Below are positions 1-58,164 of a DNA stretch of 58,164 bases, in pieces. The stretch comes from Lentilactobacillus sp. Marseille-Q4993 (GTDB taxonomy: Bacteria; Bacillota; Bacilli; Lactobacillales; Lactobacillaceae). Position 1 is the first letter of the stretch; each line of letters opens with the position of its first letter. A program made the position numbers and the translations under genes. A model generated the notes under the pieces. The model had not been told where the DNA came from. It saw only the letters and a program-made list of their open reading frames with translations, and did no database searches. The stretch is taken from positions 1-58,164 of the forward strand of contig NZ_CATNVB010000012.1 in the NCBI RefSeq assembly GCF_951230165.1, read 5' to 3'.

Positions 1-22
1 TGGTAAGATGCTTGTAGTGGCT

Positions 23-96
23 CATAGCTAGATTCCTTTCATGATTGTTTTCGCAAACATCATTTTACAGGAATCCAGCTATGGGTCCTTTTTTTA
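23..96 (+). terminator. Long hairpin terminator of an upstream gene
   Basis: Imperfect arms at 23-36 and 69-83 enclose a second paired segment (ATGATTGTTT with AAACATCAT), and a run of seven T follows. It ends transcription of a gene lying left of the window. Confidence 0.7.
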
Positions 97-161
97 GTCA
101 CTGTTGCACTTAAATTGTAAATTCAAGTATTATTAACTAATAATAGAACGGAGATATTTCT

Positions 162-290
162 ATGAATTTGGGTATAGTTTATTATGGCGATGTTATTTAT
201 ATAGCCATAATGTTTTTGTTAGCTTTTGCAATTATTGGCGGAATAGTTTGGATTTTAATTAAACTGGGAAGTAAGGAAAAATCTGGTTAG
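162..290 (+). CDS. Small membrane protein, 42 aa
   Basis: A 42-residue reading frame with a ribosome site (GGAG at 150-153) and an ATG at 162. It starts MNLGIVYYGD, then has one long hydrophobic stretch (about residues 11-35, rich in I, V, L, A and G) and a lysine-rich tail ending KEKSG. That fits a single-pass membrane peptide with a cytoplasmic C-terminus. I do not recognise the family. It lies just upstream of a helveticin-like gene on the same strand, so a peptide or immunity role is conceivable, but nothing in the sequence shows it. Confidence 0.5.
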   Translation: MNLGIVYYGDVIYIAIMFLLAFAIIGGIVWILIKLGSKEKSG

Positions 291-311
291 AACTAGATTT
301 AATCTTTTAGT

Positions 312-1157
312 GTGTGTTATAGCTACCCTAAAAATGTTGTATTTTCACGAGGATTGATACCAACCGATGGTTCTAAAGACATTGTTATGACGGATAAAAT
401 GCTATTAACCAATTTTGGACATTCCCAAACTCTTGAATATTACAAAGATCCCATTGACGGCCAGGACTACTTTTGGGTTGCAATGAACAACAAAAATACC
501 CCATCATCTGATGAATATTGGGCTACCCAAATTGGAAAGATTCAGTTTGTGGCTAACCAAACCTGGGATTATACCCAAGCACCACGATTGACGAACTTAG
601 TGGCAGCAAACTTTACCGGTAAAGCACCATTTTCGATTGCGCGTGCTGATGGCGCGCTATCATCAACACCAACCGCTAGCCGGACTAACGATGGGAAACA
701 ACGGCTAATGTTTATGACCAGTAATGCTACTGATGACACAGGTAGTTATCAATTATCGGCCTACAACGTAGATACGATTAGCGCAAAACTACATGCATCT
801 GCTTCTGGAACTGTCTCATGTGCTGATCTTACAAGTAATCTTGTTAGTGCACACGTTTTTAAACCAGGTACTTTGGAAGTTCCTAATAAATCATGGCAAG
901 GATTAGAGTTTGCGGATGATAATGCTGTGTATATTTCTGGTGGTCATACAGGAATGAAGCCAAAAATTATGAAAGGTAACTGGCAATTCACCAAGGAGCA
1001 AACCGTTAGTTTTTCCGGTATTGATGACATCACAGACGTTGAAACTGAAGGAATCCAACAAAAAGGAAATAAAATTTTTGTTGGTCTTGAGTTTCATCAC
1101 AGCAATGCGGACCCACACCGCGTCTATTCAATTAGCAAGTCTAATTTTAAGTTTTAG
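312..1157 (+). CDS. Helveticin J-like protein, probably 5'-truncated
   Basis: The product resembles the helveticin J (class III bacteriocin) family across most of its length. Family-like segments in order are GHSQTLEY, then YFWVAMNNK, WATQIGKIQF, ADGALSS, LMFMTSN, YNVDTISAKL, GLEFADDNAVYISG, and TEGIQ followed by IFVGLEFHHS. Helveticin J has about 334 residues; this frame has 281 and lacks the N-terminal part. A stop (TAA, 300-302) lies just upstream, the only early start is GTG at 312 without a Shine-Dalgarno sequence, and no signal peptide is present. The next in-frame ATG (387) also lacks a ribosome site. I read it as a decayed gene, although translation from GTG cannot be excluded. It faces an exported-protein gene at 1293-2132; the same pair recurs at 2407-4053. 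Confidence 0.6.
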   Translation: MCYSYPKNVVFSRGLIPTDGSKDIVMTDKMLLTNFGHSQTLEYYKDPIDGQDYFWVAMNNKNTPSSDEYWATQIGKIQFVANQTWDYTQAPRLTNLVAANFTGKAPFSIARADGALSSTPTASRTNDGKQRLMFMTSNATDDTGSYQLSAYNVDTISAKLHASASGTVSCADLTSNLVSAHVFKPGTLEVPNKSWQGLEFADDNAVYISGGHTGMKPKIMKGNWQFTKEQTVSFSGIDDITDVETEGIQQKGNKIFVGLEFHHSNADPHRVYSISKSNFKF

Positions 1158-1194
1158 TACTACAAACAGGTTCATATGATAAGCCCCTAAAATG

Positions 1195-1243
1195 AATCAG
1201 GCTCCGTCAAATTTTGGATAAACTTTGACGGAGCCTGATTTTT
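1195..1243. terminator. Bidirectional terminator
   Basis: A 17-bp perfect inverted repeat (arms 1195-1211 and 1224-1240), AT-rich at both ends, lies between the convergent genes at 312-1157 and 1293-2132. Confidence 0.9.
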
Positions 1244-1292
1244 ACGTTACACAAACAAAGCGACCTATAACACTTATATCCCTGGTCGCTAT

Positions 1293-2132
1293 TTATTCCG
1301 GGATTGCAATGGTAAATCCAGGAGCTTCATCATCGATAAGACGGTGAGGATTGTTATAATAATAAATACCGATTTGATATCGGCTCAATGCATTCCGTTT
1401 TGTTTGACTATAACTTTTATCTAAACCATCTTTGATTAACTTAAATCTAGTGTTATCAGAGATATTTGGCTTGTAAAATCGCTTATTAAAATACCTTTGG
1501 ACTACTGGAAATTCAAGAATGTTTTTGTAGCCATCAACTGTCGGGCTATTCCAATCCCAAGGGCTGGCTCCGTTAGAAGCTTTGGTAAGCTTGATTGATA
1601 ATTGAGTATTAGGAAACAGCTTTAAAACTTCGCGGGTCAGTTTTTGCGATGGTGATTTTTTAATGTAATTTAAATATTCAGTGTCGGTATTGAAATAACG
1701 ATAATTGATATTATTGAGTTGTTTATAGTTGGGATTAACACCTGGGGTTAGATAACCATGCCAAACAATCCCCCGTAATTTACTGCCATCATTACCATTG
1801 GGCGTGATTCCTTGAATATAGTAATAAACCGATCTTTTTGAATTGTGGGACAAGATCACGCTTTTGCCATAATATCGCCAACTGTAATTTTTATAATTAC
1901 GTAAGTTAGCTTTAGCTTTCGTATGTGTCCCGTTCCAAAGATAAGCATTCTTGGAATTATTAGCTAAGTGATATGCTACGCTGGCATTACTACCAGTCAT
2001 TTTTTTGACTACTGTATACCCTGAGTCAGCACTAGTGCTAATCATTGTTGTAGCAAACCCAGTGAGCAGGCTTGGAATTAATAGCATCAAGAATTTTATT
2101 TGTTTTTGTATGTTAATCCATTTTTTATTCAT
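1293..2132 (-). CDS. Exported protein of unknown function, paralogue A
   Basis: A 279-residue protein starting at ATG 2132, which has a GAGGGGAG ribosome site; a longer GTG start would put that site inside the gene. It has an N-terminal signal peptide (MNKKWINIQKQIKFLMLLIP, then a hydrophobic run to about residue 35) and a Tyr/Asn/Lys-rich mature part. Landmarks are AYLWNGTHTK, SVYYYIQGITPNG, GIVWHGYLTPGVNPNYK, SPSQKL and LFPNTQLSI. The same landmarks occur in the protein at 3241-4053, so the two are paralogues. No catalytic motif is visible. Pairing with a helveticin-like gene in both copies suggests a functional or historical link (inference). Confidence 0.75.
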   Translation of the reverse strand: MNKKWINIQKQIKFLMLLIPSLLTGFATTMISTSADSGYTVVKKMTGSNASVAYHLANNSKNAYLWNGTHTKAKANLRNYKNYSWRYYGKSVILSHNSKRSVYYYIQGITPNGNDGSKLRGIVWHGYLTPGVNPNYKQLNNINYRYFNTDTEYLNYIKKSPSQKLTREVLKLFPNTQLSIKLTKASNGASPWDWNSPTVDGYKNILEFPVVQRYFNKRFYKPNISDNTRFKLIKDGLDKSYSQTKRNALSRYQIGIYYYNNPHRLIDDEAPGFTIAIPE

Positions 2133-2268
2133 TTTAAATCTCCCCTCAATAACCACATTATCTAATAGCTAGGAGCAGTTTGAAAAAATTTATTAATCGA
2201 TAAAACAACTAAGACAAAATCGAAAAAGTGGTGAATTTAAAATTCAATTAATATAATTAAGACAAAAA

Positions 2269-2349
2269 TCATTGGCGTTTATTGGCTTCTTGGGCCACTC
2301 CTTGTAAGTTAGATACGAAAATAATTAAAACTCCAAGTTCATGAAGCGT
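2269..2349 (-). pseudogene. Fragment resembling a P-type ATPase C-terminus
   Basis: Reading leftwards from 2349, about 26 codons give TLHELGVLIIFVSNLQG and then AQEANKRQ before TGA at 2269-2271. This resembles the last membrane helix and tail of Cd/Zn-type P-type ATPases (HE-x-x-x-x-L-V-x-x-N-x-L). No other part of such a gene is nearby. The match is short, so this is tentative. Confidence 0.3.
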
Positions 2350-2394
2350 CACATAACTTTAAAAAAGGAAAAACCGTTAATTATCTCTTAAAAC

Positions 2395-2420
2395 CTGTCT
2401 CACATATTGACTACAATCCA
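2395..2420 (+). repeat. 26-bp repeat, copy A, at a gene breakpoint
   Basis: This segment matches 8416-8441 at 23 of 26 positions (both contain CTACAATCCA). It ends exactly where helveticin-like homology begins in the next gene, so it looks like the end of an inserted or deleted element. Confidence 0.5.
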
Positions 2421-3183
2421 TTCTCAGGTATTGCAGTACTTCACTCATGGTGCTAACGCAACCCCGTATTTCTGGATTGCTATTAGGGGATCCCAAACCA
2501 ATAAGGATAATGCGGATTCTAAAAAACCAGATTTAACTTACTGGCCTACTCAATTAGCAAGAGTTCAATATTCATCAGGGACAACGCTAGAATATACTCA
2601 AGCAACTCGCTTAATCAGTCTTCGGTATGCGAGTAATAAGGGAACATCAATTGGTAGCGTCTTACGAGTAGAAGGGGCGTTATCCAGCGATAAGTCCAAA
2701 TTGCTTATCATGACAATCAATACCGATAGTCCACGAAAAGCAAGCTTTACAGAATATGATAACGAGGAATTGAACAACGCGTTGGATCAGGTTGCTGGAA
2801 CTTCTAATCCTTCTCTAGGGTGTGAAACAAAAGTCGTGAAAGATGCTAGCACCGGGAAAAAGTTAAAACCAGGATTCATTAGCCAGAGTGTCTTTTCACT
2901 GTCTTATTACGGATCAATCCAAGGAACGGAATTAGCTGATAACGATGCAGTTTATTTATCAGCTAGTAAAACCGGAAAAGACGGCATTGCTTTGAGCAGA
3001 GTGAACTGGAACACAACTTCACCAATTCATAAAAAAGTTGATAACTCAAATTGGGTATCTGGTCAAACAGAAGGCGAAGCAATTCAATTGTCAGGTGATA
3101 ATGTACTCATTGGAATTACAATGTATCCGGGAGCATCAGTTGAGAACCGAATCTACCGATTCCCTAAGTCTGCGTTTAACTAA
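2407..3183 (+). pseudogene. Helveticin J-like gene, 5' end lost
   Basis: The 258-residue frame is a paralogue of the gene at 312-1157. Shared landmarks are HSQVLQYF, YFWIAIRGSQ, YWPTQLARVQY, EGALSSDKSKLLIMTIN, IQGTELADNDAVYLS and EGEAIQLSGDNVLIGI. Family homology starts only at about 2420. The first four codons (TTG ACT ACA ATC) come from the 26-bp repeat at 2395-2420. There is no Shine-Dalgarno sequence and no signal peptide, and about 70-80 N-terminal residues of the family are missing. I therefore call it a truncated, probably silent gene. It converges on 3241-4053. Confidence 0.65.
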
Positions 3184-3186
3184 CCT

Positions 3187-3234
3187 AAAAAGCAGCAACT
3201 CACAAATTAGAGCTAAAGTGAGTTGTTGCTTTTT
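3187..3234. terminator. Bidirectional terminator
   Basis: Near-perfect arms (3187-3203 and 3218-3234) begin with AAAAA and end with TTTT, between two convergent genes. Confidence 0.9.
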
Positions 3235-3240
3235 CGTGTG

Positions 3241-4053
3241 TTAACTTAGTGGCTTAGCTACCGTTACACCAGCATAATAACCGTCGTCATATGAAAGAAC
3301 GCCACCGGTTTGCCGATTACTTTCGTAATAGATGCCAATTTGATAGTCATTCAAAGCTGACCGCTTTTGTTGGTTATATCCATGCGCATCGAAAGCTGTT
3401 TTAATTGCAGTTAGTTTTTGATTAGCAGAAGTTACTTTCCCGCGGGGATTGTAAAAGGCATAGTTGGCATCTTTAACGATAAGTACATCCGAAAATTTCT
3501 TTTGAAAGTCAGTTAAAGTTGATCCATAAGCCGTTAATTTTGACAAATTCAATGAAAGTTGGGCATTAGGAAATAAATGCAAAACTTTCCGGCTCAAGTT
3601 TTGCGAAGGTGATTGATTAATATAACGCTGATAGTCCTTGTCACTTAGAAAATAGTTAATGTCAAGGCCATTCCAAACCTTATAATTAGGGTTATACCCC
3701 TGCTTTAAATAGCCTCGCCAAACATACCCATAAAGATTGGGTGTCCCGTGGGGAGTCATACCTGCTACGTAGTAATAAACAGCAGATTTATTATTTTTCC
3801 GCATAATAACTGTCTTCGCACGTGTCCAAAAAGAGTTAGGATAGTTTTTGAGGTTGTGTAGCCGTTTTGTGTGTTTAGCATTCCAAAGATAAGTATTTTG
3901 CTTAGGATTCTTGGCGTGGAATGGCGTACTGCTAGTATAGTATTTTGTTTTCACAATTTGGTAATTACTGCTGGCCTGTAAATTATAATAGTTTGTAATT
4001 GTAAAAAGTAAAGATACCGTAAGTACTAATAGACCGATTCTGGTCCATTTCAT
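3241..4053 (-). CDS. Exported protein of unknown function, paralogue B
   Basis: A 270-residue protein with an AGGAGG ribosome site before ATG 4053. A short basic start (MKWTR) and a hydrophobic segment to about residue 22 form a signal peptide or anchor. The body matches the protein at 1293-2132: TYLWNAKHTK, AVYYYVAGMTPHG, GYVWRGYLKQGYNPNYK, SPSQNLSRKV, LFPNAQLSLNL and, near the end, DYQIGIYYESN. Conservation of the SPSQ-x-L and LFPN-x-QLS blocks suggests a folded extracellular domain under constraint. Function is unknown. The intact signal peptide and ribosome site contrast with the truncated helveticin-like partner. Confidence 0.75.
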   Translation of the reverse strand: MKWTRIGLLVLTVSLLFTITNYYNLQASSNYQIVKTKYYTSSTPFHAKNPKQNTYLWNAKHTKRLHNLKNYPNSFWTRAKTVIMRKNNKSAVYYYVAGMTPHGTPNLYGYVWRGYLKQGYNPNYKVWNGLDINYFLSDKDYQRYINQSPSQNLSRKVLHLFPNAQLSLNLSKLTAYGSTLTDFQKKFSDVLIVKDANYAFYNPRGKVTSANQKLTAIKTAFDAHGYNQQKRSALNDYQIGIYYESNRQTGGVLSYDDGYYAGVTVAKPLS

Positions 4054-4218
4054 AAAAACACCTCCTATCGTTTATCTTTATTATACTATATCGTGAAGAC
4101 AGGGTAATCACATCAGGATTCGAAGTTGATTCACACAACCAGTTATTCCCGGATTAAAAACCGTTCAACGAAGTACCGGAAAAATGATAACAAATAGGGT
4201 TACTTTCAACCGAATAAC

Positions 4219-4269
4219 GTTAAAACAGCCCCTCTAATCTATCGAATAGATTTGATGGGCTGTTTTAAC
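4219..4269 (-). terminator. Terminator of the XRE regulator
   Basis: A 13-bp perfect stem (GTTAAAACAGCCC at 4219-4231, complement at 4257-4269) with an internal second stem. It lies 80 bp beyond the stop of the leftward gene at 4350-4979. Confidence 0.75.
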
Positions 4270-4349
4270 AACGTTTCCAAGGGACGATAACTTAATATGG
4301 ACCCTATTCTTAAAAGTTGTGAACGAGACAATCAAATATATTGTGGCCT

Positions 4350-4979
4350 TTAGTTTGTTCTTTTTCTGAAGGATGGTTTTAAAATAAACGCACAAATAGT
4401 TCCAAACATTAGAAAAATCATAAAAACTATTTTTCCAATTATTTCACCAGTTATGAACACTAAGTTTTGGGAAGAGATATTAATACTTTTTTCAAAAAAG
4501 ACTAGCTCCGATATGCATACTATCAGAGTTACTCCAGTAACTAATAAAATTTTTAGAATCATTTTTTTGAAGGATATTATGCCCCAATCAGGATAAGTTA
4601 TAACCACAACAACCGAACAAATTAACATAACAATCGGAAATATAAATTTAATATTATTAAATAGCCCAAAATATCTTAGATACGACAAAAAAGTAAATAA
4701 ACAATTGACCTCGTATACAATAAAGAATACTTTGTTAAGTCTGTTATTACGAGAGTTTTGCTCTTTATAATGATCAAGCATATTCTCATCGTTTAATAAG
4801 TCATCTAACGAAATACCATATAACTTACTTAGTTTAACTAAACTACTGATATCTGGGAAACTACGATGGTTTTCCCATCCAGAAATAGTCTTTCTAGATA
4901 AATCAAGATATGTAGCAACATCTTTTTGCGTTAAATTTTTTTCTTCTCTAAGAATTTTTAATTTCTCGGAAATTTCCAT
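4350..4979 (-). CDS. XRE-family regulator with membrane-spanning C-terminal half
   Basis: A 209-residue protein with an AGGAG ribosome site before ATG 4979. Residues 1-60 are a classic helix-turn-helix (LREEKNLTQKDVATYLDLSR, then TISGWENHRSFPD). Residues from about 83 to 205 contain roughly four hydrophobic helices, so the DNA-binding domain is tethered to the membrane. It is divergent from a 43-aa peptide gene (5138) and a 99-aa membrane protein (5375). Upstream, at about 5022-5040, TTGTGAT occurs twice on the minus strand, which could be its operator. XRE-membrane proteins beside small peptide genes often control bacteriocin or immunity genes, so such a role is an inference. Confidence 0.8.
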   Translation of the reverse strand: MEISEKLKILREEKNLTQKDVATYLDLSRKTISGWENHRSFPDISSLVKLSKLYGISLDDLLNDENMLDHYKEQNSRNNRLNKVFFIVYEVNCLFTFLSYLRYFGLFNNIKFIFPIVMLICSVVVVITYPDWGIISFKKMILKILLVTGVTLIVCISELVFFEKSINISSQNLVFITGEIIGKIVFMIFLMFGTICAFILKPSFRKRTN

Positions 4980-5137
4980 ATTTGTTCTCCTAGTATTATT
5001 GCCAAAAAATTAGAAACGCATCACAAAAAACATTTTATCACAATCCTATAATATCAGTGTTTGTTGCGGGTCTTAAAATCATAGCTTGTTTTTGTAATAG
5101 GTTGACCGTTTAATAATATTAAACAGGAGGGATATAT

Positions 5138-5269
5138 ATGGGTAAAAGCTTGAGAAATATTACTATTGAAAAGTTAACAAAATTTATTGGAAGCAAATCC
5201 AAAAAGCAGTTGCTTGTGGACAGTGGATTCTTGAATTTGCTTTCGTCTATAAAGTCTAATTATGTATAG
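5138..5269 (+). CDS. Small basic peptide, 43 aa, candidate bacteriocin or signal peptide
   Basis: A 43-codon frame from ATG 5138 with a strong AGGAGG ribosome site seven bases upstream. The product begins MGKSLRNITIEKLTKFIGSK, is rich in Lys and Ser, and ends NLLSSIKSNYV. It has no double-glycine leader, no cysteine and no clear membrane helix. The N-terminal half could form an amphipathic helix. A 99-aa membrane protein follows 105 bp downstream, and a membrane-tailed XRE regulator is divergent. That layout resembles leaderless or peptide-immunity loci, but no family is recognised. Confidence 0.5.
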   Translation: MGKSLRNITIEKLTKFIGSKSKKQLLVDSGFLNLLSSIKSNYV

Positions 5270-5374
5270 ATTAAGGATCAAAATAACCTAACGTCAACGA
5301 GTAAACTTAATAAAAAAGAGACTATATTTAACATGACTATATAGTAATTTAAATACGAAGGACAGGAGAAAACT

Positions 5375-5674
5375 ATGAAAAAAATATTACATCCAACCAC
5401 AAATAACATATATATATGGGGATTGCTTGACTGCCTCTGTTTAGCATCTATTGCAATATTAGGCCCTCTTAAAATTATAGGGAATGGTCAGAATGGAATA
5501 ATAAGCAAAACTATTCTATATACTTACTTGCTGATTTTTTTGATAAGCATTTTTAAATCTATAGCAGGTATAGTATTCAATCAAAAATACACAGATGGCG
5601 GAATTCTAAGTGTTGTATTTTTAGAGTTATGTTTTTCTCCGTTAATTGTACTGATGGCACTAAGCACCTGGTAA
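5375..5674 (+). CDS. Small membrane protein, 99 aa, immunity-like
   Basis: A 99-residue protein from ATG 5375 with a GGACAGGAG ribosome site. It has three hydrophobic segments (about residues 13-36, 46-68 and 76-97) separated by short loops. No motif identifies the function. Length, topology and position behind a 43-aa peptide gene are typical of bacteriocin immunity proteins, but that is inference from layout. It may be co-transcribed with the peptide, since no clear terminator separates them; the first strong one is at 5860. Confidence 0.6.
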   Translation: MKKILHPTTNNIYIWGLLDCLCLASIAILGPLKIIGNGQNGIISKTILYTYLLIFLISIFKSIAGIVFNQKYTDGGILSVVFLELCFSPLIVLMALSTW

Positions 5675-5859
5675 AAATACCGGTCTCTGCACTTAATTAG
5701 TTATTGACTTTATGTAAATGAATTCTGATATACCATTCGTATATTTGATCATAATATAATGTGATGACTTGTGGAGTAACCGAATATGAATAGATATGAT
5801 ATTTAGTAAGGGTTTTAGGTTAATCTTTAACTGTTAATTCAAGTTCAACATCACTATTT

Positions 5860-5905
5860 AAAAGTCGACTAGTCCAGAATATTCTGCTCTGGTGGACTTT
5901 TATTT
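5860..5905 (+). terminator. Terminator
   Basis: AAAAGTC and GACTTTT outer arms enclose a second stem (TCCAGA with TCTGG). It is 185 bp downstream of the 99-aa membrane protein gene. 5675-5859 holds no gene that I can see. Confidence 0.6.
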
Positions 5906-5935
5906 AATCAGGTGCTTTTTTATTATTTTTAGTGT

Positions 5936-6093
5936 TTATGGCATATTCCAAAAAACTAAAAATGAAAAAATTTGCATCAGCAAGGATAATACAAACACTA
6001 CAATTAAAAACGCATCTGGTTTTTGTGTTGAAATAGTAGAACAATAATCCAAACTAGTGAAATAACAAAAAATAACAAACTCGTAAGTGACAA
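5936..6093 (-). pseudogene. Frameshifted paralogue of the 53-aa membrane protein
   Basis: Read from TTG 6093 leftwards, the codons give LSLTSLLFFVISLVWIIV, then QHK, then after a one-base shift PDAFLIVVFVLSLLMQ and finally NMP plus a stop. This parallels the intact protein at 6531-6692 almost residue by residue. The span is 158 nt, one base short of 53 codons. The missing base is in the A-run at the QHKK position. Its ribosome site (AAGGGAG) and TTG start match those of the intact copy. It could be a true pseudogene, a sequencing error in a homopolymer, or a slippage site. Confidence 0.7.
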
Positions 6094-6530
6094 CGCCAAC
6101 ACTCCCTTTCGGATCAACTAGAATAATAGACCAATAAGTTTACAGGTACAACTGCATAAAAGGAAAATTAACTTTTTAAGCATATTATTTTTTGCCGTGT
6201 TTCAAACCAACGTGATGTCATTTGTAAACTCAGAAACTCATTAGTAATTAAGCCTACTATAGTTCTGAATTTTTAAGTTTAGATATTAGCTAGAGAATCA
6301 TCATTAGAGATATAGCATATCTTGAATGTACCGTTTTAATTCTGTGTAGGTTTTGTCCAAATTTTTATGGTACTCTCCACCAAAGTCTGTGCGACCAATT
6401 CATGTGTGGTAGACCCCCTTTAAAATAAGTGCTTACTTAAAATTAAAAAACAATTAACCACCTGTTGAGACGGTTTATATATGGATCTTTCGGTCTATAC
6501 TTGAATAAAAAGTTAAGGGAGGTGGTTGTA
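6094..6530. other. Gene-poor stretch between two inverted small genes
   Basis: No complete gene is visible. On the minus strand 6304-6380 gives a short protein-like run (EYHKNLDKTYTELKRYIQDM, then a stop) without a start or ribosome site. It may be a remnant of a gene that I cannot name. Confidence 0.3.
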
Positions 6531-6692
6531 TTGCCAACTACAAGTTTGGTATTTTTTGTTATTTCATTGGCTTGGATTATCGTAAGAATATGTCAGCATA
6601 AAAAGCCGGATGCGTTTTTACTTTTAGTATTTATCTTGTCTGCACTCATGCAAGCTGCAGAAATCATGACTTTCTTGAACATGCCATATTAA
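6531..6692 (+). CDS. Small membrane protein, 53 aa
   Basis: The start is TTG 6531, chosen because AAGGGAGG lies eight bases upstream and because the frameshifted paralogue at 5936-6093 has the same ribosome site and TTG. The product has two hydrophobic segments (TSLVFFVISLAWIIV and FLLLVFILSALMQ) joined by a basic loop QHKKPDAF, that is, a two-helix hairpin. The family is unknown to me. Conservation between two inverted copies shows that the reading frame was under selection. Confidence 0.65.
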   Translation: MPTTSLVFFVISLAWIIVRICQHKKPDAFLLLVFILSALMQAAEIMTFLNMPY

Positions 6693-6712
6693 TAGCAATG
6701 GTAATCCAATAA

Positions 6713-6747
6713 AAGCAGCTTTTAAGTCATGAGCTTAAAAACTGCTT
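6713..6747 (+). terminator. Hairpin after the 53-aa gene
   Basis: Arms AAGCAGCTTTTAAG (6713-6726) and CTTAAAAACTGCTT (6734-6747) lie 21 bp beyond the stop. There is no T-run, so its strength as a terminator is uncertain. Confidence 0.5.
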
Positions 6748-6749
6748 GG

Positions 6750-6827
6750 TCAAACTATTATGATCTCCACCACTTCTCTTGCGCCGTCTGGATAAATGCC
6801 AATCTCAATATGAACGGCTTCTTTGTT
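6750..6827 (-). mobile_element. IS256-family transposase remnant
   Basis: Reading leftwards from 6827 the codons give NKEAVHIEIGIYPDGAREVV and then diverge to a stop at 6750. The block resembles the central segment of IS256-type transposases (EAVHI-x-IGI-x-x-DG-x-REV). No terminal repeats or further domains remain. The rest of 6828-7159 holds nothing recognisable. Confidence 0.5.
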
Positions 6828-7159
6828 TCTTCAATCTATATTAAAGAAACATTCAATCATTAATCACGATATAGTCACATATTTATCAGATAGTAATATT
6901 ATCACCAAATGGGTACATAATTCTTATTAATTCATGTTGTTATTTGAAATTTTTAGTATTAATAGAATGGGCGTGATAGTAATGCGGTTTGTTTATATTG
7001 ATTATAATGGGTGGTTCGATTTCCAACCATTATCAGCACTGATATAGTGCAGTTTTTTGGCGATTATTACATTTTCCACTTACCAGATAAAAATAAGCAA
7101 CGTTAAAAAAATGTATTTGGGTCAATGGAACATCATACATACGAGAAGGTGGCAATAAC

Positions 7160-7645
7160 ATGGAGAAAGCAAAGCAAAAAGGGATATGGATTAGTGCAGC
7201 TGCTATCTTATTACTATGCCTTTTGAATTTTGGAATTACAATAAACCGTTTGACACCCAGCAATCACAGTCTAACTCGAATTGCTAACCAACATCATCAA
7301 AAACTTAACAATCATTGGACGGTCACTAAAGTTGATCGAGAAGGTGATTTAATTTTGATGGGAACCACTAAGACCAGGCTAATTGTGCAGTTTCTACAAA
7401 AAAACGCTTTTTATTACAGAGCATTAGTTACTAGAACATACTTATTAAATACGCTGCGCTACCGAACAACTTATGATTTAATGCCGATTAAAAGAGCAAA
7501 CTATTTTGTTTATGGTAAATTAAATCGGAATCGTGCGGTCCCAACAATTAATCATCGTCCAACTTCTAGCTTGGCAGTCGGAAAAGCACAGATTTGGTAT
7601 GGATTAGAATCGCATAAGTTAAACCAAACTTTGCGGTTTCGGTGA
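7160..7645 (+). CDS. Membrane-anchored or secreted protein of unknown function
   Basis: A 161-residue protein from ATG 7160 with AAGGTGG at 7145-7151. Residues 1-8 are basic and 9-29 hydrophobic (IWISAAAILLLCLLNFGITI), so it has a signal anchor or uncleaved signal peptide with the rest outside. The external part is strongly basic (many R, N, K and Y) and contains LILMGTTKTRLIVQFL and GKAQIWYGLESHKL. No known domain is recognised. A hairpin at 7711-7756 probably ends the transcript. Confidence 0.6.
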   Translation: MEKAKQKGIWISAAAILLLCLLNFGITINRLTPSNHSLTRIANQHHQKLNNHWTVTKVDREGDLILMGTTKTRLIVQFLQKNAFYYRALVTRTYLLNTLRYRTTYDLMPIKRANYFVYGKLNRNRAVPTINHRPTSSLAVGKAQIWYGLESHKLNQTLRFR

Positions 7646-7710
7646 TTGTTCAATTAGTAAATTCAGTTTGAAATTTAGGCAGGCAAATAGGTTCGTGTGA
7701 TAAGTGAACC

Positions 7711-7756
7711 GCCCCGTAATTGCTAGACAAATCTAACGATTATAGGGTGCTTTTGT
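7711..7756 (+). terminator. Terminator
   Basis: GCCCCGTAAT (7711-7720) pairs with ATTATAGGGTGC (7739-7750), followed by TTTTGTTT. Confidence 0.65.
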
Positions 7757-7866
7757 TTACTATCATAATAAAAAACAAGGTTAATCAAGATAAGTGTATA
7801 ATCCAAATTTGGCGCTTAAAGTAACTCATTAAGCTGAATGGGGTATCGAGTACAAACAAAAGAACT

Positions 7867-7916
7867 CCTAGTATATGAAATCAGAATTTTTGTTGTTCCG
7901 TGTCCAACATACTAGG
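7867..7916. repeat. Inverted repeat in a gene-free gap
   Basis: CCTAGTAT (7867-7874) and ATACTAGG (7909-7916) are perfect complements 34 bp apart. It could be a terminator or a remnant element end. The gap 7646-7968 holds no other feature that I can support. Confidence 0.4.
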
Positions 7917-7968
7917 TGTATCTTCGATAGTCTCAACACAGAGAACTTTTTTGTAATTTCAGCACTAG

Positions 7969-8271
7969 TTATGTAGTTTGATGATGGCTAGTATATCTAA
8001 TTGCTAGTTTGCGGCCGAGATACATAATTCCGTTTACTATTGAGTAGTTAATCTTAAATTGAAGTATCAAAGCAAAAGGGAGTAGTAAAAATAGGGAGTC
8101 AGAAATTCTAATTGAAAATATTACTATCAAATTTAACCCCATGGTAATAAATAAGGATGCGATAATAATCGTCCAGTTTTGAGCCTTTGTAATTCTGGTC
8201 GCGAAGGTATGTTTGTTATCTTCTTTTATCTGGGAAAAAGTGGATTCTATTTTGCTTAAAAATTTGCTCAT
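7969..8271 (-). CDS. Membrane protein, about 100 aa
   Basis: The start is set at ATG 8271 (MSKFLSKIESTFSQIKED) because AAGGAG lies at the right distance; the upstream in-frame ATGs overlap that ribosome site. After a charged N-terminal 30 residues come two hydrophobic helices (WTIIIASLFITMGLNLIVIF and SLFLLLPFALILQF) and a basic tail. I do not recognise the family. It lies alone on the minus strand, downstream of an XRE regulator and a 51-aa protein read in the same direction, but the terminator at 8497-8541 separates them. Confidence 0.55.
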   Translation of the reverse strand: MSKFLSKIESTFSQIKEDNKHTFATRITKAQNWTIIIASLFITMGLNLIVIFSIRISDSLFLLLPFALILQFKINYSIVNGIMYLGRKLAIRYTSHHQTT

Positions 8272-8415
8272 TAAAGACATCTCCTTCATCATTTTGTCTT
8301 AAAGAACTTACATCAATGTTGTCTGTCATCCATAGTGTAAGTTTTAATCTTAGCAAGTCAAGATTCATTCATGTTACATAGCATAAATATTTTCTTCATT
8401 TAAATAAGTGAAAAT

Positions 8416-8441
8416 CTGTCTCGCGTATTGCCTACAATCCA
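8416..8441 (+). repeat. 26-bp repeat, copy B
   Basis: It matches 2395-2420 at 23 of 26 positions. It lies in an otherwise gene-free gap (8272-8672). Confidence 0.5.
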
Positions 8442-8496
8442 CCGTATGAATCATTCTTTAATGATACGTAGTACTTAATTTGACAATTCAAGATTC

Positions 8497-8541
8497 AAAA
8501 AACGATTGCATTCTCAAAGAGAAAGATGCAACCGCTTTTTG
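8497..8541. terminator. Terminator, probably bidirectional
   Basis: AAAAAACGATTGCAT-type arm at 8497-8515 pairs with ATGCAACCGCTTTTT ending at 8540. It lies downstream of the leftward XRE gene. Confidence 0.7.
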
Positions 8542-8672
8542 ATAGTGAATCAGTTTTCTGTATACCACTTGATCTACCTAAAATCTTTAATGAAGATAAT
8601 ACGTTGCTTCATAAGCAAAGGAGGTAATCATTTGGGACTTGTTAGCTTGTATAAACTATCAATTTTTGTAAT

Positions 8673-9005
8673 TTACAAGTACAATATGCAGAATGTCATT
8701 ATAGCTACCACAACAGGTAACCAATATTCAGATAACCAGTTCCAGATACCCTCAATCGATGGGTTTTCGTTTACTGATTTAGATTTGTCTGCCGTAATTT
8801 CTTTTGTACCAAACACCAATTCATTCAAATCAACGCTTAGTGCTTCAGTCAGTTTAAGCAGTGTATTTAAATCTGGGACGGCTTCTCCTCGTTCCCATTT
8901 TGAAATCGATTGCCGGGTAACGAAAACTTTGCTGGCTAAATCGGTTTGCGACAATTGTTCCTTTTTCCTTAATTTGGTTAGTTGAGAACTAAATTTATTA
9001 TCCAT
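8673..9005 (-). CDS. XRE-family regulator with a C-terminal membrane helix
   Basis: A 110-residue protein with an AAAGGTGAG ribosome site before ATG 9005. Residues 7-62 form a helix-turn-helix (LRKKEQLSQTDLASKVFVTR, SISKWERGEAVPD). The last 20 residues (WLPVVVAIMTFCILYL) are a membrane segment with the C-terminus at the end of the helix. It could sense a membrane or peptide signal. A 51-aa membrane protein at 9127-9282 is read in the same direction 121 bp upstream and may be in the same operon. Target genes are unknown. Confidence 0.8.
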   Translation of the reverse strand: MDNKFSSQLTKLRKKEQLSQTDLASKVFVTRQSISKWERGEAVPDLNTLLKLTEALSVDLNELVFGTKEITADKSKSVNENPSIEGIWNWLSEYWLPVVVAIMTFCILYL

Positions 9006-9126
9006 TTGGCAATCTCACCTTTCTAATTCAAAAAAATTATAATCTGGTAGTATTTGAGAGTAAAGCAATCGTTGAAACAAAGGTGTTAAGGGTGAGTTGC
9101 AATTGCGCAATTAAAATTAACAACGG

Positions 9127-9282
9127 TTAAAAAGATGACGTTACCGCAATAATAAAGCAGACCACTCCCACGCCTAAAGCAAACCAGAAGAGACGAGTAG
9201 CTTTTCCTATCTTTATACGAATGATCATTGAAATTAGTCCGACCAATAGACTTACTGACGTAAAAAGTAACATTATATTCAT
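9127..9282 (-). CDS. Small membrane protein, 51 aa
   Basis: From ATG 9282 the frame gives a 51-residue protein with two hydrophobic helices (IMLLFTSVSLLVGLISMIIR and LFWFALGVGVVCFIIAV) joined by a basic loop KIGKATR. AGGGAG lies 14 bases upstream, slightly far for a ribosome site. No homologue is recognised. It probably shares a transcript with the XRE gene downstream. Confidence 0.5.
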   Translation of the reverse strand: MNIMLLFTSVSLLVGLISMIIRIKIGKATRLFWFALGVGVVCFIIAVTSSF

Positions 9283-9442
9283 GGCTGTTATATTCTCTCC
9301 CTCAGTTGGATACTTATATGTATAGTTTTATTCAATGGTATATTATGCAATAATAAGATGAAATTTTAATGACGTTTTTCCTATTTAGATATGAAATATT
9401 GGTAAACTTACAGAACGTAACAGAAAGTAAAGAGGACAAACT

Positions 9443-10450
9443 ATGTATATCGCAGCTAAAAATCGGTACCAAAATATGGTCTACAACCGGGTGGGGAACA
9501 GTGGTCTCAAGGTGTCTGCCTTGGCACTTGGATTATGGCACAACTTTGGTAGTGTGGACTCGTTTGAAAATCAAAAGGCAATCGTCAGACGGGCGTTCGA
9601 CAACGGAATCACCTACTTTGATTTGACTAATAACTACGGTCCCGTTCCTGGTAGTGCCGAAGAGAATTTCGGTAAGATTTTGAAAACTGAAATGAAACCG
9701 TACCGGGATGAATTGGTTATTGCTTCCAAGGCGGGTTACGAAATGTGGGATGGCCCTTACGGTAACTGGGCATCAAAGAAGAGCATCATTGCGAGTGCTG
9801 ATCAGAGTTTGCAACGACTGGGATTAGACTATGTCGATATTTTTTATTCCCACCGACCTGATCTAGAAACGCCAATTGAGGAAACTGCTCGGGCTCTTAA
9901 TCAGTTGGTGACCCAAGGGAAGGCCCTCTATATTGGGATTTCTAACTATAACGGGGCTCAGACCAAGGCCATTGCTAAGGTTTTTGATGACTTAGGAACC
10001 CCGTTTATCATTTCGCAACCCCGATATAATATGTTCAACCGAGGGATTGAAAGTGACTTATTGCCAGTTATCAAGCAGGAAAAAAAGGCCGTTGTGAGTT
10101 TCAGCTCCTTGGCTCAAGGATTGCTGACTGATAAGTATTTGAACGGAATTCCGGCTGATTCGCGGGCCAAGAAGAGTACCAGTCCGTTTTTAAGCGATGA
10201 TCAAGTTGAGCAAACGTTAGCAACGGTAAAGAAGCTAAATGAAGTGGCCAAAAGCCGAAACCAGACGTTGGCTGAAATGGCGATTGCTTGGAACCTACGG
10301 GAACCAGAGGTGGTCAGCACACTGATTGGTGCTAGTCGGCCAGAACAAATCGATGACAACGTTAAGGCGTTAGCCAATTTAGATTTTAGTGAGTCCGAAC
10401 TGGCTGAAATCGACAAGATTCTGAGTGAACAAAATACCATTAAGTGGTAA
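9443..10450 (+). CDS. Aldo/keto reductase, YghZ / glyceraldehyde 3-phosphate reductase-like
   Basis: A 335-residue NADPH-dependent oxidoreductase. It shares long blocks with E. coli YghZ (SLGLWHNFG-type start, FDLTNNYGPVPGSAEENFG, YVDIFYSHR, LAQGLLTDKYLNGIP, LIGASRPEQ). The aldo/keto reductase tetrad is present at D60, Y65, K96 and H137. YghZ reduces methylglyoxal and L-glyceraldehyde 3-phosphate, so a detoxifying role is likely, though the substrate here is not proved. AGAGGA precedes ATG 9443. It forms a single-gene unit closed by the hairpin at 10465. Confidence 0.9.
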   Translation: MYIAAKNRYQNMVYNRVGNSGLKVSALALGLWHNFGSVDSFENQKAIVRRAFDNGITYFDLTNNYGPVPGSAEENFGKILKTEMKPYRDELVIASKAGYEMWDGPYGNWASKKSIIASADQSLQRLGLDYVDIFYSHRPDLETPIEETARALNQLVTQGKALYIGISNYNGAQTKAIAKVFDDLGTPFIISQPRYNMFNRGIESDLLPVIKQEKKAVVSFSSLAQGLLTDKYLNGIPADSRAKKSTSPFLSDDQVEQTLATVKKLNEVAKSRNQTLAEMAIAWNLREPEVVSTLIGASRPEQIDDNVKALANLDFSESELAEIDKILSEQNTIKW

Positions 10451-10464
10451 ATATTAAATTCTAG

Positions 10465-10506
10465 CCGGTGGTTTTCCGTTGAATGTTTGACGGAACCCCG
10501 GTTTTC
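10465..10506 (+). terminator. Terminator of the aldo/keto reductase
   Basis: CCGGTGGTTTTCCGT (10465-10479) pairs imperfectly with ACGGAACCCCGG (10490-10501), then TTTT. Confidence 0.75.
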
Positions 10507-10562
10507 TATTGCCATCAAATCAGCTATGATATGAGTAAAGCAAAAAAGATGGGAGCGTCATA

Positions 10563-11951
10563 ATGGAATACCGAGTTGAGTCAGACACGATTGGAGAAGT
10601 TAAAATTCCCAAGGAAGCCCTTTGGGGACCGCAAACTGAGAGGAGTAGGCACAATTTTCAGGCGGGACCAGAAATGCCTTTGGAATTGATCAAGGCATTA
10701 CTAAGAATTAAACGGGATGCTGCGAAAACTAATCTGAAGTTGGCTAATTTAGATAGTGAAAAGGCGGAGCTGATTGTGGCAGCTGTTGACGCACTATTGA
10801 GTCAAGATGACGACCAATTACGGCAAGAATTTCCCCTGAAGGTCTACCAGACTGGTTCAGGAACTCAGACCAACATGAACGTCAATGAAGTCGTTGCTAA
10901 CATGGCCAAACGGTTGAATCCTCAAATTGAGATTTTACCAAACGATGATGTAAACCGGGGGCAAAGCTCCAACGATGTCTTCCCAACGGCAATGAACATT
11001 ACTGCCCATCACGCGGTAATCCAATTGATTGATGCGGTTGAAGAATTAAGGACCGAATTGAGTAACAAAGAAAGTGAGTTTGCGACAACCGTAAAGATTG
11101 GTCGGACTCACTTGCAGGACGCCACTCCCTTGACGTTTGGTCAGGAAATTAGTGGCTGGATTGCGATGCTAGATCATGACATCAAGTTCTTGACCCAGCT
11201 AAACGACAGCTTAAGGTTTTTGGCAATCGGTGGGACTGCGGTTGGAACGGGGCTTAATGCGGTGCCTGGATTTGCGTCTGGAATTAGTGAGCTGCTCTCC
11301 GAAGATTACGATGCTGATTTTTCTGCGGAAACTAATAAGTTTGCGGGGTTAGCCGCGCATTCGGAACTGAATGTGGTCCATGGAGCAGTGAAGACGTTAG
11401 CTGCTGACTTGATGAAAATCGCTAACGATATTCGGTTCCTAGCTAGTGGTCCCAGGGCGGGCTACGGTGAGTTGCACATTCCAGCTAACGAACCTGGTTC
11501 ATCGATCATGCCCGGTAAGGTCAACCCAACGCAGGCGGAAGCTCTAACAATGGCCGCTACCAAGGTGATGGGAAATGACGTCACTATTGACATTGCGGCT
11601 AGTCAGGGTAACTTTGAAATGAATGTTTACAAGCCGGTGATTATCCAGACATTCTTGGAGTCGACGGACTTGCTGACGAAGACCAGCGCTAGTTTTGCAA
11701 CTAACCTAGTCGCAGGGATGACGGTTAATCCCACTAGAATGAGGGAGTTGGTGGACAATTCATTGATGACGGTTACCGCATTGTCACCCCACATCGGCTA
11801 CCATGATAGTGCCAAAATTGCCCAGACTGCGGAAAAAGAAGGACTGACTTTGAAGCAGGCGGCTTTGCAATCCGGATTAGTCACCGAAGCCCAGTTTGAT
11901 GTTTGGGTCGATCCGCTAAAAATGACAAACGCACAGAAAGAGGACAAATGA
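10563..11951 (+). CDS. fumC: Fumarate hydratase, class II
   Basis: A 462-residue cytosolic enzyme, the usual FumC length. It has the superfamily signature GSSIMPGKVNPTQ (about residues 312-324), the active-site segments TGSGTQTNMNVNEV and GRTHLQDATPLTFGQE, and the N-terminal GPQTERSRHNF. It interconverts fumarate and L-malate, which fits the reductive C4 branch and links to the malolactic enzyme at 26041. The ribosome site is GGGAGCG before ATG 10563. An HD-domain gene starts one base after the stop, so the two are one transcript. Confidence 0.95.
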   Translation: MEYRVESDTIGEVKIPKEALWGPQTERSRHNFQAGPEMPLELIKALLRIKRDAAKTNLKLANLDSEKAELIVAAVDALLSQDDDQLRQEFPLKVYQTGSGTQTNMNVNEVVANMAKRLNPQIEILPNDDVNRGQSSNDVFPTAMNITAHHAVIQLIDAVEELRTELSNKESEFATTVKIGRTHLQDATPLTFGQEISGWIAMLDHDIKFLTQLNDSLRFLAIGGTAVGTGLNAVPGFASGISELLSEDYDADFSAETNKFAGLAAHSELNVVHGAVKTLAADLMKIANDIRFLASGPRAGYGELHIPANEPGSSIMPGKVNPTQAEALTMAATKVMGNDVTIDIAASQGNFEMNVYKPVIIQTFLESTDLLTKTSASFATNLVAGMTVNPTRMRELVDNSLMTVTALSPHIGYHDSAKIAQTAEKEGLTLKQAALQSGLVTEAQFDVWVDPLKMTNAQKEDK

Positions 11952-11952
11952 G

Positions 11953-12594
11953 ATGCACAAGGAACTAAGAGCTATTGATGAATACGTGCAGTCTGAACTG
12001 GGGTACGAAACGTCGGGGCACGATTATACCCATATCAAACGAGTGGTGCGGTTGAGTGAGCGCCTCCTTGAAGGTGAACAAGCCGACGAAGAGTTAGTAC
12101 TGGTCGCTGCGTACCTTCACGATGTGAGTGACGACAAGGTGACGACTGACCCCGCCAAGAAACGGCAAGCTATGAAGGATAAGTTGACAGAATTGGGTTA
12201 TTCTGATGAATTCACTACCAAGGTGTTTGAAATCATCGATAATATGTCTTTCAGCGCCAATTTACAGGGAAAACACCACCTCAGTATCGAAGGACAAATC
12301 GTTCAGGACGCTGACCGCCTAGATGCAATTGGGGCGATTGGAATTGCCAGAACTTTTTACTTTGGCGGCCACTTTGGCGAAATCATGTACGATCCTCGAA
12401 TCATGCCCAGACAAGAAATGGACAAGAGCGAGTACCGCAAACGGAATACGGTGGTCAATCACTTCTATGAGAAGTTGTTGAAATTGAAGGACCAGATGAA
12501 TACCGAAACCGCAAAAAAAATCGCCGCAAATCGCCAGCAGGTGATGCTAGCGTTTCTCGACGAATTTTATGATGAGTGGAACGGCAAAAAGTAG
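11953..12594 (+). CDS. HD-domain hydrolase (YpgQ-like)
   Basis: A 213-residue cytosolic metal-dependent phosphohydrolase. Metal ligands are visible as GHDYTHIKRV (about residues 22-31), the HD pair in AAYLHDVSDD (about residues 56-57) and the late aspartate in QDADRLDAIGAIG. This order is typical of the YpgQ/YedJ group, some of which hydrolyse nucleoside triphosphates. The start ATG lies immediately after the fumC stop, with AGAGGA inside the fumC end, so translation is probably coupled. The substrate is unknown. Confidence 0.85.
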   Translation: MHKELRAIDEYVQSELGYETSGHDYTHIKRVVRLSERLLEGEQADEELVLVAAYLHDVSDDKVTTDPAKKRQAMKDKLTELGYSDEFTTKVFEIIDNMSFSANLQGKHHLSIEGQIVQDADRLDAIGAIGIARTFYFGGHFGEIMYDPRIMPRQEMDKSEYRKRNTVVNHFYEKLLKLKDQMNTETAKKIAANRQQVMLAFLDEFYDEWNGKK

Positions 12595-13326
12595 TTAAAC
12601 AATGCGAATTACTAGGTTTAATAGCACCGATATTCCGCAATTTAGGGTTAGAACTTCGGCTAAAATCAAAGTGGCTCGCTCTAAAATTGCAAACACAGAA
12701 TTGAAGTCACTGAGAAGACTGATCAGCAATGTCAACACGACGAGGGCAATAATCAGCGGAGCAAGGCCAATCTTACTGTTAGCATAATCGGCACTACTGA
12801 GATCAAAGCCGCCAATGCAGATGTTAGCGGTCAGCAGGATGAAAATAATCAGCTTGCCGATGGTGAGACCACTCCATTCAATGGCCAACGGACTGCCAGA
12901 GAGAATACTGGCAGTGACTGGATTGGCGACGGTGGGGATGAGCCAGTGGCCAAGCAAAATAATCGTGATTGAGCAGGCAAACGTTGGGGCTAACCCAATT
13001 AGAAAGTTGCCTGCTTTTTGGTACCAGTTTGAATTATTCCACGAGTGATTAACGTAGCCGAGGGATGTGTCCACATTATTTGGAAATTTGATTAGTCTAA
13101 AGCCGTCAATTTTATGGCCAAACACCAGTGCTGTCAGCAGGTGGGCGGTTTCGTGAATAATAATCCCAATACACCCTAACCACAGCTGAGCATTCATTCC
13201 AAACCTGGTCGCAACCATCCGTTTGGTGTTGCGATTAATCAGCGTAAGAATTATGGTATAGATAAAAGGCACCAGCAAAAGAAGTGCCAGTACCAGCAAA
13301 ATGTTTTTAATGAGTATCGTCAGCAT
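12595..13326 (-). CDS. M50-like integral membrane metalloprotease
   Basis: A 243-residue polytopic membrane protein with a zinc protease motif HETAH in the helix IIIHETAHLLTALVFGHKI (about residues 55-75). About six hydrophobic segments surround it. An F-D-L-S-S-A-D block near residue 173 may supply the third metal ligand. The gene starts 20 nt inside the end of ybaK, which indicates coupled translation. The layout fits intramembrane or membrane-associated proteolysis; the substrate is unknown. It converges tail to tail with the HD-domain gene, with no space between stops. Confidence 0.75.
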   Translation of the reverse strand: MLTILIKNILLVLALLLLVPFIYTIILTLINRNTKRMVATRFGMNAQLWLGCIGIIIHETAHLLTALVFGHKIDGFRLIKFPNNVDTSLGYVNHSWNNSNWYQKAGNFLIGLAPTFACSITIILLGHWLIPTVANPVTASILSGSPLAIEWSGLTIGKLIIFILLTANICIGGFDLSSADYANSKIGLAPLIIALVVLTLLISLLSDFNSVFAILERATLILAEVLTLNCGISVLLNLVIRIV

Positions 13327-13828
13327 TATCTTCCTTTATGTCGGCGAAATCCGCCTTAACGAGTTCGGCTAACTGAGTAGCGTCAAGTTTGACTGACCGA
13401 CCGATTTGGCCAGATGAAACGATGATTTGGCCCATCTCCTTGGCCTCTTGATCGATATAGATTGGGTAGTGGAATTTCTCCCAGATTCCAACCGGGGTGT
13501 TGGCCCCGTGCTCATAACCGGTTGTTTTCAGTAGGTCTTTGAGCGGTACCATGCCGACCTTTTTGTTGCCGGAAGCCTTGGCGAGTTTTTTATAACTTAA
13601 ATGCTCGTCAACTGGCAGGACACCAACCAATGGGCCAGTGTTGTTACCAGTGAGGACGAGCGTCTTGTAAATCGTGTGCTCGTCTTGGCCGATATGGTCA
13701 ACGCTGAGTTGGGCCACGTCGCCTTCTTGGTGGGTTGGAAATTCCATTTGTTCAAACGGAACTTTGTTTTTATCAAGGATTTGCTCAACTAATGTTTTGT
13801 GAGCTTTTTTCTGTTTTTTCTTAGACAT
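13307..13828 (-). CDS. ybaK: Cys-tRNA(Pro)/Cys-tRNA(Cys) deacylase, YbaK family
   Basis: A 173-residue protein of the YbaK/ProX editing family, which removes cysteine wrongly attached to tRNA-Pro. Family features are the HTIYKTLVL block with the conserved lysine, GVLPVDEHLSYKKLAKASG and TPVGIWEKFHYPIYID. The N-terminus is basic (MSKKKQKKAHKT). The start ATG 13828 follows GAGGTG. It overlaps the M50-like gene, with which it forms a leftward two-gene operon. Confidence 0.9.
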   Translation of the reverse strand: MSKKKQKKAHKTLVEQILDKNKVPFEQMEFPTHQEGDVAQLSVDHIGQDEHTIYKTLVLTGNNTGPLVGVLPVDEHLSYKKLAKASGNKKVGMVPLKDLLKTTGYEHGANTPVGIWEKFHYPIYIDQEAKEMGQIIVSSGQIGRSVKLDATQLAELVKADFADIKEDNADDTH

Positions 13829-13948
13829 TTTGCAACACCTCGCATTTTATTTTACCATTCTGCGGGGTAATTACATATGGTTTCAAATTGATAATCTGGT
13901 ATACTTTATCAATAGAATTTAATTTGGACGATGTACAGAGGGGTAACG

Positions 13949-14680
13949 ATGGCTGATTTAGTTTATCGAAATATTATGAAGGATCTTAAGAAACGAATTC
14001 ATGCTAATGAGTTTGAGACGAAGAGGCTGCCTGATGAACGAAGCTTAAGTGAAGCATACGGGGTGAGTCGAAGCTCTATAAAACGGGCGCTAAATGTGCT
14101 TGCCAACCAGGGCATTATCTTTAAAAAACGTGGGTCTGGAACATTTATCAACCCCCTGTATCAAAAGAACAGGTCGATTTTTCAGTATGAGGGGTCAAAC
14201 TTGGGGGTCACTGATAGTTTTAAGAGTGACGGGAAAATTCCCAAGATCAAGCTGCTTGATTTCAAAGTGATTCCGGCTAGTGAAGAACTACAAACGGAAC
14301 TGTTTTTGAATCCGGGCGAGTTTGTTTACCAAATTGAGCGACTGCGGACGTTTGATGACAAACCGTTCATGATTGAGATGGGCTTTATCCCAATTAGAGT
14401 GGCCCCTGAACTATCAAGCGAAGTTGTCGAAGGCTCGATTTTTAATTCGTTTGAAGAAAAGACTGGTAGGGCAGTAACTAAGTCATTTATGTCGATCAAG
14501 GCCGAACCGTCAACGGAAGAGGACCGTGAGTTGCTGAAGTTGAAGGACGTGGAGCCGGTTGGCGTGATGGAAGGGATTTTCTTCCTAGATGATGGGACCC
14601 CGTTTGAGGTTTCGAATATGCGATTGCATTACAAATATCTGAATTACAATACGTTTGTGGATTTGGATGAGAATAATTAG
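13949..14680 (+). CDS. GntR/HutC-family transcriptional regulator
   Basis: The start is ATG 13949, placed after AGAGGGG; an upstream in-frame ATG (13931) would include that ribosome site. The 243-residue protein has an N-terminal winged helix (KDLKKRIHANEF, RSLSEAYGVSRSSIKRALN, GSGTFI) and a UTRA effector domain from about residue 85 (PKIKLLDFKVIP, FVYQIERLRTF, MEMGFIP-type strands, PFEVSNMRLHYKY). Such proteins bind sugars or amino-sugar phosphates. It lies upstream of phosphoketolase, but the terminator at 14719 and an 800-bp repeat block separate them, so control of that gene is only possible. Confidence 0.9.
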   Translation: MADLVYRNIMKDLKKRIHANEFETKRLPDERSLSEAYGVSRSSIKRALNVLANQGIIFKKRGSGTFINPLYQKNRSIFQYEGSNLGVTDSFKSDGKIPKIKLLDFKVIPASEELQTELFLNPGEFVYQIERLRTFDDKPFMIEMGFIPIRVAPELSSEVVEGSIFNSFEEKTGRAVTKSFMSIKAEPSTEEDRELLKLKDVEPVGVMEGIFFLDDGTPFEVSNMRLHYKYLNYNTFVDLDENN

Positions 14681-14718
14681 GGGGAGTGAGACCCTTTTGG
14701 GAATCACCGACTTTTATA

Positions 14719-14768
14719 ATGACCACACTTACAAGTGATGTTGGGCTTGTAGGTGTGGTCATTTTTTT
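14719..14768 (+). terminator. Terminator of the GntR regulator
   Basis: A 17-bp stem (14719-14735 and 14746-14762) is followed by eight T. Confidence 0.9.
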
Positions 14769-14853
14769 AAACTGAAATTAAGGTACATAGATTTAAAGTA
14801 AGATAAAAGATTTTTTGAATGTGGGCGAGGTAATTGACAGCAAAACTGTGTCG

Positions 14854-14890
14854 TCAAGTGGTCATTAAAAAGCAATCCATATCAGCAGTG
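14854..14890 (-). repeat. Inverted partial copy of the 53-bp repeat
   Basis: It reads on the minus strand CACTGC, then ATATGGATTG, then ATGACCACTTGA, matching the core of the tandem units at 15206-15361 in reverse orientation. Confidence 0.7.
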
Positions 14891-14934
14891 GCGGTCGGAC
14901 AGAAAGCATACGAAGATGCTTTCGGTGTCCCAGC
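14889..14934. repeat. Dispersed hairpin repeat, copy 1
   Basis: This 46-bp hairpin (GGACAGAAAGCAT and ATGCTTTCGGTGTCC arms) is nearly identical to 28671-28716. It is immediately next to the inverted repeat at 14854-14890. Confidence 0.75.
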
Positions 14935-15097
14935 GATTTTTAATCCGTATTCCTACAAGTAGCTAACCTTGTTATTTACTCAACTATCAGTATGTTGAAA
15001 AAAGATTAATTTTTATATTTGAAATCAGAATAAATCAATCTAAACAACACAGAAGTGCCCTTGAGTATAGAAGTGAGTTGATATTTAAGACTATGCT

Positions 15098-15136
15098 GCC
15101 AAGTAGTCATTAAAGACCAATCCATATCAGCAGTGA
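15098..15136 (-). repeat. Second inverted partial copy of the 53-bp repeat
   Basis: CCAAGTAGTCATT, ACCAATCCATAT and GCAGTG are the reverse complement of the tandem unit core. Just after it a 13-bp hairpin (15139-15168, loop TTTA) occurs, and the phrase TATTTAAGACT is repeated on both sides (15083 and 15176). Confidence 0.75.
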
Positions 15137-15205
15137 AATTATCCTTAGTGGTTTACCACTTAGGATAAGGCTAGTATTTAAGACTTTTGTTCTTTAAAAG
15201 GCTTA

Positions 15206-15361
15206 AATCTATGCCCACTGCGTTCCATATGGATTGGTAAAAATGACTACTTGATTTTAATCTATGCCCACTGCGTTCCATATGGATTGGTAAAAATGAC
15301 TACTTGATTTTAATCTATGCCCACTGCATTCCATATGGATTGGCAAAAATAACTACTTAAT
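15206..15361 (+). repeat. Three tandem 53-bp repeats upstream of phosphoketolase
   Basis: Units begin at 15206, 15259 and 15312 with a period of exactly 53 bp. Each carries CTATGCCCACTGC, TTCCATATGGATTGG and ATGACTACTT. The first two are identical over nearly the whole unit, while the third has a few changes (GCATT, GGCAAA, ATAACTAC). Together with the two inverted copies, they account for much of the 14769-15575 gap, which holds no gene that I can see. Confidence 0.9.
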
Positions 15362-15454
15362 AATAGAGTGTCCAAATCAATATCATGCTGAGAGAGTGAT
15401 TATTTAACGATTTTTATTATTTAAAATTATTGGACCGTATCAATTTTTTAAAGG

Positions 15455-15482
15455 TTGACTTTTTCATTTTTTGGACTATTAT
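15455..15482 (+). promoter_or_regulatory. Promoter of phosphoketolase
   Basis: TTGACT (15455-15460), a 16-bp spacer and TATTAT (15477-15482) lie about 90 bp before the start codon. A spacer of 16 bp is slightly short but acceptable. Confidence 0.6.
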
Positions 15483-15575
15483 TGGTGGTGTAAATTTGAT
15501 TAATCATTTGATTGATGATTTTTACGGGTATTCAAATGCACAATAATGCTAAAACTTAGAAGGAGTGTTTAATTC

Positions 15576-17966
15576 ATGGCTGTAGATTACGATTCCAAAG
15601 AATATTTGGAACTTGTTGACAAGTACTGGCGTGCTGCTAACTATATTTCAGTAGGTCAACTATACTTGCGTAAGAACCCATTGTTGAAAGAACCATTGAA
15701 GGCTGAAGACGTTAAAGTTAAGCCTATTGGTCACTGGGGAACTATCGTTTCTCAGAACTTCATCTATGCTCAATTAGACCGTGCTATTAATAAGTACGAC
15801 TTGAACATGTTCTATATCGAAGGTTCCGGTCACGGTGGTCAAGTTATGGTTTCTAACTCATATCTTGATGGTTCATACTCAGAAATTTACCCTAACATCA
15901 GTCAGGGTGAAGAGGGTATGGCTAGATTGTTCAAGCAATTCTCATTCCCTGGTGGAGTTGCTTCACATGCTGCCCCTGAAACCCCAGGTTCAATCCACGA
16001 AGGTGGAGAACTTGGCTACTCACTTTCACACGGTGTTGGTGCTATCTTTGATAACCCCGACGTTATTGCTGCTGTTGAAATTGGTGATGGTGAATCTGAA
16101 ACTGGCCCATTGGCTGCATCATGGTTCTCAGATAAATTCATCAACCCAATCACTGATGGTGCTGTTTTGCCAATCATCAACATGAACGGTGCTAAGATTT
16201 CTAACCCAACAATTCTTTCACGTATGAGCGATGAAGAATTGAAGGAATACTTCGGTGGTATGGGCTGGAAGGCTTACATTGTCGCTTGCGATGCTGATAC
16301 TGATCACATGAAGGTCAGCGAAGAATTCGCTAAGACTTTGGATACTGTTATCGAAGAAATCAAGTCCATTCAAAAGAATGCTCGTGAAAATGAAACTCCT
16401 GACAATGTTAAATTGCCACATTGGCCAATGATTATCTTCCGTTCACCTAAAGGTTGGACTGGTCCTAAGAAGGATCTTAATGGTGACCCAATCGAAGGTT
16501 CATTCCGTGCTCACCAAATTCCAATTCCTGTTGACGCAAACGACATGGAACATGCAGACATGCTTGTTGACTGGATGAAGTCATACAAGCCTGAAGAATT
16601 GTTCAATGATGATGGTGTCTTGAAGGATGAAATTCGTGCCGTTGCTCCTAAGGGCGACAAGCGGATGTCAGTCAACCCAATCACTAATGGTGGTATCAAC
16701 CCTAAGCCATTAGTTCTTCCTAACGTTAAGGACTTTGAAGTTAAGTTCAAGGCTCGTGGTACTGAAGAGAAGCAAGATATGGTTGTCTGGTCAGACTGGT
16801 TGAACGAAGTTGCACAACTCAACCCAACTAGTTTCCGTGGCTTCGGTCCTGATGAATCTAAGTCAAACCGTTTGTACTCACTTTTGGATAACCAGAAGCG
16901 TCAATGGATGGAAGATATTCACCCAACCTTTGATGAAAACATGGCAAACAGTGGTCGAGTTATTGATTCACAACTTTCAGAACACCAAGCAGAAGGTTGG
17001 CTTGAAGGTTATGTATTGACTGGTCGTCATGGGTTCTTCGCAACATACGAATCATTCGGACGAGTTGTTGACTCAATGTTGACTCAACACTTCAAGTGGT
17101 TACGTAAAGCTGCTGAACAAACTTGGAGAAACAAGTACCCATCATTGAACTTTGTTGATACTTCAACTGTATTCCAACAAGATCACAATGGTTACACTCA
17201 CCAAGATCCAGGTATGCTTACTCACTTGGCTGAAAAGAAGCCAGAATTTATTCGTGAATACTTGCCAGCTGATGCTAACTCATTGTTAGCTGTTGGTAAT
17301 GTTGCATTTGCTTCACAAGAAAAGATCAACTTGATTGTTACTTCAAAGCACCCACGTTTGCAATGGTACTCAATGGAAGAAGCAACTAACTTGGTTAACA
17401 ACGGTCTTGGCTACATTGACTGGGCATCTACTGATCAAGGTCAAGAACCAGACGTTGTCTTCGCTGCTGCTGGTAGTGAACCTAACCTTGAAGCACTTGC
17501 TGCTATTTCAATCTTGAATAAAGAATTCCCAGAAATGAAGATTCGTTACATCAACGTTGTTGATTTATTGAGACTTCGTTCACCTAAGGTTGACCCTCGT
17601 GGTTTGAGTGATGAAGAATTTGACAACTTGTTCACTACTGACAAGCCTGTTATCTTCGCATTCCACGGCTTCGAAGGTTTGATCAAAGATATCTTCTTTG
17701 ATCGTCACAACCACAACCTTCACGTACATGGTTATCGTGAAAACGGTGATATCACTACTCCATTCGACATGCGGGTATTGAACCAACTTGATCGTTTCGA
17801 TCTTGCTAAGGAAGCCGTTCAAGATATTCCATCATACGCTGTTAAGGGTAGCTACTTCGTTCAACGTATGAATGACACTATTGATAAGCACAATGCTTAC
17901 ATTCGTGAAGTTGGTACTGACTTACCAGAAGTTACAAGCTGGAAGTGGGAAGGACTTAACAAATAA
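15576..17966 (+). CDS. xpkA: Xylulose 5-phosphate/fructose 6-phosphate phosphoketolase
   Basis: A 796-residue thiamine-diphosphate enzyme, within the family's usual 790-830. It splits xylulose 5-phosphate into acetyl phosphate and glyceraldehyde 3-phosphate, the key step of heterolactic fermentation. Visible family blocks are [35 protein letters not shown], the cofactor-binding [43 protein letters not shown] and [18 protein letters not shown] precedes ATG 15576. Its codon use is markedly more biased than that of its neighbours, as expected for one of the most abundant proteins. It is a single-gene transcript between the promoter at 15455 and the terminator at 18007. Confidence 0.98.
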
Positions 17967-18006
17967 TCTTTGATTATGAGTTAATCTTTTAAACTTAAAA
18001 TAATGG

Positions 18007-18048
18007 AACCCCCAATGAGATTAATTTCTCATTGGGGGTTCTTTTTTT
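18007..18048. terminator. Terminator of xpkA, shared with aroB
   Basis: A perfect 14-bp stem AACCCCCAATGAGA / TCTCATTGGGGGTT with seven T on the plus side. It ends at the aroB stop codon (18047-18049), so it may serve both convergent units. Confidence 0.95.
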
Positions 18049-19129
18049 ACACAGTTGCTTTTGAATTTAAATTAAGAAACTCAGCAAGTTCACTGATGGC
18101 CACTGTTTTGATAGCGGGGCTGCCAATTCGTTTGAGGTAAACCAAATTGATTGTACCGTCATGGGCTTTCTTGTCGTTCTTAATTTTATCTAGAATGTCC
18201 TCAGCTGAAAAGTTAGGTAGTTCAGTAGGTAACCCAACTGTGGTAAGACGCTCAAATAATTCTGATTCGATGGTGGTTGGTGCTAATGAATGGTCTGAAA
18301 AGACCTTGCAAATGGCTAACATGCCAATACTAACGGCCTCACCATGTCTTAGTTTACCGTCACTTAGGGCTTCAACCGCATGACCAATGGTGTGGCCAAA
18401 GTTAAGGACTTGACGAAGAGAACCTTCATGTTCGTCGGCTTCAACTACCTCAGCTTTGTACTTGATGGACAATTCACTGAGTTGCTCTGCGTTATCCAGG
18501 ATATCTGCCGGTGAATTGATATGTTTTACTAGTTTCCAAATATCATGATCGGTCAGTCCGGCGACTTTGACAACTTCACCATATCCCTCAACTAGATCTC
18601 GCTGTGACAGAGTTTTCAAGGTATTGGGGTCAATAATTACCAAATCAGGCTGGTAGAAAGCACCAATGATGTTTTTAATGGTCCCAAGGTCCACGGCGGT
18701 CTTGCCACCAACTGAGCTATCTACTTGAGCGAGGAGTGAGGTTGGAATTTGAATCAAACTGATTCCGCGCATGAATGATGCCGCCAGAAACCCTGCTAGA
18801 TCACCAGTTACACCACCGCCAAGGGCGATAACGCCATCATCTCGATTAAATCCATCAGCAGCCATTTGCTGAGCAAGATTTTCTAGAACAGTAAGTGATT
18901 TTGATTGCTCGCCAGCCGGAAAATGATAACAAATAGTGTTAAACCCAGCATGATTTAGTGAGTCAGCAACTTGTGATTGGTACAAGGGAGCCACATTATC
19001 GTCGCTAATGAGAGCAGCTTTTCTGGTTTCCCAGACAGAAGCCACCATTTCACCAACTGATGACAGTAATCCCCTGCCAATTTTGACTTTGTACGGGTGG
19101 TTTGCGGTGTTAACGTTAATTAATTCCAT
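18047..19129 (-). CDS. aroB: 3-dehydroquinate synthase
   Basis: A 360-residue NAD- and zinc-dependent enzyme, the second step of the shikimate pathway. It has GGGVTGDLAGFLAASFMRGI, the family block IPTSLLAQVDSSVGGKTAVD, EVVKVAGL and the metal-binding RQVLNFGHTIGHAVEAL and LRHGEAVSIGM segments. Start ATG 19129 overlaps the stop of the upstream DAHP synthase gene (TAATG), so translation is coupled. The remaining shikimate genes are not in the window. Expression is set by the leader attenuator at 20155-20367. Confidence 0.96.
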   Translation of the reverse strand: MELINVNTANHPYKVKIGRGLLSSVGEMVASVWETRKAALISDDNVAPLYQSQVADSLNHAGFNTICYHFPAGEQSKSLTVLENLAQQMAADGFNRDDGVIALGGGVTGDLAGFLAASFMRGISLIQIPTSLLAQVDSSVGGKTAVDLGTIKNIIGAFYQPDLVIIDPNTLKTLSQRDLVEGYGEVVKVAGLTDHDIWKLVKHINSPADILDNAEQLSELSIKYKAEVVEADEHEGSLRQVLNFGHTIGHAVEALSDGKLRHGEAVSIGMLAICKVFSDHSLAPTTIESELFERLTTVGLPTELPNFSAEDILDKIKNDKKAHDGTINLVYLKRIGSPAIKTVAISELAEFLNLNSKATV

Positions 19130-20139
19130 TATGCAGTCACCTCAGCTTTTTTGGTTGGCTTTACTAGTGACCGAATGGCTGTTGCTTGGTTAGCCATTTC
19201 AAGGAACTGGTCTGGGGTCAAAGCTTGAGCACCATCTGAAAAAGCATGGGCTGGATCATCATGAATTTCAACCACGAGACCACTGGCACCAATTGCAACC
19301 CCGGCGAGTGCTTCCTTAGTCACAAATTCAGTGTGACCGGCAGCGTGGCTAGGGTCAACGATGACTGGGTAGTGGGATAGTTTTTGGAGAACGGGAACTG
19401 CGCCAACATCAAGGGTGTTTCTGGTGTACTTATTATCAAAAGTTCTAATTCCACGCTCAGCAATCATAATTTGGGTGTTACCACCAGCAGCTATGTACTC
19501 AGCAGCATTTAATATGTCGTCGATTGTAGCTGACATTCCCCGTTTCAACATTACCGGAATTTTGGTCTTACCAACAGCTTTGAGCAGGGAGAAGTTCTGC
19601 ATATTACGAGCACCAATCTGAAAAATATCGGTGTACTTGCCGACCATTTCGACGTGATCTTCGTCCATAACTTCAGTCAATACATCCAGACCAAACTCAT
19701 CTGCAGCTTGGCGGAGAAATTGAAGACCTGGTTCACCTAGGCCTTGGAATGAGTATGGTGAAGTCCTTGGTTTGAAGGCACCACCCCGAAGAACGGTTGC
19801 CCCACCGGCCTTGGCCACTTCTGCCATTTTCCGAACGTGGGCCAGTGATTCGACTGAACAGGGACCTGCCATCATGGTGAAGTTGTCACCACCGATTGTG
19901 CTATGCGGGGTTTGGATAATTGTGTCCTCTGGGTGGAAAGCTCGACTTCCTTGAACTGAGGCTGGGTGATTTTCAATTATTTGCGCAGCTGCGTCAAGTT
20001 CAACTTTATTGAGTGCATCTCGGTCCGCTCCCTGAATGGCGATGCGATTGTCGTGAACGAAGACCTCGGTGTGATCCCCAAAACGGTTTGTAATTTCTGA
20101 AATAACGGCTTCTTTACCTGGCTTAATAACAATAATCAT
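19129..20139 (-). CDS. aroF: 3-deoxy-7-phosphoheptulonate (DAHP) synthase, AroA(beta)-type
   Basis: A 336-residue enzyme that condenses phosphoenolpyruvate and erythrose 4-phosphate, the entry to aromatic biosynthesis. The N-terminal 70 residues (MIIVIKPGKEAVISEITNRF, HDNRIAIQGADRD) form the ferredoxin-like regulatory domain found in type I-beta enzymes. The barrel carries MAGPCSVES, RGGAFKPRTSPYSFQGLG, IGARNMQN, VMLKRGMSAT, ERGIRTFD and VDPSHAAGH. No chorismate mutase domain is fused. AGAGGA precedes ATG 20139. It is the first gene of the aroF-aroB operon, preceded by an aromatic leader peptide and mutually exclusive hairpins. Confidence 0.96.
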   Translation of the reverse strand: MIIVIKPGKEAVISEITNRFGDHTEVFVHDNRIAIQGADRDALNKVELDAAAQIIENHPASVQGSRAFHPEDTIIQTPHSTIGGDNFTMMAGPCSVESLAHVRKMAEVAKAGGATVLRGGAFKPRTSPYSFQGLGEPGLQFLRQAADEFGLDVLTEVMDEDHVEMVGKYTDIFQIGARNMQNFSLLKAVGKTKIPVMLKRGMSATIDDILNAAEYIAAGGNTQIMIAERGIRTFDNKYTRNTLDVGAVPVLQKLSHYPVIVDPSHAAGHTEFVTKEALAGVAIGASGLVVEIHDDPAHAFSDGAQALTPDQFLEMANQATAIRSLVKPTKKAEVTA

Positions 20140-20154
20140 AGTGAATTCCTCTTT

Positions 20155-20318
20155 TCATTTTTTTAAAATAAAACCCACAGCGGTAGATTTGCTGTGGGGG
20201 AATTGAGAATAAAAAATGGCCCCACAGCTTGGATGCTTACTGTGTGACCAAAATAATCATGCTATAATTGGCCGCACGAGTTTTAGACAGTGTCCTCAAC
20301 TCGTACGTTGATGACACT
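20155..20318 (-). promoter_or_regulatory. Transcription attenuator of the aroF-aroB operon
   Basis: Read on the minus strand, four stems are possible. Stem A (20318-20307 with 20300-20289) covers the leader-peptide stop. An alternative pairs 20306-20297 with 20283-20273. A terminator-like stem pairs 20249-20240 (GGTCACACAG) with 20227-20218 (CTGTGGGGCC) and ends in ATTTTTTATT. A last stem pairs 20198-20191 (CCCACAGC) with 20181-20174 (GCTGTGGG) and is followed by TTTTATTTT. CTGTGGGG of the third stem can instead pair with CCCCCACAG of the fourth, giving an antiterminator. The layout is that of classical ribosome-mediated attenuation. Confidence 0.75.
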
Positions 20319-20367
20319 ATCTCGACCAATAATAATATTGAACTAAATTACAAAAGTTAGTTTGCAT
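20317..20367 (-). CDS. Aromatic leader peptide of the aroF-aroB operon, 16 aa
   Basis: From ATG 20367, with AGGAG eight bases upstream, the frame reads MQTNFCNLVQYYYWSR and stops at 20317. Phe at position 5 and the run Tyr-Tyr-Tyr-Trp at 11-14 make ribosome stalling sensitive to charged aromatic tRNAs. The stop codon is inside the first attenuator stem, as in known amino-acid leader attenuators. Function as a regulatory peptide is inferred from this placement. Confidence 0.8.
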   Translation of the reverse strand: MQTNFCNLVQYYYWSR

Positions 20368-20408
20368 GATTAGAATCTCCTGAATAAGTTTTAATTTAAT
20401 TGTTATGA

Positions 20409-20437
20409 ATTCTAATCCCTAAAACTAGTGGTGTCAA
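20409..20437 (-). promoter_or_regulatory. Promoter of the aroF-aroB operon
   Basis: On the minus strand TTGACA (20437-20432), a 17-bp spacer and TAGAAT (20414-20409) lie just upstream of the leader peptide. Confidence 0.85.
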
Positions 20438-20464
20438 CCCAGAAAAAATATTTTTTAATCAGAA

Positions 20465-20493
20465 TTGACTTTTTCTAATTTTAACTGTATCTT
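20465..20493 (+). promoter_or_regulatory. Promoter of the trpE-trpG T-box transcript
   Basis: TTGACT (20465-20470), 17-bp spacer and TATCTT (20488-20493). It is back to back with the aroF promoter only 28 bp away. Confidence 0.75.
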
Positions 20494-20499
20494 AGATTC

Positions 20500-20787
20500 A
20501 ACTTTTAAATAGTTACCCACTAAACCAATGAGGTGGAGATCAAGGTTAGGATGACCGCACAGAGAGTCGCAGATGCTGAGATGCGACCGGCCCCAACTAG
20601 CTAAATGGACCACTGAGGGTTTCTCCGAAGTAATAGTACGAGAAAACGGCACGGCACCCGTAAGCTGCCAGAGATATGTTAGTATCTCGCAGAGGGTGAT
20701 GGATAAGCTTTTTTGCTTACCATTGAAGTAAGGTGGCACCGCGGAAACTCCGTCCTTAACGTTAATGTTAGGGCGGAGTTTTTTTGT
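20500..20787 (+). promoter_or_regulatory. T-box riboswitch, probable tryptophan specifier
   Basis: The leader has AGAGAGTCGC in stem I (20561-20570), the T-box AGGTGGCACCGCG (20731-20743) and a terminator (20746-20760 with 20767-20780) ending in a T-run. The T-box bases can pair in an antiterminator that excludes this terminator. In the specifier region the sequence AAATGGACCAC places UGG at 20606-20608, the tryptophan codon. Uncharged tRNA-Trp should therefore turn on trpE-trpG. The specifier was placed by eye; the T-box itself is clear. Confidence 0.9.
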
Positions 20788-20801
20788 TTGGAGGAAATAA
20801 G

Positions 20802-22277
20802 ATGAAAATAGAAGAATTATTGAAGTACCAGGCTGAATATCAAATGGTTCCCGTTTCGGTTTCCGTTATTGATGATGGATTCGACTCCTTGCAAGCAATG
20901 ACGGCTTTGCGGGAGAGTGGCAAGCCCAGCTTTTTGATGACGGGGAATACGCAGCACGGCAGGGATAAGTACACGTTCATTTGTGTTGACCCGGTATGTA
21001 GTTTGACTTACCTGGATGGCGTTTTGACGGTTGATGATTTTCATAACAATCCGAAACAAGAACGGGTCCAGCTGGCTGATTACGTGAATGAATTAATGGC
21101 AAGGTATAAAGCTCCAGTCGTTGATGGGTTGCCACCGTTTGTGGGCGGTGTATTTGGATATTTTAGTTATGACTACGCTCGGTATGCAACAACTGCTCCA
21201 ATTAATCGAGTTGATAATCCGAATAATTTACCCGATGCGGATTTGTTGGTGGTGGACACTTCGGTCGCTTATAATCACAAGACTCATCAGATTACGGCGA
21301 CAAAGCTGGTACCCGTAACAACGTTGACTGAACAATATGAAGCGGTCGTTGAGGGGCTTAATGATATTTTGCAAACGGCAGTTGATCTAAGGCAGGGAGG
21401 AAAGATTCAGACGCCCCAAATTAGTCCCTTGAAGTTACAATTTTCCGAGGCTGAGTTTGCGAATCGAGTGAAAACCACGCAGAAACACATTATTGATGGA
21501 GATATCTTTCAGCTGATTCTATCTAATCCTCATTATGCGAATATCAACGGTAAACTACTCTCGGCGGCTGCTAAGTTCTTTAGTGACAACCAAGCACCTT
21601 ACCAATTTTACTTTGAACACAATGACTTTGAAGCCCTGGGAGCCTCACCGGAAACTCTGGTTGCCAAACGAGGTTTGCGGTTGTTTTCCTATCCACTTGC
21701 CGGGACAAGAAGGCGTGGCAGGACAGAAGATGAGGATAACCAACTCGCTCACGAACTGCAAACCAGCCAGAAGGAGTTATCAGAGCATAACATGCTGATT
21801 GATTTAGGGAGAAATGACTTGGGTAAGGTTAGTCAAATCGGGTCGGTTAAGGTAACGAGTACAAGGAACTTGCTTAGATTCAATAATGTGATGCACTTAG
21901 GGTCGGTGGTTGAGAGTACCATCGCGGAGCAGACTAAATTAATGGATATTGTTGATGCGGTCCTTCCTGCTGGAACCTTGTCTGGAGCCCCTAAGGTTTC
22001 AGCAATGCAGATAATCGCCAAGTTAGAAAATAATAAACGGGGGATATACGGTGGTGGTATTGGCTATCTTGGGTTTAATGATGAACTCGATCTAGCAATT
22101 GGAATCCGCTTAGTTTACCGAAAAGGTACCAAGTTGGTGATTCATTCTGGAGCGGGTATCGTTGCTGACAGCATTCCGAAGTATGAGTACCAAGAGTTTA
22201 ACAATAAAGCGCGGGGAGTGATAAATTCACTCTATGCAGTAGATAGGGAGGGTGATGTAAATGAATTTGCTAATTGA
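20802..22277 (+). CDS. trpE: Anthranilate synthase component I
   Basis: A 491-residue chorismate-using enzyme starting at ATG 20802 after GGAGG; an upstream in-frame ATG would overlap the T-box terminator. Catalytic blocks are DGDIFQLILSNP, LGASPETLV, YPLAGTRRRGRT, EHNMLIDLGRNDLGKV, PAGTLSGAPKVSAM and YGGGIGYL. With the TrpG subunit it makes anthranilate. The tryptophan T-box favours TrpE over the close relative PabB (folate), which cannot be ruled out from sequence. The usual tryptophan feedback motif LLES is replaced by LMTG at about residues 45-48. No other trp genes follow. It overlaps trpG by 17 nt. Confidence 0.88.
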   Translation: MKIEELLKYQAEYQMVPVSVSVIDDGFDSLQAMTALRESGKPSFLMTGNTQHGRDKYTFICVDPVCSLTYLDGVLTVDDFHNNPKQERVQLADYVNELMARYKAPVVDGLPPFVGGVFGYFSYDYARYATTAPINRVDNPNNLPDADLLVVDTSVAYNHKTHQITATKLVPVTTLTEQYEAVVEGLNDILQTAVDLRQGGKIQTPQISPLKLQFSEAEFANRVKTTQKHIIDGDIFQLILSNPHYANINGKLLSAAAKFFSDNQAPYQFYFEHNDFEALGASPETLVAKRGLRLFSYPLAGTRRRGRTEDEDNQLAHELQTSQKELSEHNMLIDLGRNDLGKVSQIGSVKVTSTRNLLRFNNVMHLGSVVESTIAEQTKLMDIVDAVLPAGTLSGAPKVSAMQIIAKLENNKRGIYGGGIGYLGFNDELDLAIGIRLVYRKGTKLVIHSGAGIVADSIPKYEYQEFNNKARGVINSLYAVDREGDVNEFAN

Positions 22278-22866
22278 TAACTATGACAGTTTTACCTATA
22301 ACCTAAGTCAGTTGATCAGCGAAGTAGCCGGCGAAGATACGATGGTCCTAAAAAATGATGACCCCCGGTTAGACAATATCGAGCTGCTTAACCCAACCCA
22401 TTTGATCCTATCGCCAGGACCAGGACGACCAGAAGATGCTGGCAAATTAATCTCAGTGTTGAAACGCCAAATTAGTCGGGTTCCCATTCTAGGAGTTTGT
22501 CTAGGCCATCAAGCAATCACCGAGGTATACGGTGGTAAGGTGGTTCACGCACCAGAATTGATGCATGGCAAAGCGTCAAAGATGAAAGTTATTACTGCTA
22601 GCCCGCTATTCGCAAACTGCCCAGATACCTTTATAGCGGCAAGATATCACTCGTTAATCGCATCGCCAATGGGATTTCCCAGTGAACTGAAGGTGATTGC
22701 CGAAACGAAAACCAATGAAATTATGGCCATTGCCGATGAGCAAAACGCAGTCTATGGCGTTCAGTTCCATCCGGAATCAATCATGACTGATGAGGTGGTT
22801 GGTCGTGGAATTATCAGTAATTTTCTGGGAATTAAGATTCCAGAAACTGAAAAAGCCAGTCATTAG
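22261..22866 (+). CDS. trpG: Anthranilate synthase glutamine amidotransferase component
   Basis: A 201-residue class I glutamine amidotransferase that supplies ammonia to TrpE. It begins LLIDNYDSFTYNLSQL, and has the oxyanion motif SPGPGRPEDAG, the nucleophile C80 in GVCLGHQ, and H170 with E172 in VQFHPES. The start ATG lies inside the end of trpE, preceded by AGGGAGG, so the two are translationally coupled. The same subunit can serve PabB in some bacteria. Confidence 0.92.
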   Translation: MNLLIDNYDSFTYNLSQLISEVAGEDTMVLKNDDPRLDNIELLNPTHLILSPGPGRPEDAGKLISVLKRQISRVPILGVCLGHQAITEVYGGKVVHAPELMHGKASKMKVITASPLFANCPDTFIAARYHSLIASPMGFPSELKVIAETKTNEIMAIADEQNAVYGVQFHPESIMTDEVVGRGIISNFLGIKIPETEKASH

Positions 22867-22867
22867 T

Positions 22868-22916
22868 TTAGAATGATTATTGATTACTCTTCCAATCTAG
22901 TTTAGAATGATTATAG
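22868..22916 (+). promoter_or_regulatory. Two PerR-like boxes overlapping the ahpC promoter
   Basis: TTAGAATGATTATTG (22868-22882) and TTAGAATGATTATAG (22902-22916) each resemble the PerR consensus TTATAATNATTATAA. A promoter TTGATT (22880-22885), 17-bp spacer, TAGAAT (22903-22908) runs through both, so bound PerR would block transcription. Confidence 0.7.
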
Positions 22917-22942
22917 ATAGAAAACGAAAGGGGATTCTAATT

Positions 22943-23506
22943 ATGAATTTTATTGGTAAGGAAATTGATGACTTTCAAGTTAATGCATATCAAGATGGTG
23001 AGGTTAAACAAGTCACTAAGAAGGATATGCTTGGTCACTGGTCAGTAATGTTATTTTATCCAGCTGACTTTTCGTTCGTTTGTCCGACTGAGTTAGGGGA
23101 CTTGGCTGATAATTATGAGGAGTTTAAGGCAAATGGAGCGGAAGTATATTCCGTTTCAGAGGATACCGAGTTTGTTCATCAAGCATGGCATGAGCAGAGT
23201 GAGGAAGTAGGTAAGGTTCAATACCCAATGATTGCCGATCCGGCTGGAAAACTAGCTCGGTTCTTCGAGGTTCTTGATGAGGATGCTGGCCAAGCATACC
23301 GTGGCGTATTCATTATTGATCCCGAAGGTAAGGTTCGGTCATACACCATTAATGACATGGGCATTGGCCGTAACGCAAAGGAAGTACTGAGAACCCTTGA
23401 AGCAGCCCAATTTGTTGCGGAACATGGGGATCAGGTTTGCCCCGCAAACTGGAAACCTGGAGAAAAGACGTTGAAACCAGGGACCAAGTTGGTGGGTAAA
23501 ATTTAG
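22943..23506 (+). CDS. ahpC: Alkyl hydroperoxide reductase C, 2-Cys peroxiredoxin
   Basis: The start is ATG 22943 after AAAGGGG, giving 187 residues, the usual AhpC length; an upstream ATG (22907) would begin inside a PerR-like box. The peroxidatic cysteine is C47 in YPADFSFVCPTELGDL. The resolving cysteine is in DQVCPANWKPGEKTL near the C-terminus. It reduces peroxides in the cytosol. No ahpF is adjacent, so electrons must come from an unlinked reductase. Two PerR-like boxes control it, and the hairpin at 23521 closes the unit. Confidence 0.95.
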   Translation: MNFIGKEIDDFQVNAYQDGEVKQVTKKDMLGHWSVMLFYPADFSFVCPTELGDLADNYEEFKANGAEVYSVSEDTEFVHQAWHEQSEEVGKVQYPMIADPAGKLARFFEVLDEDAGQAYRGVFIIDPEGKVRSYTINDMGIGRNAKEVLRTLEAAQFVAEHGDQVCPANWKPGEKTLKPGTKLVGKI

Positions 23507-23520
23507 TTTTACAATGTAGA

Positions 23521-23567
23521 AAAACCGTTATTGATTTCTGACATAGAGATCAGTAACGGTTTTTTTG
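23521..23567. terminator. Terminator of ahpC, shared with the amidase
   Basis: AAAACCGTTA with TAACGGTTTT outer arms and TGAT/ATCA inside, flanked by A- and T-runs, lie between convergent genes. Confidence 0.85.
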
Positions 23568-23570
23568 TTG

Positions 23571-25037
23571 TTATTTCAATTGTTCAAACAATCCCGCACT
23601 CTCAAACAACTTACCAGCATTCAATATCAAATCTTCGCGACCTTTACGAGCCATAAATTGGATACCGATTGGTAAACCTTCTTTTGACACGTGGGTTGGC
23701 AAACTAATTGCCGGTTGCCCACTGATGTTTGCTAGCTGGGTGAATGGTGACAGAGTCAATGATGGTAACCATTGATCCCAGATGATTTGTAGTTGTTCAC
23801 TAGGATTGTAATCCTCGATGTGTTCCATCTTTTGGTAGTTCTCAGGAGAAACCAAGGGGGTGTCGATTCGTGGTGCGGTGTGGGCAGTTGCTGGAGTTAA
23901 GTACAGGGGGTACTTAGTTGCAAATGCATCCATCGTGGCCGCGGTCTCGTCCCAGAAGGTAAGAGAACTACTGTAATCGATAGCACTAACCCCTTTACCG
24001 GTGTAACCGAGAGCCCAGGTTAAGGTTTCCGCTTTCTGCTTGATGGTTGCGTCATCGAACGGCATCGACGCAAACATGGTTGCCGTTTCGCCAGCGTTCA
24101 TTTGGTAATAGCTTTGCATTAGCTTGACCCCATCGATTGGGGCGTCAACTTCCTCTAAATCAAAGCCTTGGTCCTCAAGAAATGAAACGGCGTTGGTGAC
24201 TGCTTCAACGGCGGCTTCAGATACTGTGGTACCAACGGGTGATTTGGTGCTAAAGGCAATTGGACCAACGTCAGGAGTCAGCTTGGTTAGCGTAGTTGCA
24301 AACGGCTTGGCAGGCAACGGCACCTGAAACGGAGCTGCCATCTGGACGGTCGAAAGGCCATCAAGCAGTTGAGCGGTGTCATCGATAAACTTAGTAATCG
24401 CAAAGTTGATTGATGCTCCTTGCCACCCCCGCCAGCCATCGGGGCCGGTTGGTACGCGACCTCTAGTTGGTTTTAAACCAATCGTACCGGAAAACGATGA
24501 TGGAATTCTAATTGAGCCACCACCATCTGATGCGGTAGCGATTGGGAGCCAAGAATCACTAATTGCTGAAGCGGCTCCTCCAGATGAACCGCCAGAGAAG
24601 TAGTCTAGATTCCAAGGGTTGCGAGCATTACCATACAGTTCGGAATCGGTAATGTTTTTAAACCCGAATTCTGGGGCGTTAGTTGCTCCAACTGGAATTA
24701 AGCCAATTTCTAGCAGGCGTTTGACGAAATTGTTGGTCTGGGGGGCTCTAGCGTCTTTAAGTAGTTTAGAGCTACCACTATCAATCTCACCCGCTAATCC
24801 CTGACCAAGCCCCTTGAGGAGAATGGGGACCCCACCAAACTGACTGTCAGCGGAGACCGATTTCGCAAGTTCAAGCGCATGATCATGCCATAAATGGGTT
24901 ACGGCGTTCAGTCGTTCATTATTAATATTGATTGTTTCGGTTAGTTCATTGATCAACTCAGCTGAAGTGACTTGATTAGTCTTTAGCAGCTGGGCTAATT
25001 CGATTGCTGATTTAGTTTTCATCAAATTGGCTGCCAA
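23571..25037 (-). CDS. Amidase, amidase-signature family
   Basis: A roughly 488-residue serine amidase. The start is taken as TTG 25037, eight bases after AGGGG; a GTG nine bases earlier overlaps that ribosome site, and a later ATG (25022) is also possible. The Ser-cisSer-Lys signature is present: VPILLKGLGQGL (lysine), then YFSGGSSGGAASAISD and ATASDGGGSIRIPSSFSGTIG. The C-terminal part has ISGQPAISLPTHVSKEGLPI and GIQFMARKG. It hydrolyses an amide bond; the substrate is unknown and it is not the GatA of a GatCAB set. It lies four codons from the mleR stop, possibly as the second gene of its transcript. Confidence 0.88.
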   Translation of the reverse strand: MAANLMKTKSAIELAQLLKTNQVTSAELINELTETININNERLNAVTHLWHDHALELAKSVSADSQFGGVPILLKGLGQGLAGEIDSGSSKLLKDARAPQTNNFVKRLLEIGLIPVGATNAPEFGFKNITDSELYGNARNPWNLDYFSGGSSGGAASAISDSWLPIATASDGGGSIRIPSSFSGTIGLKPTRGRVPTGPDGWRGWQGASINFAITKFIDDTAQLLDGLSTVQMAAPFQVPLPAKPFATTLTKLTPDVGPIAFSTKSPVGTTVSEAAVEAVTNAVSFLEDQGFDLEEVDAPIDGVKLMQSYYQMNAGETATMFASMPFDDATIKQKAETLTWALGYTGKGVSAIDYSSSLTFWDETAATMDAFATKYPLYLTPATAHTAPRIDTPLVSPENYQKMEHIEDYNPSEQLQIIWDQWLPSLTLSPFTQLANISGQPAISLPTHVSKEGLPIGIQFMARKGREDLILNAGKLFESAGLFEQLK

Positions 25038-25049
25038 AATTTCCACCCC

Positions 25050-25934
25050 TTAGTCTATTTTCTTACCGCTTATTATATCAGTAAATTGCTGTTCCTTTGG
25101 TGGCAAACGATACCCTTTTCGGTAAGCAAGGTACACTTTGAAAGTAGGTAAAAATTTATCAGTCAAGGTTGTGGCTAACAGATTATCGTCATCACCAATT
25201 GCCAAACTAGTTAGCAAAGCGATTCCCGCCCCAGTTTGAACGATATTCTTGAGGATTTCGACTTCCGTGGTTTTAAAAATGGTTGCTGGTGACTTGCCAG
25301 TCCGTTGTTCGAGCATTTTAAATACACGATTATGAACGAAGCCTTCGTTAAACCCGACAAACTCGTGGTTGGCGGCTTCACTGAATGCAATCTGGTCAGT
25401 ATTGATGGTTCCCTGCTTTGCACTGGAGATTATTTTGAATGAGTATTCAGCTAATAGCTTGATCTCCAAATCCTGGGAACTCAACGGTTCACTGGAGCCG
25501 AGGAAGGCGATGTTGATGTTGCCTGAAGTTAAGTCAGCTAGCAGGCTAGAAGAACCTCGAGTGACGGCATTGAGGTTTCGCAGTAGTCCTTGCTGTTTTA
25601 ATGCTGGTACCAGTTTGGGGAAGAAATAGGTCCCAATGATTGGCGGGAGACCAAGGGAAATTGTCGGTTCCTGGGCGGATTTGATTTCCTGCTCGGCAAC
25701 TCCCATCTCTGCCAGAATACTATTTGCCCGGATAGCAAACTGCTTGCCCGCTGCAGTGATATTAATGGTGTGGTGACCAGGATCGTTGATCACCAGTTTG
25801 GTTCCTAGATTGTCCTCCAACCTTTTAATGGCGTAGGTGATGGTTGGTTGAGTGACGCCAAAGTATTCGGCAACCTTTGAGAAATTGGTTAGTTTAGTTA
25901 ATTGGACATAGTATTCTAAATCTTGAAATTGCAT
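25050..25934 (-). CDS. mleR: LysR-family regulator of the malolactic locus
   Basis: A 294-residue LysR regulator divergent from the malolactic enzyme gene, the position of MleR in lactic acid bacteria. The N-terminal helix-turn-helix is visible (FQDLEYYVQLTKLTNFSKVA, VTQPTITYAIKRLEDNLG), followed by a two-lobed effector domain (SLGLPPIIGTYFFPKL, GNINIAFLGS, VQTGAGIALLTSLAI). Known MleR proteins activate malolactic genes in response to malate; that is inferred here. AAGGAG precedes ATG 25934. Confidence 0.88.
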   Translation of the reverse strand: MQFQDLEYYVQLTKLTNFSKVAEYFGVTQPTITYAIKRLEDNLGTKLVINDPGHHTINITAAGKQFAIRANSILAEMGVAEQEIKSAQEPTISLGLPPIIGTYFFPKLVPALKQQGLLRNLNAVTRGSSSLLADLTSGNINIAFLGSSEPLSSQDLEIKLLAEYSFKIISSAKQGTINTDQIAFSEAANHEFVGFNEGFVHNRVFKMLEQRTGKSPATIFKTTEVEILKNIVQTGAGIALLTSLAIGDDDNLLATTLTDKFLPTFKVYLAYRKGYRLPPKEQQFTDIISGKKID

Positions 25935-25979
25935 AGTCTCACTCCTTGCTATAAATAAATTTTATCATAACTAAATGGT

Positions 25980-26013
25980 TTGACTATATTTTTTATAGTG
26001 ATTTATAGTGATT
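25980..26013 (+). promoter_or_regulatory. mleS promoter with LysR-type half-sites
   Basis: TTGACT (25980-25985), 18-bp spacer and TATAGT (26004-26009). CTATA and TATAG lie as an inverted repeat at 25984-25998, and TTATAGTGAT occurs twice (25993 and 26004). Both are plausible MleR contact sites. Confidence 0.55.
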
Positions 26014-26040
26014 GCAGACTTTTACAAAGGGGTACAAAAC

Positions 26041-27666
26041 ATGAATGCACGAGATATATTAAATAATCCATTTTTAAATAAGGGAACTGGTTTTACGCAG
26101 GCTGAAAGAGATGACCTTGGCCTGAATGGTTTGGTCCCACCACGAGTTCAGACTATCGAGGAACAAGCCGAGCAGACCTACGCTCAATACCAAACTAAGG
26201 TTAATGCATTGGAAAAGCGGTTGTTCTTGATGCAAATTTTTAATGAGAACAGAACGTTGTTCTATAAGTTATTCAGCCAACACGTTGAAGAATTTATGCC
26301 AGTTGTTTATGATCCAACGATTGCGGACACGATTGAAAACTATAGTCATTTATTTGTTCAACCACAGGACGCAGTTTTCCTATCAGTTGATGAGCCTGAC
26401 CATATTATCGAATCAGCTTTGAAGAACGGAGCAAACGGCCGGGATATTCGCCTGATCGTAGTTAGTGATGCTGAGGGAATCCTTGGAATTGGTGACTGGG
26501 GCGTTCAAGGAGTTGATATCGCAGTCGGTAAACTGATGGTTTATACAGCAGCTGCTGGAATTGATCCTAACCAAGTGTTGCCAGTCATCATTGATGCTGG
26601 AACCAACCGTAAGAGTTTGCTAGATGACCCCATGTATCTTGGTAACCGTCACGAACGAATTCGCGGTGACAAGTATTATGACTTTATCGACAAGTTCGTT
26701 GAAACGGTAGAGGACCTCTTCCCTAAGGTTTACCTGCACTGGGAGGACTTTGGCCGAAGTAACGCTGATAACATTCTTAACAAATACAAGGATAAAATTA
26801 CGACTTTCAATGACGATATTCAGGGAACGGGGATTATCGTACTTTCAGGAATTCTTGGTGCGCTTCAAATCTCTGGTGAAAAGTTGACGGATCAAAAGTA
26901 CCTGTCATTTGGAGCAGGAACTGCCGGTGCTGGAATCGTCAAACGAATTTATGATGAGATGGTGCTTCAGGGATTAAGCCCCGAAGAAGCTAGACAACAC
27001 TTCTACTTAGTTGATAAGCAGGGATTGCTATTCGATGACGATGAAACGTTGACACCTCAACAGAAACCGTTTGCTAGAAGTCGGGCTGAATTTGATAACG
27101 CCGACCAACTTACTGATTTGGAAGCTGTCGTTAAGGCAGTTAAACCAACGATTATGGTAGGAACTTCAACGGTTCCCGGTGCCTTTACCGAAACGGTGGT
27201 TAAGGAAATGGCTGCCAATACGGACCGGCCAATCATTTTCCCAATTTCAAACCCAACTAAGTTGATTGAGGCTCAAGCTGAGGATGTTATTAAGTGGTCT
27301 GATGGAAAGGCGCTTGTTGCAACTGGAATTCCAAGTGCTCCGGTTGAGTATAACGGGGTGACTTACGAAATTGGTCAAGCCAACAATGCTCTTGTCTACC
27401 CAGGGCTGGCTCTTGGAACGATTGCGGCGGACTCTTCGATTCTTTCAGATGAAATGATTAGTGCTGCTGCTCATTCACTCGGCGGAATCGTTGACACTAC
27501 TGTACCTGGGGCTGCTGTGTTGCCACCAGTTTCTCAATTGGATGTCTTTTCCAAGACGGTCGCGTTAGCTACTGCTAAGGCTGCTGTTGAGAATGGTACT
27601 AGCAAGCTCAGCGAAACGGATGCTGCCAACCAAGTTGACAATCTAAAGTGGGAACCAAAGTATTAA
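26041..27666 (+). CDS. mleS: Malolactic enzyme
   Basis: A 541-residue NAD- and Mn-dependent enzyme, the length of known lactobacillus malolactic enzymes. It converts L-malate to L-lactate and CO2. The start ATG 26041 follows AAAGGGG; an upstream in-frame codon would overlap it. Malic-enzyme blocks include GLGDWG-type [49 protein letters not shown], the NAD-binding [14 protein letters not shown] and [13 protein letters not shown]. The adjoining mleP transporter and divergent mleR support malolactic enzyme rather than an ordinary malic enzyme. Confidence 0.95.
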
Positions 27667-27688
27667 TTGACGTTGAAAGGATTTTATA

Positions 27689-28654
27689 ATGACTGCTTTA
27701 ATGACTTCAATCTCAAGCGTGGCCGAAATTGTTTTGGTTATTGCTTTGGGGTTTTATCTAAGAAACTCCGGAAGGTTAGATGATAGTTTCAAGGGCAACA
27801 TCTCGTTTTTGATTATGAATATTGCCTTGCCACTATCAATCTTCGTTTCCGTCCTTGAAAACCTTACCCGTAGCAAACTGGTTGGGCTGTCGAGTGGCTT
27901 GATCTATGTGGCAATTAGTTTTGCACTTGGCTACTTAATTGCCTGGCTACTGGTTAAGATTCTCAAGATTAGAAAGGGGCGGCGGGGGACGTTCATAAAT
28001 ATGTTCGTTAACGCCAATACTATTTTCATTGGCTTGCCGCTAAACTTGGCCCTGTTTGGCAAGATTAGTTTGCCATACTTCCTGGTGTACTATGTAGCCA
28101 ATACCGTTTCTACATGGGCAATCGGGGTGTTCTTCATCTCAAACGATGACCCAACAAAGGATGGTAACAGTGAGAAACAAAAGTTTAACTGGCGCAAACT
28201 GTTGCCGGCACCGTTACTCGGCTTCTTGATTGCCCTGGTGTGGTTACTACTTGAGCTACCGTTGCCTAAGTTTATCGATTCCACCTTCTCAATGGTCGGT
28301 GGAATAGTGACTCCGATGTCCTTGATCTATATTGGAATCGTCTTAGCTGATGCTGGGCTAAAATCAATTCATTTTGACCGGGATACGGTCATGGCGTTGG
28401 TCGGGAGATTTATCATCGCCCCAGCAGTTATGATTGGCCTTGTGCTCATGTTTAAGAGCTCAGGTCACCCGATTCCAAACCTAGAATCAAGTACATTGAT
28501 CATTCAGTCAGCTGCTCCTGGGTTAGCCGTACTGCCAATCTTAGTGGGTCAATCTCATGGAGATGTGGAGTACGCGACTAATGTTGTGACGACAAGTACG
28601 GTGCTGTTTGTGATTGTGGTGCCGATTTTGATGGAAATTGTGAATATTATATAA
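27689..28654 (+). CDS. mleP: Malate permease, auxin efflux carrier (AEC) family
   Basis: A 321-residue membrane protein with about ten hydrophobic helices in two halves of five, typical of the AEC family. Visible features are ALGFYLRNSGRLDD, FINMFVNANTIFIGLPLNLA, GGIVTPMSLIYIGIVLAD and IQSAAPGLAVLPILVGQSHG. It starts 22 bp after mleS with GAAAGGA as ribosome site, so it is in the same operon and probably exchanges malate for lactate. Import is inferred from context. Confidence 0.9.
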   Translation: MTALMTSISSVAEIVLVIALGFYLRNSGRLDDSFKGNISFLIMNIALPLSIFVSVLENLTRSKLVGLSSGLIYVAISFALGYLIAWLLVKILKIRKGRRGTFINMFVNANTIFIGLPLNLALFGKISLPYFLVYYVANTVSTWAIGVFFISNDDPTKDGNSEKQKFNWRKLLPAPLLGFLIALVWLLLELPLPKFIDSTFSMVGGIVTPMSLIYIGIVLADAGLKSIHFDRDTVMALVGRFIIAPAVMIGLVLMFKSSGHPIPNLESSTLIIQSAAPGLAVLPILVGQSHGDVEYATNVVTTSTVLFVIVVPILMEIVNII

Positions 28655-28661
28655 GTAAAAA

Positions 28662-28736
28662 GGCCGAGAATGGCGGTGGGACAGAAAGCATACTAAGATG
28701 CTTTTGTCGTCCCAGCCGTCTCCCGACCTTTTTTTA
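28662..28736. terminator. Terminator of mleS-mleP built on a dispersed hairpin repeat (copy 2)
   Basis: AAAAAGGCCGAGAATGGC and its partner ending ACCTTTTTTT enclose a second hairpin, 28671-28716, that is nearly identical to 14889-14934. It probably terminates in both directions. Confidence 0.8.
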
Positions 28737-28747
28737 ATTTAGATATT

Positions 28748-29530
28748 TCAACCGATGGTAAGCACATTGTTGTGGTTGTCCAACTTTGCTAGCTCTTTCT
28801 TAGAAAGAATATTTTTGTAGTACTTATCTGTGAACTTATATTTGATTTGATTTTTGGCTGGAAGTCGCCAAATCTTTACATCGCCTTTCTTTGCTAACTC
28901 CCTAACTCCGTTAACTGATTGGTTGGCACTATCGATTGTTTTCTTCGCAATCTTTTTATCAGCTGTTGAATATGTTGCAAGAGTTTTTGCTGGGACTAAG
29001 AAATGCCAGCCAGATAGAATCATTTGGTTATTTGCCTTTTTGGATACATTCATAAAATGAGCTAACTTCTTGTCATTAAATCTAGTTTCTTTAACCGTGG
29101 TGGTATAAAACGGGGTAACGATTTTAAAGTTCCGGTTGTATTTTAGCTTGCTCTTATCTTGCTTGATTTTAGTGGGTGTTCGGTAAGTTGCAAAGCTAAC
29201 AAATTTCTTCTTAGGGTGTGATTTTGAGATCCATTTACCTGTGGTTACCTTTTTCTGACTTTGTTTTAGAACTGCGTTTTGCTTATCGATGAGCTTTATA
29301 GCGGTGATCAAGTCATCTTTGGAAAGACTAACGTCCCCCTTGGGAGATAGCGTAAATTGACCATTCGGTAACAGAGAAATGTACTTTTTGGCCTTCTTTG
29401 TGATAGCTAGGGCCGTTTTTGATGGTGCGGGAATATCTGGAGTTGTGGCAGCTTGAACAGCAACGGTACTGGCTGTAGCGGCCGTAACAATGGCTGCAAA
29501 TGTTGCGATGATAGTTTTGAATAGTTTCAT
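28748..29530 (-). CDS. Lysine-rich exported protein, paralogue 1
   Basis: A 260-residue protein with AAGGAG before ATG 29530 and a clear signal peptide with an AxA cleavage site (hydrophobic core AAIVTAATASTVAVQAA, cut about residue 28). The mature part is very basic and contains ALAITKKAKKYISL, LIDKQNAVLKQ, KIVTPFYTTTVKE, SGWHFLVPAKTLATYS and GDVKIWRLPAKNQIKYK. The next gene upstream shares the same blocks in order. There is no cell-wall anchor or enzyme motif. It may bind cell wall polymers, given its charge (inference). Confidence 0.75.
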   Translation of the reverse strand: MKLFKTIIATFAAIVTAATASTVAVQAATTPDIPAPSKTALAITKKAKKYISLLPNGQFTLSPKGDVSLSKDDLITAIKLIDKQNAVLKQSQKKVTTGKWISKSHPKKKFVSFATYRTPTKIKQDKSKLKYNRNFKIVTPFYTTTVKETRFNDKKLAHFMNVSKKANNQMILSGWHFLVPAKTLATYSTADKKIAKKTIDSANQSVNGVRELAKKGDVKIWRLPAKNQIKYKFTDKYYKNILSKKELAKLDNHNNVLTIG

Positions 29531-29548
29531 GGATTGATTCTCCTTGAA

Positions 29549-30349
29549 TTAAAGTATTTGGGGTTTTAAATCTTTTTCTAGTTTTTTAATTTCGTGATGG
29601 GAAAGGCCACGGTTGATTTTCTCAAAGTATGGTTTTGAAACTTTGAGGATGACTTGGTTTTTCTTTTGATTCCGCCAGATTTTAACTTGGTTGGTTTTCG
29701 CTAATTTTCTGAAGTGGTCAATCACCTGATTACTCATCTTTAGGAAATTGTTGGCTAATTTGAGATCATGCCTGGAGAATTGGGACTGCTTATCCTTGGG
29801 GAGATAGTGGTGCCATCCAGCCAATTTGGAAAGCTTTTCGGTTTTGGCGAGAACTTTACTTTCGGCGTTAAATTGGTTGTTGGCACTACTTGTTGGAGTG
29901 GCAAAGTCTTTAGTAATTCGATAGAAGGGTTTAACCACGGTATACGTTTGGGTGGTGGCCCATTTAGTTCGCTTTACATTGTGAGGTTTGGTTAGGGTTA
30001 TGTACTTAGCTGATTTGTGAACCCGATATTTTAGTTTGTGGTTTGCGATTTTGTTCTTTTGGTTAGATAGATATTGGTTACTTTTAGCTATGAGCTTTTT
30101 GGCAATTTTGACTTGTGATGCGGACAGGTGAGTATTGATGTTCTTAGACAGATTGAAATGAAAATTATCGTAAGTGACGTACTTAGCAGCTTTTTTGGTC
30201 ACTTTGATCTGTGATGTAGTGAGGGGTGGATGGTACGTAGCGGTTTCATCTGCATTAGGACTAATTTTGGTAGCGTGGACCGTCGTTATGGAAACGGCAA
30301 ATGTTGCCGTTATGGCAGCGGTTATTGAGATAAGTCGAGCCAGTTTCAT
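29549..30349 (-). CDS. Lysine-rich exported protein, paralogue 2
   Basis: A 266-residue protein with AAGGAG before ATG 30349 and a signal peptide (MKLARLISITAAITATFAVS, cut near HAT). Shared blocks with the gene 18 bp downstream are KVTKKAAKYVTY, LIAKSNQYLSNQ, TVVKPFYRITKD, LAGWHHYLPKDKQSQFS and QVKIWRNQKKNQVILK. The pair is a tandem duplication with about 30% identity by eye and forms one leftward operon. It is divergent from the B12 salvage operon. Function is unknown. Confidence 0.75.
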   Translation of the reverse strand: MKLARLISITAAITATFAVSITTVHATKISPNADETATYHPPLTTSQIKVTKKAAKYVTYDNFHFNLSKNINTHLSASQVKIAKKLIAKSNQYLSNQKNKIANHKLKYRVHKSAKYITLTKPHNVKRTKWATTQTYTVVKPFYRITKDFATPTSSANNQFNAESKVLAKTEKLSKLAGWHHYLPKDKQSQFSRHDLKLANNFLKMSNQVIDHFRKLAKTNQVKIWRNQKKNQVILKVSKPYFEKINRGLSHHEIKKLEKDLKPQIL

Positions 30350-30485
30350 AAGTAAACTCCTTCTTTTTCTTAAATTACTTATGATGGTATTACTTTGGTG
30401 GTGATTGTAAAAGGAACCAGTGGTTTACATGGCTGATAAAACGCATGATTTAAGCATTCAAACGATTAGATTTTTTTAATATTCA

Positions 30486-30514
30486 TTTACTAACCAGTCA
30501 AAAGCAGTGATAAT
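30486..30514 (+). promoter_or_regulatory. Promoter of the B12 salvage operon
   Basis: TTTACT (30486-30491), 17-bp spacer and GATAAT (30509-30514). The leader is only about 30 nt, with no room for a cobalamin riboswitch. Confidence 0.65.
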
Positions 30515-30549
30515 GAATGTATAACAAAAAATGAACGGGGAAGATACTA

Positions 30550-31062
30550 ATGGGAAATACAGCGAATAATATAAAAATCAAAAGAATTGTGCTGGCGGCA
30601 CTATTGCTGGCAACATGTGTTGTTGGAGCCAATATCAAAATTGCTGGTTCAATTGCTCTTGATTCGGCAGCAGCATTCATTGGGGCAATTGTTCTAGGAC
30701 CAGTTGACGGGGCGGTGCTAGGGTTCTTTGGCCATATGATTTCGGCATTACTGTCCGGATTTCCATTGACCTTACCAGTTCACCTGATAATTGCGGTAAT
30801 GATGGCGGTTTGCATGTTTATCTTCGCTTTAATCAGACAAAAGCTTGGCAAACGGAAGATGGGAGCCGTTATTTTTTCGGATATTGTTGGTTATCTAATT
30901 AATGTTCCCTTGGAGCTATTATTACTGTACCCAATATTGAAACAGGGAGTCTATGCGTTCTTTATTCCGTTGACGTTGGCAACGGTTGTTAATCTTGTGA
31001 TTTGCGAAGTTATTTATATCGTGTTTGCGGATCGACTCAGTAAGTTAGTTGGTGAGGATTAG
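30550..31062 (+). CDS. cblT: ECF transporter substrate-binding (S) component, alpha-ribazole type
   Basis: A 170-residue membrane protein with about six hydrophobic helices, the size of ECF S-components. The N-terminal helix has the small-residue pattern IVLAALLLATCVVGANIKIA used to dock on the ECF module. It is immediately upstream of a CblS-like kinase, the arrangement described for CblT, the alpha-ribazole transporter of some Firmicutes. GGGGAAG precedes ATG 30550. The shared EcfAA'T module is not in the window. The substrate is inferred from neighbours. Confidence 0.82.
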   Translation: MGNTANNIKIKRIVLAALLLATCVVGANIKIAGSIALDSAAAFIGAIVLGPVDGAVLGFFGHMISALLSGFPLTLPVHLIIAVMMAVCMFIFALIRQKLGKRKMGAVIFSDIVGYLINVPLELLLLYPILKQGVYAFFIPLTLATVVNLVICEVIYIVFADRLSKLVGED

Positions 31063-31064
31063 TT

Positions 31065-31799
31065 ATGGCAAAATTCAGAGACTTAACGATTGTATCGCTG
31101 TCACCGACTGATACGCTGGTGATTGCTGCAGATAGTAGTGCTGGGATTGGTGAAAAACCGGATGACCAGGTTAGCGTTGATCCAGCTGTTACGGCAGCCT
31201 TTTCTTTGCGGGTACCCTTACTGGAATTACTGTGTTACGGGGCAACTCCAATCTGCGTTGTTGACACTATTGGTAACGAGATGAATCCGACTGGTGAGAA
31301 AATGATTGCGGGCATCAAATCAGAGCTTGAACGAGCTGGGTTAGCAAGTATTCCCTTAACTGGAAGTACTGAGGATAATATGACCACGATGACAACGTCA
31401 GTGGGCGTAACCGTGATCGGCAGAGTTCCGAATCGGCCTGAAGCAATGACTGAGGCGCTAACTGTTTACCAGATAGGGACGCCACTTGTTGGTGATGAGG
31501 TTAAAGACCATCTTGAAGACGTTCCAAGCTATGATTTGGTTCGCAAACTGAAATCGGAAACTGAAGTTCGCGATATGCTACCGGTTGGTTCCAAGGGGAT
31601 TGCGTATGAGGTTAGTCAAATCGCTATCGTCAACGATTTGAATGAATCTGAGATTTCAACTGTGTTGGCAGACAATGAATATTTAAAATCGGCGGGCCCG
31701 GCAACCGTAATTTTAGTTGCAGTTGGTAAATCAGGAATTGCCTCCTTCGAAAAGAAGTACCCGCAAGCCAAGCGGTTAATTCAACTAGATAAAAAGTAG
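31065..31799 (+). CDS. cblS: Alpha-ribazole kinase, AIR synthase-related
   Basis: A 244-residue cytosolic protein that starts two bases after the cblT stop. It resembles the N-terminal half of PurM/AIR synthase-like proteins: DTLVIAADSSAGIGEKPDD near residue 20, VDTIGNEMNPTGEKMIAGI and TMTTSVGVTVIGR. CblS phosphorylates alpha-ribazole, the B12 lower-ligand nucleoside, bypassing CobT. The assignment rests on this architecture plus the flanking cblT and cobS genes. Confidence 0.82.
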   Translation: MAKFRDLTIVSLSPTDTLVIAADSSAGIGEKPDDQVSVDPAVTAAFSLRVPLLELLCYGATPICVVDTIGNEMNPTGEKMIAGIKSELERAGLASIPLTGSTEDNMTTMTTSVGVTVIGRVPNRPEAMTEALTVYQIGTPLVGDEVKDHLEDVPSYDLVRKLKSETEVRDMLPVGSKGIAYEVSQIAIVNDLNESEISTVLADNEYLKSAGPATVILVAVGKSGIASFEKKYPQAKRLIQLDKK

Positions 31800-31808
31800 G
31801 AAGATAAT

Positions 31809-32570
31809 ATGATCAAAGCACTAGTTTTATACGCCCAGTTTTTTACAAGGATTCCGTTACCGTTTGCTATCGATGATCCAGGAACTAAATTTAAGCAAAA
31901 TATCCAGTTCTTTTCTCTTTTTGGGCTGATTTTAGGGTGCCTTGAAGGGCTGATTTTTTGGGGCTGGCTCCAAGTGTTTCCGACCTGGTTTGCTTGGATA
32001 TTGTTTATTATTGGTGATGGTATCATTACAGGCGGTTTCCACTTAGATGCATTTGCTGATACCGCCGATGGGTTGTTCTCCGCTAGGACGGTTGATAAAA
32101 TGCTGACGATTATGAAAGACAGTCGTTTGGGTACAATGGGGAGCCTTGCCCTAATTTATTTTTATGCCATCATTGGTGGGGCGGGAATTGTCTTGGCAGA
32201 TGCCAACTTTGATGATTTATTTTTTGTGCGACTAGCAATCATCATGATTATGATTACTAAAACCTCGGCCTGTCTCCAGTTTTATAAAATGAAGTATGCG
32301 GGCAAGGGTGGTGGTCTTGCCAGTATTTGGCAGGGGATATCTACATGGCGAATTGTGCTTGACCAAATCTTTGCGGCCATAGTGATTTTCCTATTATTAG
32401 GATACGTTGGTCTGATTAGCTATGTAGCGGTTGTGATTGTAGCCATTGGTTATCGTTGGGGGATTTATAAGCTCTTCAATGGAATGACTGGTGATACGGT
32501 TGGTAGTTTTGCTGAAATCGGACAAATCGTTTTCCTACTAGTATTCACAGCCATTAAAATTAATTTTTAG
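31809..32570 (+). CDS. cobS: Adenosylcobinamide-GDP ribazoletransferase
   Basis: A 253-residue membrane enzyme that joins adenosylcobinamide-GDP to alpha-ribazole phosphate in the last stage of B12 assembly. Family features are the N-terminal FFTRIPLP block, the acidic HLDAFADTADGLFSART segment near residues 78-94, the KDSRLGTMGSLAL motif and a C-terminal GMTGDTVGSFAEI. About six hydrophobic helices are seen. It starts nine bases after cblS, with AGGAAG as ribosome site. Confidence 0.93.
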   Translation: MIKALVLYAQFFTRIPLPFAIDDPGTKFKQNIQFFSLFGLILGCLEGLIFWGWLQVFPTWFAWILFIIGDGIITGGFHLDAFADTADGLFSARTVDKMLTIMKDSRLGTMGSLALIYFYAIIGGAGIVLADANFDDLFFVRLAIIMIMITKTSACLQFYKMKYAGKGGGLASIWQGISTWRIVLDQIFAAIVIFLLLGYVGLISYVAVVIVAIGYRWGIYKLFNGMTGDTVGSFAEIGQIVFLLVFTAIKINF

Positions 32571-32578
32571 GTGAGTAT

Positions 32579-33157
32579 ATGAAATTATTTCTAACGAGAC
32601 ACGGTGAAACTAACCTAAACCTGAAACGGAAATTTTATGGTAGTTTGGATGTTCCAATTGATAATAAAGGATTTGAGCAGGCAAATGAGTTAGCGGATAA
32701 ATTAAGATCAGTCCGGGTTGAAACTTGTTATACCAGTGAGTTGCAGCGGGCTATTCAAACAGCAACAATCATCCAAAGCGAAAATCAATTCGGGTTTCCG
32801 ATTATGAAACTTAGTAATCTAAACGAGATGGGCTTTGGCCGCTGGGAAGGATTGGATGCCGATGAGATCCAGAATCAAGACCCAGTGGCTTGGCAACGTT
32901 GGCTAGATGATCCGTTTGGCGTAAAACCACCAGAAGCGGAAGGCTACGTAGCTTTTAAAAAGCGGGTCCGCAAAGTATTGGTTGAGATATTAAATCAATC
33001 GGATGAACAAGAACCGGTACTGGTTGTTGCCCACTTGGGGACACTTAGGGTAATCAACCAGTATTTCTTTCCTGAAGTCGGGTATTTTGATGCACTCTTT
33101 CCGGCTGGCAAGGTAATCGTGATTGATTCGCAAACCAAAGCAAGGACTGAAAAATAA
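32579..33157 (+). CDS. cobC: Alpha-ribazole phosphatase, histidine phosphatase family
   Basis: A 192-residue cytosolic enzyme with the phosphohistidine motif LTRHGETN at residues 5-12, the second arginine block TSELQRAIQTA, and a C-terminal histidine in VVAHLGTLRV. In this operon it should remove the 5'-phosphate left by CobS. AGGTGAG precedes the ATG. Last gene of cblT-cblS-cobS-cobC; CobU and CobT genes are absent. Confidence 0.88.
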   Translation: MKLFLTRHGETNLNLKRKFYGSLDVPIDNKGFEQANELADKLRSVRVETCYTSELQRAIQTATIIQSENQFGFPIMKLSNLNEMGFGRWEGLDADEIQNQDPVAWQRWLDDPFGVKPPEAEGYVAFKKRVRKVLVEILNQSDEQEPVLVVAHLGTLRVINQYFFPEVGYFDALFPAGKVIVIDSQTKARTEK

Positions 33158-33160
33158 ATT

Positions 33161-33212
33161 AAAAGGGCCTCACCAAAGCTGAAACGTCAGCATTGGTGGG
33201 GCCTGTTTTTTA
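33161..33212. terminator. Terminator of the B12 salvage operon
   Basis: GGGCCTCACCAAAGCTGA pairs with TCAGCATTGGTGGGGCC, then TTTTTT. It lies between convergent units and can serve both. Confidence 0.9.
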
Positions 33213-33216
33213 TATT

Positions 33217-35199
33217 TTAATCAGCTGCTAAGGCATCGATTGGATTCAATCTTGATGCTCGTCTTGCTGGTAATAAGGCAGCAATAAACGAAATCACGAT
33301 AGCAATAACGATTGTTGTAATGATATTGCCAGGCGTTATTTGGACCATATTGTACTTAACAATGCCGTAAAGAACACTGTTAAGACCGGCTGCAGCTCCC
33401 CACGCAAGCACAAGTGAGATTGCTGCTGAGAACAAACCGATAAAGACCGATTCGGCTGTGAATAGTCGCCGAACGTCCTTCCGACGGCCACCAAGTGCCC
33501 TCAGAATTCCGATTTCTTTGGTTCTTTCGGAAACTGACATGTACATTGTTACAATAATCATCAAGGCGGAAACTAACAATGATATTGCAGCGATTGCAGA
33601 AAGAATAATTGTAGCAATTTGAACGTACTGATTGACGGTGTCAAGAATTTCACCGACTGTGATGGCACCAAACGTGTATTTCCCATCGGTCTTGACATTC
33701 TTAATTGCTGTTGCAACCTTTTTGACTTCAGTACTCTTTTTAACGTTAACGGAAACGTAGTTTGCATTAGTTTCCGCTTTTGCGCGTTTTAGTAATTTTT
33801 TCATAGTGGCAAAGCTAGTAGCGGCGGGAACTGATGCCGTTCCACTCTTTGTAAAGCCTACCACCTTCAAGGTTCCCTTTACCTGAACTGGACGATTGCT
33901 ATCGGTAATCCAAGGAAGGGTAAGCTTAATTTTCTTCCCTAGAAGCTTTTTGTAGGTTTTGCCACTGCTAAGAGCGATTGCTTCGTTCTTACTAATGACA
34001 ATTTCATCGTTCCCTGGTTTATGGCCACTATTGATCGTGTTACTTGCGAATGCTTTTGACCAGGTCTGGATACCGTTCCCGTTGGAGTTTTTTCTACCTC
34101 GAGAGAGGGTATAAGTCGCTAACTGGTAACCTGGCTCAACCTTATCAACGTTTTTGATGTCATTAAGTTTGGCAACTTCGCTATCCTTTACCAACATTTT
34201 GCGAGGCTGGCTCTGGAACTTACTCATTGAAGCCTGGAAGGCAGCCGTGCTCATCTTTTTCCCACTTGGATTTTTCATTACTGTAATTGAGTTAGGGTTG
34301 ACCATTGAGTTAATTTGGTCCTGGATAAACCCACTAACACCGTTCCCTAATCCACTGAATAGGAGAACAGCGAACAAGCCAATTGCGGTTCCTAACATGA
34401 TGAGGGAATTTCGCCAAAAGTTATATTTAAGGTGCTTGAAGGCATTGTTGTAACTGGCTCCTGCAGATAGCGGTTTAGATTCAATCTTTTGAGTGTCCGT
34501 TGGGACTGGATATGCAGGCTTTAACCGTTTGTCATCATCCAAAATACCATCAGCCAAATGGACAATTCGAGTTCCGTAGTCAGCAACATCCTGAGAGTGG
34601 GTGACTGTGATCACTAATCGTCCCTCAGCTGCAATTTGGTCTAGAATTTCAAGAACTTCCTTAGTGTTTTGGGAGTCCAGTGCACCAGTTGGTTCGTCGG
34701 CGATAATAATGTCTGGGTCGCTGGCAAGGGCTCTGGCGATTGCAACTCGCTGTTTTTGACCACCTGATAATTGATTGGGGTGTTTCTTAAGCTGGTCCCC
34801 TAAGCCGACGCGTTTGAGTAGTTCAATGGCACGCTGTTTACGTTCACCACCACTTAGTTTAGTCATATCAAGGGAAACTAAAATATTATCGACGATGTTT
34901 AAGTGGCTAATTAGATTGTAAGATTGGTAAATGTAGCCAATCGTACTGCGCCGATAGTTATCGAGTTGCTTCTCCTTTGTATGATCGAGTTTCTTTCCAT
35001 CAATGAGAACCTCACCGGAAAACTTGCGGTCAAGCCCGCCAATGATATTCATAAGTGTTGATTTACCACCACCGGATTCACCGAGAATTGAAACAAATTC
35101 TCCGCGTTCGAGGTTTAAATCGATTCCCTTCAAAACTGGGAACTCCTCACTACCTAAGTAGTACGACTTATGAATGTCGTGTAATTCAAGAAATGCCAT
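33217..35199 (-). CDS. MacB-like ABC exporter, ATPase-permease fusion
   Basis: The start is ATG 35199 after AAGGAGG, giving 660 residues. Residues 1-235 are the ATPase: Walker A GESGGGKST (about 40-48), signature QLSGGQKQRVAIARAL and Walker B IIIADEPTGALD. The rest is a FtsX/MacB-type permease with a first helix near residue 275, a large extracellular domain (about 300-540) and three helices near the end (SALMIIVTMYMSVSERTKEI, AESVFIGLFSAAISLVLAWG, ITTIVIAIVISFIAALLPAR). Such exporters pump or sense peptides and lipids. No partner gene is adjacent, so the substrate is open. Confidence 0.92.
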   Translation of the reverse strand: MAFLELHDIHKSYYLGSEEFPVLKGIDLNLERGEFVSILGESGGGKSTLMNIIGGLDRKFSGEVLIDGKKLDHTKEKQLDNYRRSTIGYIYQSYNLISHLNIVDNILVSLDMTKLSGGERKQRAIELLKRVGLGDQLKKHPNQLSGGQKQRVAIARALASDPDIIIADEPTGALDSQNTKEVLEILDQIAAEGRLVITVTHSQDVADYGTRIVHLADGILDDDKRLKPAYPVPTDTQKIESKPLSAGASYNNAFKHLKYNFWRNSLIMLGTAIGLFAVLLFSGLGNGVSGFIQDQINSMVNPNSITVMKNPSGKKMSTAAFQASMSKFQSQPRKMLVKDSEVAKLNDIKNVDKVEPGYQLATYTLSRGRKNSNGNGIQTWSKAFASNTINSGHKPGNDEIVISKNEAIALSSGKTYKKLLGKKIKLTLPWITDSNRPVQVKGTLKVVGFTKSGTASVPAATSFATMKKLLKRAKAETNANYVSVNVKKSTEVKKVATAIKNVKTDGKYTFGAITVGEILDTVNQYVQIATIILSAIAAISLLVSALMIIVTMYMSVSERTKEIGILRALGGRRKDVRRLFTAESVFIGLFSAAISLVLAWGAAAGLNSVLYGIVKYNMVQITPGNIITTIVIAIVISFIAALLPARRASRLNPIDALAAD

Positions 35200-35342
35200 T
35201 GTGCTCCTCCTTAGTTTGGATGCATGGTGTAAATATAAGCACATGAACGAATTAAGTCAAACGAAAAAATAATTATATTAGTTGTACACAACCTTTACGA
35301 ACTATATACTTAGGGTGTAATAATAATAAAAGGAGTGATTAG

Positions 35343-35900
35343 ATGACTAAATACGTTGCAAAGATTACACCATTAAATGGTGATAAGATTGGTTATAGTG
35401 CATCAGGTGAGGCCACATTTGAAGTTAAGGGTGACAAGCTTGACGTCGAGATTACGATGGATGGAACCTCGCCAAATACTGAACACTGGATGCACTTCCA
35501 TGGATTTCCAGATGGCAAGGATGCTGAACCCGCAACTGCTGCCCAGGATACTAATGGCGACGGTTTTGTGGATCTTCCGGAAACGGAACCCGTATCTGGT
35601 ACGACCATGGTTCCGTTCAACGATGCCCCTGAGGAAATGAACGTTTTAACCGATACCTATCCAGTTTCTGATGCAGATGGTCACTATCATTATGAAAAGG
35701 AAGTTCCGTTGAGCGAAATTAACGAAAAGTTCAAGGAAGTATTCAATGATGATGATTTACGTCTAGACAAACGAGTTATCTACATTCATGGTGTGCCAAA
35801 AGAAATGGAATTTCCAGACACTGTCCAGGGTGAAGTTGGGATGTATGATCCGCACACAACGTTACCAATTGCAACTGGCAAAATTGTTAAAGTTGACTAA
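35343..35900 (+). CDS. Acidic protein with a His cluster and an EF-hand-like loop
   Basis: A 185-residue soluble protein with AAGGAG before ATG 35343 and no signal peptide. The middle part has EHWMHFHGFPDG, with clustered histidines, followed by DTNGDGFVDLPET, a D-x-N-x-D-G calcium-type loop. Later come HYHYEKEVPL and VIYIHGVPKE. The overall pattern resembles the CHRD or Cu/Zn-superoxide-dismutase-like beta-sandwich group, but I cannot name a function. It is a single-gene unit upstream of mntH, suggesting a link to metal or oxidative stress (inference). Confidence 0.65.
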   Translation: MTKYVAKITPLNGDKIGYSASGEATFEVKGDKLDVEITMDGTSPNTEHWMHFHGFPDGKDAEPATAAQDTNGDGFVDLPETEPVSGTTMVPFNDAPEEMNVLTDTYPVSDADGHYHYEKEVPLSEINEKFKEVFNDDDLRLDKRVIYIHGVPKEMEFPDTVQGEVGMYDPHTTLPIATGKIVKVD

Positions 35901-35987
35901 TTTATTAGAAAAAAGCTGATTTTTTAGAATTTTTTCAACCATTATCAACCGCTTACATGATTGATAACGCTGATAATTTTCGATTGT

Positions 35988-36036
35988 GAAGTACCTCTAA
36001 ATGCCCGTGCACGGGCATTTGGGGGTTCTTTTTTTT
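35988..36036 (+). terminator. GC-rich terminator before mntH
   Basis: AAATGCCCGTGCACGGGCATTT is a perfect core inside a longer stem (GTACCTC with GGGGGTTC) followed by eight T. It ends the 35343-35900 transcript or acts as an attenuator for mntH 62 bp downstream. Confidence 0.8.
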
Positions 36037-36097
36037 GAAAACTATGTTAGTATTAACGATGGTGAATAGGACTTCACCTGAAGGAGGTATCCGCTTT

Positions 36098-37660
36098 ATG
36101 GATAATAACAAATCTCCAAAGAAACAACATTTAATTCATTATGCAAATGGTCGTTCTTTGGAGGAAATCAACGGAACCGTTGAGGTACCAAAAGGAAAAG
36201 GATTCTGGAAAACACTGTTTATGTATTCAGGCCCTGGCGCATTAGTAGCTGTTGGATATATGGATCCAGGTAACTGGTCAACATCAATTTCTGGTGGTCA
36301 AAGTTTCCAATACTTACTGATGTCTGTGATCTTAATGTCGAGTTTAATTGCAATGTTGCTGCAATACATGGCGGCTAAACTGGGCATTGTGACACAAATG
36401 GATTTGGCTCAAGCCATCCGAGCAAGAACGAGTAAGGCACTTGGAATTGTATTATGGATTCTTACAGAATTAGCTATTATGGCAACCGATATCGCTGAAG
36501 TTATCGGTGCGGCGATTGCTCTTTATCTTTTATTCCATATTCCGCTAGTATATGCGGTGTTCATTACGGTTTTTGATGTTTTGCTTCTTTTGTTACTGAC
36601 AAAGATTGGGTTCCGGAAAATTGAGGCGATTGTTGTTGCTTTGATTATGGTTATCCTATTTGTGTTCGTATATCAAGTTGCTCTTTCACAGCCTGATTGG
36701 CTGGGAGTATTGAAGGGATTGGTACCAACTCCAAAGACCTTCTCGAGTTCACCAGAAATTGGTGGAATGAACCCATTACAGGGTGCTCTTGGAATCATTG
36801 GGGCAACGGTTATGCCACATAACTTGTACCTTCACTCTGCTGTTTCACAAACTAGAAAAGTGGATCATGATGATGAGGAAGATGTTGCTAGAACTGTTCG
36901 GTTCTCAACATGGGACTCAAACATTCAGTTATCATTCGCTTTCGTTGTTAACTCATTGTTACTTATCATGGGAGTTGCCGTATTCAAGACTGGTGCCGTA
37001 AAGGACCCTTCGTTCTTTGGGTTGTTCCAAGCACTCTCAGATACTTCCGTATTGAGCAACGGAATTCTAATTGCTGTTGCCAAGTCAGGAATTTTATCGG
37101 TTCTGTTTGCTGTTGCCTTGTTGGCATCAGGTCAAAACTCAACTATTACTGGTACCCTTACCGGACAAGTTATCATGGAAGGTTTCATTCACATGAAGAT
37201 GCCATTATGGTTACGTCGTCTGGTAACTCGTTTAATTTCAGTTATTCCCGTGTTGATCAGTGTGGCAATGACTAGTGGTCAATCGCCAATCAAGCAACAC
37301 GAAGCTCTTAACACATTAATGAATAATTCCCAAGTGTTCCTAGCTTTCGCCTTACCTTTCTCGATGTTGCCATTACTCTTAATGACGAACTCGAAGGAAG
37401 AAATGGGAGATAGATTTAAGAACTCGTTCTTGGTTAAATTCTTTGGTTGGGTTTCAGTTGTTGCATTAACATTCCTTAACTTAAAGGGATTGCCAGATTC
37501 AATCGCTGAATTCTTCGGAGCAAATCCAAGTGCCGGTGAAATTCAAATGGCTCATTACATTGCTTACGTAGTGATTGTCTTGATTTTGGCACTGTTAGCT
37601 TGGACGATTTACGACTTGTATCGTGGGAATAAGAAAGTTAATAGTTTAGATAATAAATAA
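36098..37660 (+). CDS. mntH: Divalent metal cation transporter, NRAMP family
   Basis: The start is ATG 36098 after AAGGAGG, giving 520 residues; an upstream ATG (36035) is in the leader. NRAMP signatures are visible: the metal-binding GPGALVAVGYMDPGNWSTSI (usually DPGN), ATVMPHNLYLHSAV (usually A-x-x-MPHN) and about 11 membrane helices. It imports manganese by proton symport, which lactobacilli need against oxidative stress and as phosphoketolase and malolactic cofactor. A hairpin GGTGAA/TTCACC lies just before the ribosome site. A usp gene follows after 35 bp, probably co-transcribed. Confidence 0.95.
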   Translation: MDNNKSPKKQHLIHYANGRSLEEINGTVEVPKGKGFWKTLFMYSGPGALVAVGYMDPGNWSTSISGGQSFQYLLMSVILMSSLIAMLLQYMAAKLGIVTQMDLAQAIRARTSKALGIVLWILTELAIMATDIAEVIGAAIALYLLFHIPLVYAVFITVFDVLLLLLLTKIGFRKIEAIVVALIMVILFVFVYQVALSQPDWLGVLKGLVPTPKTFSSSPEIGGMNPLQGALGIIGATVMPHNLYLHSAVSQTRKVDHDDEEDVARTVRFSTWDSNIQLSFAFVVNSLLLIMGVAVFKTGAVKDPSFFGLFQALSDTSVLSNGILIAVAKSGILSVLFAVALLASGQNSTITGTLTGQVIMEGFIHMKMPLWLRRLVTRLISVIPVLISVAMTSGQSPIKQHEALNTLMNNSQVFLAFALPFSMLPLLLMTNSKEEMGDRFKNSFLVKFFGWVSVVALTFLNLKGLPDSIAEFFGANPSAGEIQMAHYIAYVVIVLILALLAWTIYDLYRGNKKVNSLDNK

Positions 37661-37695
37661 TTAAAAATTGGAATAATCGAAAGAAGGGAAAGTTC

Positions 37696-38142
37696 ATGCA
37701 AGAAGAACAGCATAAGAACTTTAAACGAATTTTAGTAGGTGTCGATGACTCAGAAGATGCTCAATTAGCATTTAGATACGCAATTAGAGAAGCACGAAGC
37801 TCAGATGCAACTTTAATTATTGCATCAATTCTAGAACATGAAGAAATGAATGTTTACGAAGCTTTGAATAAGGATTATGTTCATGGCAAACGTGACGAAT
37901 TGATTGATCACATTTCTAAGTACCGTGACCTTGCTTTAAGGGCAGGAGTCAAGGAAGTTGAAATGATTATCGATGAAGGTGAGGCAGGGGAAACAATCGT
38001 TAAGAATGTTATTCCTGCATCCGATGCGGATCTACTGATTATTGGTTCATTATCGAAGACTGGGATTAGAAAATATTTCGGTTCGCAAGCAGCCTATATG
38101 GCTAAGTACTCACCAATCTCTGTAATGGTAGTTCGTGAGTAA
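37696..38142 (+). CDS. Universal stress protein, UspA family
   Basis: A 148-residue cytosolic protein with the Usp fold markers: RILVGVDDSEDAQLAFRYAI at the start and the ATP-binding pattern LLIIGSLSKTGIRKYFGSQA, ending SPISVMVVRE. AGAAGGGAAAG precedes the ATG. It is the second gene after mntH, an arrangement seen in lactobacilli. The role is stress-related and unknown in detail. Confidence 0.9.
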   Translation: MQEEQHKNFKRILVGVDDSEDAQLAFRYAIREARSSDATLIIASILEHEEMNVYEALNKDYVHGKRDELIDHISKYRDLALRAGVKEVEMIIDEGEAGETIVKNVIPASDADLLIIGSLSKTGIRKYFGSQAAYMAKYSPISVMVVRE

Positions 38143-38165
38143 TCATTTATAACTGCTCGAATAGA

Positions 38166-38199
38166 AAGTTGAACTTTGATTTTGGGTTCAGCTTTTTTT
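38166..38199 (+). terminator. Terminator of mntH-usp
   Basis: AAGTTGAAC pairs with GGTTCAGCTT around a 10-base loop, followed by seven T. Confidence 0.75.
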
Positions 38200-38230
38200 A
38201 TACCAAATTTTAATTAGGTGGGGGAAAATA

Positions 38231-39577
38231 ATGGAACTTACAAATAAACAACGATGGTGGTTTACTGCCACTTTGTTAGTTGGAACGTTTACCATGTCAA
38301 TAAGCCAGTCATCACTATCAACTGCATACCCAACGTTTATGAAGTATTTCAACTTACCGGCAAGTACAGTAGCTTGGTTAACTACCGGATTTATGTTGGT
38401 AATGTCGGTTGTGATGCCATTATCGCCGTGGTTGATGAATAATTTCAAATTTAAGCCACTCTACTTAACGTTATTAGCAATTTTTGGAGTAGGCACTATC
38501 ATCATTATCTTTGCCCCAAACTTTCCGATTATGATGATTGGTAGGTTGATGGAGGCTGTTAGTGTTGGAATTCTGTTTCCGTCTTACCAATCAATAATCT
38601 TAGAAATCACACCCCAGGAGCACCGTGGTGCAATCATGGGAACTGTTGGACTGGTGATGGGATCTGCCCTCGCCGTTGGGCCAATCATTTCGGGGGTGGT
38701 CTTACAGGTTCTTAACTGGCAAGCAATTTTCGGCCTCTTTTTGGTCGTCCTGGTAGTTGTGTTCTTACTGGCTGCTAGAACGATTGTTAGTCCCCGTGAA
38801 ATCAAGAGGACCAAGTTTGATTTTCTGTCTGTGTTTTACTCACTCGGAATTATTGGTTTACTATACTTCATTAATGAATTAAAACAATTGCAAACCGGAA
38901 ACTATATCAACTGGATTATTCTGACTATTTCCTTAGTATTATTGGTTTTATTCGTTACAAGACAATTATCTTCAAAGGAGCCGCTGTTACGGTTAGATAT
39001 TTTGAAAATCACTAACTTTGACTTAGGGGTGGCTTTGACTTCACTTTCATATATGTCGTTGATTACGGTGACTATCATTATGCCATTGTATTATCAACAG
39101 GTTCTCGGTATGACGCCACTCTGGTCAGGGTTATCGTTGGTACCGGCCGCTGCGTTGTTATCTTGGCTTAACCGGCGGAGTGGAAAAATGGCTGATCGGG
39201 TCGGTTTCAAACCTACGATCATGATTGGGTTTGGTCTTTTTATCGCTGGTTGGTTGTTATTGCTAGTGACATCAAATTGGCACAACGTCTGGATTGCCAT
39301 TGTTGGTTCAATGGTGGTTGAAGCTGGAAATGCATTCGCGATGATGCCCGCAACAACCCTTGGAGCTAATTCGTTGACTGATGATTTGATTCCGCATGGT
39401 TCGTCAATTATTGCGACGATTCGCCAAATAATGGGATCGACGGCGGTTGTTATTGCTACGGTTATTCTGGGTGATGGTAACTTTGCTGGCGTGTTCCTAA
39501 CTTTTATGACGTTAGAAATCTTTGCAATGGTTTTGGTATTTATTATCAAGGATAAACGTCACATGGTCGCAAAATAA
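38231..39577 (+). CDS. MFS transporter, DHA2 (EmrB/QacA) drug-export type
   Basis: A 448-residue membrane protein with 12-14 hydrophobic helices. DHA2 features are the first-helix region TMSISQSSLSTAYPTFM, motif GRLMEAVSVGILFPSYQSII, motif C-like LVMGSALAVGPIISGVV and PAAALLSWLNRRSGKMADR. Such proteins export cationic or amphipathic compounds by proton antiport. GTGGGGG precedes ATG 38231. It is a single-gene unit, and no regulator is adjacent. Confidence 0.88.
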   Translation: MELTNKQRWWFTATLLVGTFTMSISQSSLSTAYPTFMKYFNLPASTVAWLTTGFMLVMSVVMPLSPWLMNNFKFKPLYLTLLAIFGVGTIIIIFAPNFPIMMIGRLMEAVSVGILFPSYQSIILEITPQEHRGAIMGTVGLVMGSALAVGPIISGVVLQVLNWQAIFGLFLVVLVVVFLLAARTIVSPREIKRTKFDFLSVFYSLGIIGLLYFINELKQLQTGNYINWIILTISLVLLVLFVTRQLSSKEPLLRLDILKITNFDLGVALTSLSYMSLITVTIIMPLYYQQVLGMTPLWSGLSLVPAAALLSWLNRRSGKMADRVGFKPTIMIGFGLFIAGWLLLLVTSNWHNVWIAIVGSMVVEAGNAFAMMPATTLGANSLTDDLIPHGSSIIATIRQIMGSTAVVIATVILGDGNFAGVFLTFMTLEIFAMVLVFIIKDKRHMVAK

Positions 39578-39587
39578 AAATAATTTA

Positions 39588-39624
39588 CAAAGCAGAACAC
39601 CAATACAACGGCGTTCTGCTTTTA
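39588..39624 (+). terminator. Terminator of the MFS gene
   Basis: AAAGCAGAAC and GTTCTGCTTTT arms around a short loop. Confidence 0.85.
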
Positions 39625-39648
39625 TTATGTAAACAGCAGTGCTTGTGA

Positions 39649-39755
39649 TTGATTCGGTTTACAGCTTGTGATATTCTTTTAAGTGAGCGACGAGCGAAAT
39701 CGCTTTAAAAACTATTAAATCAGTCAGGCAGCCACGAAGGTGGTTGCTTTTGTGT
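39649..39755 (+). promoter_or_regulatory. Promoter and structured leader of the aldehyde dehydrogenase gene
   Basis: TTGATT (39649-39654), 17-bp spacer and extended -10 TGATATTCT (39669-39677). The leader then has a hairpin AGCGA/TCGCT (39686-39704) and a terminator-like hairpin GCAGCCAC-GAAG-GTGGTTGC (39728-39747) followed by TTTTGTGTTCTTT, all before the gene. That layout suggests attenuation by an unknown signal. Confidence 0.5.
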
Positions 39756-39802
39756 TCTTTAGGGATTGATTACTGATTCACAAACTAGGAGGAATTAGCA
39801 AG

Positions 39803-41230
39803 ATGGCATACAAAACTGTAAATCCATACACAAATGAAGTTGTAAAGGAATATCCTGAGGCTACAGAACAAGAGCTTCAAGGTGCAATTGCCACAAGTTA
39901 TCAATTATTCAAAGATATGAAGAAACAACCAATTGCGGACCGAGCAAAGATTCTGCATGCGGTTGCCAAGAACATTCGAACTCACGCTGACGAGTTGGCT
40001 AAAGCAGCCACTGTCGACATGGGTAAATTACTTCGTGAATCAAAAGGGGAAGTAGAACTTTGTGCGATTATTGCAGACTGGTTTGCTGATCATGCCGAAG
40101 ATTTACTGAAACCAGACAAAATCGATACTATCGCTACTGGTGAAGCCGAAGTCCAAAAGCATGCTACCGGAGTTATCATGATGGTTGAACCATGGAACTT
40201 CCCTTACTACCAAATCATGCGGGTATTTGCTCCTAACTTTATGGTTGGGAACACAATGATTTTAAAGCATGCTTCTAACACACCAACTTCTGCTAAGATG
40301 TTTGCTGATGTTGTTGCTGAGGCCGGTGCTCCAAAGGGGGCATTAACTAATTTATTCCTTAGTTATGATCAAGTTACTGAAGCTGTTTCAGACCCAAGAA
40401 TTCAAGGGGTTGCTTTAACTGGTTCAGAGCGTGGTGGTCGTTCAGTTGCTGAAGCTGCTGGTAAGAACTTAAAGAAGAATACCATGGAGCTTGGTGGAAT
40501 GGATGCATTCATCGTATTGAAGGATGCTAACCTTGATGACGTTAACGACATTGCATGGCGGGCTCGTTTGTACAATGCTGGTCAAGTATGTACTTCATCA
40601 AAACGATTCATCGTTATGGATAACCTATATGATGACTTTGTTGCCAAACTAAAGGAAAACTTTGCAAGCGTTAAGCCAGGTGATCCAATGGATGATGACA
40701 CCACATTGGCCCCAATGAACTCAGAAAAGGCTAAGAACAAACTTCAAAAACAAGTTGACGAGGCTGTTGCAGCTGGGGCAACCGTTGAATACGGTAATGA
40801 GCCAATTGATTTGCCAGGCCAATTCTTCAAGCCAACTATTTTGACTAATATCACAAAGGACAACCCAGCTTACAGCACTGAGATGTTTGGCCCAGTAGCC
40901 CATGTTTATAAGGTCCACAGCGAAGAAGAAGCTATTGAACTTGCTAACGATTCAATGTTTGGACTTGGTGGGATTGTCTTTGGTGGGGATGCTGACCATG
41001 CTGCCGAAGTTGCCTCTCAAGTTGAAACTGGAATGGTGTTTGTTAATAACTTTATGTCGTCACTACCAGAATTACCATTTGGTGGTGTTAAGAACTCAGG
41101 TTACGGACGTGAAATGAGTAGCATCGGTCAAATGGCATTTGTTAATGAGCAATTGATCGTTAAGGCCGACAAACCTAACTTAGCAAACCCAGCTGGAGGT
41201 TTGGTTGCGTTAGATAAGAATGGTAAGTAA
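39803..41230 (+). CDS. gabD: NAD(P)-dependent aldehyde dehydrogenase, succinate-semialdehyde type
   Basis: A 475-residue aldehyde dehydrogenase, close to the GabD/Sad group in length and in the segments EPWNFPYYQIMRVFAPN, FKPTILTNI and PFGGVKNSGYGRE. The catalytic cysteine is in YNAGQVCTSSKRFIV. The general base lies in MELGGMDAFIVLKDANLDD, where the usual proline after GG-x is replaced by aspartate. It oxidises succinate semialdehyde or similar aldehydes to acids; the true substrate is uncertain. AGGAGG precedes ATG 39803. Confidence 0.87.
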   Translation: MAYKTVNPYTNEVVKEYPEATEQELQGAIATSYQLFKDMKKQPIADRAKILHAVAKNIRTHADELAKAATVDMGKLLRESKGEVELCAIIADWFADHAEDLLKPDKIDTIATGEAEVQKHATGVIMMVEPWNFPYYQIMRVFAPNFMVGNTMILKHASNTPTSAKMFADVVAEAGAPKGALTNLFLSYDQVTEAVSDPRIQGVALTGSERGGRSVAEAAGKNLKKNTMELGGMDAFIVLKDANLDDVNDIAWRARLYNAGQVCTSSKRFIVMDNLYDDFVAKLKENFASVKPGDPMDDDTTLAPMNSEKAKNKLQKQVDEAVAAGATVEYGNEPIDLPGQFFKPTILTNITKDNPAYSTEMFGPVAHVYKVHSEEEAIELANDSMFGLGGIVFGGDADHAAEVASQVETGMVFVNNFMSSLPELPFGGVKNSGYGREMSSIGQMAFVNEQLIVKADKPNLANPAGGLVALDKNGK

Positions 41231-41270
41231 TTCAATAGTCATACGTAAATAAAACTGTTTTTCTCCTAAA

Positions 41271-41363
41271 CGAGGAGGGACAGGGTGATAAGAAGATACG
41301 ATAAGAAGCAGGTAAGCTACTTTGGTCGTTTCACTTCCACGTCATTCTAGCCCCTCTTTTTTG
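41271..41363 (+). terminator. Long structured hairpin with T-run after gabD
   Basis: An extended imperfect stem: GAGGAGGG with CCCCTC, GGGTGAT with GTCATTC, GAAG with CTTC and ACGA with TCGT, around a 24-base loop, followed by six T. It ends gabD and may also be a small RNA, since it is much longer than the other terminators here. Confidence 0.6.
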
Positions 41364-41380
41364 TAGATTTCGAAAAAGCA

Positions 41381-41430
41381 TTGACAAAATATTCACAGAG
41401 TTTCATACTACTAAAGAGTAGTAATTACTA
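41381..41430 (+). promoter_or_regulatory. Promoter and palindromic operator of the metal-binding lipoprotein gene
   Basis: TTGACA (41381-41386), 17-bp spacer and CATACT (41404-41409). Next to the transcription start is a perfect 12-bp palindrome TAGTAATTACTA (41419-41430), resembling the core of Zur-type boxes (GTAAT-x-ATTAC). Confidence 0.65.
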
Positions 41431-41453
41431 TTTAGAAAAAGGAGATTATTGTT

Positions 41454-42368
41454 TTGGTTAAAAAATCAAAATTATTTGCTTTAATTGTTGCGTTATTCTC
41501 AGTGTTACTTTTTGTTGCCGGTTGTTCATCTAACGGTGGTTCGAGTGCCAAGAGTGAAAAGATCAACGTTGTTACCACAACTGATTTTTACGGTGAAGTT
41601 GCAAAGGCAGTTGCTGGTGATAAGGGTAAGGTAACCTCAGTTATCAACAACCCTAACGTAGATCCTCATGACTATAACCCAACTACCAAAATTGGTACTG
41701 AAGTTGCAAAAGCCAATGTTGTCGTTGCTAACGGGGTTGGTTATGACACTTGGATGAGTAAGTTGGTTAAAGACAACTCTAAGGTTAAGTACATAAGAGT
41801 TGGTGAGTTACTTATGGGTAAGAAGGATGGCGACAATCCTCATCTTTGGTACAAACCAGAAACAATGCCAAAATTAGCTAATGCGTTAGCTGCTAAGTTT
41901 GGTAAGATGCAACCAAAGAACAAGGCATACTTCAAGAAGAATGCTAAGAAGTACATTGATTCATTAAAGCCTGTTAACGATAAGATCGACAGTTTGAATG
42001 CGATTGCTAAGAAGTCAAAGAGTAAGGATGTTTACGTAAGTGAACCAGTCTTTGATTACGCTCTGGAAGCTGCTGGATTCAAGGTTGGTAACAAGAAGTT
42101 TGAAGAAGATACTGAAAACGGTGTTGATCAAGCTCCAAGCACAATCAAGAATATGCAAGCGGGTATCAAGGGTAAGAAGATTGCTTTCTTTGTCTTCAAC
42201 AAGCAAGTTGATTCAAAGACCGTTGATAACATGGTTTCACTTTCTAAGAAAAATAACGTTCCCGTATTACCTGTAACGGAAACCCTTCCTGCAGGAAAGA
42301 CATACAAGACATGGATGTTGAGTCAATACACCCAACTTGAAAAGATTCTTAAAAACGCAGAAAAATAA
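41454..42368 (+). CDS. Zinc/manganese ABC transporter substrate-binding lipoprotein
   Basis: A 304-residue lipoprotein from TTG 41454 (AAAGGAG upstream). The lipobox is LFVAGCSS, with the modified cysteine near residue 23. The mature part is of the ZnuA/AdcA cluster 9 type: FYGEVAKAVAGDKGKV, VDPHDYNP and NPHLWYKP supply two metal-binding histidines. The third histidine site of classical members is replaced in SEPVFDYALEAAGF. There is no His-rich loop and no ZinT domain. No permease or ATPase is adjacent, so it must work with components encoded elsewhere. Confidence 0.9.
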   Translation: MVKKSKLFALIVALFSVLLFVAGCSSNGGSSAKSEKINVVTTTDFYGEVAKAVAGDKGKVTSVINNPNVDPHDYNPTTKIGTEVAKANVVVANGVGYDTWMSKLVKDNSKVKYIRVGELLMGKKDGDNPHLWYKPETMPKLANALAAKFGKMQPKNKAYFKKNAKKYIDSLKPVNDKIDSLNAIAKKSKSKDVYVSEPVFDYALEAAGFKVGNKKFEEDTENGVDQAPSTIKNMQAGIKGKKIAFFVFNKQVDSKTVDNMVSLSKKNNVPVLPVTETLPAGKTYKTWMLSQYTQLEKILKNAEK

Positions 42369-42382
42369 GTTAATAGAATAGT

Positions 42383-42448
42383 AAAAAGTCCCGTGGTCAG
42401 AGATTTGGAAGTTGTAGATTCTTCCTTCTCATGATCATGGGACTTTTT
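42383..42448. terminator. Bidirectional terminator
   Basis: AAAAAGTCCCGTGGTCA (42383-42399) pairs with TGATCATGGGACTTTTT (42432-42448), with an inner AAG/CTT stem, between convergent genes. Confidence 0.9.
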
Positions 42449-42449
42449 G

Positions 42450-43547
42450 TTAAGCTTTATCCGTAATAATAACGGGGTTAAGGGTGGTTAATTTGCTTGT
42501 CACCCAGTAACTTATGATGCAACCAATTAGAGTGATAACAATGGTTGTTATTAGTGCTAGCAATTCAACGATTGAGAATCGGAAATTACCGGTAAGAATT
42601 CCAGCCGCTCCTGCCTGGTTGACGTTAGGGCTGGCAAAGATGATTAAACCGAATGTACCAATGACGCCACCAACCCCATTGACTGCAAACGAATCAACCG
42701 GATCGATGAACCTAGTATTTGCTAGTTTATTAGCGAAATAATGGCAGGTGATACCGCTAATCACGCTAACTACCAGCATTGCAAAATTAGAGACGTAAGC
42801 GACCAGGGCGGTACTAGTAACTAAACCACAGATGATCCCAGAAGTTAAGCCGCTGAGAGTAAGTTGTTGAATACGGGACTGATAGCTAATCCAGCCAATG
42901 GTAGCGCCGATAACTGCAATCAGAGTGTTGGTCATAATGAGAACCCCATGATTACTGAAACTACTAGCGGGGGCAAGATTGAAACCAAACCAGCCAGTTA
43001 GGATAAAGAATACTGCGATGTAGTCCTCTATCGTTCGATTTCGGGGCTGCTTAACTTTGCGATTGGTAACAAACCAAGATAGCACTAAACTAGTCAAACC
43101 GGCTGTTAAATGGACAACGAGGCCACCTGAGAAATCTAGGGCGCCAAGTTTGAATAACAAACCGTTTTCGGACCACATCAAGTTTGCGATTGGTGCGTAC
43201 ACCAGAAGGGTCCAAATGGGAATGAAAGCGATGAAGAATCGCCAGGTTACCCGTTGCAGGATAGTTCCGGTGAACATAACCACTGAATATAGATAAAAGC
43301 ATAATTGGGCAATCATGGAAATTGATGGGTTAATCGGGATCAATTGCATTTTGGTTGGGATAAAGTTAAATGTTTCGGTATTGCCAAATAGCAACCAGCA
43401 ACCAATCGCGACTAAAAGGGCAACTAACATTGAAGCAAGGTACTGGTTTGTCTTTGTTTCCGGATAGCAGTTTATGTACATTATGGGAACAAAGAAAATC
43501 ATTGGAATCATTATGATGGAACAAAGGAGAACGAAATTAACGTTCAT
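42450..43547 (-). CDS. amt: Ammonium transporter-like protein, Amt family, second twin-His replaced
   Basis: A 365-residue polytopic membrane protein, somewhat short for Amt (usually 400 or more). The first pore histidine is kept (H146 in ALDFSGGLVVHLTAGLTS). The second, normally in the block DDP-x-x-x-F-x-V-H-G, is asparagine here: DPVDSFAVNGVGGVIG (N290). Other family parts include FILTGWFGFNLAPASS and NTLIAVIGATIGW. No glnK follows. It could be an ammonium channel with altered conductance or a sensor. The start ATG 43547 has AGGAGTG upstream. Confidence 0.85.
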   Translation of the reverse strand: MNVNFVLLCSIIMIPMIFFVPIMYINCYPETKTNQYLASMLVALLVAIGCWLLFGNTETFNFIPTKMQLIPINPSISMIAQLCFYLYSVVMFTGTILQRVTWRFFIAFIPIWTLLVYAPIANLMWSENGLLFKLGALDFSGGLVVHLTAGLTSLVLSWFVTNRKVKQPRNRTIEDYIAVFFILTGWFGFNLAPASSFSNHGVLIMTNTLIAVIGATIGWISYQSRIQQLTLSGLTSGIICGLVTSTALVAYVSNFAMLVVSVISGITCHYFANKLANTRFIDPVDSFAVNGVGGVIGTFGLIIFASPNVNQAGAAGILTGNFRFSIVELLALITTIVITLIGCIISYWVTSKLTTLNPVIITDKA

Positions 43548-43682
43548 ATGGCATCACTCCTGTTTAAATAGCAATCATTACTATTAATATTATGAGGAGT
43601 GTAAACCGCGAATGTCAAGGGAGCAATAATAGTTAGCAGAGTGTTTGGCAAGTATTCGGAAGTGGTAAAAAAAGATACAACA

Positions 43683-43742
43683 AAAACACGCAGCGATAAA
43701 TTTCAAGAATAAGGAAATTATCGTTGCGTGTTTGCTTTTAGC
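43683..43742. terminator. Terminator of the YjeM-like permease
   Basis: AAACACGCAGCGATAA pairs with TTATCGTTGCGTGTTT, with an inner AATTTC/GAAATT stem. It lies at the 3' side of the leftward gene at 43761. Confidence 0.8.
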
Positions 43743-43760
43743 CATATAAATACTATTTAG

Positions 43761-45248
43761 TTATTTTGCTTGTCGGCGCTTAGCTTGGAACAGGAATATC
43801 CAAGCAATAAACCCGAAGATGATTGGTCCGCCAATTGTCCAGAACCCGGTCTGGTAATCATGATCAAGGAATGGTTGAACAGCTGAGAAGCCAATTCCAC
43901 CAATTAGAACAACCATAACGAGAACCACAACGGTATTGGTTAACGCCCGGTTTTTGAAAATTTCAAATGGTCTGTCGAGCCCCTGCTTCTTTTTGAAGAA
44001 TGGGAATGCTCCAACAAGGAATAAGTAAGGGAAGGTAGTTGAAATGTTTCCCATATCAGTCAGAATTGTATAGAACTTTTGAGCGTTCGATCCCCCGAAT
44101 GAAACGAAGAAGATGAAAACGCACACGATGATTGCCTGTAACCACATCGCGTATGATGTCATTCCTGCTTTGTTGAGCTTAGTCATTTTCTTAGGCCAGA
44201 AGTTTTTGTTTGAGCCCAAGATAAATGATTTCAGTGGTGAATAAATCAGCACGAAGAAGGATCCGAGATACGCCATGAACATACTAAGACCAGCAAATCT
44301 CGCCAAACTAGTTCCGAGGAGAGTGGTTGCAGCTGCTGATAAGTGAAGGGAATGACCCATGTATACGCCTAGGTTGTTCATGAGGACGTAGGTAATGTTA
44401 CCAAGGTTTGTGGTTGCGTTACCTAGAACTGATTTCCAGTTAGTGGTGATTCCCCAAAGGAAGATTGAGATTGAATAGGTAAATGTGATGACGATTGTTG
44501 AAATGATGATTCCACGGGGGAAAGTTCTTTCTGGTTTGTCTAGTTTATCAGTAATTCCACCCATTGACTCACTCCCGGCATAAGCAAACACCGCGTAAAC
44601 AACAAAGCTCAGTAGCGCAATGTTGGAATGAAACTCAGGATTAGGTGATTTGATAAAACTAGAGATGCCGTTGATTGGTTGGGCGAGGTGACCGCCGTTT
44701 AGGAATAATGCCACGATACTAAAAATCGCAAATACTCCAGTGAGAATCATAACTAAAACCCCACCGATCGAGGCAACCTTTGAAATTGAATCGATTCCAT
44801 GAACCGCGAAGAAAGTAACTAGTAAAATCCAGCAGATTCCAAGAATTCCGACCGTTTCAGTTGAATTTAGACCGAGAAGACTCCAGGTTTGCGTTTTATC
44901 ACTTCCAAACAGGAAGGTTGAGAACGGAATCCAAACCTTTGATGCTGTTGACATCATCCAGATGATCCAAGATGATAACCAGATGAATGTTCCGATAAAG
45001 GCCCATTCTTCGCCAATCGATCCAGCAAGCCAGGAGTAGATTCCACCCTTTGCTTCTTTGAAGGATGATCCGTATTCAGCGAACATCAACCCACTTGGGA
45101 GGAAGAAAAAAATCGCTGCTAGGATGTACCAGATGATACTGGCGTATCCCATTTGGTCAAACGCAACGGTAGTGTTTGCGAATCCGTAAATGGTTGAGAA
45201 AATCATCAGGATCAGACTAACCGTTGTGATTTTTTTGTTTTTTGCCAT
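43761..45248 (-). CDS. yjeM: Amino-acid permease, YjeM / glutamate-GABA antiporter-type APC protein
   Basis: A 495-residue membrane protein with 12 or more hydrophobic helices. APC features are the first-helix region MIFSTIYGFANTTVAFDQMG, FAEYGSSFKEAKGGIYSWLA and FVVYAVFAYAGSESMGGI followed by KPERTFPRGIIIS. The architecture matches YjeM. The substrate is unknown. AAGGAG precedes ATG 45248. It is divergent from another APC permease at 45461. Confidence 0.85.
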   Translation of the reverse strand: MAKNKKITTVSLILMIFSTIYGFANTTVAFDQMGYASIIWYILAAIFFFLPSGLMFAEYGSSFKEAKGGIYSWLAGSIGEEWAFIGTFIWLSSWIIWMMSTASKVWIPFSTFLFGSDKTQTWSLLGLNSTETVGILGICWILLVTFFAVHGIDSISKVASIGGVLVMILTGVFAIFSIVALFLNGGHLAQPINGISSFIKSPNPEFHSNIALLSFVVYAVFAYAGSESMGGITDKLDKPERTFPRGIIISTIVITFTYSISIFLWGITTNWKSVLGNATTNLGNITYVLMNNLGVYMGHSLHLSAAATTLLGTSLARFAGLSMFMAYLGSFFVLIYSPLKSFILGSNKNFWPKKMTKLNKAGMTSYAMWLQAIIVCVFIFFVSFGGSNAQKFYTILTDMGNISTTFPYLFLVGAFPFFKKKQGLDRPFEIFKNRALTNTVVVLVMVVLIGGIGFSAVQPFLDHDYQTGFWTIGGPIIFGFIAWIFLFQAKRRQAK

Positions 45249-45460
45249 AATGTTCTCCTTGAATGTATAAATGAATAAATAGATATTTCGAACAACTTTA
45301 CAATCCTACATCAACAGTAAGAGTGAAGGAAGAAAATTTGGTTAGATGTGAATAACAATTAAATTAAAATTCATATTGTTAATATTTATTTGAATGGTGG
45401 ACATGAAGCTAGTTTACATTAATAATAGAACCAAGAACACAACATGGGGGTGACTGCGAA

Positions 45461-46738
45461 ATGACGAAACAAAAGAAAATGGGGTTTGCATCCATATATT
45501 TACTCGGGGTCAACGGGATTATTGGCTCCGGAATTTTTTTGCTACCCAATCAAATCTTTTCGCTAGCGGGGAACAAAAGCTCGCTAGTCATTATTTTGGC
45601 TGCGATTGCAACGTTGATGATTGCCCTCTGTTACGCTGACCTTGCTAGTCGCTTCACTGGAGATGGAGCAGCATGGTTGTATACATATAATGCGTTCGGG
45701 AGATTCCCGGGCTTTCAAGTAGGGTTCTTCTCGTGGATTCAGGGAGTGATTACAATATCTGCGGAGATTGCTGCTTTGCTGAGCATTTTAAAACCAATAT
45801 TTCCTAGTCTAACTAATCTGTGGGAATATCGGTTGGTTGGAATCGTAATAATTATTGTCCTTGCCATTCTCAGTTTGTTGGGTGAGCAGGTAACGAAAAT
45901 CAGTGATAATTTATCTTCAATAGTAAAAATTGTGATTTTGCTGGCGTTTATCGTTATTGGTTTTATTGGATTAAGTTCAAAACAGACAATTATAGCAACC
46001 ACCTCAAAAAGTCCATACGAAATGAGCTCAGCGTTTAGTAAGGCCTTCTACATGTTTACGGGTTTTTCATTTTTACCTATTGCCGCGGCGGACATGAAGG
46101 ATCCCGAAAAGAATCTACCTAAAGCATTGATCTGGGTGATTGTGACGGTTGGAGTGATTTATGCTCTTGCCCAAACGATTGCGGTCTTGTCACTCGGAAA
46201 TCAGATAACGAAAACCGATTCACCGCTAGCTGCTGTTTTTCAACAAATTCTTGGTCATCAAGGGTACCTTATAATTTTGGTCGGTATGGCAGTGTCAATT
46301 ATCGGGGTTGCCTTATCAGTTAGCTTTAGTACTCCTGTCGTAGCTGCTTCCCTTTCAAACGAGCATAAGCTACTGCCATCGTTTATCGGTAAACAGTCCA
46401 AAGGCGACGTGCCGTGGGTTGCAGTAATTATCACAACGGTACTTAGCGGGCTGGTGTTTCTGAGTGGAAGTTATGTTTTTCTAGTTTCCTGTGTTGTTTT
46501 GATTTCACTGATTCAGTATGTACCAACGGCATTAGCGGTGATTCATTTTCAGTCACAACCGTCTGATGGCTGGAACCTACCCGGTGGCAAAATAATTCCT
46601 GGAATTGCAATTGGAATGTGCGCATATTTGCTTGCTGGGGTGGCATTAAAGGTATGGCTGTTTACGGGAATCTTGGTGGTATTAGGATTAGGTCTGTATC
46701 TGTTTGATGATCATAGTGAGAAGAAAGCAAAAGACTAG
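45461..46738 (+). CDS. APC-family amino-acid permease
   Basis: A 425-residue membrane protein with about 12 helices. The first helix has the APC motif GVNGIIGSGIFLLPNQIF. Others are ALCYADLASRFTGDGAAWLY and MFTGFSFLPIAAADMKDPEK. GGGGGTG precedes ATG 45461. The substrate is not clear from sequence. Its stop codon lies inside the palindromic terminator shared with the pseudouridine synthase gene. Confidence 0.85.
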   Translation: MTKQKKMGFASIYLLGVNGIIGSGIFLLPNQIFSLAGNKSSLVIILAAIATLMIALCYADLASRFTGDGAAWLYTYNAFGRFPGFQVGFFSWIQGVITISAEIAALLSILKPIFPSLTNLWEYRLVGIVIIIVLAILSLLGEQVTKISDNLSSIVKIVILLAFIVIGFIGLSSKQTIIATTSKSPYEMSSAFSKAFYMFTGFSFLPIAAADMKDPEKNLPKALIWVIVTVGVIYALAQTIAVLSLGNQITKTDSPLAAVFQQILGHQGYLIILVGMAVSIIGVALSVSFSTPVVAASLSNEHKLLPSFIGKQSKGDVPWVAVIITTVLSGLVFLSGSYVFLVSCVVLISLIQYVPTALAVIHFQSQPSDGWNLPGGKIIPGIAIGMCAYLLAGVALKVWLFTGILVVLGLGLYLFDDHSEKKAKD

Positions 46739-46756
46739 CCCGCGGGCTAGTCTTTT
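46729..46756. terminator. Perfect 28-bp palindromic terminator containing two stop codons
   Basis: AAAAGACTAGCCCG followed by its exact complement. The rightward permease stop (46736-46738) and the leftward pseudouridine synthase stop (46747-46749) are both within it. Confidence 0.9.
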
Positions 46757-47640
46757 ATTAATTGATTAAAGTATTCGGGTACGGGAGCAGTAGCTGTTAT
46801 AAGCTCACCCGTGTATGGACGGTTTAATTTGACTTGCCAAGAATGAAGTCGGAGATTTGGGAATAAGTCGTTGCTGTACAGTGGGTCTCCAACTAAGGGA
46901 TAACCAAGGTAAGCAAAGTGAACTCGAATTTGGTGGGTTCTCCCAGTCTCAAGGACTACTTTTACCTGGGTGTAGTCGCCCTTGGTTTGTAATACTTCAT
47001 AGTTTGTGACTGCGGTTTGCGAATTTGGACCATTGACCTTTCGCTTCCGTTTATCATCAGGGTCGCGGCCGATTGGAACGTCAATTCGACCAATCGTTGG
47101 TAACCCAATGCCGTGAACCCAAGCTAGATAGGTGCGGTGGATTTCCTTACGTCGAAGCATTTCCACCAGAATTGGTACTACGGCAGGATTTTTGCCAAAG
47201 ATAACGGCCCCACTTGTTTCTTGATCCAGACGGTGAATCATGTAGGGGATGGTATTCTCTGATTCAAGGTAACCAGCCGCTTGGTTGATGGTAGCTCCGG
47301 ATTCACCAGGTTGGTTTGGATGGGTCTTGTCACCGGGGCGTTTGTTGACAATGAGTATGTCCTCTGTCTCGGTGACAATGGTGATGGGGTGGTAGTCAGG
47401 GGTAATGGTTTGGAGCTGGTTTTTGAAATCTGATGCTTCAAAATGCAGGCTAATGTTATCCCCTGGTTTGATTTGGAAGTTCATTGGTAAATACTTCCCG
47501 TTTACGAGGACTCTGTTGGCCTTCCTGAGGTTAAAAATCAAGTATTTAGGAATTAATAGGTGGTCATGAAGAAACTGCCTCAGCGCCATTTCAGGGATGT
47601 CCTGAGAAACGGTAAGGTCATAGTTCCAAGTTGTTTTCAT
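46747..47640 (-). CDS. RNA pseudouridine synthase, RluA family
   Basis: The start is ATG 47640 (MKTTWNYDLTV), giving 297 residues; a TTG two codons earlier is possible. An S4-like region occupies about residues 12-70 (RQFLHDHLLIPKYLIFNL). The catalytic aspartate is in IHRLDQETSGAVIFGK, and GRTHQIRVHFAYLGYPLVGDPLY is the family C-terminal block. It isomerises uridines in rRNA or tRNA; RluD-like members are common in Firmicutes, and the exact site is not known. Confidence 0.92.
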   Translation of the reverse strand: MKTTWNYDLTVSQDIPEMALRQFLHDHLLIPKYLIFNLRKANRVLVNGKYLPMNFQIKPGDNISLHFEASDFKNQLQTITPDYHPITIVTETEDILIVNKRPGDKTHPNQPGESGATINQAAGYLESENTIPYMIHRLDQETSGAVIFGKNPAVVPILVEMLRRKEIHRTYLAWVHGIGLPTIGRIDVPIGRDPDDKRKRKVNGPNSQTAVTNYEVLQTKGDYTQVKVVLETGRTHQIRVHFAYLGYPLVGDPLYSNDLFPNLRLHSWQVKLNRPYTGELITATAPVPEYFNQLIKD

Positions 47641-47671
47641 AAGCAAGTTCCGTTCTATACGTATTGTAAGT

Positions 47672-47716
47672 AAAAAAAGTGAAGCTTATCGGTAATTTTA
47701 ACCGGTTAGCTTCACT
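47672..47716 (-). terminator. Terminator of the second usp
   Basis: On the minus strand AGTGAAGCTAACCGGT pairs with ACCGATAAGCTTCACT, followed by seven T. Confidence 0.85.
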
Positions 47717-47730
47717 ATATTTCTGATAAT

Positions 47731-48183
47731 TTAGTCGTTTTTAGCCTTTGGTCTAATAATCAAAACGTCAGTCGTTGCTTGACGAGTAACGAAGCTTGTT
47801 ACTGAACCGATAATCAATCGCTCAACTGCGCTTAATCCAGTCGAACCAATTACAATCAAGTCAGTATTATGGTCCTTTGGAAATTCGCGGGCGATGATTG
47901 GCTTAGGATTACCAAAGCGAATATGAATATCCACGTCCTTGACCCCAGCATCACGAGCCTTGTCAGCCATTTGTTCCAACTTTGATTCGGTTGTTTCAGT
48001 TAGTTTGAAAACGACGTCTCCGCTTACTGCTGATCCGTATGTTTGATTGAATTGATTAACTTCAAGCACATTAAGAATATCCAAATGGGCGTTGTTTTCT
48101 TTTGCCAGTTCGATTCCGCGCTCAAGAATACTGTTTGTTACTTGGGAGCCATCAACTGGAACTAAAATGTTTTTGTATGCCAT
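47731..48183 (-). CDS. Universal stress protein, UspA family
   Basis: The start is ATG 48183 after GGGGTGG, giving 150 residues (MAYKNILVPVDGSQVTNSIL). The ATP-binding motif is DLIVIGSTGLSAVERLIIGSVTSFV (G-2x-G-9x-G-S), which is better conserved than in the usp at 37696. It is a single gene, monocistronic between two terminator structures. The specific role is unknown. Confidence 0.92.
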   Translation of the reverse strand: MAYKNILVPVDGSQVTNSILERGIELAKENNAHLDILNVLEVNQFNQTYGSAVSGDVVFKLTETTESKLEQMADKARDAGVKDVDIHIRFGNPKPIIAREFPKDHNTDLIVIGSTGLSAVERLIIGSVTSFVTRQATTDVLIIRPKAKND

Positions 48184-48345
48184 ATTTGCCACCCCATATC
48201 AATTTATCTTTCTTTAACTAAATGATAACATTGTGGGCTTGTGAATGTAATCTTTTTTAATTTTAAAGTGTAACAAGGCTTGTTGTAATCGCTTTCTAAT
48301 AATGGTAGTATTTACGTAAAATGAATATGAAAGAGGGAATTTCAC

Positions 48346-49356
48346 ATGTATTATCACGTAATGAAATCAAATGATATCCGCAAGAACCTTGCGACTGAAA
48401 CATATTTGATGAACGAGAAGAACTTTGACGAACCATTGCTTCTTTTCTATATTGAGGGGCCTTGTATCATTGTCGGACGGAATCAAAATACGCTCGAGGA
48501 GATCAACAAGGAATACGTTGATGAACATGGAATTGTAGTTACTAGAAGAACTTCTGGTGGCGGAGCCGTATATCAGGATTTAGGTAATCTCTGTTTTAGT
48601 TTTGTGGTTGATAGTGATAGCGAAGAGTTCGGGGACTTTAAGTCGTTTGTTCAACCAGTAGTTGATGCCTTACACCGGATGGGTGCTACTAGTGCTGAGG
48701 TTTCTGGTCGAAACGATATCTTAGTTGATGGTAAAAAGTTCTCAGGAAATGCTATGTACACTAAGGATGGTAAGACGTTCTCCCACGGAACTTTAATGCT
48801 TGATGTTGACCTAACCGTTTTACCAAAGGCGTTGACAGTGCCCGAAGATAAAATCAAGTCAAAGGGAATCAAGTCAATTAGCTCACGGGTTACTAACTTG
48901 AGACCATACCTTTCATCCGAATACCAAACAATGACAACCCCTGAATTTAGGGATGAATTGTTGAAGGAATTGTTCCATGTGGATAACCTAGAGGATATTA
49001 AAGACCGCGAGTATAAGCTCACCCCTGAGGATGAAAAGGGTATCGACAGAATCTTTGATGATATCTTCAATAACTGGGATTGGGTATATGGAAACTCACC
49101 TGAGTTTACCGTTAAGAAGCGCCAACACTTTACTAGTGGAACGATTGACGCCCGCCTTCAAGTCGATGATGGTAAGATCAATAACGTTACCTTCTTTGGA
49201 GACTTCTTCGGGCCAAAGGATGCTGGCGAATTAGCTGACAAACTAAAGGGAGTCCGGTTTGAAAAGGCTGATGTCGAAAAAGCCCTCGCCGATACTGATA
49301 TTAATCAATATTTCACTGGTATCAGCAAGGATGACCTGTTATCAATGCTTTTCTAA
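48346..49356 (+). CDS. lplA: Lipoate-protein ligase A
   Basis: A 336-residue cytosolic enzyme that activates lipoate with ATP and attaches it to lipoyl domains. Motifs are GRNQNTLEEINKEYV, VTRRTSGGGAVYQDLGNLCF and the catalytic lysine in RNDILVDGKKFSGNAMY. The C-terminal accessory domain (from about residue 250) contains FTVKKRQHFTSGTIDARLQV. AGAGGGA precedes ATG 48346. The lipoylated partners are not in the window. Confidence 0.95.
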   Translation: MYYHVMKSNDIRKNLATETYLMNEKNFDEPLLLFYIEGPCIIVGRNQNTLEEINKEYVDEHGIVVTRRTSGGGAVYQDLGNLCFSFVVDSDSEEFGDFKSFVQPVVDALHRMGATSAEVSGRNDILVDGKKFSGNAMYTKDGKTFSHGTLMLDVDLTVLPKALTVPEDKIKSKGIKSISSRVTNLRPYLSSEYQTMTTPEFRDELLKELFHVDNLEDIKDREYKLTPEDEKGIDRIFDDIFNNWDWVYGNSPEFTVKKRQHFTSGTIDARLQVDDGKINNVTFFGDFFGPKDAGELADKLKGVRFEKADVEKALADTDINQYFTGISKDDLLSMLF

Positions 49357-49442
49357 CAACAGGAAATACGTTAAACTAAATATAATTACAGATGGGGTAA
49401 ATTCAGATGAATTTACCTCGTTTTATTAGAGGCGGGGAAAAT

Positions 49443-49859
49443 TTGAAAAAAGAAGAGAAACTAGTAATTAATTGGGCAATCGTGTCATTGGTGGTATTCT
49501 TGATTGCGAACTGGTTTATGACGATCAAGGGAATGCGGCTGGACAAACCAGTCGTTATGTCCGAGGCAATGCAGGTGACGGTTACGGCGATTGTTTTTTA
49601 CGCCGCCACGATTGTCCTAGCACTGATCAAAGTCAGAATCAGCTATTACTTACTAGCAGTTGTAATTGCAATATACTCAGTTGGTTTTGTTGGGATGGGT
49701 GTGACGATGTTCACTGATAGTGCGGCAAATCCATTCCTTAAAATCATTATGTTGGCGATTGCTATTTTCGGTATCGTCGTTAATGTTTACTGGGTAATCT
49801 TAGCGTTTAAATTACGAGCAGCAATTGCTCGTGACCATTTTCCGAAACAACAAAAATGA
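49443..49859 (+). CDS. Four-helix membrane protein of unknown function
   Basis: The start is set at TTG 49443 (MKKEEKL-type N-terminus) after GGCGGGG; ATG 49407 is the alternative, but it lies inside a perfect hairpin TAAATTC-AGAT-GAATTTA (49397-49414). The roughly 138-residue product has four hydrophobic helices (INWAIVSLVVFLIANWFM, VTVTAIVFYAATIVLAL, YLLAVVIAIYSVGFVGMGV, IIMLAIAIFGIVVNVYWVI). No motif is recognised. A soluble protein gene follows 12 bp later in the same operon. Confidence 0.7.
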   Translation: MKKEEKLVINWAIVSLVVFLIANWFMTIKGMRLDKPVVMSEAMQVTVTAIVFYAATIVLALIKVRISYYLLAVVIAIYSVGFVGMGVTMFTDSAANPFLKIIMLAIAIFGIVVNVYWVILAFKLRAAIARDHFPKQQK

Positions 49860-49871
49860 TAGGAGTATTTT

Positions 49872-50363
49872 ATGAAGAGGGATGTAACTGATTTTGTTGA
49901 AACTGTGAAGGCTGATCAGGTTGAGGTCAAAGAGTTTGAACTTAGTCTTAAACAGTTGATCAAAGCTCAAAAGAAGGACTTTACTGACGTGTTTGACTTT
50001 ATTGCCAAGCAGGTAAGCTCCGATAAACTGGGTGTGGCTGAGATCAAAGTTAGTGATACCGATGCAGTCGTTAGACTTGAAACCAACGTTATTAACTTAC
50101 CAATTCAAGAAATTGACCGGGTTAAGAAGATGATGGGTGACGAAGGTGAGCTGGAAATCAACATTTATCTTGTGGCCACGTCTGAATTTGTTAATCAATC
50201 AGGATTGAGAATCGATGAGGTTGCGTCAGCAGCGGATTTTGCTGCCAACCCAGACGATTTTTCCAGCCAGATGCTTGACTGGATCTCTGACCAAGCAACC
50301 AAGATTTCTGAGGGAATTGAGAACGATAAGAAGCTTGATAAGAAGAAAACTACCAAAAAGTAA
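49872..50363 (+). CDS. Conserved soluble protein of unknown function, 163 aa
   Basis: A 163-residue acidic protein from ATG 49872, preceded by AGGAG. It has an amphipathic N-terminus (RDVTDFVETVKADQVEVKEF), a region with alternating strands (AEIKVSDTDAVVRLETNVIN, LEINIYLVATSEFVNQSG) and a C-terminal helix ending in a lysine-rich tail (DKKLDKKKTTKK). No signal peptide or known domain. It is cotranscribed with the membrane protein just upstream. I do not recognise it. Confidence 0.7.
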   Translation: MKRDVTDFVETVKADQVEVKEFELSLKQLIKAQKKDFTDVFDFIAKQVSSDKLGVAEIKVSDTDAVVRLETNVINLPIQEIDRVKKMMGDEGELEINIYLVATSEFVNQSGLRIDEVASAADFAANPDDFSSQMLDWISDQATKISEGIENDKKLDKKKTTKK

Positions 50364-50399
50364 TTGTATTTGTAAATCAAATGTGGCATAATGTTTTTA

Positions 50400-50592
50400 T
50401 GCGATGAGTCGAGAGATCACGCAGCTTCGGCTGTTCCGCGCAAGCGGCTAGGTGATATTTTTCGAACGGGACACATATCTGCACGGATTTGCAGGTGTCT
50501 GATTCTAGCGGATTGTGGAATCCAAGGAATCTACTTACTTCGGTAAGTACCGTTAAAAGGACCGTAACCCTTTGGGTTACGGTCCTTTTTCA
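50400..50592 (+). ncRNA. Free-standing structured RNA, unassigned family
   Basis: A promoter TTGTAT (50364-50369), 17-bp spacer and CATAAT (50387-50392) starts a transcript of about 190 nt that ends in a strong terminator (50557-50590). No start codon with a ribosome site follows, and the next gene faces the other way. It folds into a junction: ATCAC (50416-50420) with GTGAT (50452-50456), enclosing CAGC-TTCG-GCTG and CCGC-GCAA-GCGG hairpins. Next come a GACAC/GTGTC stem with CTGCA/TGCAG above (50470-50499), GGATT/AATCC (50510-50523) and TACTTAC-TTCG-GTAAGTA (50532-50549). It is not SRP RNA, RNase P RNA, tmRNA or a T-box by motif. Confidence 0.7.
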
Positions 50593-50597
50593 TTTGG

Positions 50598-50649
50598 GAG
50601 TGGGAGCACTACAGAAATTTTTGATTTCGTCTTAGTGCCCCAGCAAGAA
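50598..50649. repeat. Intergenic hairpin
   Basis: GGGAGCACT-type arm and AGTGCCCC arm enclose GAAAT/ATTTC. It is like other small intergenic hairpins of lactobacilli. 50650-50726 contains one more hairpin (GTGAATT/GATTCAC) and no gene. Confidence 0.4.
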
Positions 50650-50726
50650 CAACAATTAGTGAATTCTGCGAACAGCGGGATTCACTCTTGATGTTTACTG
50701 CGTGTAGCAATAATTCGAATAAAAGC

Positions 50727-50775
50727 AAAAATGCCACGATAATTTTGATGAAAATTAAATTATCAAGGCATTTTT
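50727..50775 (-). terminator. Terminator of the HesB-like gene
   Basis: AAAAATGCC pairs with GGCATTTTTT, with an inner GATAATTT/AAATTATC stem, 35 bp beyond the stop at 50810. Confidence 0.8.
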
Positions 50776-50809
50776 TCGATGTGATTAGTTATGTTTCAGC
50801 TATTTTCAT

Positions 50810-51148
50810 TTAGGCATGAACAAGGTGAACTGCACTATCTAAAACGCCACTGTCACCAGAGAGAACAAAGTTATTATTTTTTACATCGATTTTCATATTA
50901 TCATCGAGGTAGGTTTGAGAATAGCCCTTTACGAACCATTGGCCAATGTTGGTCTCAACCGGTTGGTCATAGTCAGGAGTGGTTGCACTTTTGTTTACTA
51001 CAATTAAATCATACGCAGTTTCTAGTGAGCAAAAGCCAGCGTCTGAAAAGGGGCCTACCCCATCATCTAAACTTAGTAGAATGCGTTCATCATTAGTTAC
51101 CTTGGCGTTGATCTTAGCGATTGCTGCATCAGTTAAAGTTAATTTCAT
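50810..51148 (-). CDS. HesB/IscA-like iron-sulfur biosynthesis domain protein
   Basis: The start is ATG 51148 (MKLTLTDAAIAKI) after GAGGTG; a GTG nine bases earlier overlaps that site. The 112-residue protein resembles the YneR-type branch of the Fe-S_biosyn family: MKLTLTDAA at the start, ILLSLDDGVGPFSDAGFCS and LDSAVHLVHA. Only one cysteine (in GFCSLE) remains, so it lacks the Cys triad of true IscA scaffolds. Probably not a scaffold; the role is unknown. Confidence 0.75.
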   Translation of the reverse strand: MKLTLTDAAIAKINAKVTNDERILLSLDDGVGPFSDAGFCSLETAYDLIVVNKSATTPDYDQPVETNIGQWFVKGYSQTYLDDNMKIDVKNNNFVLSGDSGVLDSAVHLVHA

Positions 51149-51225
51149 TTTTTTCACCTCTGATTGAAGTGTAGGCTCTTATTTGAAAAAGTCAACTAGG
51201 TTGTGTGCAACTTAATAAAATAAAT

Positions 51226-51253
51226 TTGCAATTTAAAATCAGTATGCTAAGAT
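51226..51253 (+). promoter_or_regulatory. Promoter of the aminotransferase operon
   Basis: TTGCAA (51226-51231), 16-bp spacer and an extended -10 TGCTAAGAT (51245-51253). Confidence 0.6.
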
Positions 51254-51286
51254 TATAGTTAAATTATTCTAAGGAGTTTTTAATTT

Positions 51287-51349
51287 ATGCAAATTAATAA
51301 CGTTATCCAACTGAATAATACCTATTACTTTTGGTTTTTCGGACAGTGA
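51287..51349 (+). CDS. Aromatic leader peptide of the aminotransferase operon, 20 aa
   Basis: ATG 51287 is preceded by AAGGAG at 51271-51276. The product is MQINNVIQLNNTYYFWFFGQ, where six of seven consecutive residues are aromatic plus one more (Tyr-Tyr-Phe-Trp-Phe-Phe). The stop (51347-51349) lies in the first leader stem. It starts Met-Gln like the leader peptide at 20317-20367. Ribosome stalling at the aromatic run would report charging of tRNA-Tyr, -Phe and -Trp. Confidence 0.85.
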   Translation: MQINNVIQLNNTYYFWFFGQ

Positions 51350-51470
51350 TCTGTTAAGCCAAAAGCATTTTACGATGCAAAAGGCCCCGCAGATCACTTA
51401 GCTGACTGCGGGGGATAATACCGAGAGTAATTACCTTCCCAGTCAGTTTCCGTTGACTGGGATTTTTTTA
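51345..51470 (+). promoter_or_regulatory. Transcription attenuator of the aminotransferase operon
   Basis: AGTGATCTG (51345-51353), which includes the leader stop codon, pairs with CAGATCACT (51390-51398). CCCCGCAG (51385-51392) pairs with CTGCGGGG (51406-51413). The two stems overlap at 51390-51392, so they exclude each other. A terminator TCCCAGTCA/TGACTGGGA (51437-51462) with seven T follows directly before the gene. The position of the stalled ribosome should choose between them. Confidence 0.75.
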
Positions 51471-51488
51471 TGGAAAGGGAGAACTACT

Positions 51489-52676
51489 ATGACAAAGGAT
51501 TTATCAGCGATTATGAACCATGGCATTACGGAGATTCAACCATCTTCGATTTTGGCTTTCAACCAGGAGATTTCGTCAATTGAAGGTATTATCAAACTAA
51601 CTTTGGGGGAGCCAGACTGCAACACCCCCGATCACGTTAAGCAAGCTGCTATCAAGGCAATTGAGAACAATGACAGCCATTACACAAATTCGCGGGGAAC
51701 CATCGAACTTCGCCAAGCAGCCAGCCACTTTTTGAATAAGAAATATGGCTTAGATTATGACCCGACTGATTCTATTATCATCACTGCCGGAGCAACGGGA
51801 TCAATCTACTCTGCCCTAACAGCGATTCTTAATCCAGGAGATTCTGTAATCATTCCAACCCCAATTTTCCCATTCTATATTCCGGTAACTAAAATCAATG
51901 GTGGTAATCCAATCTTTGTGGATACTTCTGATGATGGGTTTATTTTGACCCCAGAAAAACTTGAGAAAGCGATTGAGGATTCAAACGGAACGGCCAAGGC
52001 AATCATCCTTAACTTCCCAACGAACCCAACCGGAGTTACATACAGTAAGGACGACCTTGAAAAACTAGCCGCTGTTTTGAAGAAACACGATATTTTTGTA
52101 TTAAGTGATGAAATCTACAGCGAATTAACTTATGAAGGTACCCACACTTCAATGGGAACCATCCTTCCAGACCAAACGCTTGTAATTAGTGGCGTTTCTA
52201 AATCTCATGCTATGACTGGTTGGCGAATTGGATTTATCTGTGGACCCGCTCCAATCATCAATGAAATTGCCAAGGTCAGCGAGTTTACGATTACTTCACC
52301 AACTGCTAATGCCCAGGCGGCAGCTACTGAAGCCCTTGAAAACGGAATGGATGATGCGTTGCCAATGAAAGAAGAATATCGTAAGCGACGTGATTTACTA
52401 GTTAAGGGGCTTGCCGAGGCAGGGTTTACTTGTCCTACTCCTAAGGGAGCGTTCTACGTATTTGCTAAGATTCCTACTTTTCTAACCCAGAATAGTGATC
52501 AGTTCTGTCATGAACTTGCCCATGAGGCAAAGGTTGCTTTGATCCCCGGTTCATCATTTGGCCTTGGTGGTGAGGGGCACGTTCGAATCAGTTATGCAGC
52601 TAGTGAGGAAGATTTAACCGAAGCCGTTAAGCGAATTAAAAAATATGTCAACGAAAAGCAGGGGGTTACACCATGA
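51489..52676 (+). CDS. araT: Aromatic amino-acid aminotransferase (class I PLP)
   Basis: The start is ATG 51489 (MTKDLSAIM) after AGGGAG, giving 395 residues. Class I aminotransferase parts are LTLGEPDCNTPDHV, the cofactor region ITAGATGSIYSALTAIL, LNFPTNPTGVTY, DEIYSELTYEG and the PLP lysine in SGVSKSHAMTGWRIGF, then R in GHVRISYAAS. The leader peptide indicates aromatic substrates. It is coupled to the next gene by ATGA overlap. It could make Phe and Tyr from keto acids or run in reverse to phenylpyruvate. Confidence 0.9.
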   Translation: MTKDLSAIMNHGITEIQPSSILAFNQEISSIEGIIKLTLGEPDCNTPDHVKQAAIKAIENNDSHYTNSRGTIELRQAASHFLNKKYGLDYDPTDSIIITAGATGSIYSALTAILNPGDSVIIPTPIFPFYIPVTKINGGNPIFVDTSDDGFILTPEKLEKAIEDSNGTAKAIILNFPTNPTGVTYSKDDLEKLAAVLKKHDIFVLSDEIYSELTYEGTHTSMGTILPDQTLVISGVSKSHAMTGWRIGFICGPAPIINEIAKVSEFTITSPTANAQAAATEALENGMDDALPMKEEYRKRRDLLVKGLAEAGFTCPTPKGAFYVFAKIPTFLTQNSDQFCHELAHEAKVALIPGSSFGLGGEGHVRISYAASEEDLTEAVKRIKKYVNEKQGVTP

Positions 52677-53698
52677 AAATTTTGATGTATAACACACGGG
52701 ATGATGAGAAAGCCGCGATTAAGCAGTGGGTGGCGGACAATAATATTCAAGTTGATATGAATGATGTGCCACTAAGTGATGAAACCGCTAAGCTGGCGGC
52801 TGGATACGATGGAATTATTACTCAGCAACACGGTTCAATTGGTAGTGAGCAAGTATATAAAACACTAAGCTCATTAGGAATCAAACAAATTGGCCTGCGA
52901 ATTACTGGGTTTGAGATTGTCGACCTTGAGTTGGCAACTAAGTATGGTTTGAAAGTAACTAACGTACCGGCTTACTCACCAAGATCCGTTGGGGAATTAG
53001 TATTAGCCCATACAATGTGGTTGGTTCGCCACATGGGGGTTGTTTCTGAGCGGGAAAAGGTCGGTGACTTCACGTGGACCGGAATTCAATCCCGTGAAAT
53101 TCATGATTTGACCGTTGGAATTATTGGGGTTGGTAAGATTGGTAGCGCCGTGGCTCGACTATTTAATGCGTTAGGGGCCAAAATAATTGCGGCTGACCCT
53201 ATCAAAAGACCTGAGATTAGTGATATTGTTGAATATGTTAGCCATGAGGAGGTGTTCAGGACTGCAGATGTTGTCACGTTACATACCCCATTAACCGAAG
53301 AAACCCACCATATGATCAACGAACGGACCCTTTCGCTAATGAAACCGACCGCATTTCTAATCAACGCTTCCCGCGGCCCAGTTATCGATACTCCCGCCTT
53401 GCTAGCAGCCCTTAAATCGGGTGAAATTGCTGGGGCTGCCCTAGACACGTTTGAGGGTGAACAAACAGTTGTCAATCAAGACCTTACCGAGACCGGATTG
53501 AATGATCCAGTGTTGAAAGAATTGTTTGCCATGCCAAACGTAAATGTTAGTCCCCATATTGGCTTTTACACTGATGTTGCTGTGTCCAATATGATTACCA
53601 TTTCGTTGGATAATGTGGTCTTGATTTTGAAAGGGAATGGAGATGGCCATCTGGTTAATCCAGCGGTATTGAATAGGGGAGAAGTAGTAACAAAGTAG
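52673..53698 (+). CDS. D-2-hydroxyacid dehydrogenase
   Basis: A 341-residue NAD-dependent dehydrogenase of the D-lactate/D-hydroxyisocaproate type. The NAD-binding motif is VGIIGVGKIGSAVARLFNALG (about residues 146-165). Catalytic arginine, glutamate and histidine are in NASRGPVIDT, DTFEGEQ and NVSPHIGFYTD. Its ATG overlaps the aminotransferase stop (ATGA). Together the pair can convert phenylalanine to D-phenyllactate, an antifungal product of lactobacilli. Whether its preferred substrate is aromatic is not proved by sequence. Confidence 0.9.
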   Translation: MKILMYNTRDDEKAAIKQWVADNNIQVDMNDVPLSDETAKLAAGYDGIITQQHGSIGSEQVYKTLSSLGIKQIGLRITGFEIVDLELATKYGLKVTNVPAYSPRSVGELVLAHTMWLVRHMGVVSEREKVGDFTWTGIQSREIHDLTVGIIGVGKIGSAVARLFNALGAKIIAADPIKRPEISDIVEYVSHEEVFRTADVVTLHTPLTEETHHMINERTLSLMKPTAFLINASRGPVIDTPALLAALKSGEIAGAALDTFEGEQTVVNQDLTETGLNDPVLKELFAMPNVNVSPHIGFYTDVAVSNMITISLDNVVLILKGNGDGHLVNPAVLNRGEVVTK

Positions 53699-53756
53699 AA
53701 AGAGGAATATATGTTTGCAAAGTTTTTGAAAATTGTATGTCCTTTTTCAAAATAGA

Positions 53757-53786
53757 TTGACTTTAGCAATACTCAAAGATTAAAAT
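53757..53786 (+). promoter_or_regulatory. Promoter of the amino-acid permease
   Basis: TTGACT (53757-53762), 18-bp spacer and TAAAAT (53781-53786), 46 bp before the gene. Confidence 0.55.
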
Positions 53787-53831
53787 TAAACTCATAGATT
53801 CTAATTATAATTTAATATTGGAGGACACCTT

Positions 53832-55241
53832 ATGTCTTTAGGTTCAAGAATTTTCCGTCGGGAAAAATTAGACAGGTACCTTGAAACGGATAAAAAATTC
53901 GGAAAAACCATGACGGCTATCGATTTGATTTCACTAGGAATCGGTGCTGTTATCGGAACGGGAATTTTCATTCTCCCAGGAACAGTTGCTGCAACAAAAG
54001 CTGGTCCCGGAATCATCGTATCTTTCATTTTAGCTGCTATTATTTGTTCGACCGCTGCGATGTGTTACGCCGAGTTTGCTTCTGCCTTGCCAGTTGCGGG
54101 AAGTGCGTACTCATACGGAAACCTAGTTTTCGGTGAAATCATCGGCTGGGTACTTGGTTGGGCACTTATTTTGGAATACGTGTTGGCGGTTGCGACCGTT
54201 TCTAGTGCTTGGGGAGCATACTTTAAGTCTTTCTTGGCCGGATTCCATATCAACATTCCTAATGCAATCGTTGGTCCGTTTGATCCCGCAAAGGGAACGT
54301 ACGGAAACTGGATTGCAATAATCATCGTAATTCTGATTTCGGCGATGTTGAATCACGGGGTTCACTCGTCAGTTCGAATCAATAATTTCATTGTTTTGGT
54401 CAAGATTGCCATCATCGTTTTGTTCATTGTGGTTGGAGCATTCTTTGTTAAACCAACTAACTGGCACCCATTCTTACCATTCGGAAACGCCGGAATCCTT
54501 CATGGGGCAGCGGCCGTCTTCTTTGCTTACTTAGGTTTTGATGCGGTTTCTGGCTCGGCGGCCGAGGTTAAGAATCCAGGTAAGAACATGCCAATTGGAA
54601 TTATTGGGACGTTAGTCATTGCGACCGTTCTCTACGTTGGGGTTTCAATTGTACTGACTGGGATGGTTCCATTTACTAAGTTGAACGTTTCTGATCCGGT
54701 TGCGTTTGCACTCAACATGGTTCACCAAAGCTGGATTGCCGGCATTATCTCACTAGGAGCCCTTGCCGGAATGTTCACCATGATGGTAACAATGATTTAC
54801 TCATCATCAAGATTGATTTATTCAATTGGCCGTGATGGTTTGCTACCTAAGTTCTTGGGTAAAATCGATAAAAAGGGAACTCCTAAAAATAGTATGATTA
54901 CCATTACGATTCTGATTGCCTTCTTAGGTGGATTTGTTCCACTTGATCAGTTGGCAAACTTGGTTAATATCGGAACTCTAATTGCTTTCTTGTTTGTATC
55001 AATTGGAATTATTCCGTTAAGAAAGAACAAGGATATCGACAATTCGAAGGACTACAAGGTACCTTTCTACCCGGTAATGCCAATCGTATCAGCGTTGCTA
55101 TGCATCTTAATGCTAACTCAATTACCATTGGAAACTTGGATTGCATCACTGATTTGGTTTGCATTTGGCCTAATTCTTTACTTCTCATACGGAGTTAAGC
55201 ACAGTCGCTTAAATGACCCAGACAAGGTGGTTGAGGAATAA
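53832..55241 (+). CDS. APC-family amino-acid permease, YfnA/CAT-like
   Basis: A 469-residue membrane protein with about 12 helices. The CAT-type features are GIGAVIGTGIFILPGTVAAT, GPGIIVSFILAAIICSTAAM, AEFASALPVAGSAYSYGNLV and FFAYLGFDAVSGSAAEVKNP. It probably takes up amino acids; proximity to the aromatic aminotransferase operon makes aromatic or branched substrates possible but not shown. GGAGG precedes ATG 53832, and the hairpin at 55249 closes the unit. Confidence 0.9.
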   Translation: MSLGSRIFRREKLDRYLETDKKFGKTMTAIDLISLGIGAVIGTGIFILPGTVAATKAGPGIIVSFILAAIICSTAAMCYAEFASALPVAGSAYSYGNLVFGEIIGWVLGWALILEYVLAVATVSSAWGAYFKSFLAGFHINIPNAIVGPFDPAKGTYGNWIAIIIVILISAMLNHGVHSSVRINNFIVLVKIAIIVLFIVVGAFFVKPTNWHPFLPFGNAGILHGAAAVFFAYLGFDAVSGSAAEVKNPGKNMPIGIIGTLVIATVLYVGVSIVLTGMVPFTKLNVSDPVAFALNMVHQSWIAGIISLGALAGMFTMMVTMIYSSSRLIYSIGRDGLLPKFLGKIDKKGTPKNSMITITILIAFLGGFVPLDQLANLVNIGTLIAFLFVSIGIIPLRKNKDIDNSKDYKVPFYPVMPIVSALLCILMLTQLPLETWIASLIWFAFGLILYFSYGVKHSRLNDPDKVVEE

Positions 55242-55248
55242 TAAAATA

Positions 55249-55283
55249 AAACGGAAACCAAACATTTGGTTTCCGTTTTCTTA
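55249..55283 (+). terminator. Terminator of the permease
   Basis: AAAACGGAAACCAAA (55249-55263) and its exact complement (55266-55280). Confidence 0.95.
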
Positions 55284-55380
55284 TATGTTCGATTGCGAGC
55301 AATCAAATTAATAGACTTGCCCTCCTAAATAACATATCATGAAAGCGTTAACCGATAGGGAAAATATGGAGGGATTTTAG

Positions 55381-55806
55381 ATGACAGTTGAAGGCTCACT
55401 TTACCATACAGAAATTGTTAACGAAAAAGGATTAACAGGTCAAAGCTACGTTCGGGGAAACGAAGGCTTGGCTCTTGGAGTAAGTAGTTCACTTCTAGAG
55501 GGACCAGGAACTAATCCTGAGCAGTTCATTGGATTTGCGCTTAGCACCTGTTTTAACGCCACAATTGGCTTAGTTGAAGGCCAACATAAGTTAAAGCATG
55601 ATAGTGTTATTCACACAGGAGTTGATATTCTTAAAGATACTAAGGGATATAAATTCATCGTTCGTTGTGAAATCCTATTCCACGAATTGGATAACGCAAC
55701 AGCTCAGCAAATGGTTGATGAGGCGTTAGACCAATGCCCAGTTGCAAAACTATTGAAGGCAAATGAAAACGTAACGTTTGAAATTGTGGATCAATTCTCA
55801 TTCTAA
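55381..55806 (+). CDS. OsmC/Ohr-family peroxide reductase
   Basis: A 141-residue cytosolic thiol peroxidase of the Ohr/OsmC type. The two redox cysteines are C57 in ALSTCFNATIGLV and C119 in EALDQCPVAKLL. It reduces organic hydroperoxides. GGAGG precedes ATG 55381. It is followed after its own terminator by an OhrR-like regulator, the classic ohr-ohrR pairing. The palindrome seen before ohrR is not found upstream of this gene. Confidence 0.9.
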   Translation: MTVEGSLYHTEIVNEKGLTGQSYVRGNEGLALGVSSSLLEGPGTNPEQFIGFALSTCFNATIGLVEGQHKLKHDSVIHTGVDILKDTKGYKFIVRCEILFHELDNATAQQMVDEALDQCPVAKLLKANENVTFEIVDQFSF

Positions 55807-55818
55807 TAATTCAGACTA

Positions 55819-55850
55819 AGCAAGTAGCCTAAAGTGCTACTTGTTTTTTT
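55819..55850 (+). terminator. Terminator of the OsmC-like gene
   Basis: CAAGTAGC/GCTACTTG stem with a seven-base loop and seven T. Its T-run overlaps the -35 of the next promoter (TTGTTT 55841-55846, TATAAT 55863-55868). Confidence 0.9.
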
Positions 55851-55874
55851 AATTCCTGTGAGTATAATTAAAAC

Positions 55875-55890
55875 CAATCGCACACGATTG
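55875..55890 (+). promoter_or_regulatory. Palindromic operator before ohrR
   Basis: CAATCG-CACA-CGATTG is a perfect palindrome located at the expected transcription start of the ohrR promoter. A related site lies at 56371-56386. Confidence 0.65.
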
Positions 55891-55904
55891 AATGGAGGGA
55901 TGAC

Positions 55905-56345
55905 TTGATACCGAAGGATATGCAACTGGCTAATCAGCTTTGTTTCTCAGTTTATAACGCCAACCGATTGTTTAATAAGTTTTACCAAAAAGCACTCAGT
56001 GATTTCGATCTGACGTACCCGCAGTATGTGGTGTTGCTGGCATTATGGGAAGAGGACAACCAATCGCTTCATGAGCTTGGCCAAAAGCTGGATTTGGAAA
56101 GTAATACCTTGACGCCACTGCTTAAGCGACTTGAAAAAGCTGGTTGGGTAATTAGGCATCGCGACGAAAACGACCGGCGCCAGTTAATCGTTAGTCTGAC
56201 TGAATCTGGAATTACCAATAAGGATAACGTGTACAGGGCAATTTCAAATTGTGTTGGTAATGAAGCATTTAATGTCAAGCAATATCAAGAAGCTCTAAAA
56301 ATGAATGATCAGTTGATAGCTGAACTAACGGATCTACTCAAGTAA
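55905..56345 (+). CDS. ohrR: OhrR-like MarR-family redox regulator
   Basis: A 146-residue winged-helix regulator from TTG 55905 (GGAGGG upstream). OhrR features are the reactive cysteine C13 in ANQLCFSVYNANRLFNKFYQ, LTYPQYVVLLALWEEDN, and the DNA-binding part LGQKLDLESNTLTPLLKRLE with the wing RHRDENDRRQLIVSLT. Oxidised OhrR releases its operator. Palindromes precede both this gene and the flavoprotein gene downstream, so it probably represses itself and that gene. Confidence 0.9.
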   Translation: MIPKDMQLANQLCFSVYNANRLFNKFYQKALSDFDLTYPQYVVLLALWEEDNQSLHELGQKLDLESNTLTPLLKRLEKAGWVIRHRDENDRRQLIVSLTESGITNKDNVYRAISNCVGNEAFNVKQYQEALKMNDQLIAELTDLLK

Positions 56346-56370
56346 AGTGGAACCGTTTCTTTTACACAAA

Positions 56371-56386
56371 CAATCGTGCACGACCA
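56371..56386 (+). promoter_or_regulatory. Second OhrR-like operator, before the flavoprotein gene
   Basis: CAATCGTGCACGACCA shares CAATCG and CACGA with 55875-55890 and holds the palindrome TCGTGCACGA (56374-56383). Confidence 0.55.
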
Positions 56387-56406
56387 AATAAGTGGAGGTA
56401 ATCCAA

Positions 56407-57756
56407 ATGAACTATGACGTAATTTTTATTGGTAGTGGCCATGCAAGTTGGCACGCAGCGGTGACCTTGAGTCAGTCTGGTAAGAAGGTGGCAATCGTTG
56501 AGGAAGACACAATTGCTGGCACTTGTACGAATTATGGCTGTGATGCCAAAATATTATTGGACGGCCCATTTGAAATGAAGGATCAGCTAAGCCAATACCC
56601 AGATATTATTGAAGGTGACGTTTCAATTAATTGGCCGAACCTAATGAATTACAAACGCCAAATCATCAATCCGTTACCAGATATACTTGAAAATCTGTTT
56701 GTTAACGTTGGCATTGATGTTATTCGGGGCCACGGTAAGCTGGTTGATGCCCATACGGTCAAAGTCAATCAGGATAACTACACAACGGAGAATATTGTGG
56801 TTGCCACTGGTGAGGATTCCCGGAGACTCGATATTCCAGGTAGCGAATACATGAATAACAGCCGTGATTTCTTGAATATTAGTGAAATGCCAAAACGGAT
56901 CACGTTTGTTGGTGCCGGAATTATTTCCCTTGAATTTGCATCAATGGCTATTCAATTAGGCAGTGAGGTAACCGTAGTTGAGTTTGGTGACCGTGCGCTT
57001 GCTAACTTTTATGATGAGTACGTAGATAAGGCAGTTGCTAAATTAGAGAAGCTTGGGGTTAAGTTTATATTTAACGCATCAGTTACCGAGGTTGATAAAA
57101 TCGATAATGATTTGACTGTTAAACTAAACTCTGGTGAATCATTTGCTGCTGATTATGTATTGGATGCTACTGGTAGAACGCCAAATGTTGATGGCATTGG
57201 TTTGGAAGACCTAGGAATCGAGTTTTCCAATCGTGGCATCAAGGTTGATGATCATTTGAGGACAAATGTACCATCCGTCTATGCCAGTGGTGACGTCCTG
57301 GATAAGCCTCAGGGGAAGTTGACACCAACTGCAACCTTCGAATCTAACTATATTGCAACTCAAATTTTGGGTGACCCAGCTGCAATTGACTATTCAGTTG
57401 TTCCATCGGTGGTATTTACATTACCTAGAATTTCCCAAGTTGGGGTAACCGTGGCTGAAGCTAAGCAAGATGAAACCAAATATGCGGTTGCTAAGGTTGA
57501 ATACGGCAAGCAAATGTTATTCCAACAAAAGAATGAACTGGATGCGGAGTTCACCGTTATTGTTGACCGGGAATCTAAACTGATTGTTGGGGCAACGATT
57601 TATGGTAACGAAGCTGCTGACTTAATCAACTTCTTTACACTAATTATTAACCAAAAATTGACAGCTAATCAGATTAATCAGATGATTTTTGCTTTTCCTA
57701 GTACAACGAGTGGAATTGTGAGTTTATTGACGTCAACGTTGTTGATGATGAAGTAA
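56407..57756 (+). CDS. Glutathione reductase-like flavoprotein lacking the C-terminal His-Glu pair
   Basis: The start is ATG 56407 after AGTGGAGG, giving 449 residues; the GTG at 56392 would include the ribosome site. FAD-binding GSGHASWHAA near the start is followed by the redox pair C40 and C45 in AGTCTNYGCDAK. A second dinucleotide-binding fold is VGAGIISLEFASMA. YASGDVLDKPQGKLTPTA is the FAD segment. The last part reads IFAFPSTTSGIV, where classical enzymes have HPT-x-x-E, so the catalytic base is missing. Control by OhrR suggests a peroxide-linked reductase with an unknown thiol or other partner. Confidence 0.85.
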   Translation: MNYDVIFIGSGHASWHAAVTLSQSGKKVAIVEEDTIAGTCTNYGCDAKILLDGPFEMKDQLSQYPDIIEGDVSINWPNLMNYKRQIINPLPDILENLFVNVGIDVIRGHGKLVDAHTVKVNQDNYTTENIVVATGEDSRRLDIPGSEYMNNSRDFLNISEMPKRITFVGAGIISLEFASMAIQLGSEVTVVEFGDRALANFYDEYVDKAVAKLEKLGVKFIFNASVTEVDKIDNDLTVKLNSGESFAADYVLDATGRTPNVDGIGLEDLGIEFSNRGIKVDDHLRTNVPSVYASGDVLDKPQGKLTPTATFESNYIATQILGDPAAIDYSVVPSVVFTLPRISQVGVTVAEAKQDETKYAVAKVEYGKQMLFQQKNELDAEFTVIVDRESKLIVGATIYGNEAADLINFFTLIINQKLTANQINQMIFAFPSTTSGIVSLLTSTLLMMK

Positions 57757-57759
57757 TGA

Positions 57760-58164
57760 GGTTCTACAATATCTGTTGTTGGTGATAGATTTTTCTATCA
57801 CTGATAGCAGATTTTTTGTATATTCTAAAGGTACACAAAAACGGAGACCCTCCGTTTTAAACCACCCTACTAAAAGCGTTCAAAGAAAGGACTCCGCATG
57901 GATAATATTAGCAAAGATTTATTAAATATAAAAGATGAAAATATAACTTTGATTGATAGTTCGGTTGGTAATGATGGTGTGACTAGGATTCAAGCTACGC
58001 TTGATTATGTTCCTAAGGCTTGTGAACACTGTGGAAGTGTTAATGAAGGTCAAATAACCAAATATGGTTGGCGGAAGACAACCGTCCGGTATCCACGAGC
58101 GATTGGAAGCACAGTGATTTTAATCTTGAAACGCCGTTATTTCTGTTGTAAAGAAGATGCTGGT
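57760..58164 (+). mobile_element. Left part of an ISL3-family insertion sequence, cut by the window end
   Basis: The likely left terminal repeat starts at about 57760 (GGTTCTACAATATCTGTTG), only three bases beyond the flavoprotein stop. It is followed by small palindromes (CTATCACTGATAG, ACGGAGACCCTCCGT) and the transposase gene at 57898. The right end lies outside. Confidence 0.75.
57898..58164 (+). CDS. ISL3-family transposase, N-terminal 89 residues
   Basis: From ATG 57898 (AAAGGAC upstream) the frame is open to the window end. It begins MDNISKDLLNIKDENI and has the N-terminal zinc-binding module CEHCGS and RRYFCC typical of ISL3 transposases, with KYGWRK-type basic residues between. It continues past the last base, so the catalytic DDE part cannot be seen. 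Confidence 0.88.
   Translation, partial: MDNISKDLLNIKDENITLIDSSVGNDGVTRIQATLDYVPKACEHCGSVNEGQITKYGWRKTTVRYPRAIGSTVILILKRRYFCCKEDAG

Follow-up and report, generated by a model that had tools for sequence, protein, structure and literature searches.

The trp, his and phe attenuators of Proteobacteria combine a leader peptide carrying regulatory codons, mutually exclusive hairpins and a terminator with amino-acid genes downstream. In T-boxes (RF00230), uncharged tRNA raises the expression of amino-acid genes through antitermination. Aromatic regulation in low-GC Gram-positives has reportedly been the subject of older comparative work. Leader-peptide attenuation is also described in Firmicutes. 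Two reports describe histidine attenuators with several regulatory codons, a terminator and an alternative structure that precede his or hisS/hisZ-type genes in bacilli, the Bacillus cereus group, Eubacteriales and Erysipelotrichales (PMC2965389, PMC9413887), and a third presents an attenuator peptide rich in leucine for ilv-leu in Staphylococcus aureus (PMC5794164). The element described here, from Lentilactobacillus sp. Marseille-Q4993, shares with the proteobacterial attenuators the codon-rich leader peptide, the exclusive hairpins, the intrinsic terminator and the downstream amino-acid genes, a likeness of layout. It differs in its Firmicutes host, in pooling three aromatic amino acids, in an antiterminator that would be released via a segment overlapping the leader stop codon, and in pairing between CCAAAAG and the aromatic codons themselves. 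The Firmicutes counterparts share leader-peptide attenuation with it and differ in using histidine or branched-chain codons and genes, whereas T-boxes bind tRNA directly, lack a leader peptide and are unmatched in this element.

The window, that is, the whole stretch of 58,164 nucleotides analysed, encodes the peptide MQINNVIQLNNTYYFWFFGQ (stop codon included, 51287-51349, +) upstream of araT-hicD. Its codons TAT TAC TTT TGG TTT TTC (51323-51340, +) specify Tyr-Tyr-Phe-Trp-Phe-Phe, and similar aromatic codons precede these genes in relatives, matching the metabolism of the genes that follow. The open reading frame (ORF), whose translation is predicted, is preceded by the Shine-Dalgarno sequence AAGGAG (51271-51276, +) and by a weak sigma-70 promoter candidate (51232-51259, +; 9 of 12 consensus positions), in a region with 12 such consensus matches versus 8.5 expected. 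It is the sole ATG-started ORF of 9-41 amino acids with five or more consecutive aromatic residues on either strand of the window; three have a run of at least four. The sequence AAGGAGTTTTTAAT occurs without mismatch at only two places in the genome, here and before a paralogous leader. Rfam searches at gathering score gave two matches in the whole window, the T-box discussed below and the Ref68/Lacto-3 small RNA (50400-50523, +, 101.8 bits), and none between 50524 and the window end, hence none in the leader element.

The region 51270-51475 gives a more stable fold than any of 200 dinucleotide shuffles (z -4.60), and its plus strand contains a series of segments with alternative partners. 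Segment Z, CTTTTGG, lies within the aromatic codons (51328-51334) and pairs with Z' (CCAAAAG, 51359-51365). Segment A (AGTGATCTG, 51345-51353) covers the leader stop codon and pairs with the 3' part (51390-51398) of segment B (GGCCCCGCAGATCACT, 51383-51398), of which another part (51385-51392) pairs with segment C (CTGACTGCGGGG, 51402-51413). C can pair alternatively with segment D (CCCAGTCAG, 51438-51446), and D with segment E (TTGACTGGG, 51453-51461), so that D is either one arm of the antiterminator or the 5' arm of the terminator. The latter, CCCAGTCAG-TTTCCG-TTGACTGGG followed by seven T (51438-51469; E and T-run together 51453-51469), ends some 20 bases upstream of araT, which starts at 51489. 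Alignments of 21 rows contain compensatory changes in five helices, and these include mutually exclusive ones and the terminator. The aligned elements are related to one another and were selected by eye because their layouts resemble each other. Further pair types in A:B and B:C did not exceed those in shuffled alignments (358/500 and 194/500), and the three pairs of B:C were equalled by 72 of 500 shuffles. The initial annotation had proposed an aromatic leader with an attenuator at this position; the ORF, its Shine-Dalgarno sequence, the exclusive pairings and the terminator are all found before araT-hicD, and the sequence supports the attenuator logic. Thus read, the element is very probably a ribosome-mediated transcription attenuator that pools Phe, Tyr and Trp.

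Leaders of this kind are widespread in the family. In a sample of 151 Lactobacillaceae genomes, one per species, aromatic leaders were found in 24 of 40 genera (labels counted by hand; g34 rests on the doubtful L276 and g10 on the L341 leader), before araT(-hicD)(-EIIC), EIIC, DAHP synthase or aroE/tkt-DAHP synthase units. AraT was matched at E 1e-110 in 126/151 genomes. Among the best 30 araT loci, 24 have their own leader (18 by rule, 6 on a relaxed look), L257 and L261 lie downstream of leader-EIIC, and for L252, L253, L255 and L262 no leader was found. In 20 further araT upstream regions, where a terminator was not required, all 17 with EIIC nearby carry an aromatic leader, versus none found in the three without. 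EIIC was matched in 81/151 genomes; the best 30 loci comprise 9 with a direct leader, 16 behind a leader-bearing araT or araT-hicD, and L193, L196, L201, L206 and L207, where none was found. DAHP synthase was matched in 61/151 genomes, and in its best 30 loci the leader is direct in 12 (L276 doubtful), precedes a shikimate dehydrogenase or a transketolase plus shikimate dehydrogenase ahead of the DAHP synthase in 4, and is absent in 14 from the 450-600 bases searched. RNA model R1 matched 33/151 genomes at E 0.1 or better, with reverse-strand hits and a class V aminotransferase, probably serC, among the matches; its weak rows were therefore counted only where an aromatic leader was visible. 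Three individual loci extend the picture of possible targets. In L334 (G147), the leader MTQAKRTCSLTSQSNSYLYYWFFK precedes transketolase, shikimate dehydrogenase and DAHP synthase, which would place a precursor-supplying enzyme under aromatic control. In L341 (G079), the leader MSNMQLRQLNNYLYFRLYFLKKFNR, from position 156 onwards, stands immediately before a D-hydroxyacid dehydrogenase. On the reverse strand of L336 (G034), a short ORF with WWW and FFY precedes an amino acid permease and is possibly a Trp-weighted leader.

Leader and gene linkage go together. In 80 named araT loci, a rule-based leader was found in 15 of the 21 with an adjoining hicD or EIIC and in 1 of the 59 without (Fisher 1.2e-10, with species not independent and some loci repeating sample species). 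The six linked loci missed by the rule are L013, L028, L025, L081 and two bifidobacteria; in L025 and L081 the aromatics are scattered along a QLN leader, and the two bifidobacteria have a TYWW peptide. Upstream of 3001 in the Bifidobacterium araT-hicD loci L006 and L007, we noted MQGTRFTYWWHGFDL and, by eye, the complementary pair CGATCTGTG / CACGGATCG, with the T-run absent; this is possibly a transferred attenuator with a changed mode. Full leaders are present in Sporolactobacillus (L015, L016), and the leader also occurs in Pediococcus, Liquorilactobacillus and Agrilactobacillus. These four genera are not all known as heterofermentative. The leader is thus kept in relatives, the check that the initial annotation had named beforehand as able to refute it, and its host range is wider than the heterofermentative lactobacilli suggested there. 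Alternatively, the hairpin could be an ordinary intergenic terminator, the short ORF a product of chance or a relic, and araT could have its own promoter downstream. This explanation, which draws on the weakness of the upstream promoter match, is highly improbable given the conservation of the leader across genera, the covariation in mutually exclusive helices, the co-occurrence with araT-hicD/EIIC linkage, and the divergent orientation of the upstream gene (50810-51157, -), which does not need the terminator.

The genome itself has two more leaders. One, predicted in the initial annotation as kin of the present element near 20155, lies at 20317-20367 (-), begins Met-Gln as proposed, reads MQTNFCNLVQYYYWSR plus stop codon and precedes DAHP synthase (19129-20139, -) and aroB (18047-19129, -). 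The other, paralogous to the araT leader, precedes an EIIC-like membrane protein assigned to PF13303 PTS_EIIC_2 (291.9 bits), a family also named PfoR-like. A sequence search up to E 1 found no solved relative of this protein, and its predicted structure was unusable (mean pLDDT 40). With up to two mismatches allowed, AAGGAGTTTTTAAT matched the genome 67 times (control 75), and 30 of these loci were scanned; TWYTWYTWYTGG matched 73 times and its reversed pattern 62 times, and a script scanned the 70 TWYTWYTWYTGG matches lying outside the window. No further leader was recognised among ORFs from the scanned matches. Close reading covered two of these places, L160, which lies antisense within a Ser-rich gene, and L157, which sits in a promoter region. 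Since the search pattern misses the known EIIC leader, this hunt is no census.

A T-box (20519-20760, +) stands before a gene resembling trpE/pabB (20784-22277), so T-box and leader-peptide control adjoin in this genome. Its presence in the same window, together with the common use of T-boxes for histidine genes in Lactobacillales noted in PMC9413887, might suggest that a T-box controls araT and that the ORF is incidental. At gathering score no T-box was found in the element or in 40 related loci, so that no T-box in place of a leader was seen at any of them, and we regard this explanation as the most improbable of all. The 40 loci were leaderless by the strict rule or were other araT loci, and at least 10 of them later proved to have a leader.

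How the attenuator would work follows from the segment order. A ribosome finishing the leader would cover segment A and thereby favour the terminator, whereas stalling at the aromatic codons would leave A free and thereby favour the antiterminator. For the window element, the computed outcome shifts with ribosome position in the expected direction, as it does in 11 of the 19 aligned elements, and in none of the 19 does it go the opposite way; by these calculations araT-hicD is probably induced upon aromatic shortage. Full-length folding, comparing the stop state with a ribosome whose edge lies 13 bases beyond the first aromatic codon, could be scored for 56 of 60 leaders. The terminator is likelier at stop by a margin of at least about 0.1 in just three, L233 (the window's), L003 and L228, and less likely in three others, L018 (0.85 to 0.05), L264 and L183, the last being the EIIC leader of the same genome (0.27 to 0.01); in the remaining leaders the two states are nearly equal. 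In a looser test of all 60 rows, the stalled state exceeds the stop state by 0.2 in 7/37 araT, 5/11 EIIC and 1/12 DAHP synthase leaders, and the reverse holds for no araT, no EIIC and one DAHP synthase leader. Full-length equilibrium folding was not accepted as showing that the switch is general: it is clear for the window element and mixed over 56 leaders, and the looser measure is diluted over 60 rows. Beyond the aligned elements, and most of all for DAHP synthase leaders, the calculations give a weak switch or none. Before E is made, C:D in the window element is 0.79 at stop and 0.99 untranslated, so the switch depends on B:C forming first. Of 19 stalled elements, 15 already have B:C above 0.5 when C has just emerged, which counts against the switch. 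C:D averages 0.62 when the ribosome sits on the last aromatic codon, and is absent in every state in G044. In L188, L191 and L234, the leader ORF runs through segment A and stops further on, where a ribosome would leave A uncovered, a misfit with the simple masking model.

In TnaC-like arrest, a nascent leader peptide senses a free amino acid. The codons for Gln-Leu-Asn (51308-51316, +) recur shortly 5' of the aromatic run in many leaders and raise the question of whether QLN and the aromatic run form an arrest peptide for free aromatic amino acid instead of serving as hungry codons. A motif of Gln/His/Lys-Leu/Met-Asn is present in 29/64 leaders (in L189 and L236 the N-terminal copy is counted), compared with a mean of 2.0 and a maximum of 7 in 2000 shufflings of the same peptides, a test that exaggerates independence because the leaders are related. 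The motif recurs in 8 of 17 further leaders, and its Leu codons vary (TTG, TTA, CTG, CTT, CTC). Its Asn is encoded by AAT in 28 of 29 cases, however, which may have an RNA-level cause, and the aromatic part varies in number and order (FWFWFF, YYYW, FYYYWY), as expected if codons matter. An arrest peptide therefore appears improbable, and attenuation at hungry codons remains the preferred reading.

The operon that would be controlled comprises an araT-type class I/II aminotransferase (51489-52676, +; PF00155; best NCBIfam model PRK07309 at 546 bits, under the cut-off of 576) and hicD, a D-2-hydroxyacid dehydrogenase (52673-53698, +) whose first 4 bases are shared with the end of araT. A BcaP-like amino acid permease follows (53832-55241, +), with a promoter-like site at 53757. 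The nearest solved relative of hicD by sequence is 4xkj, the D-lactate dehydrogenase DLDH744 of Sporolactobacillus inulinus CASD, for which two reports give D-phenyllactate as the only product detected from phenylpyruvate (PMC4580590, PMC9618312). Met307 of 4xkj aligns with Met in the window protein.

Shortage induction could serve de novo Phe/Tyr synthesis, with AraT as the last step and hicD as a passenger, and the occurrence of the same kind of leader on DAHP synthase, shikimate dehydrogenase and transketolase genes fits this. We searched the 34 genomes known to carry the leader before araT or EIIC for three aromatic-pathway families and found prephenate dehydratase in 7, DAHP synthase in 16 and prephenate dehydrogenase in 24 (22 over the cut-off). 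The Lentilactobacillus genome has matches to the latter two, again in line with de novo synthesis; against it, this genome is among the 27/34 without a prephenate dehydratase match, and 10/34 match none of the three families and retain the leader. A purely biosynthetic purpose is thus rather unlikely, and the biosynthetic or balancing role put forward in the initial annotation gives way to a likelier one, because aromatic keto and hydroxy acid salvage, perhaps via the EIIC-like protein, fits the genomes lacking all markers better. If araT is induced by shortage in cells without the pathway, its keto acids would have to be taken up from outside or derived from hydroxy acids. In the proposed salvage route, this PF13303 orphan would import aromatic hydroxy or keto acids (phenyllactate, indolelactate, phenylpyruvate), hicD would work in the oxidising direction, and AraT would form amino acids from the resulting keto acids.

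Among the matches listed in our searches of the open literature, with subscription papers mostly outside it, no title or abstract concerned aromatic leader peptides in Lactobacillaceae. As far as these searches reach, the shared aromatic control system, suggested in the initial annotation to be undescribed, appears to be so. The joint reading, in which a Lactobacillaceae-wide aromatic-shortage regulon uses leader-peptide attenuation instead of T-boxes and araT-hicD-EIIC is a salvage pathway, is tentative and, taken whole, falls somewhat short of an even chance. Lactic acid bacteria would gain, in 24 of 40 genera sampled, a type of aromatic control mostly known from Proteobacteria. The regulon would unite DAHP synthase, transketolase, aromatic aminotransferase, D-hydroxyacid dehydrogenase and an orphan EIIC-like membrane protein, the PF13303 member here being linked through operon and leader to the aminotransferase and the dehydrogenase, which offers a candidate function for PF13303. 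If salvage is true, phenyllactate, usually regarded as an end product, would be recoverable. The reasons for forming or recovering phenyllactate, an antimicrobial in foods, and indolelactate, with its role in gut signalling, become testable.
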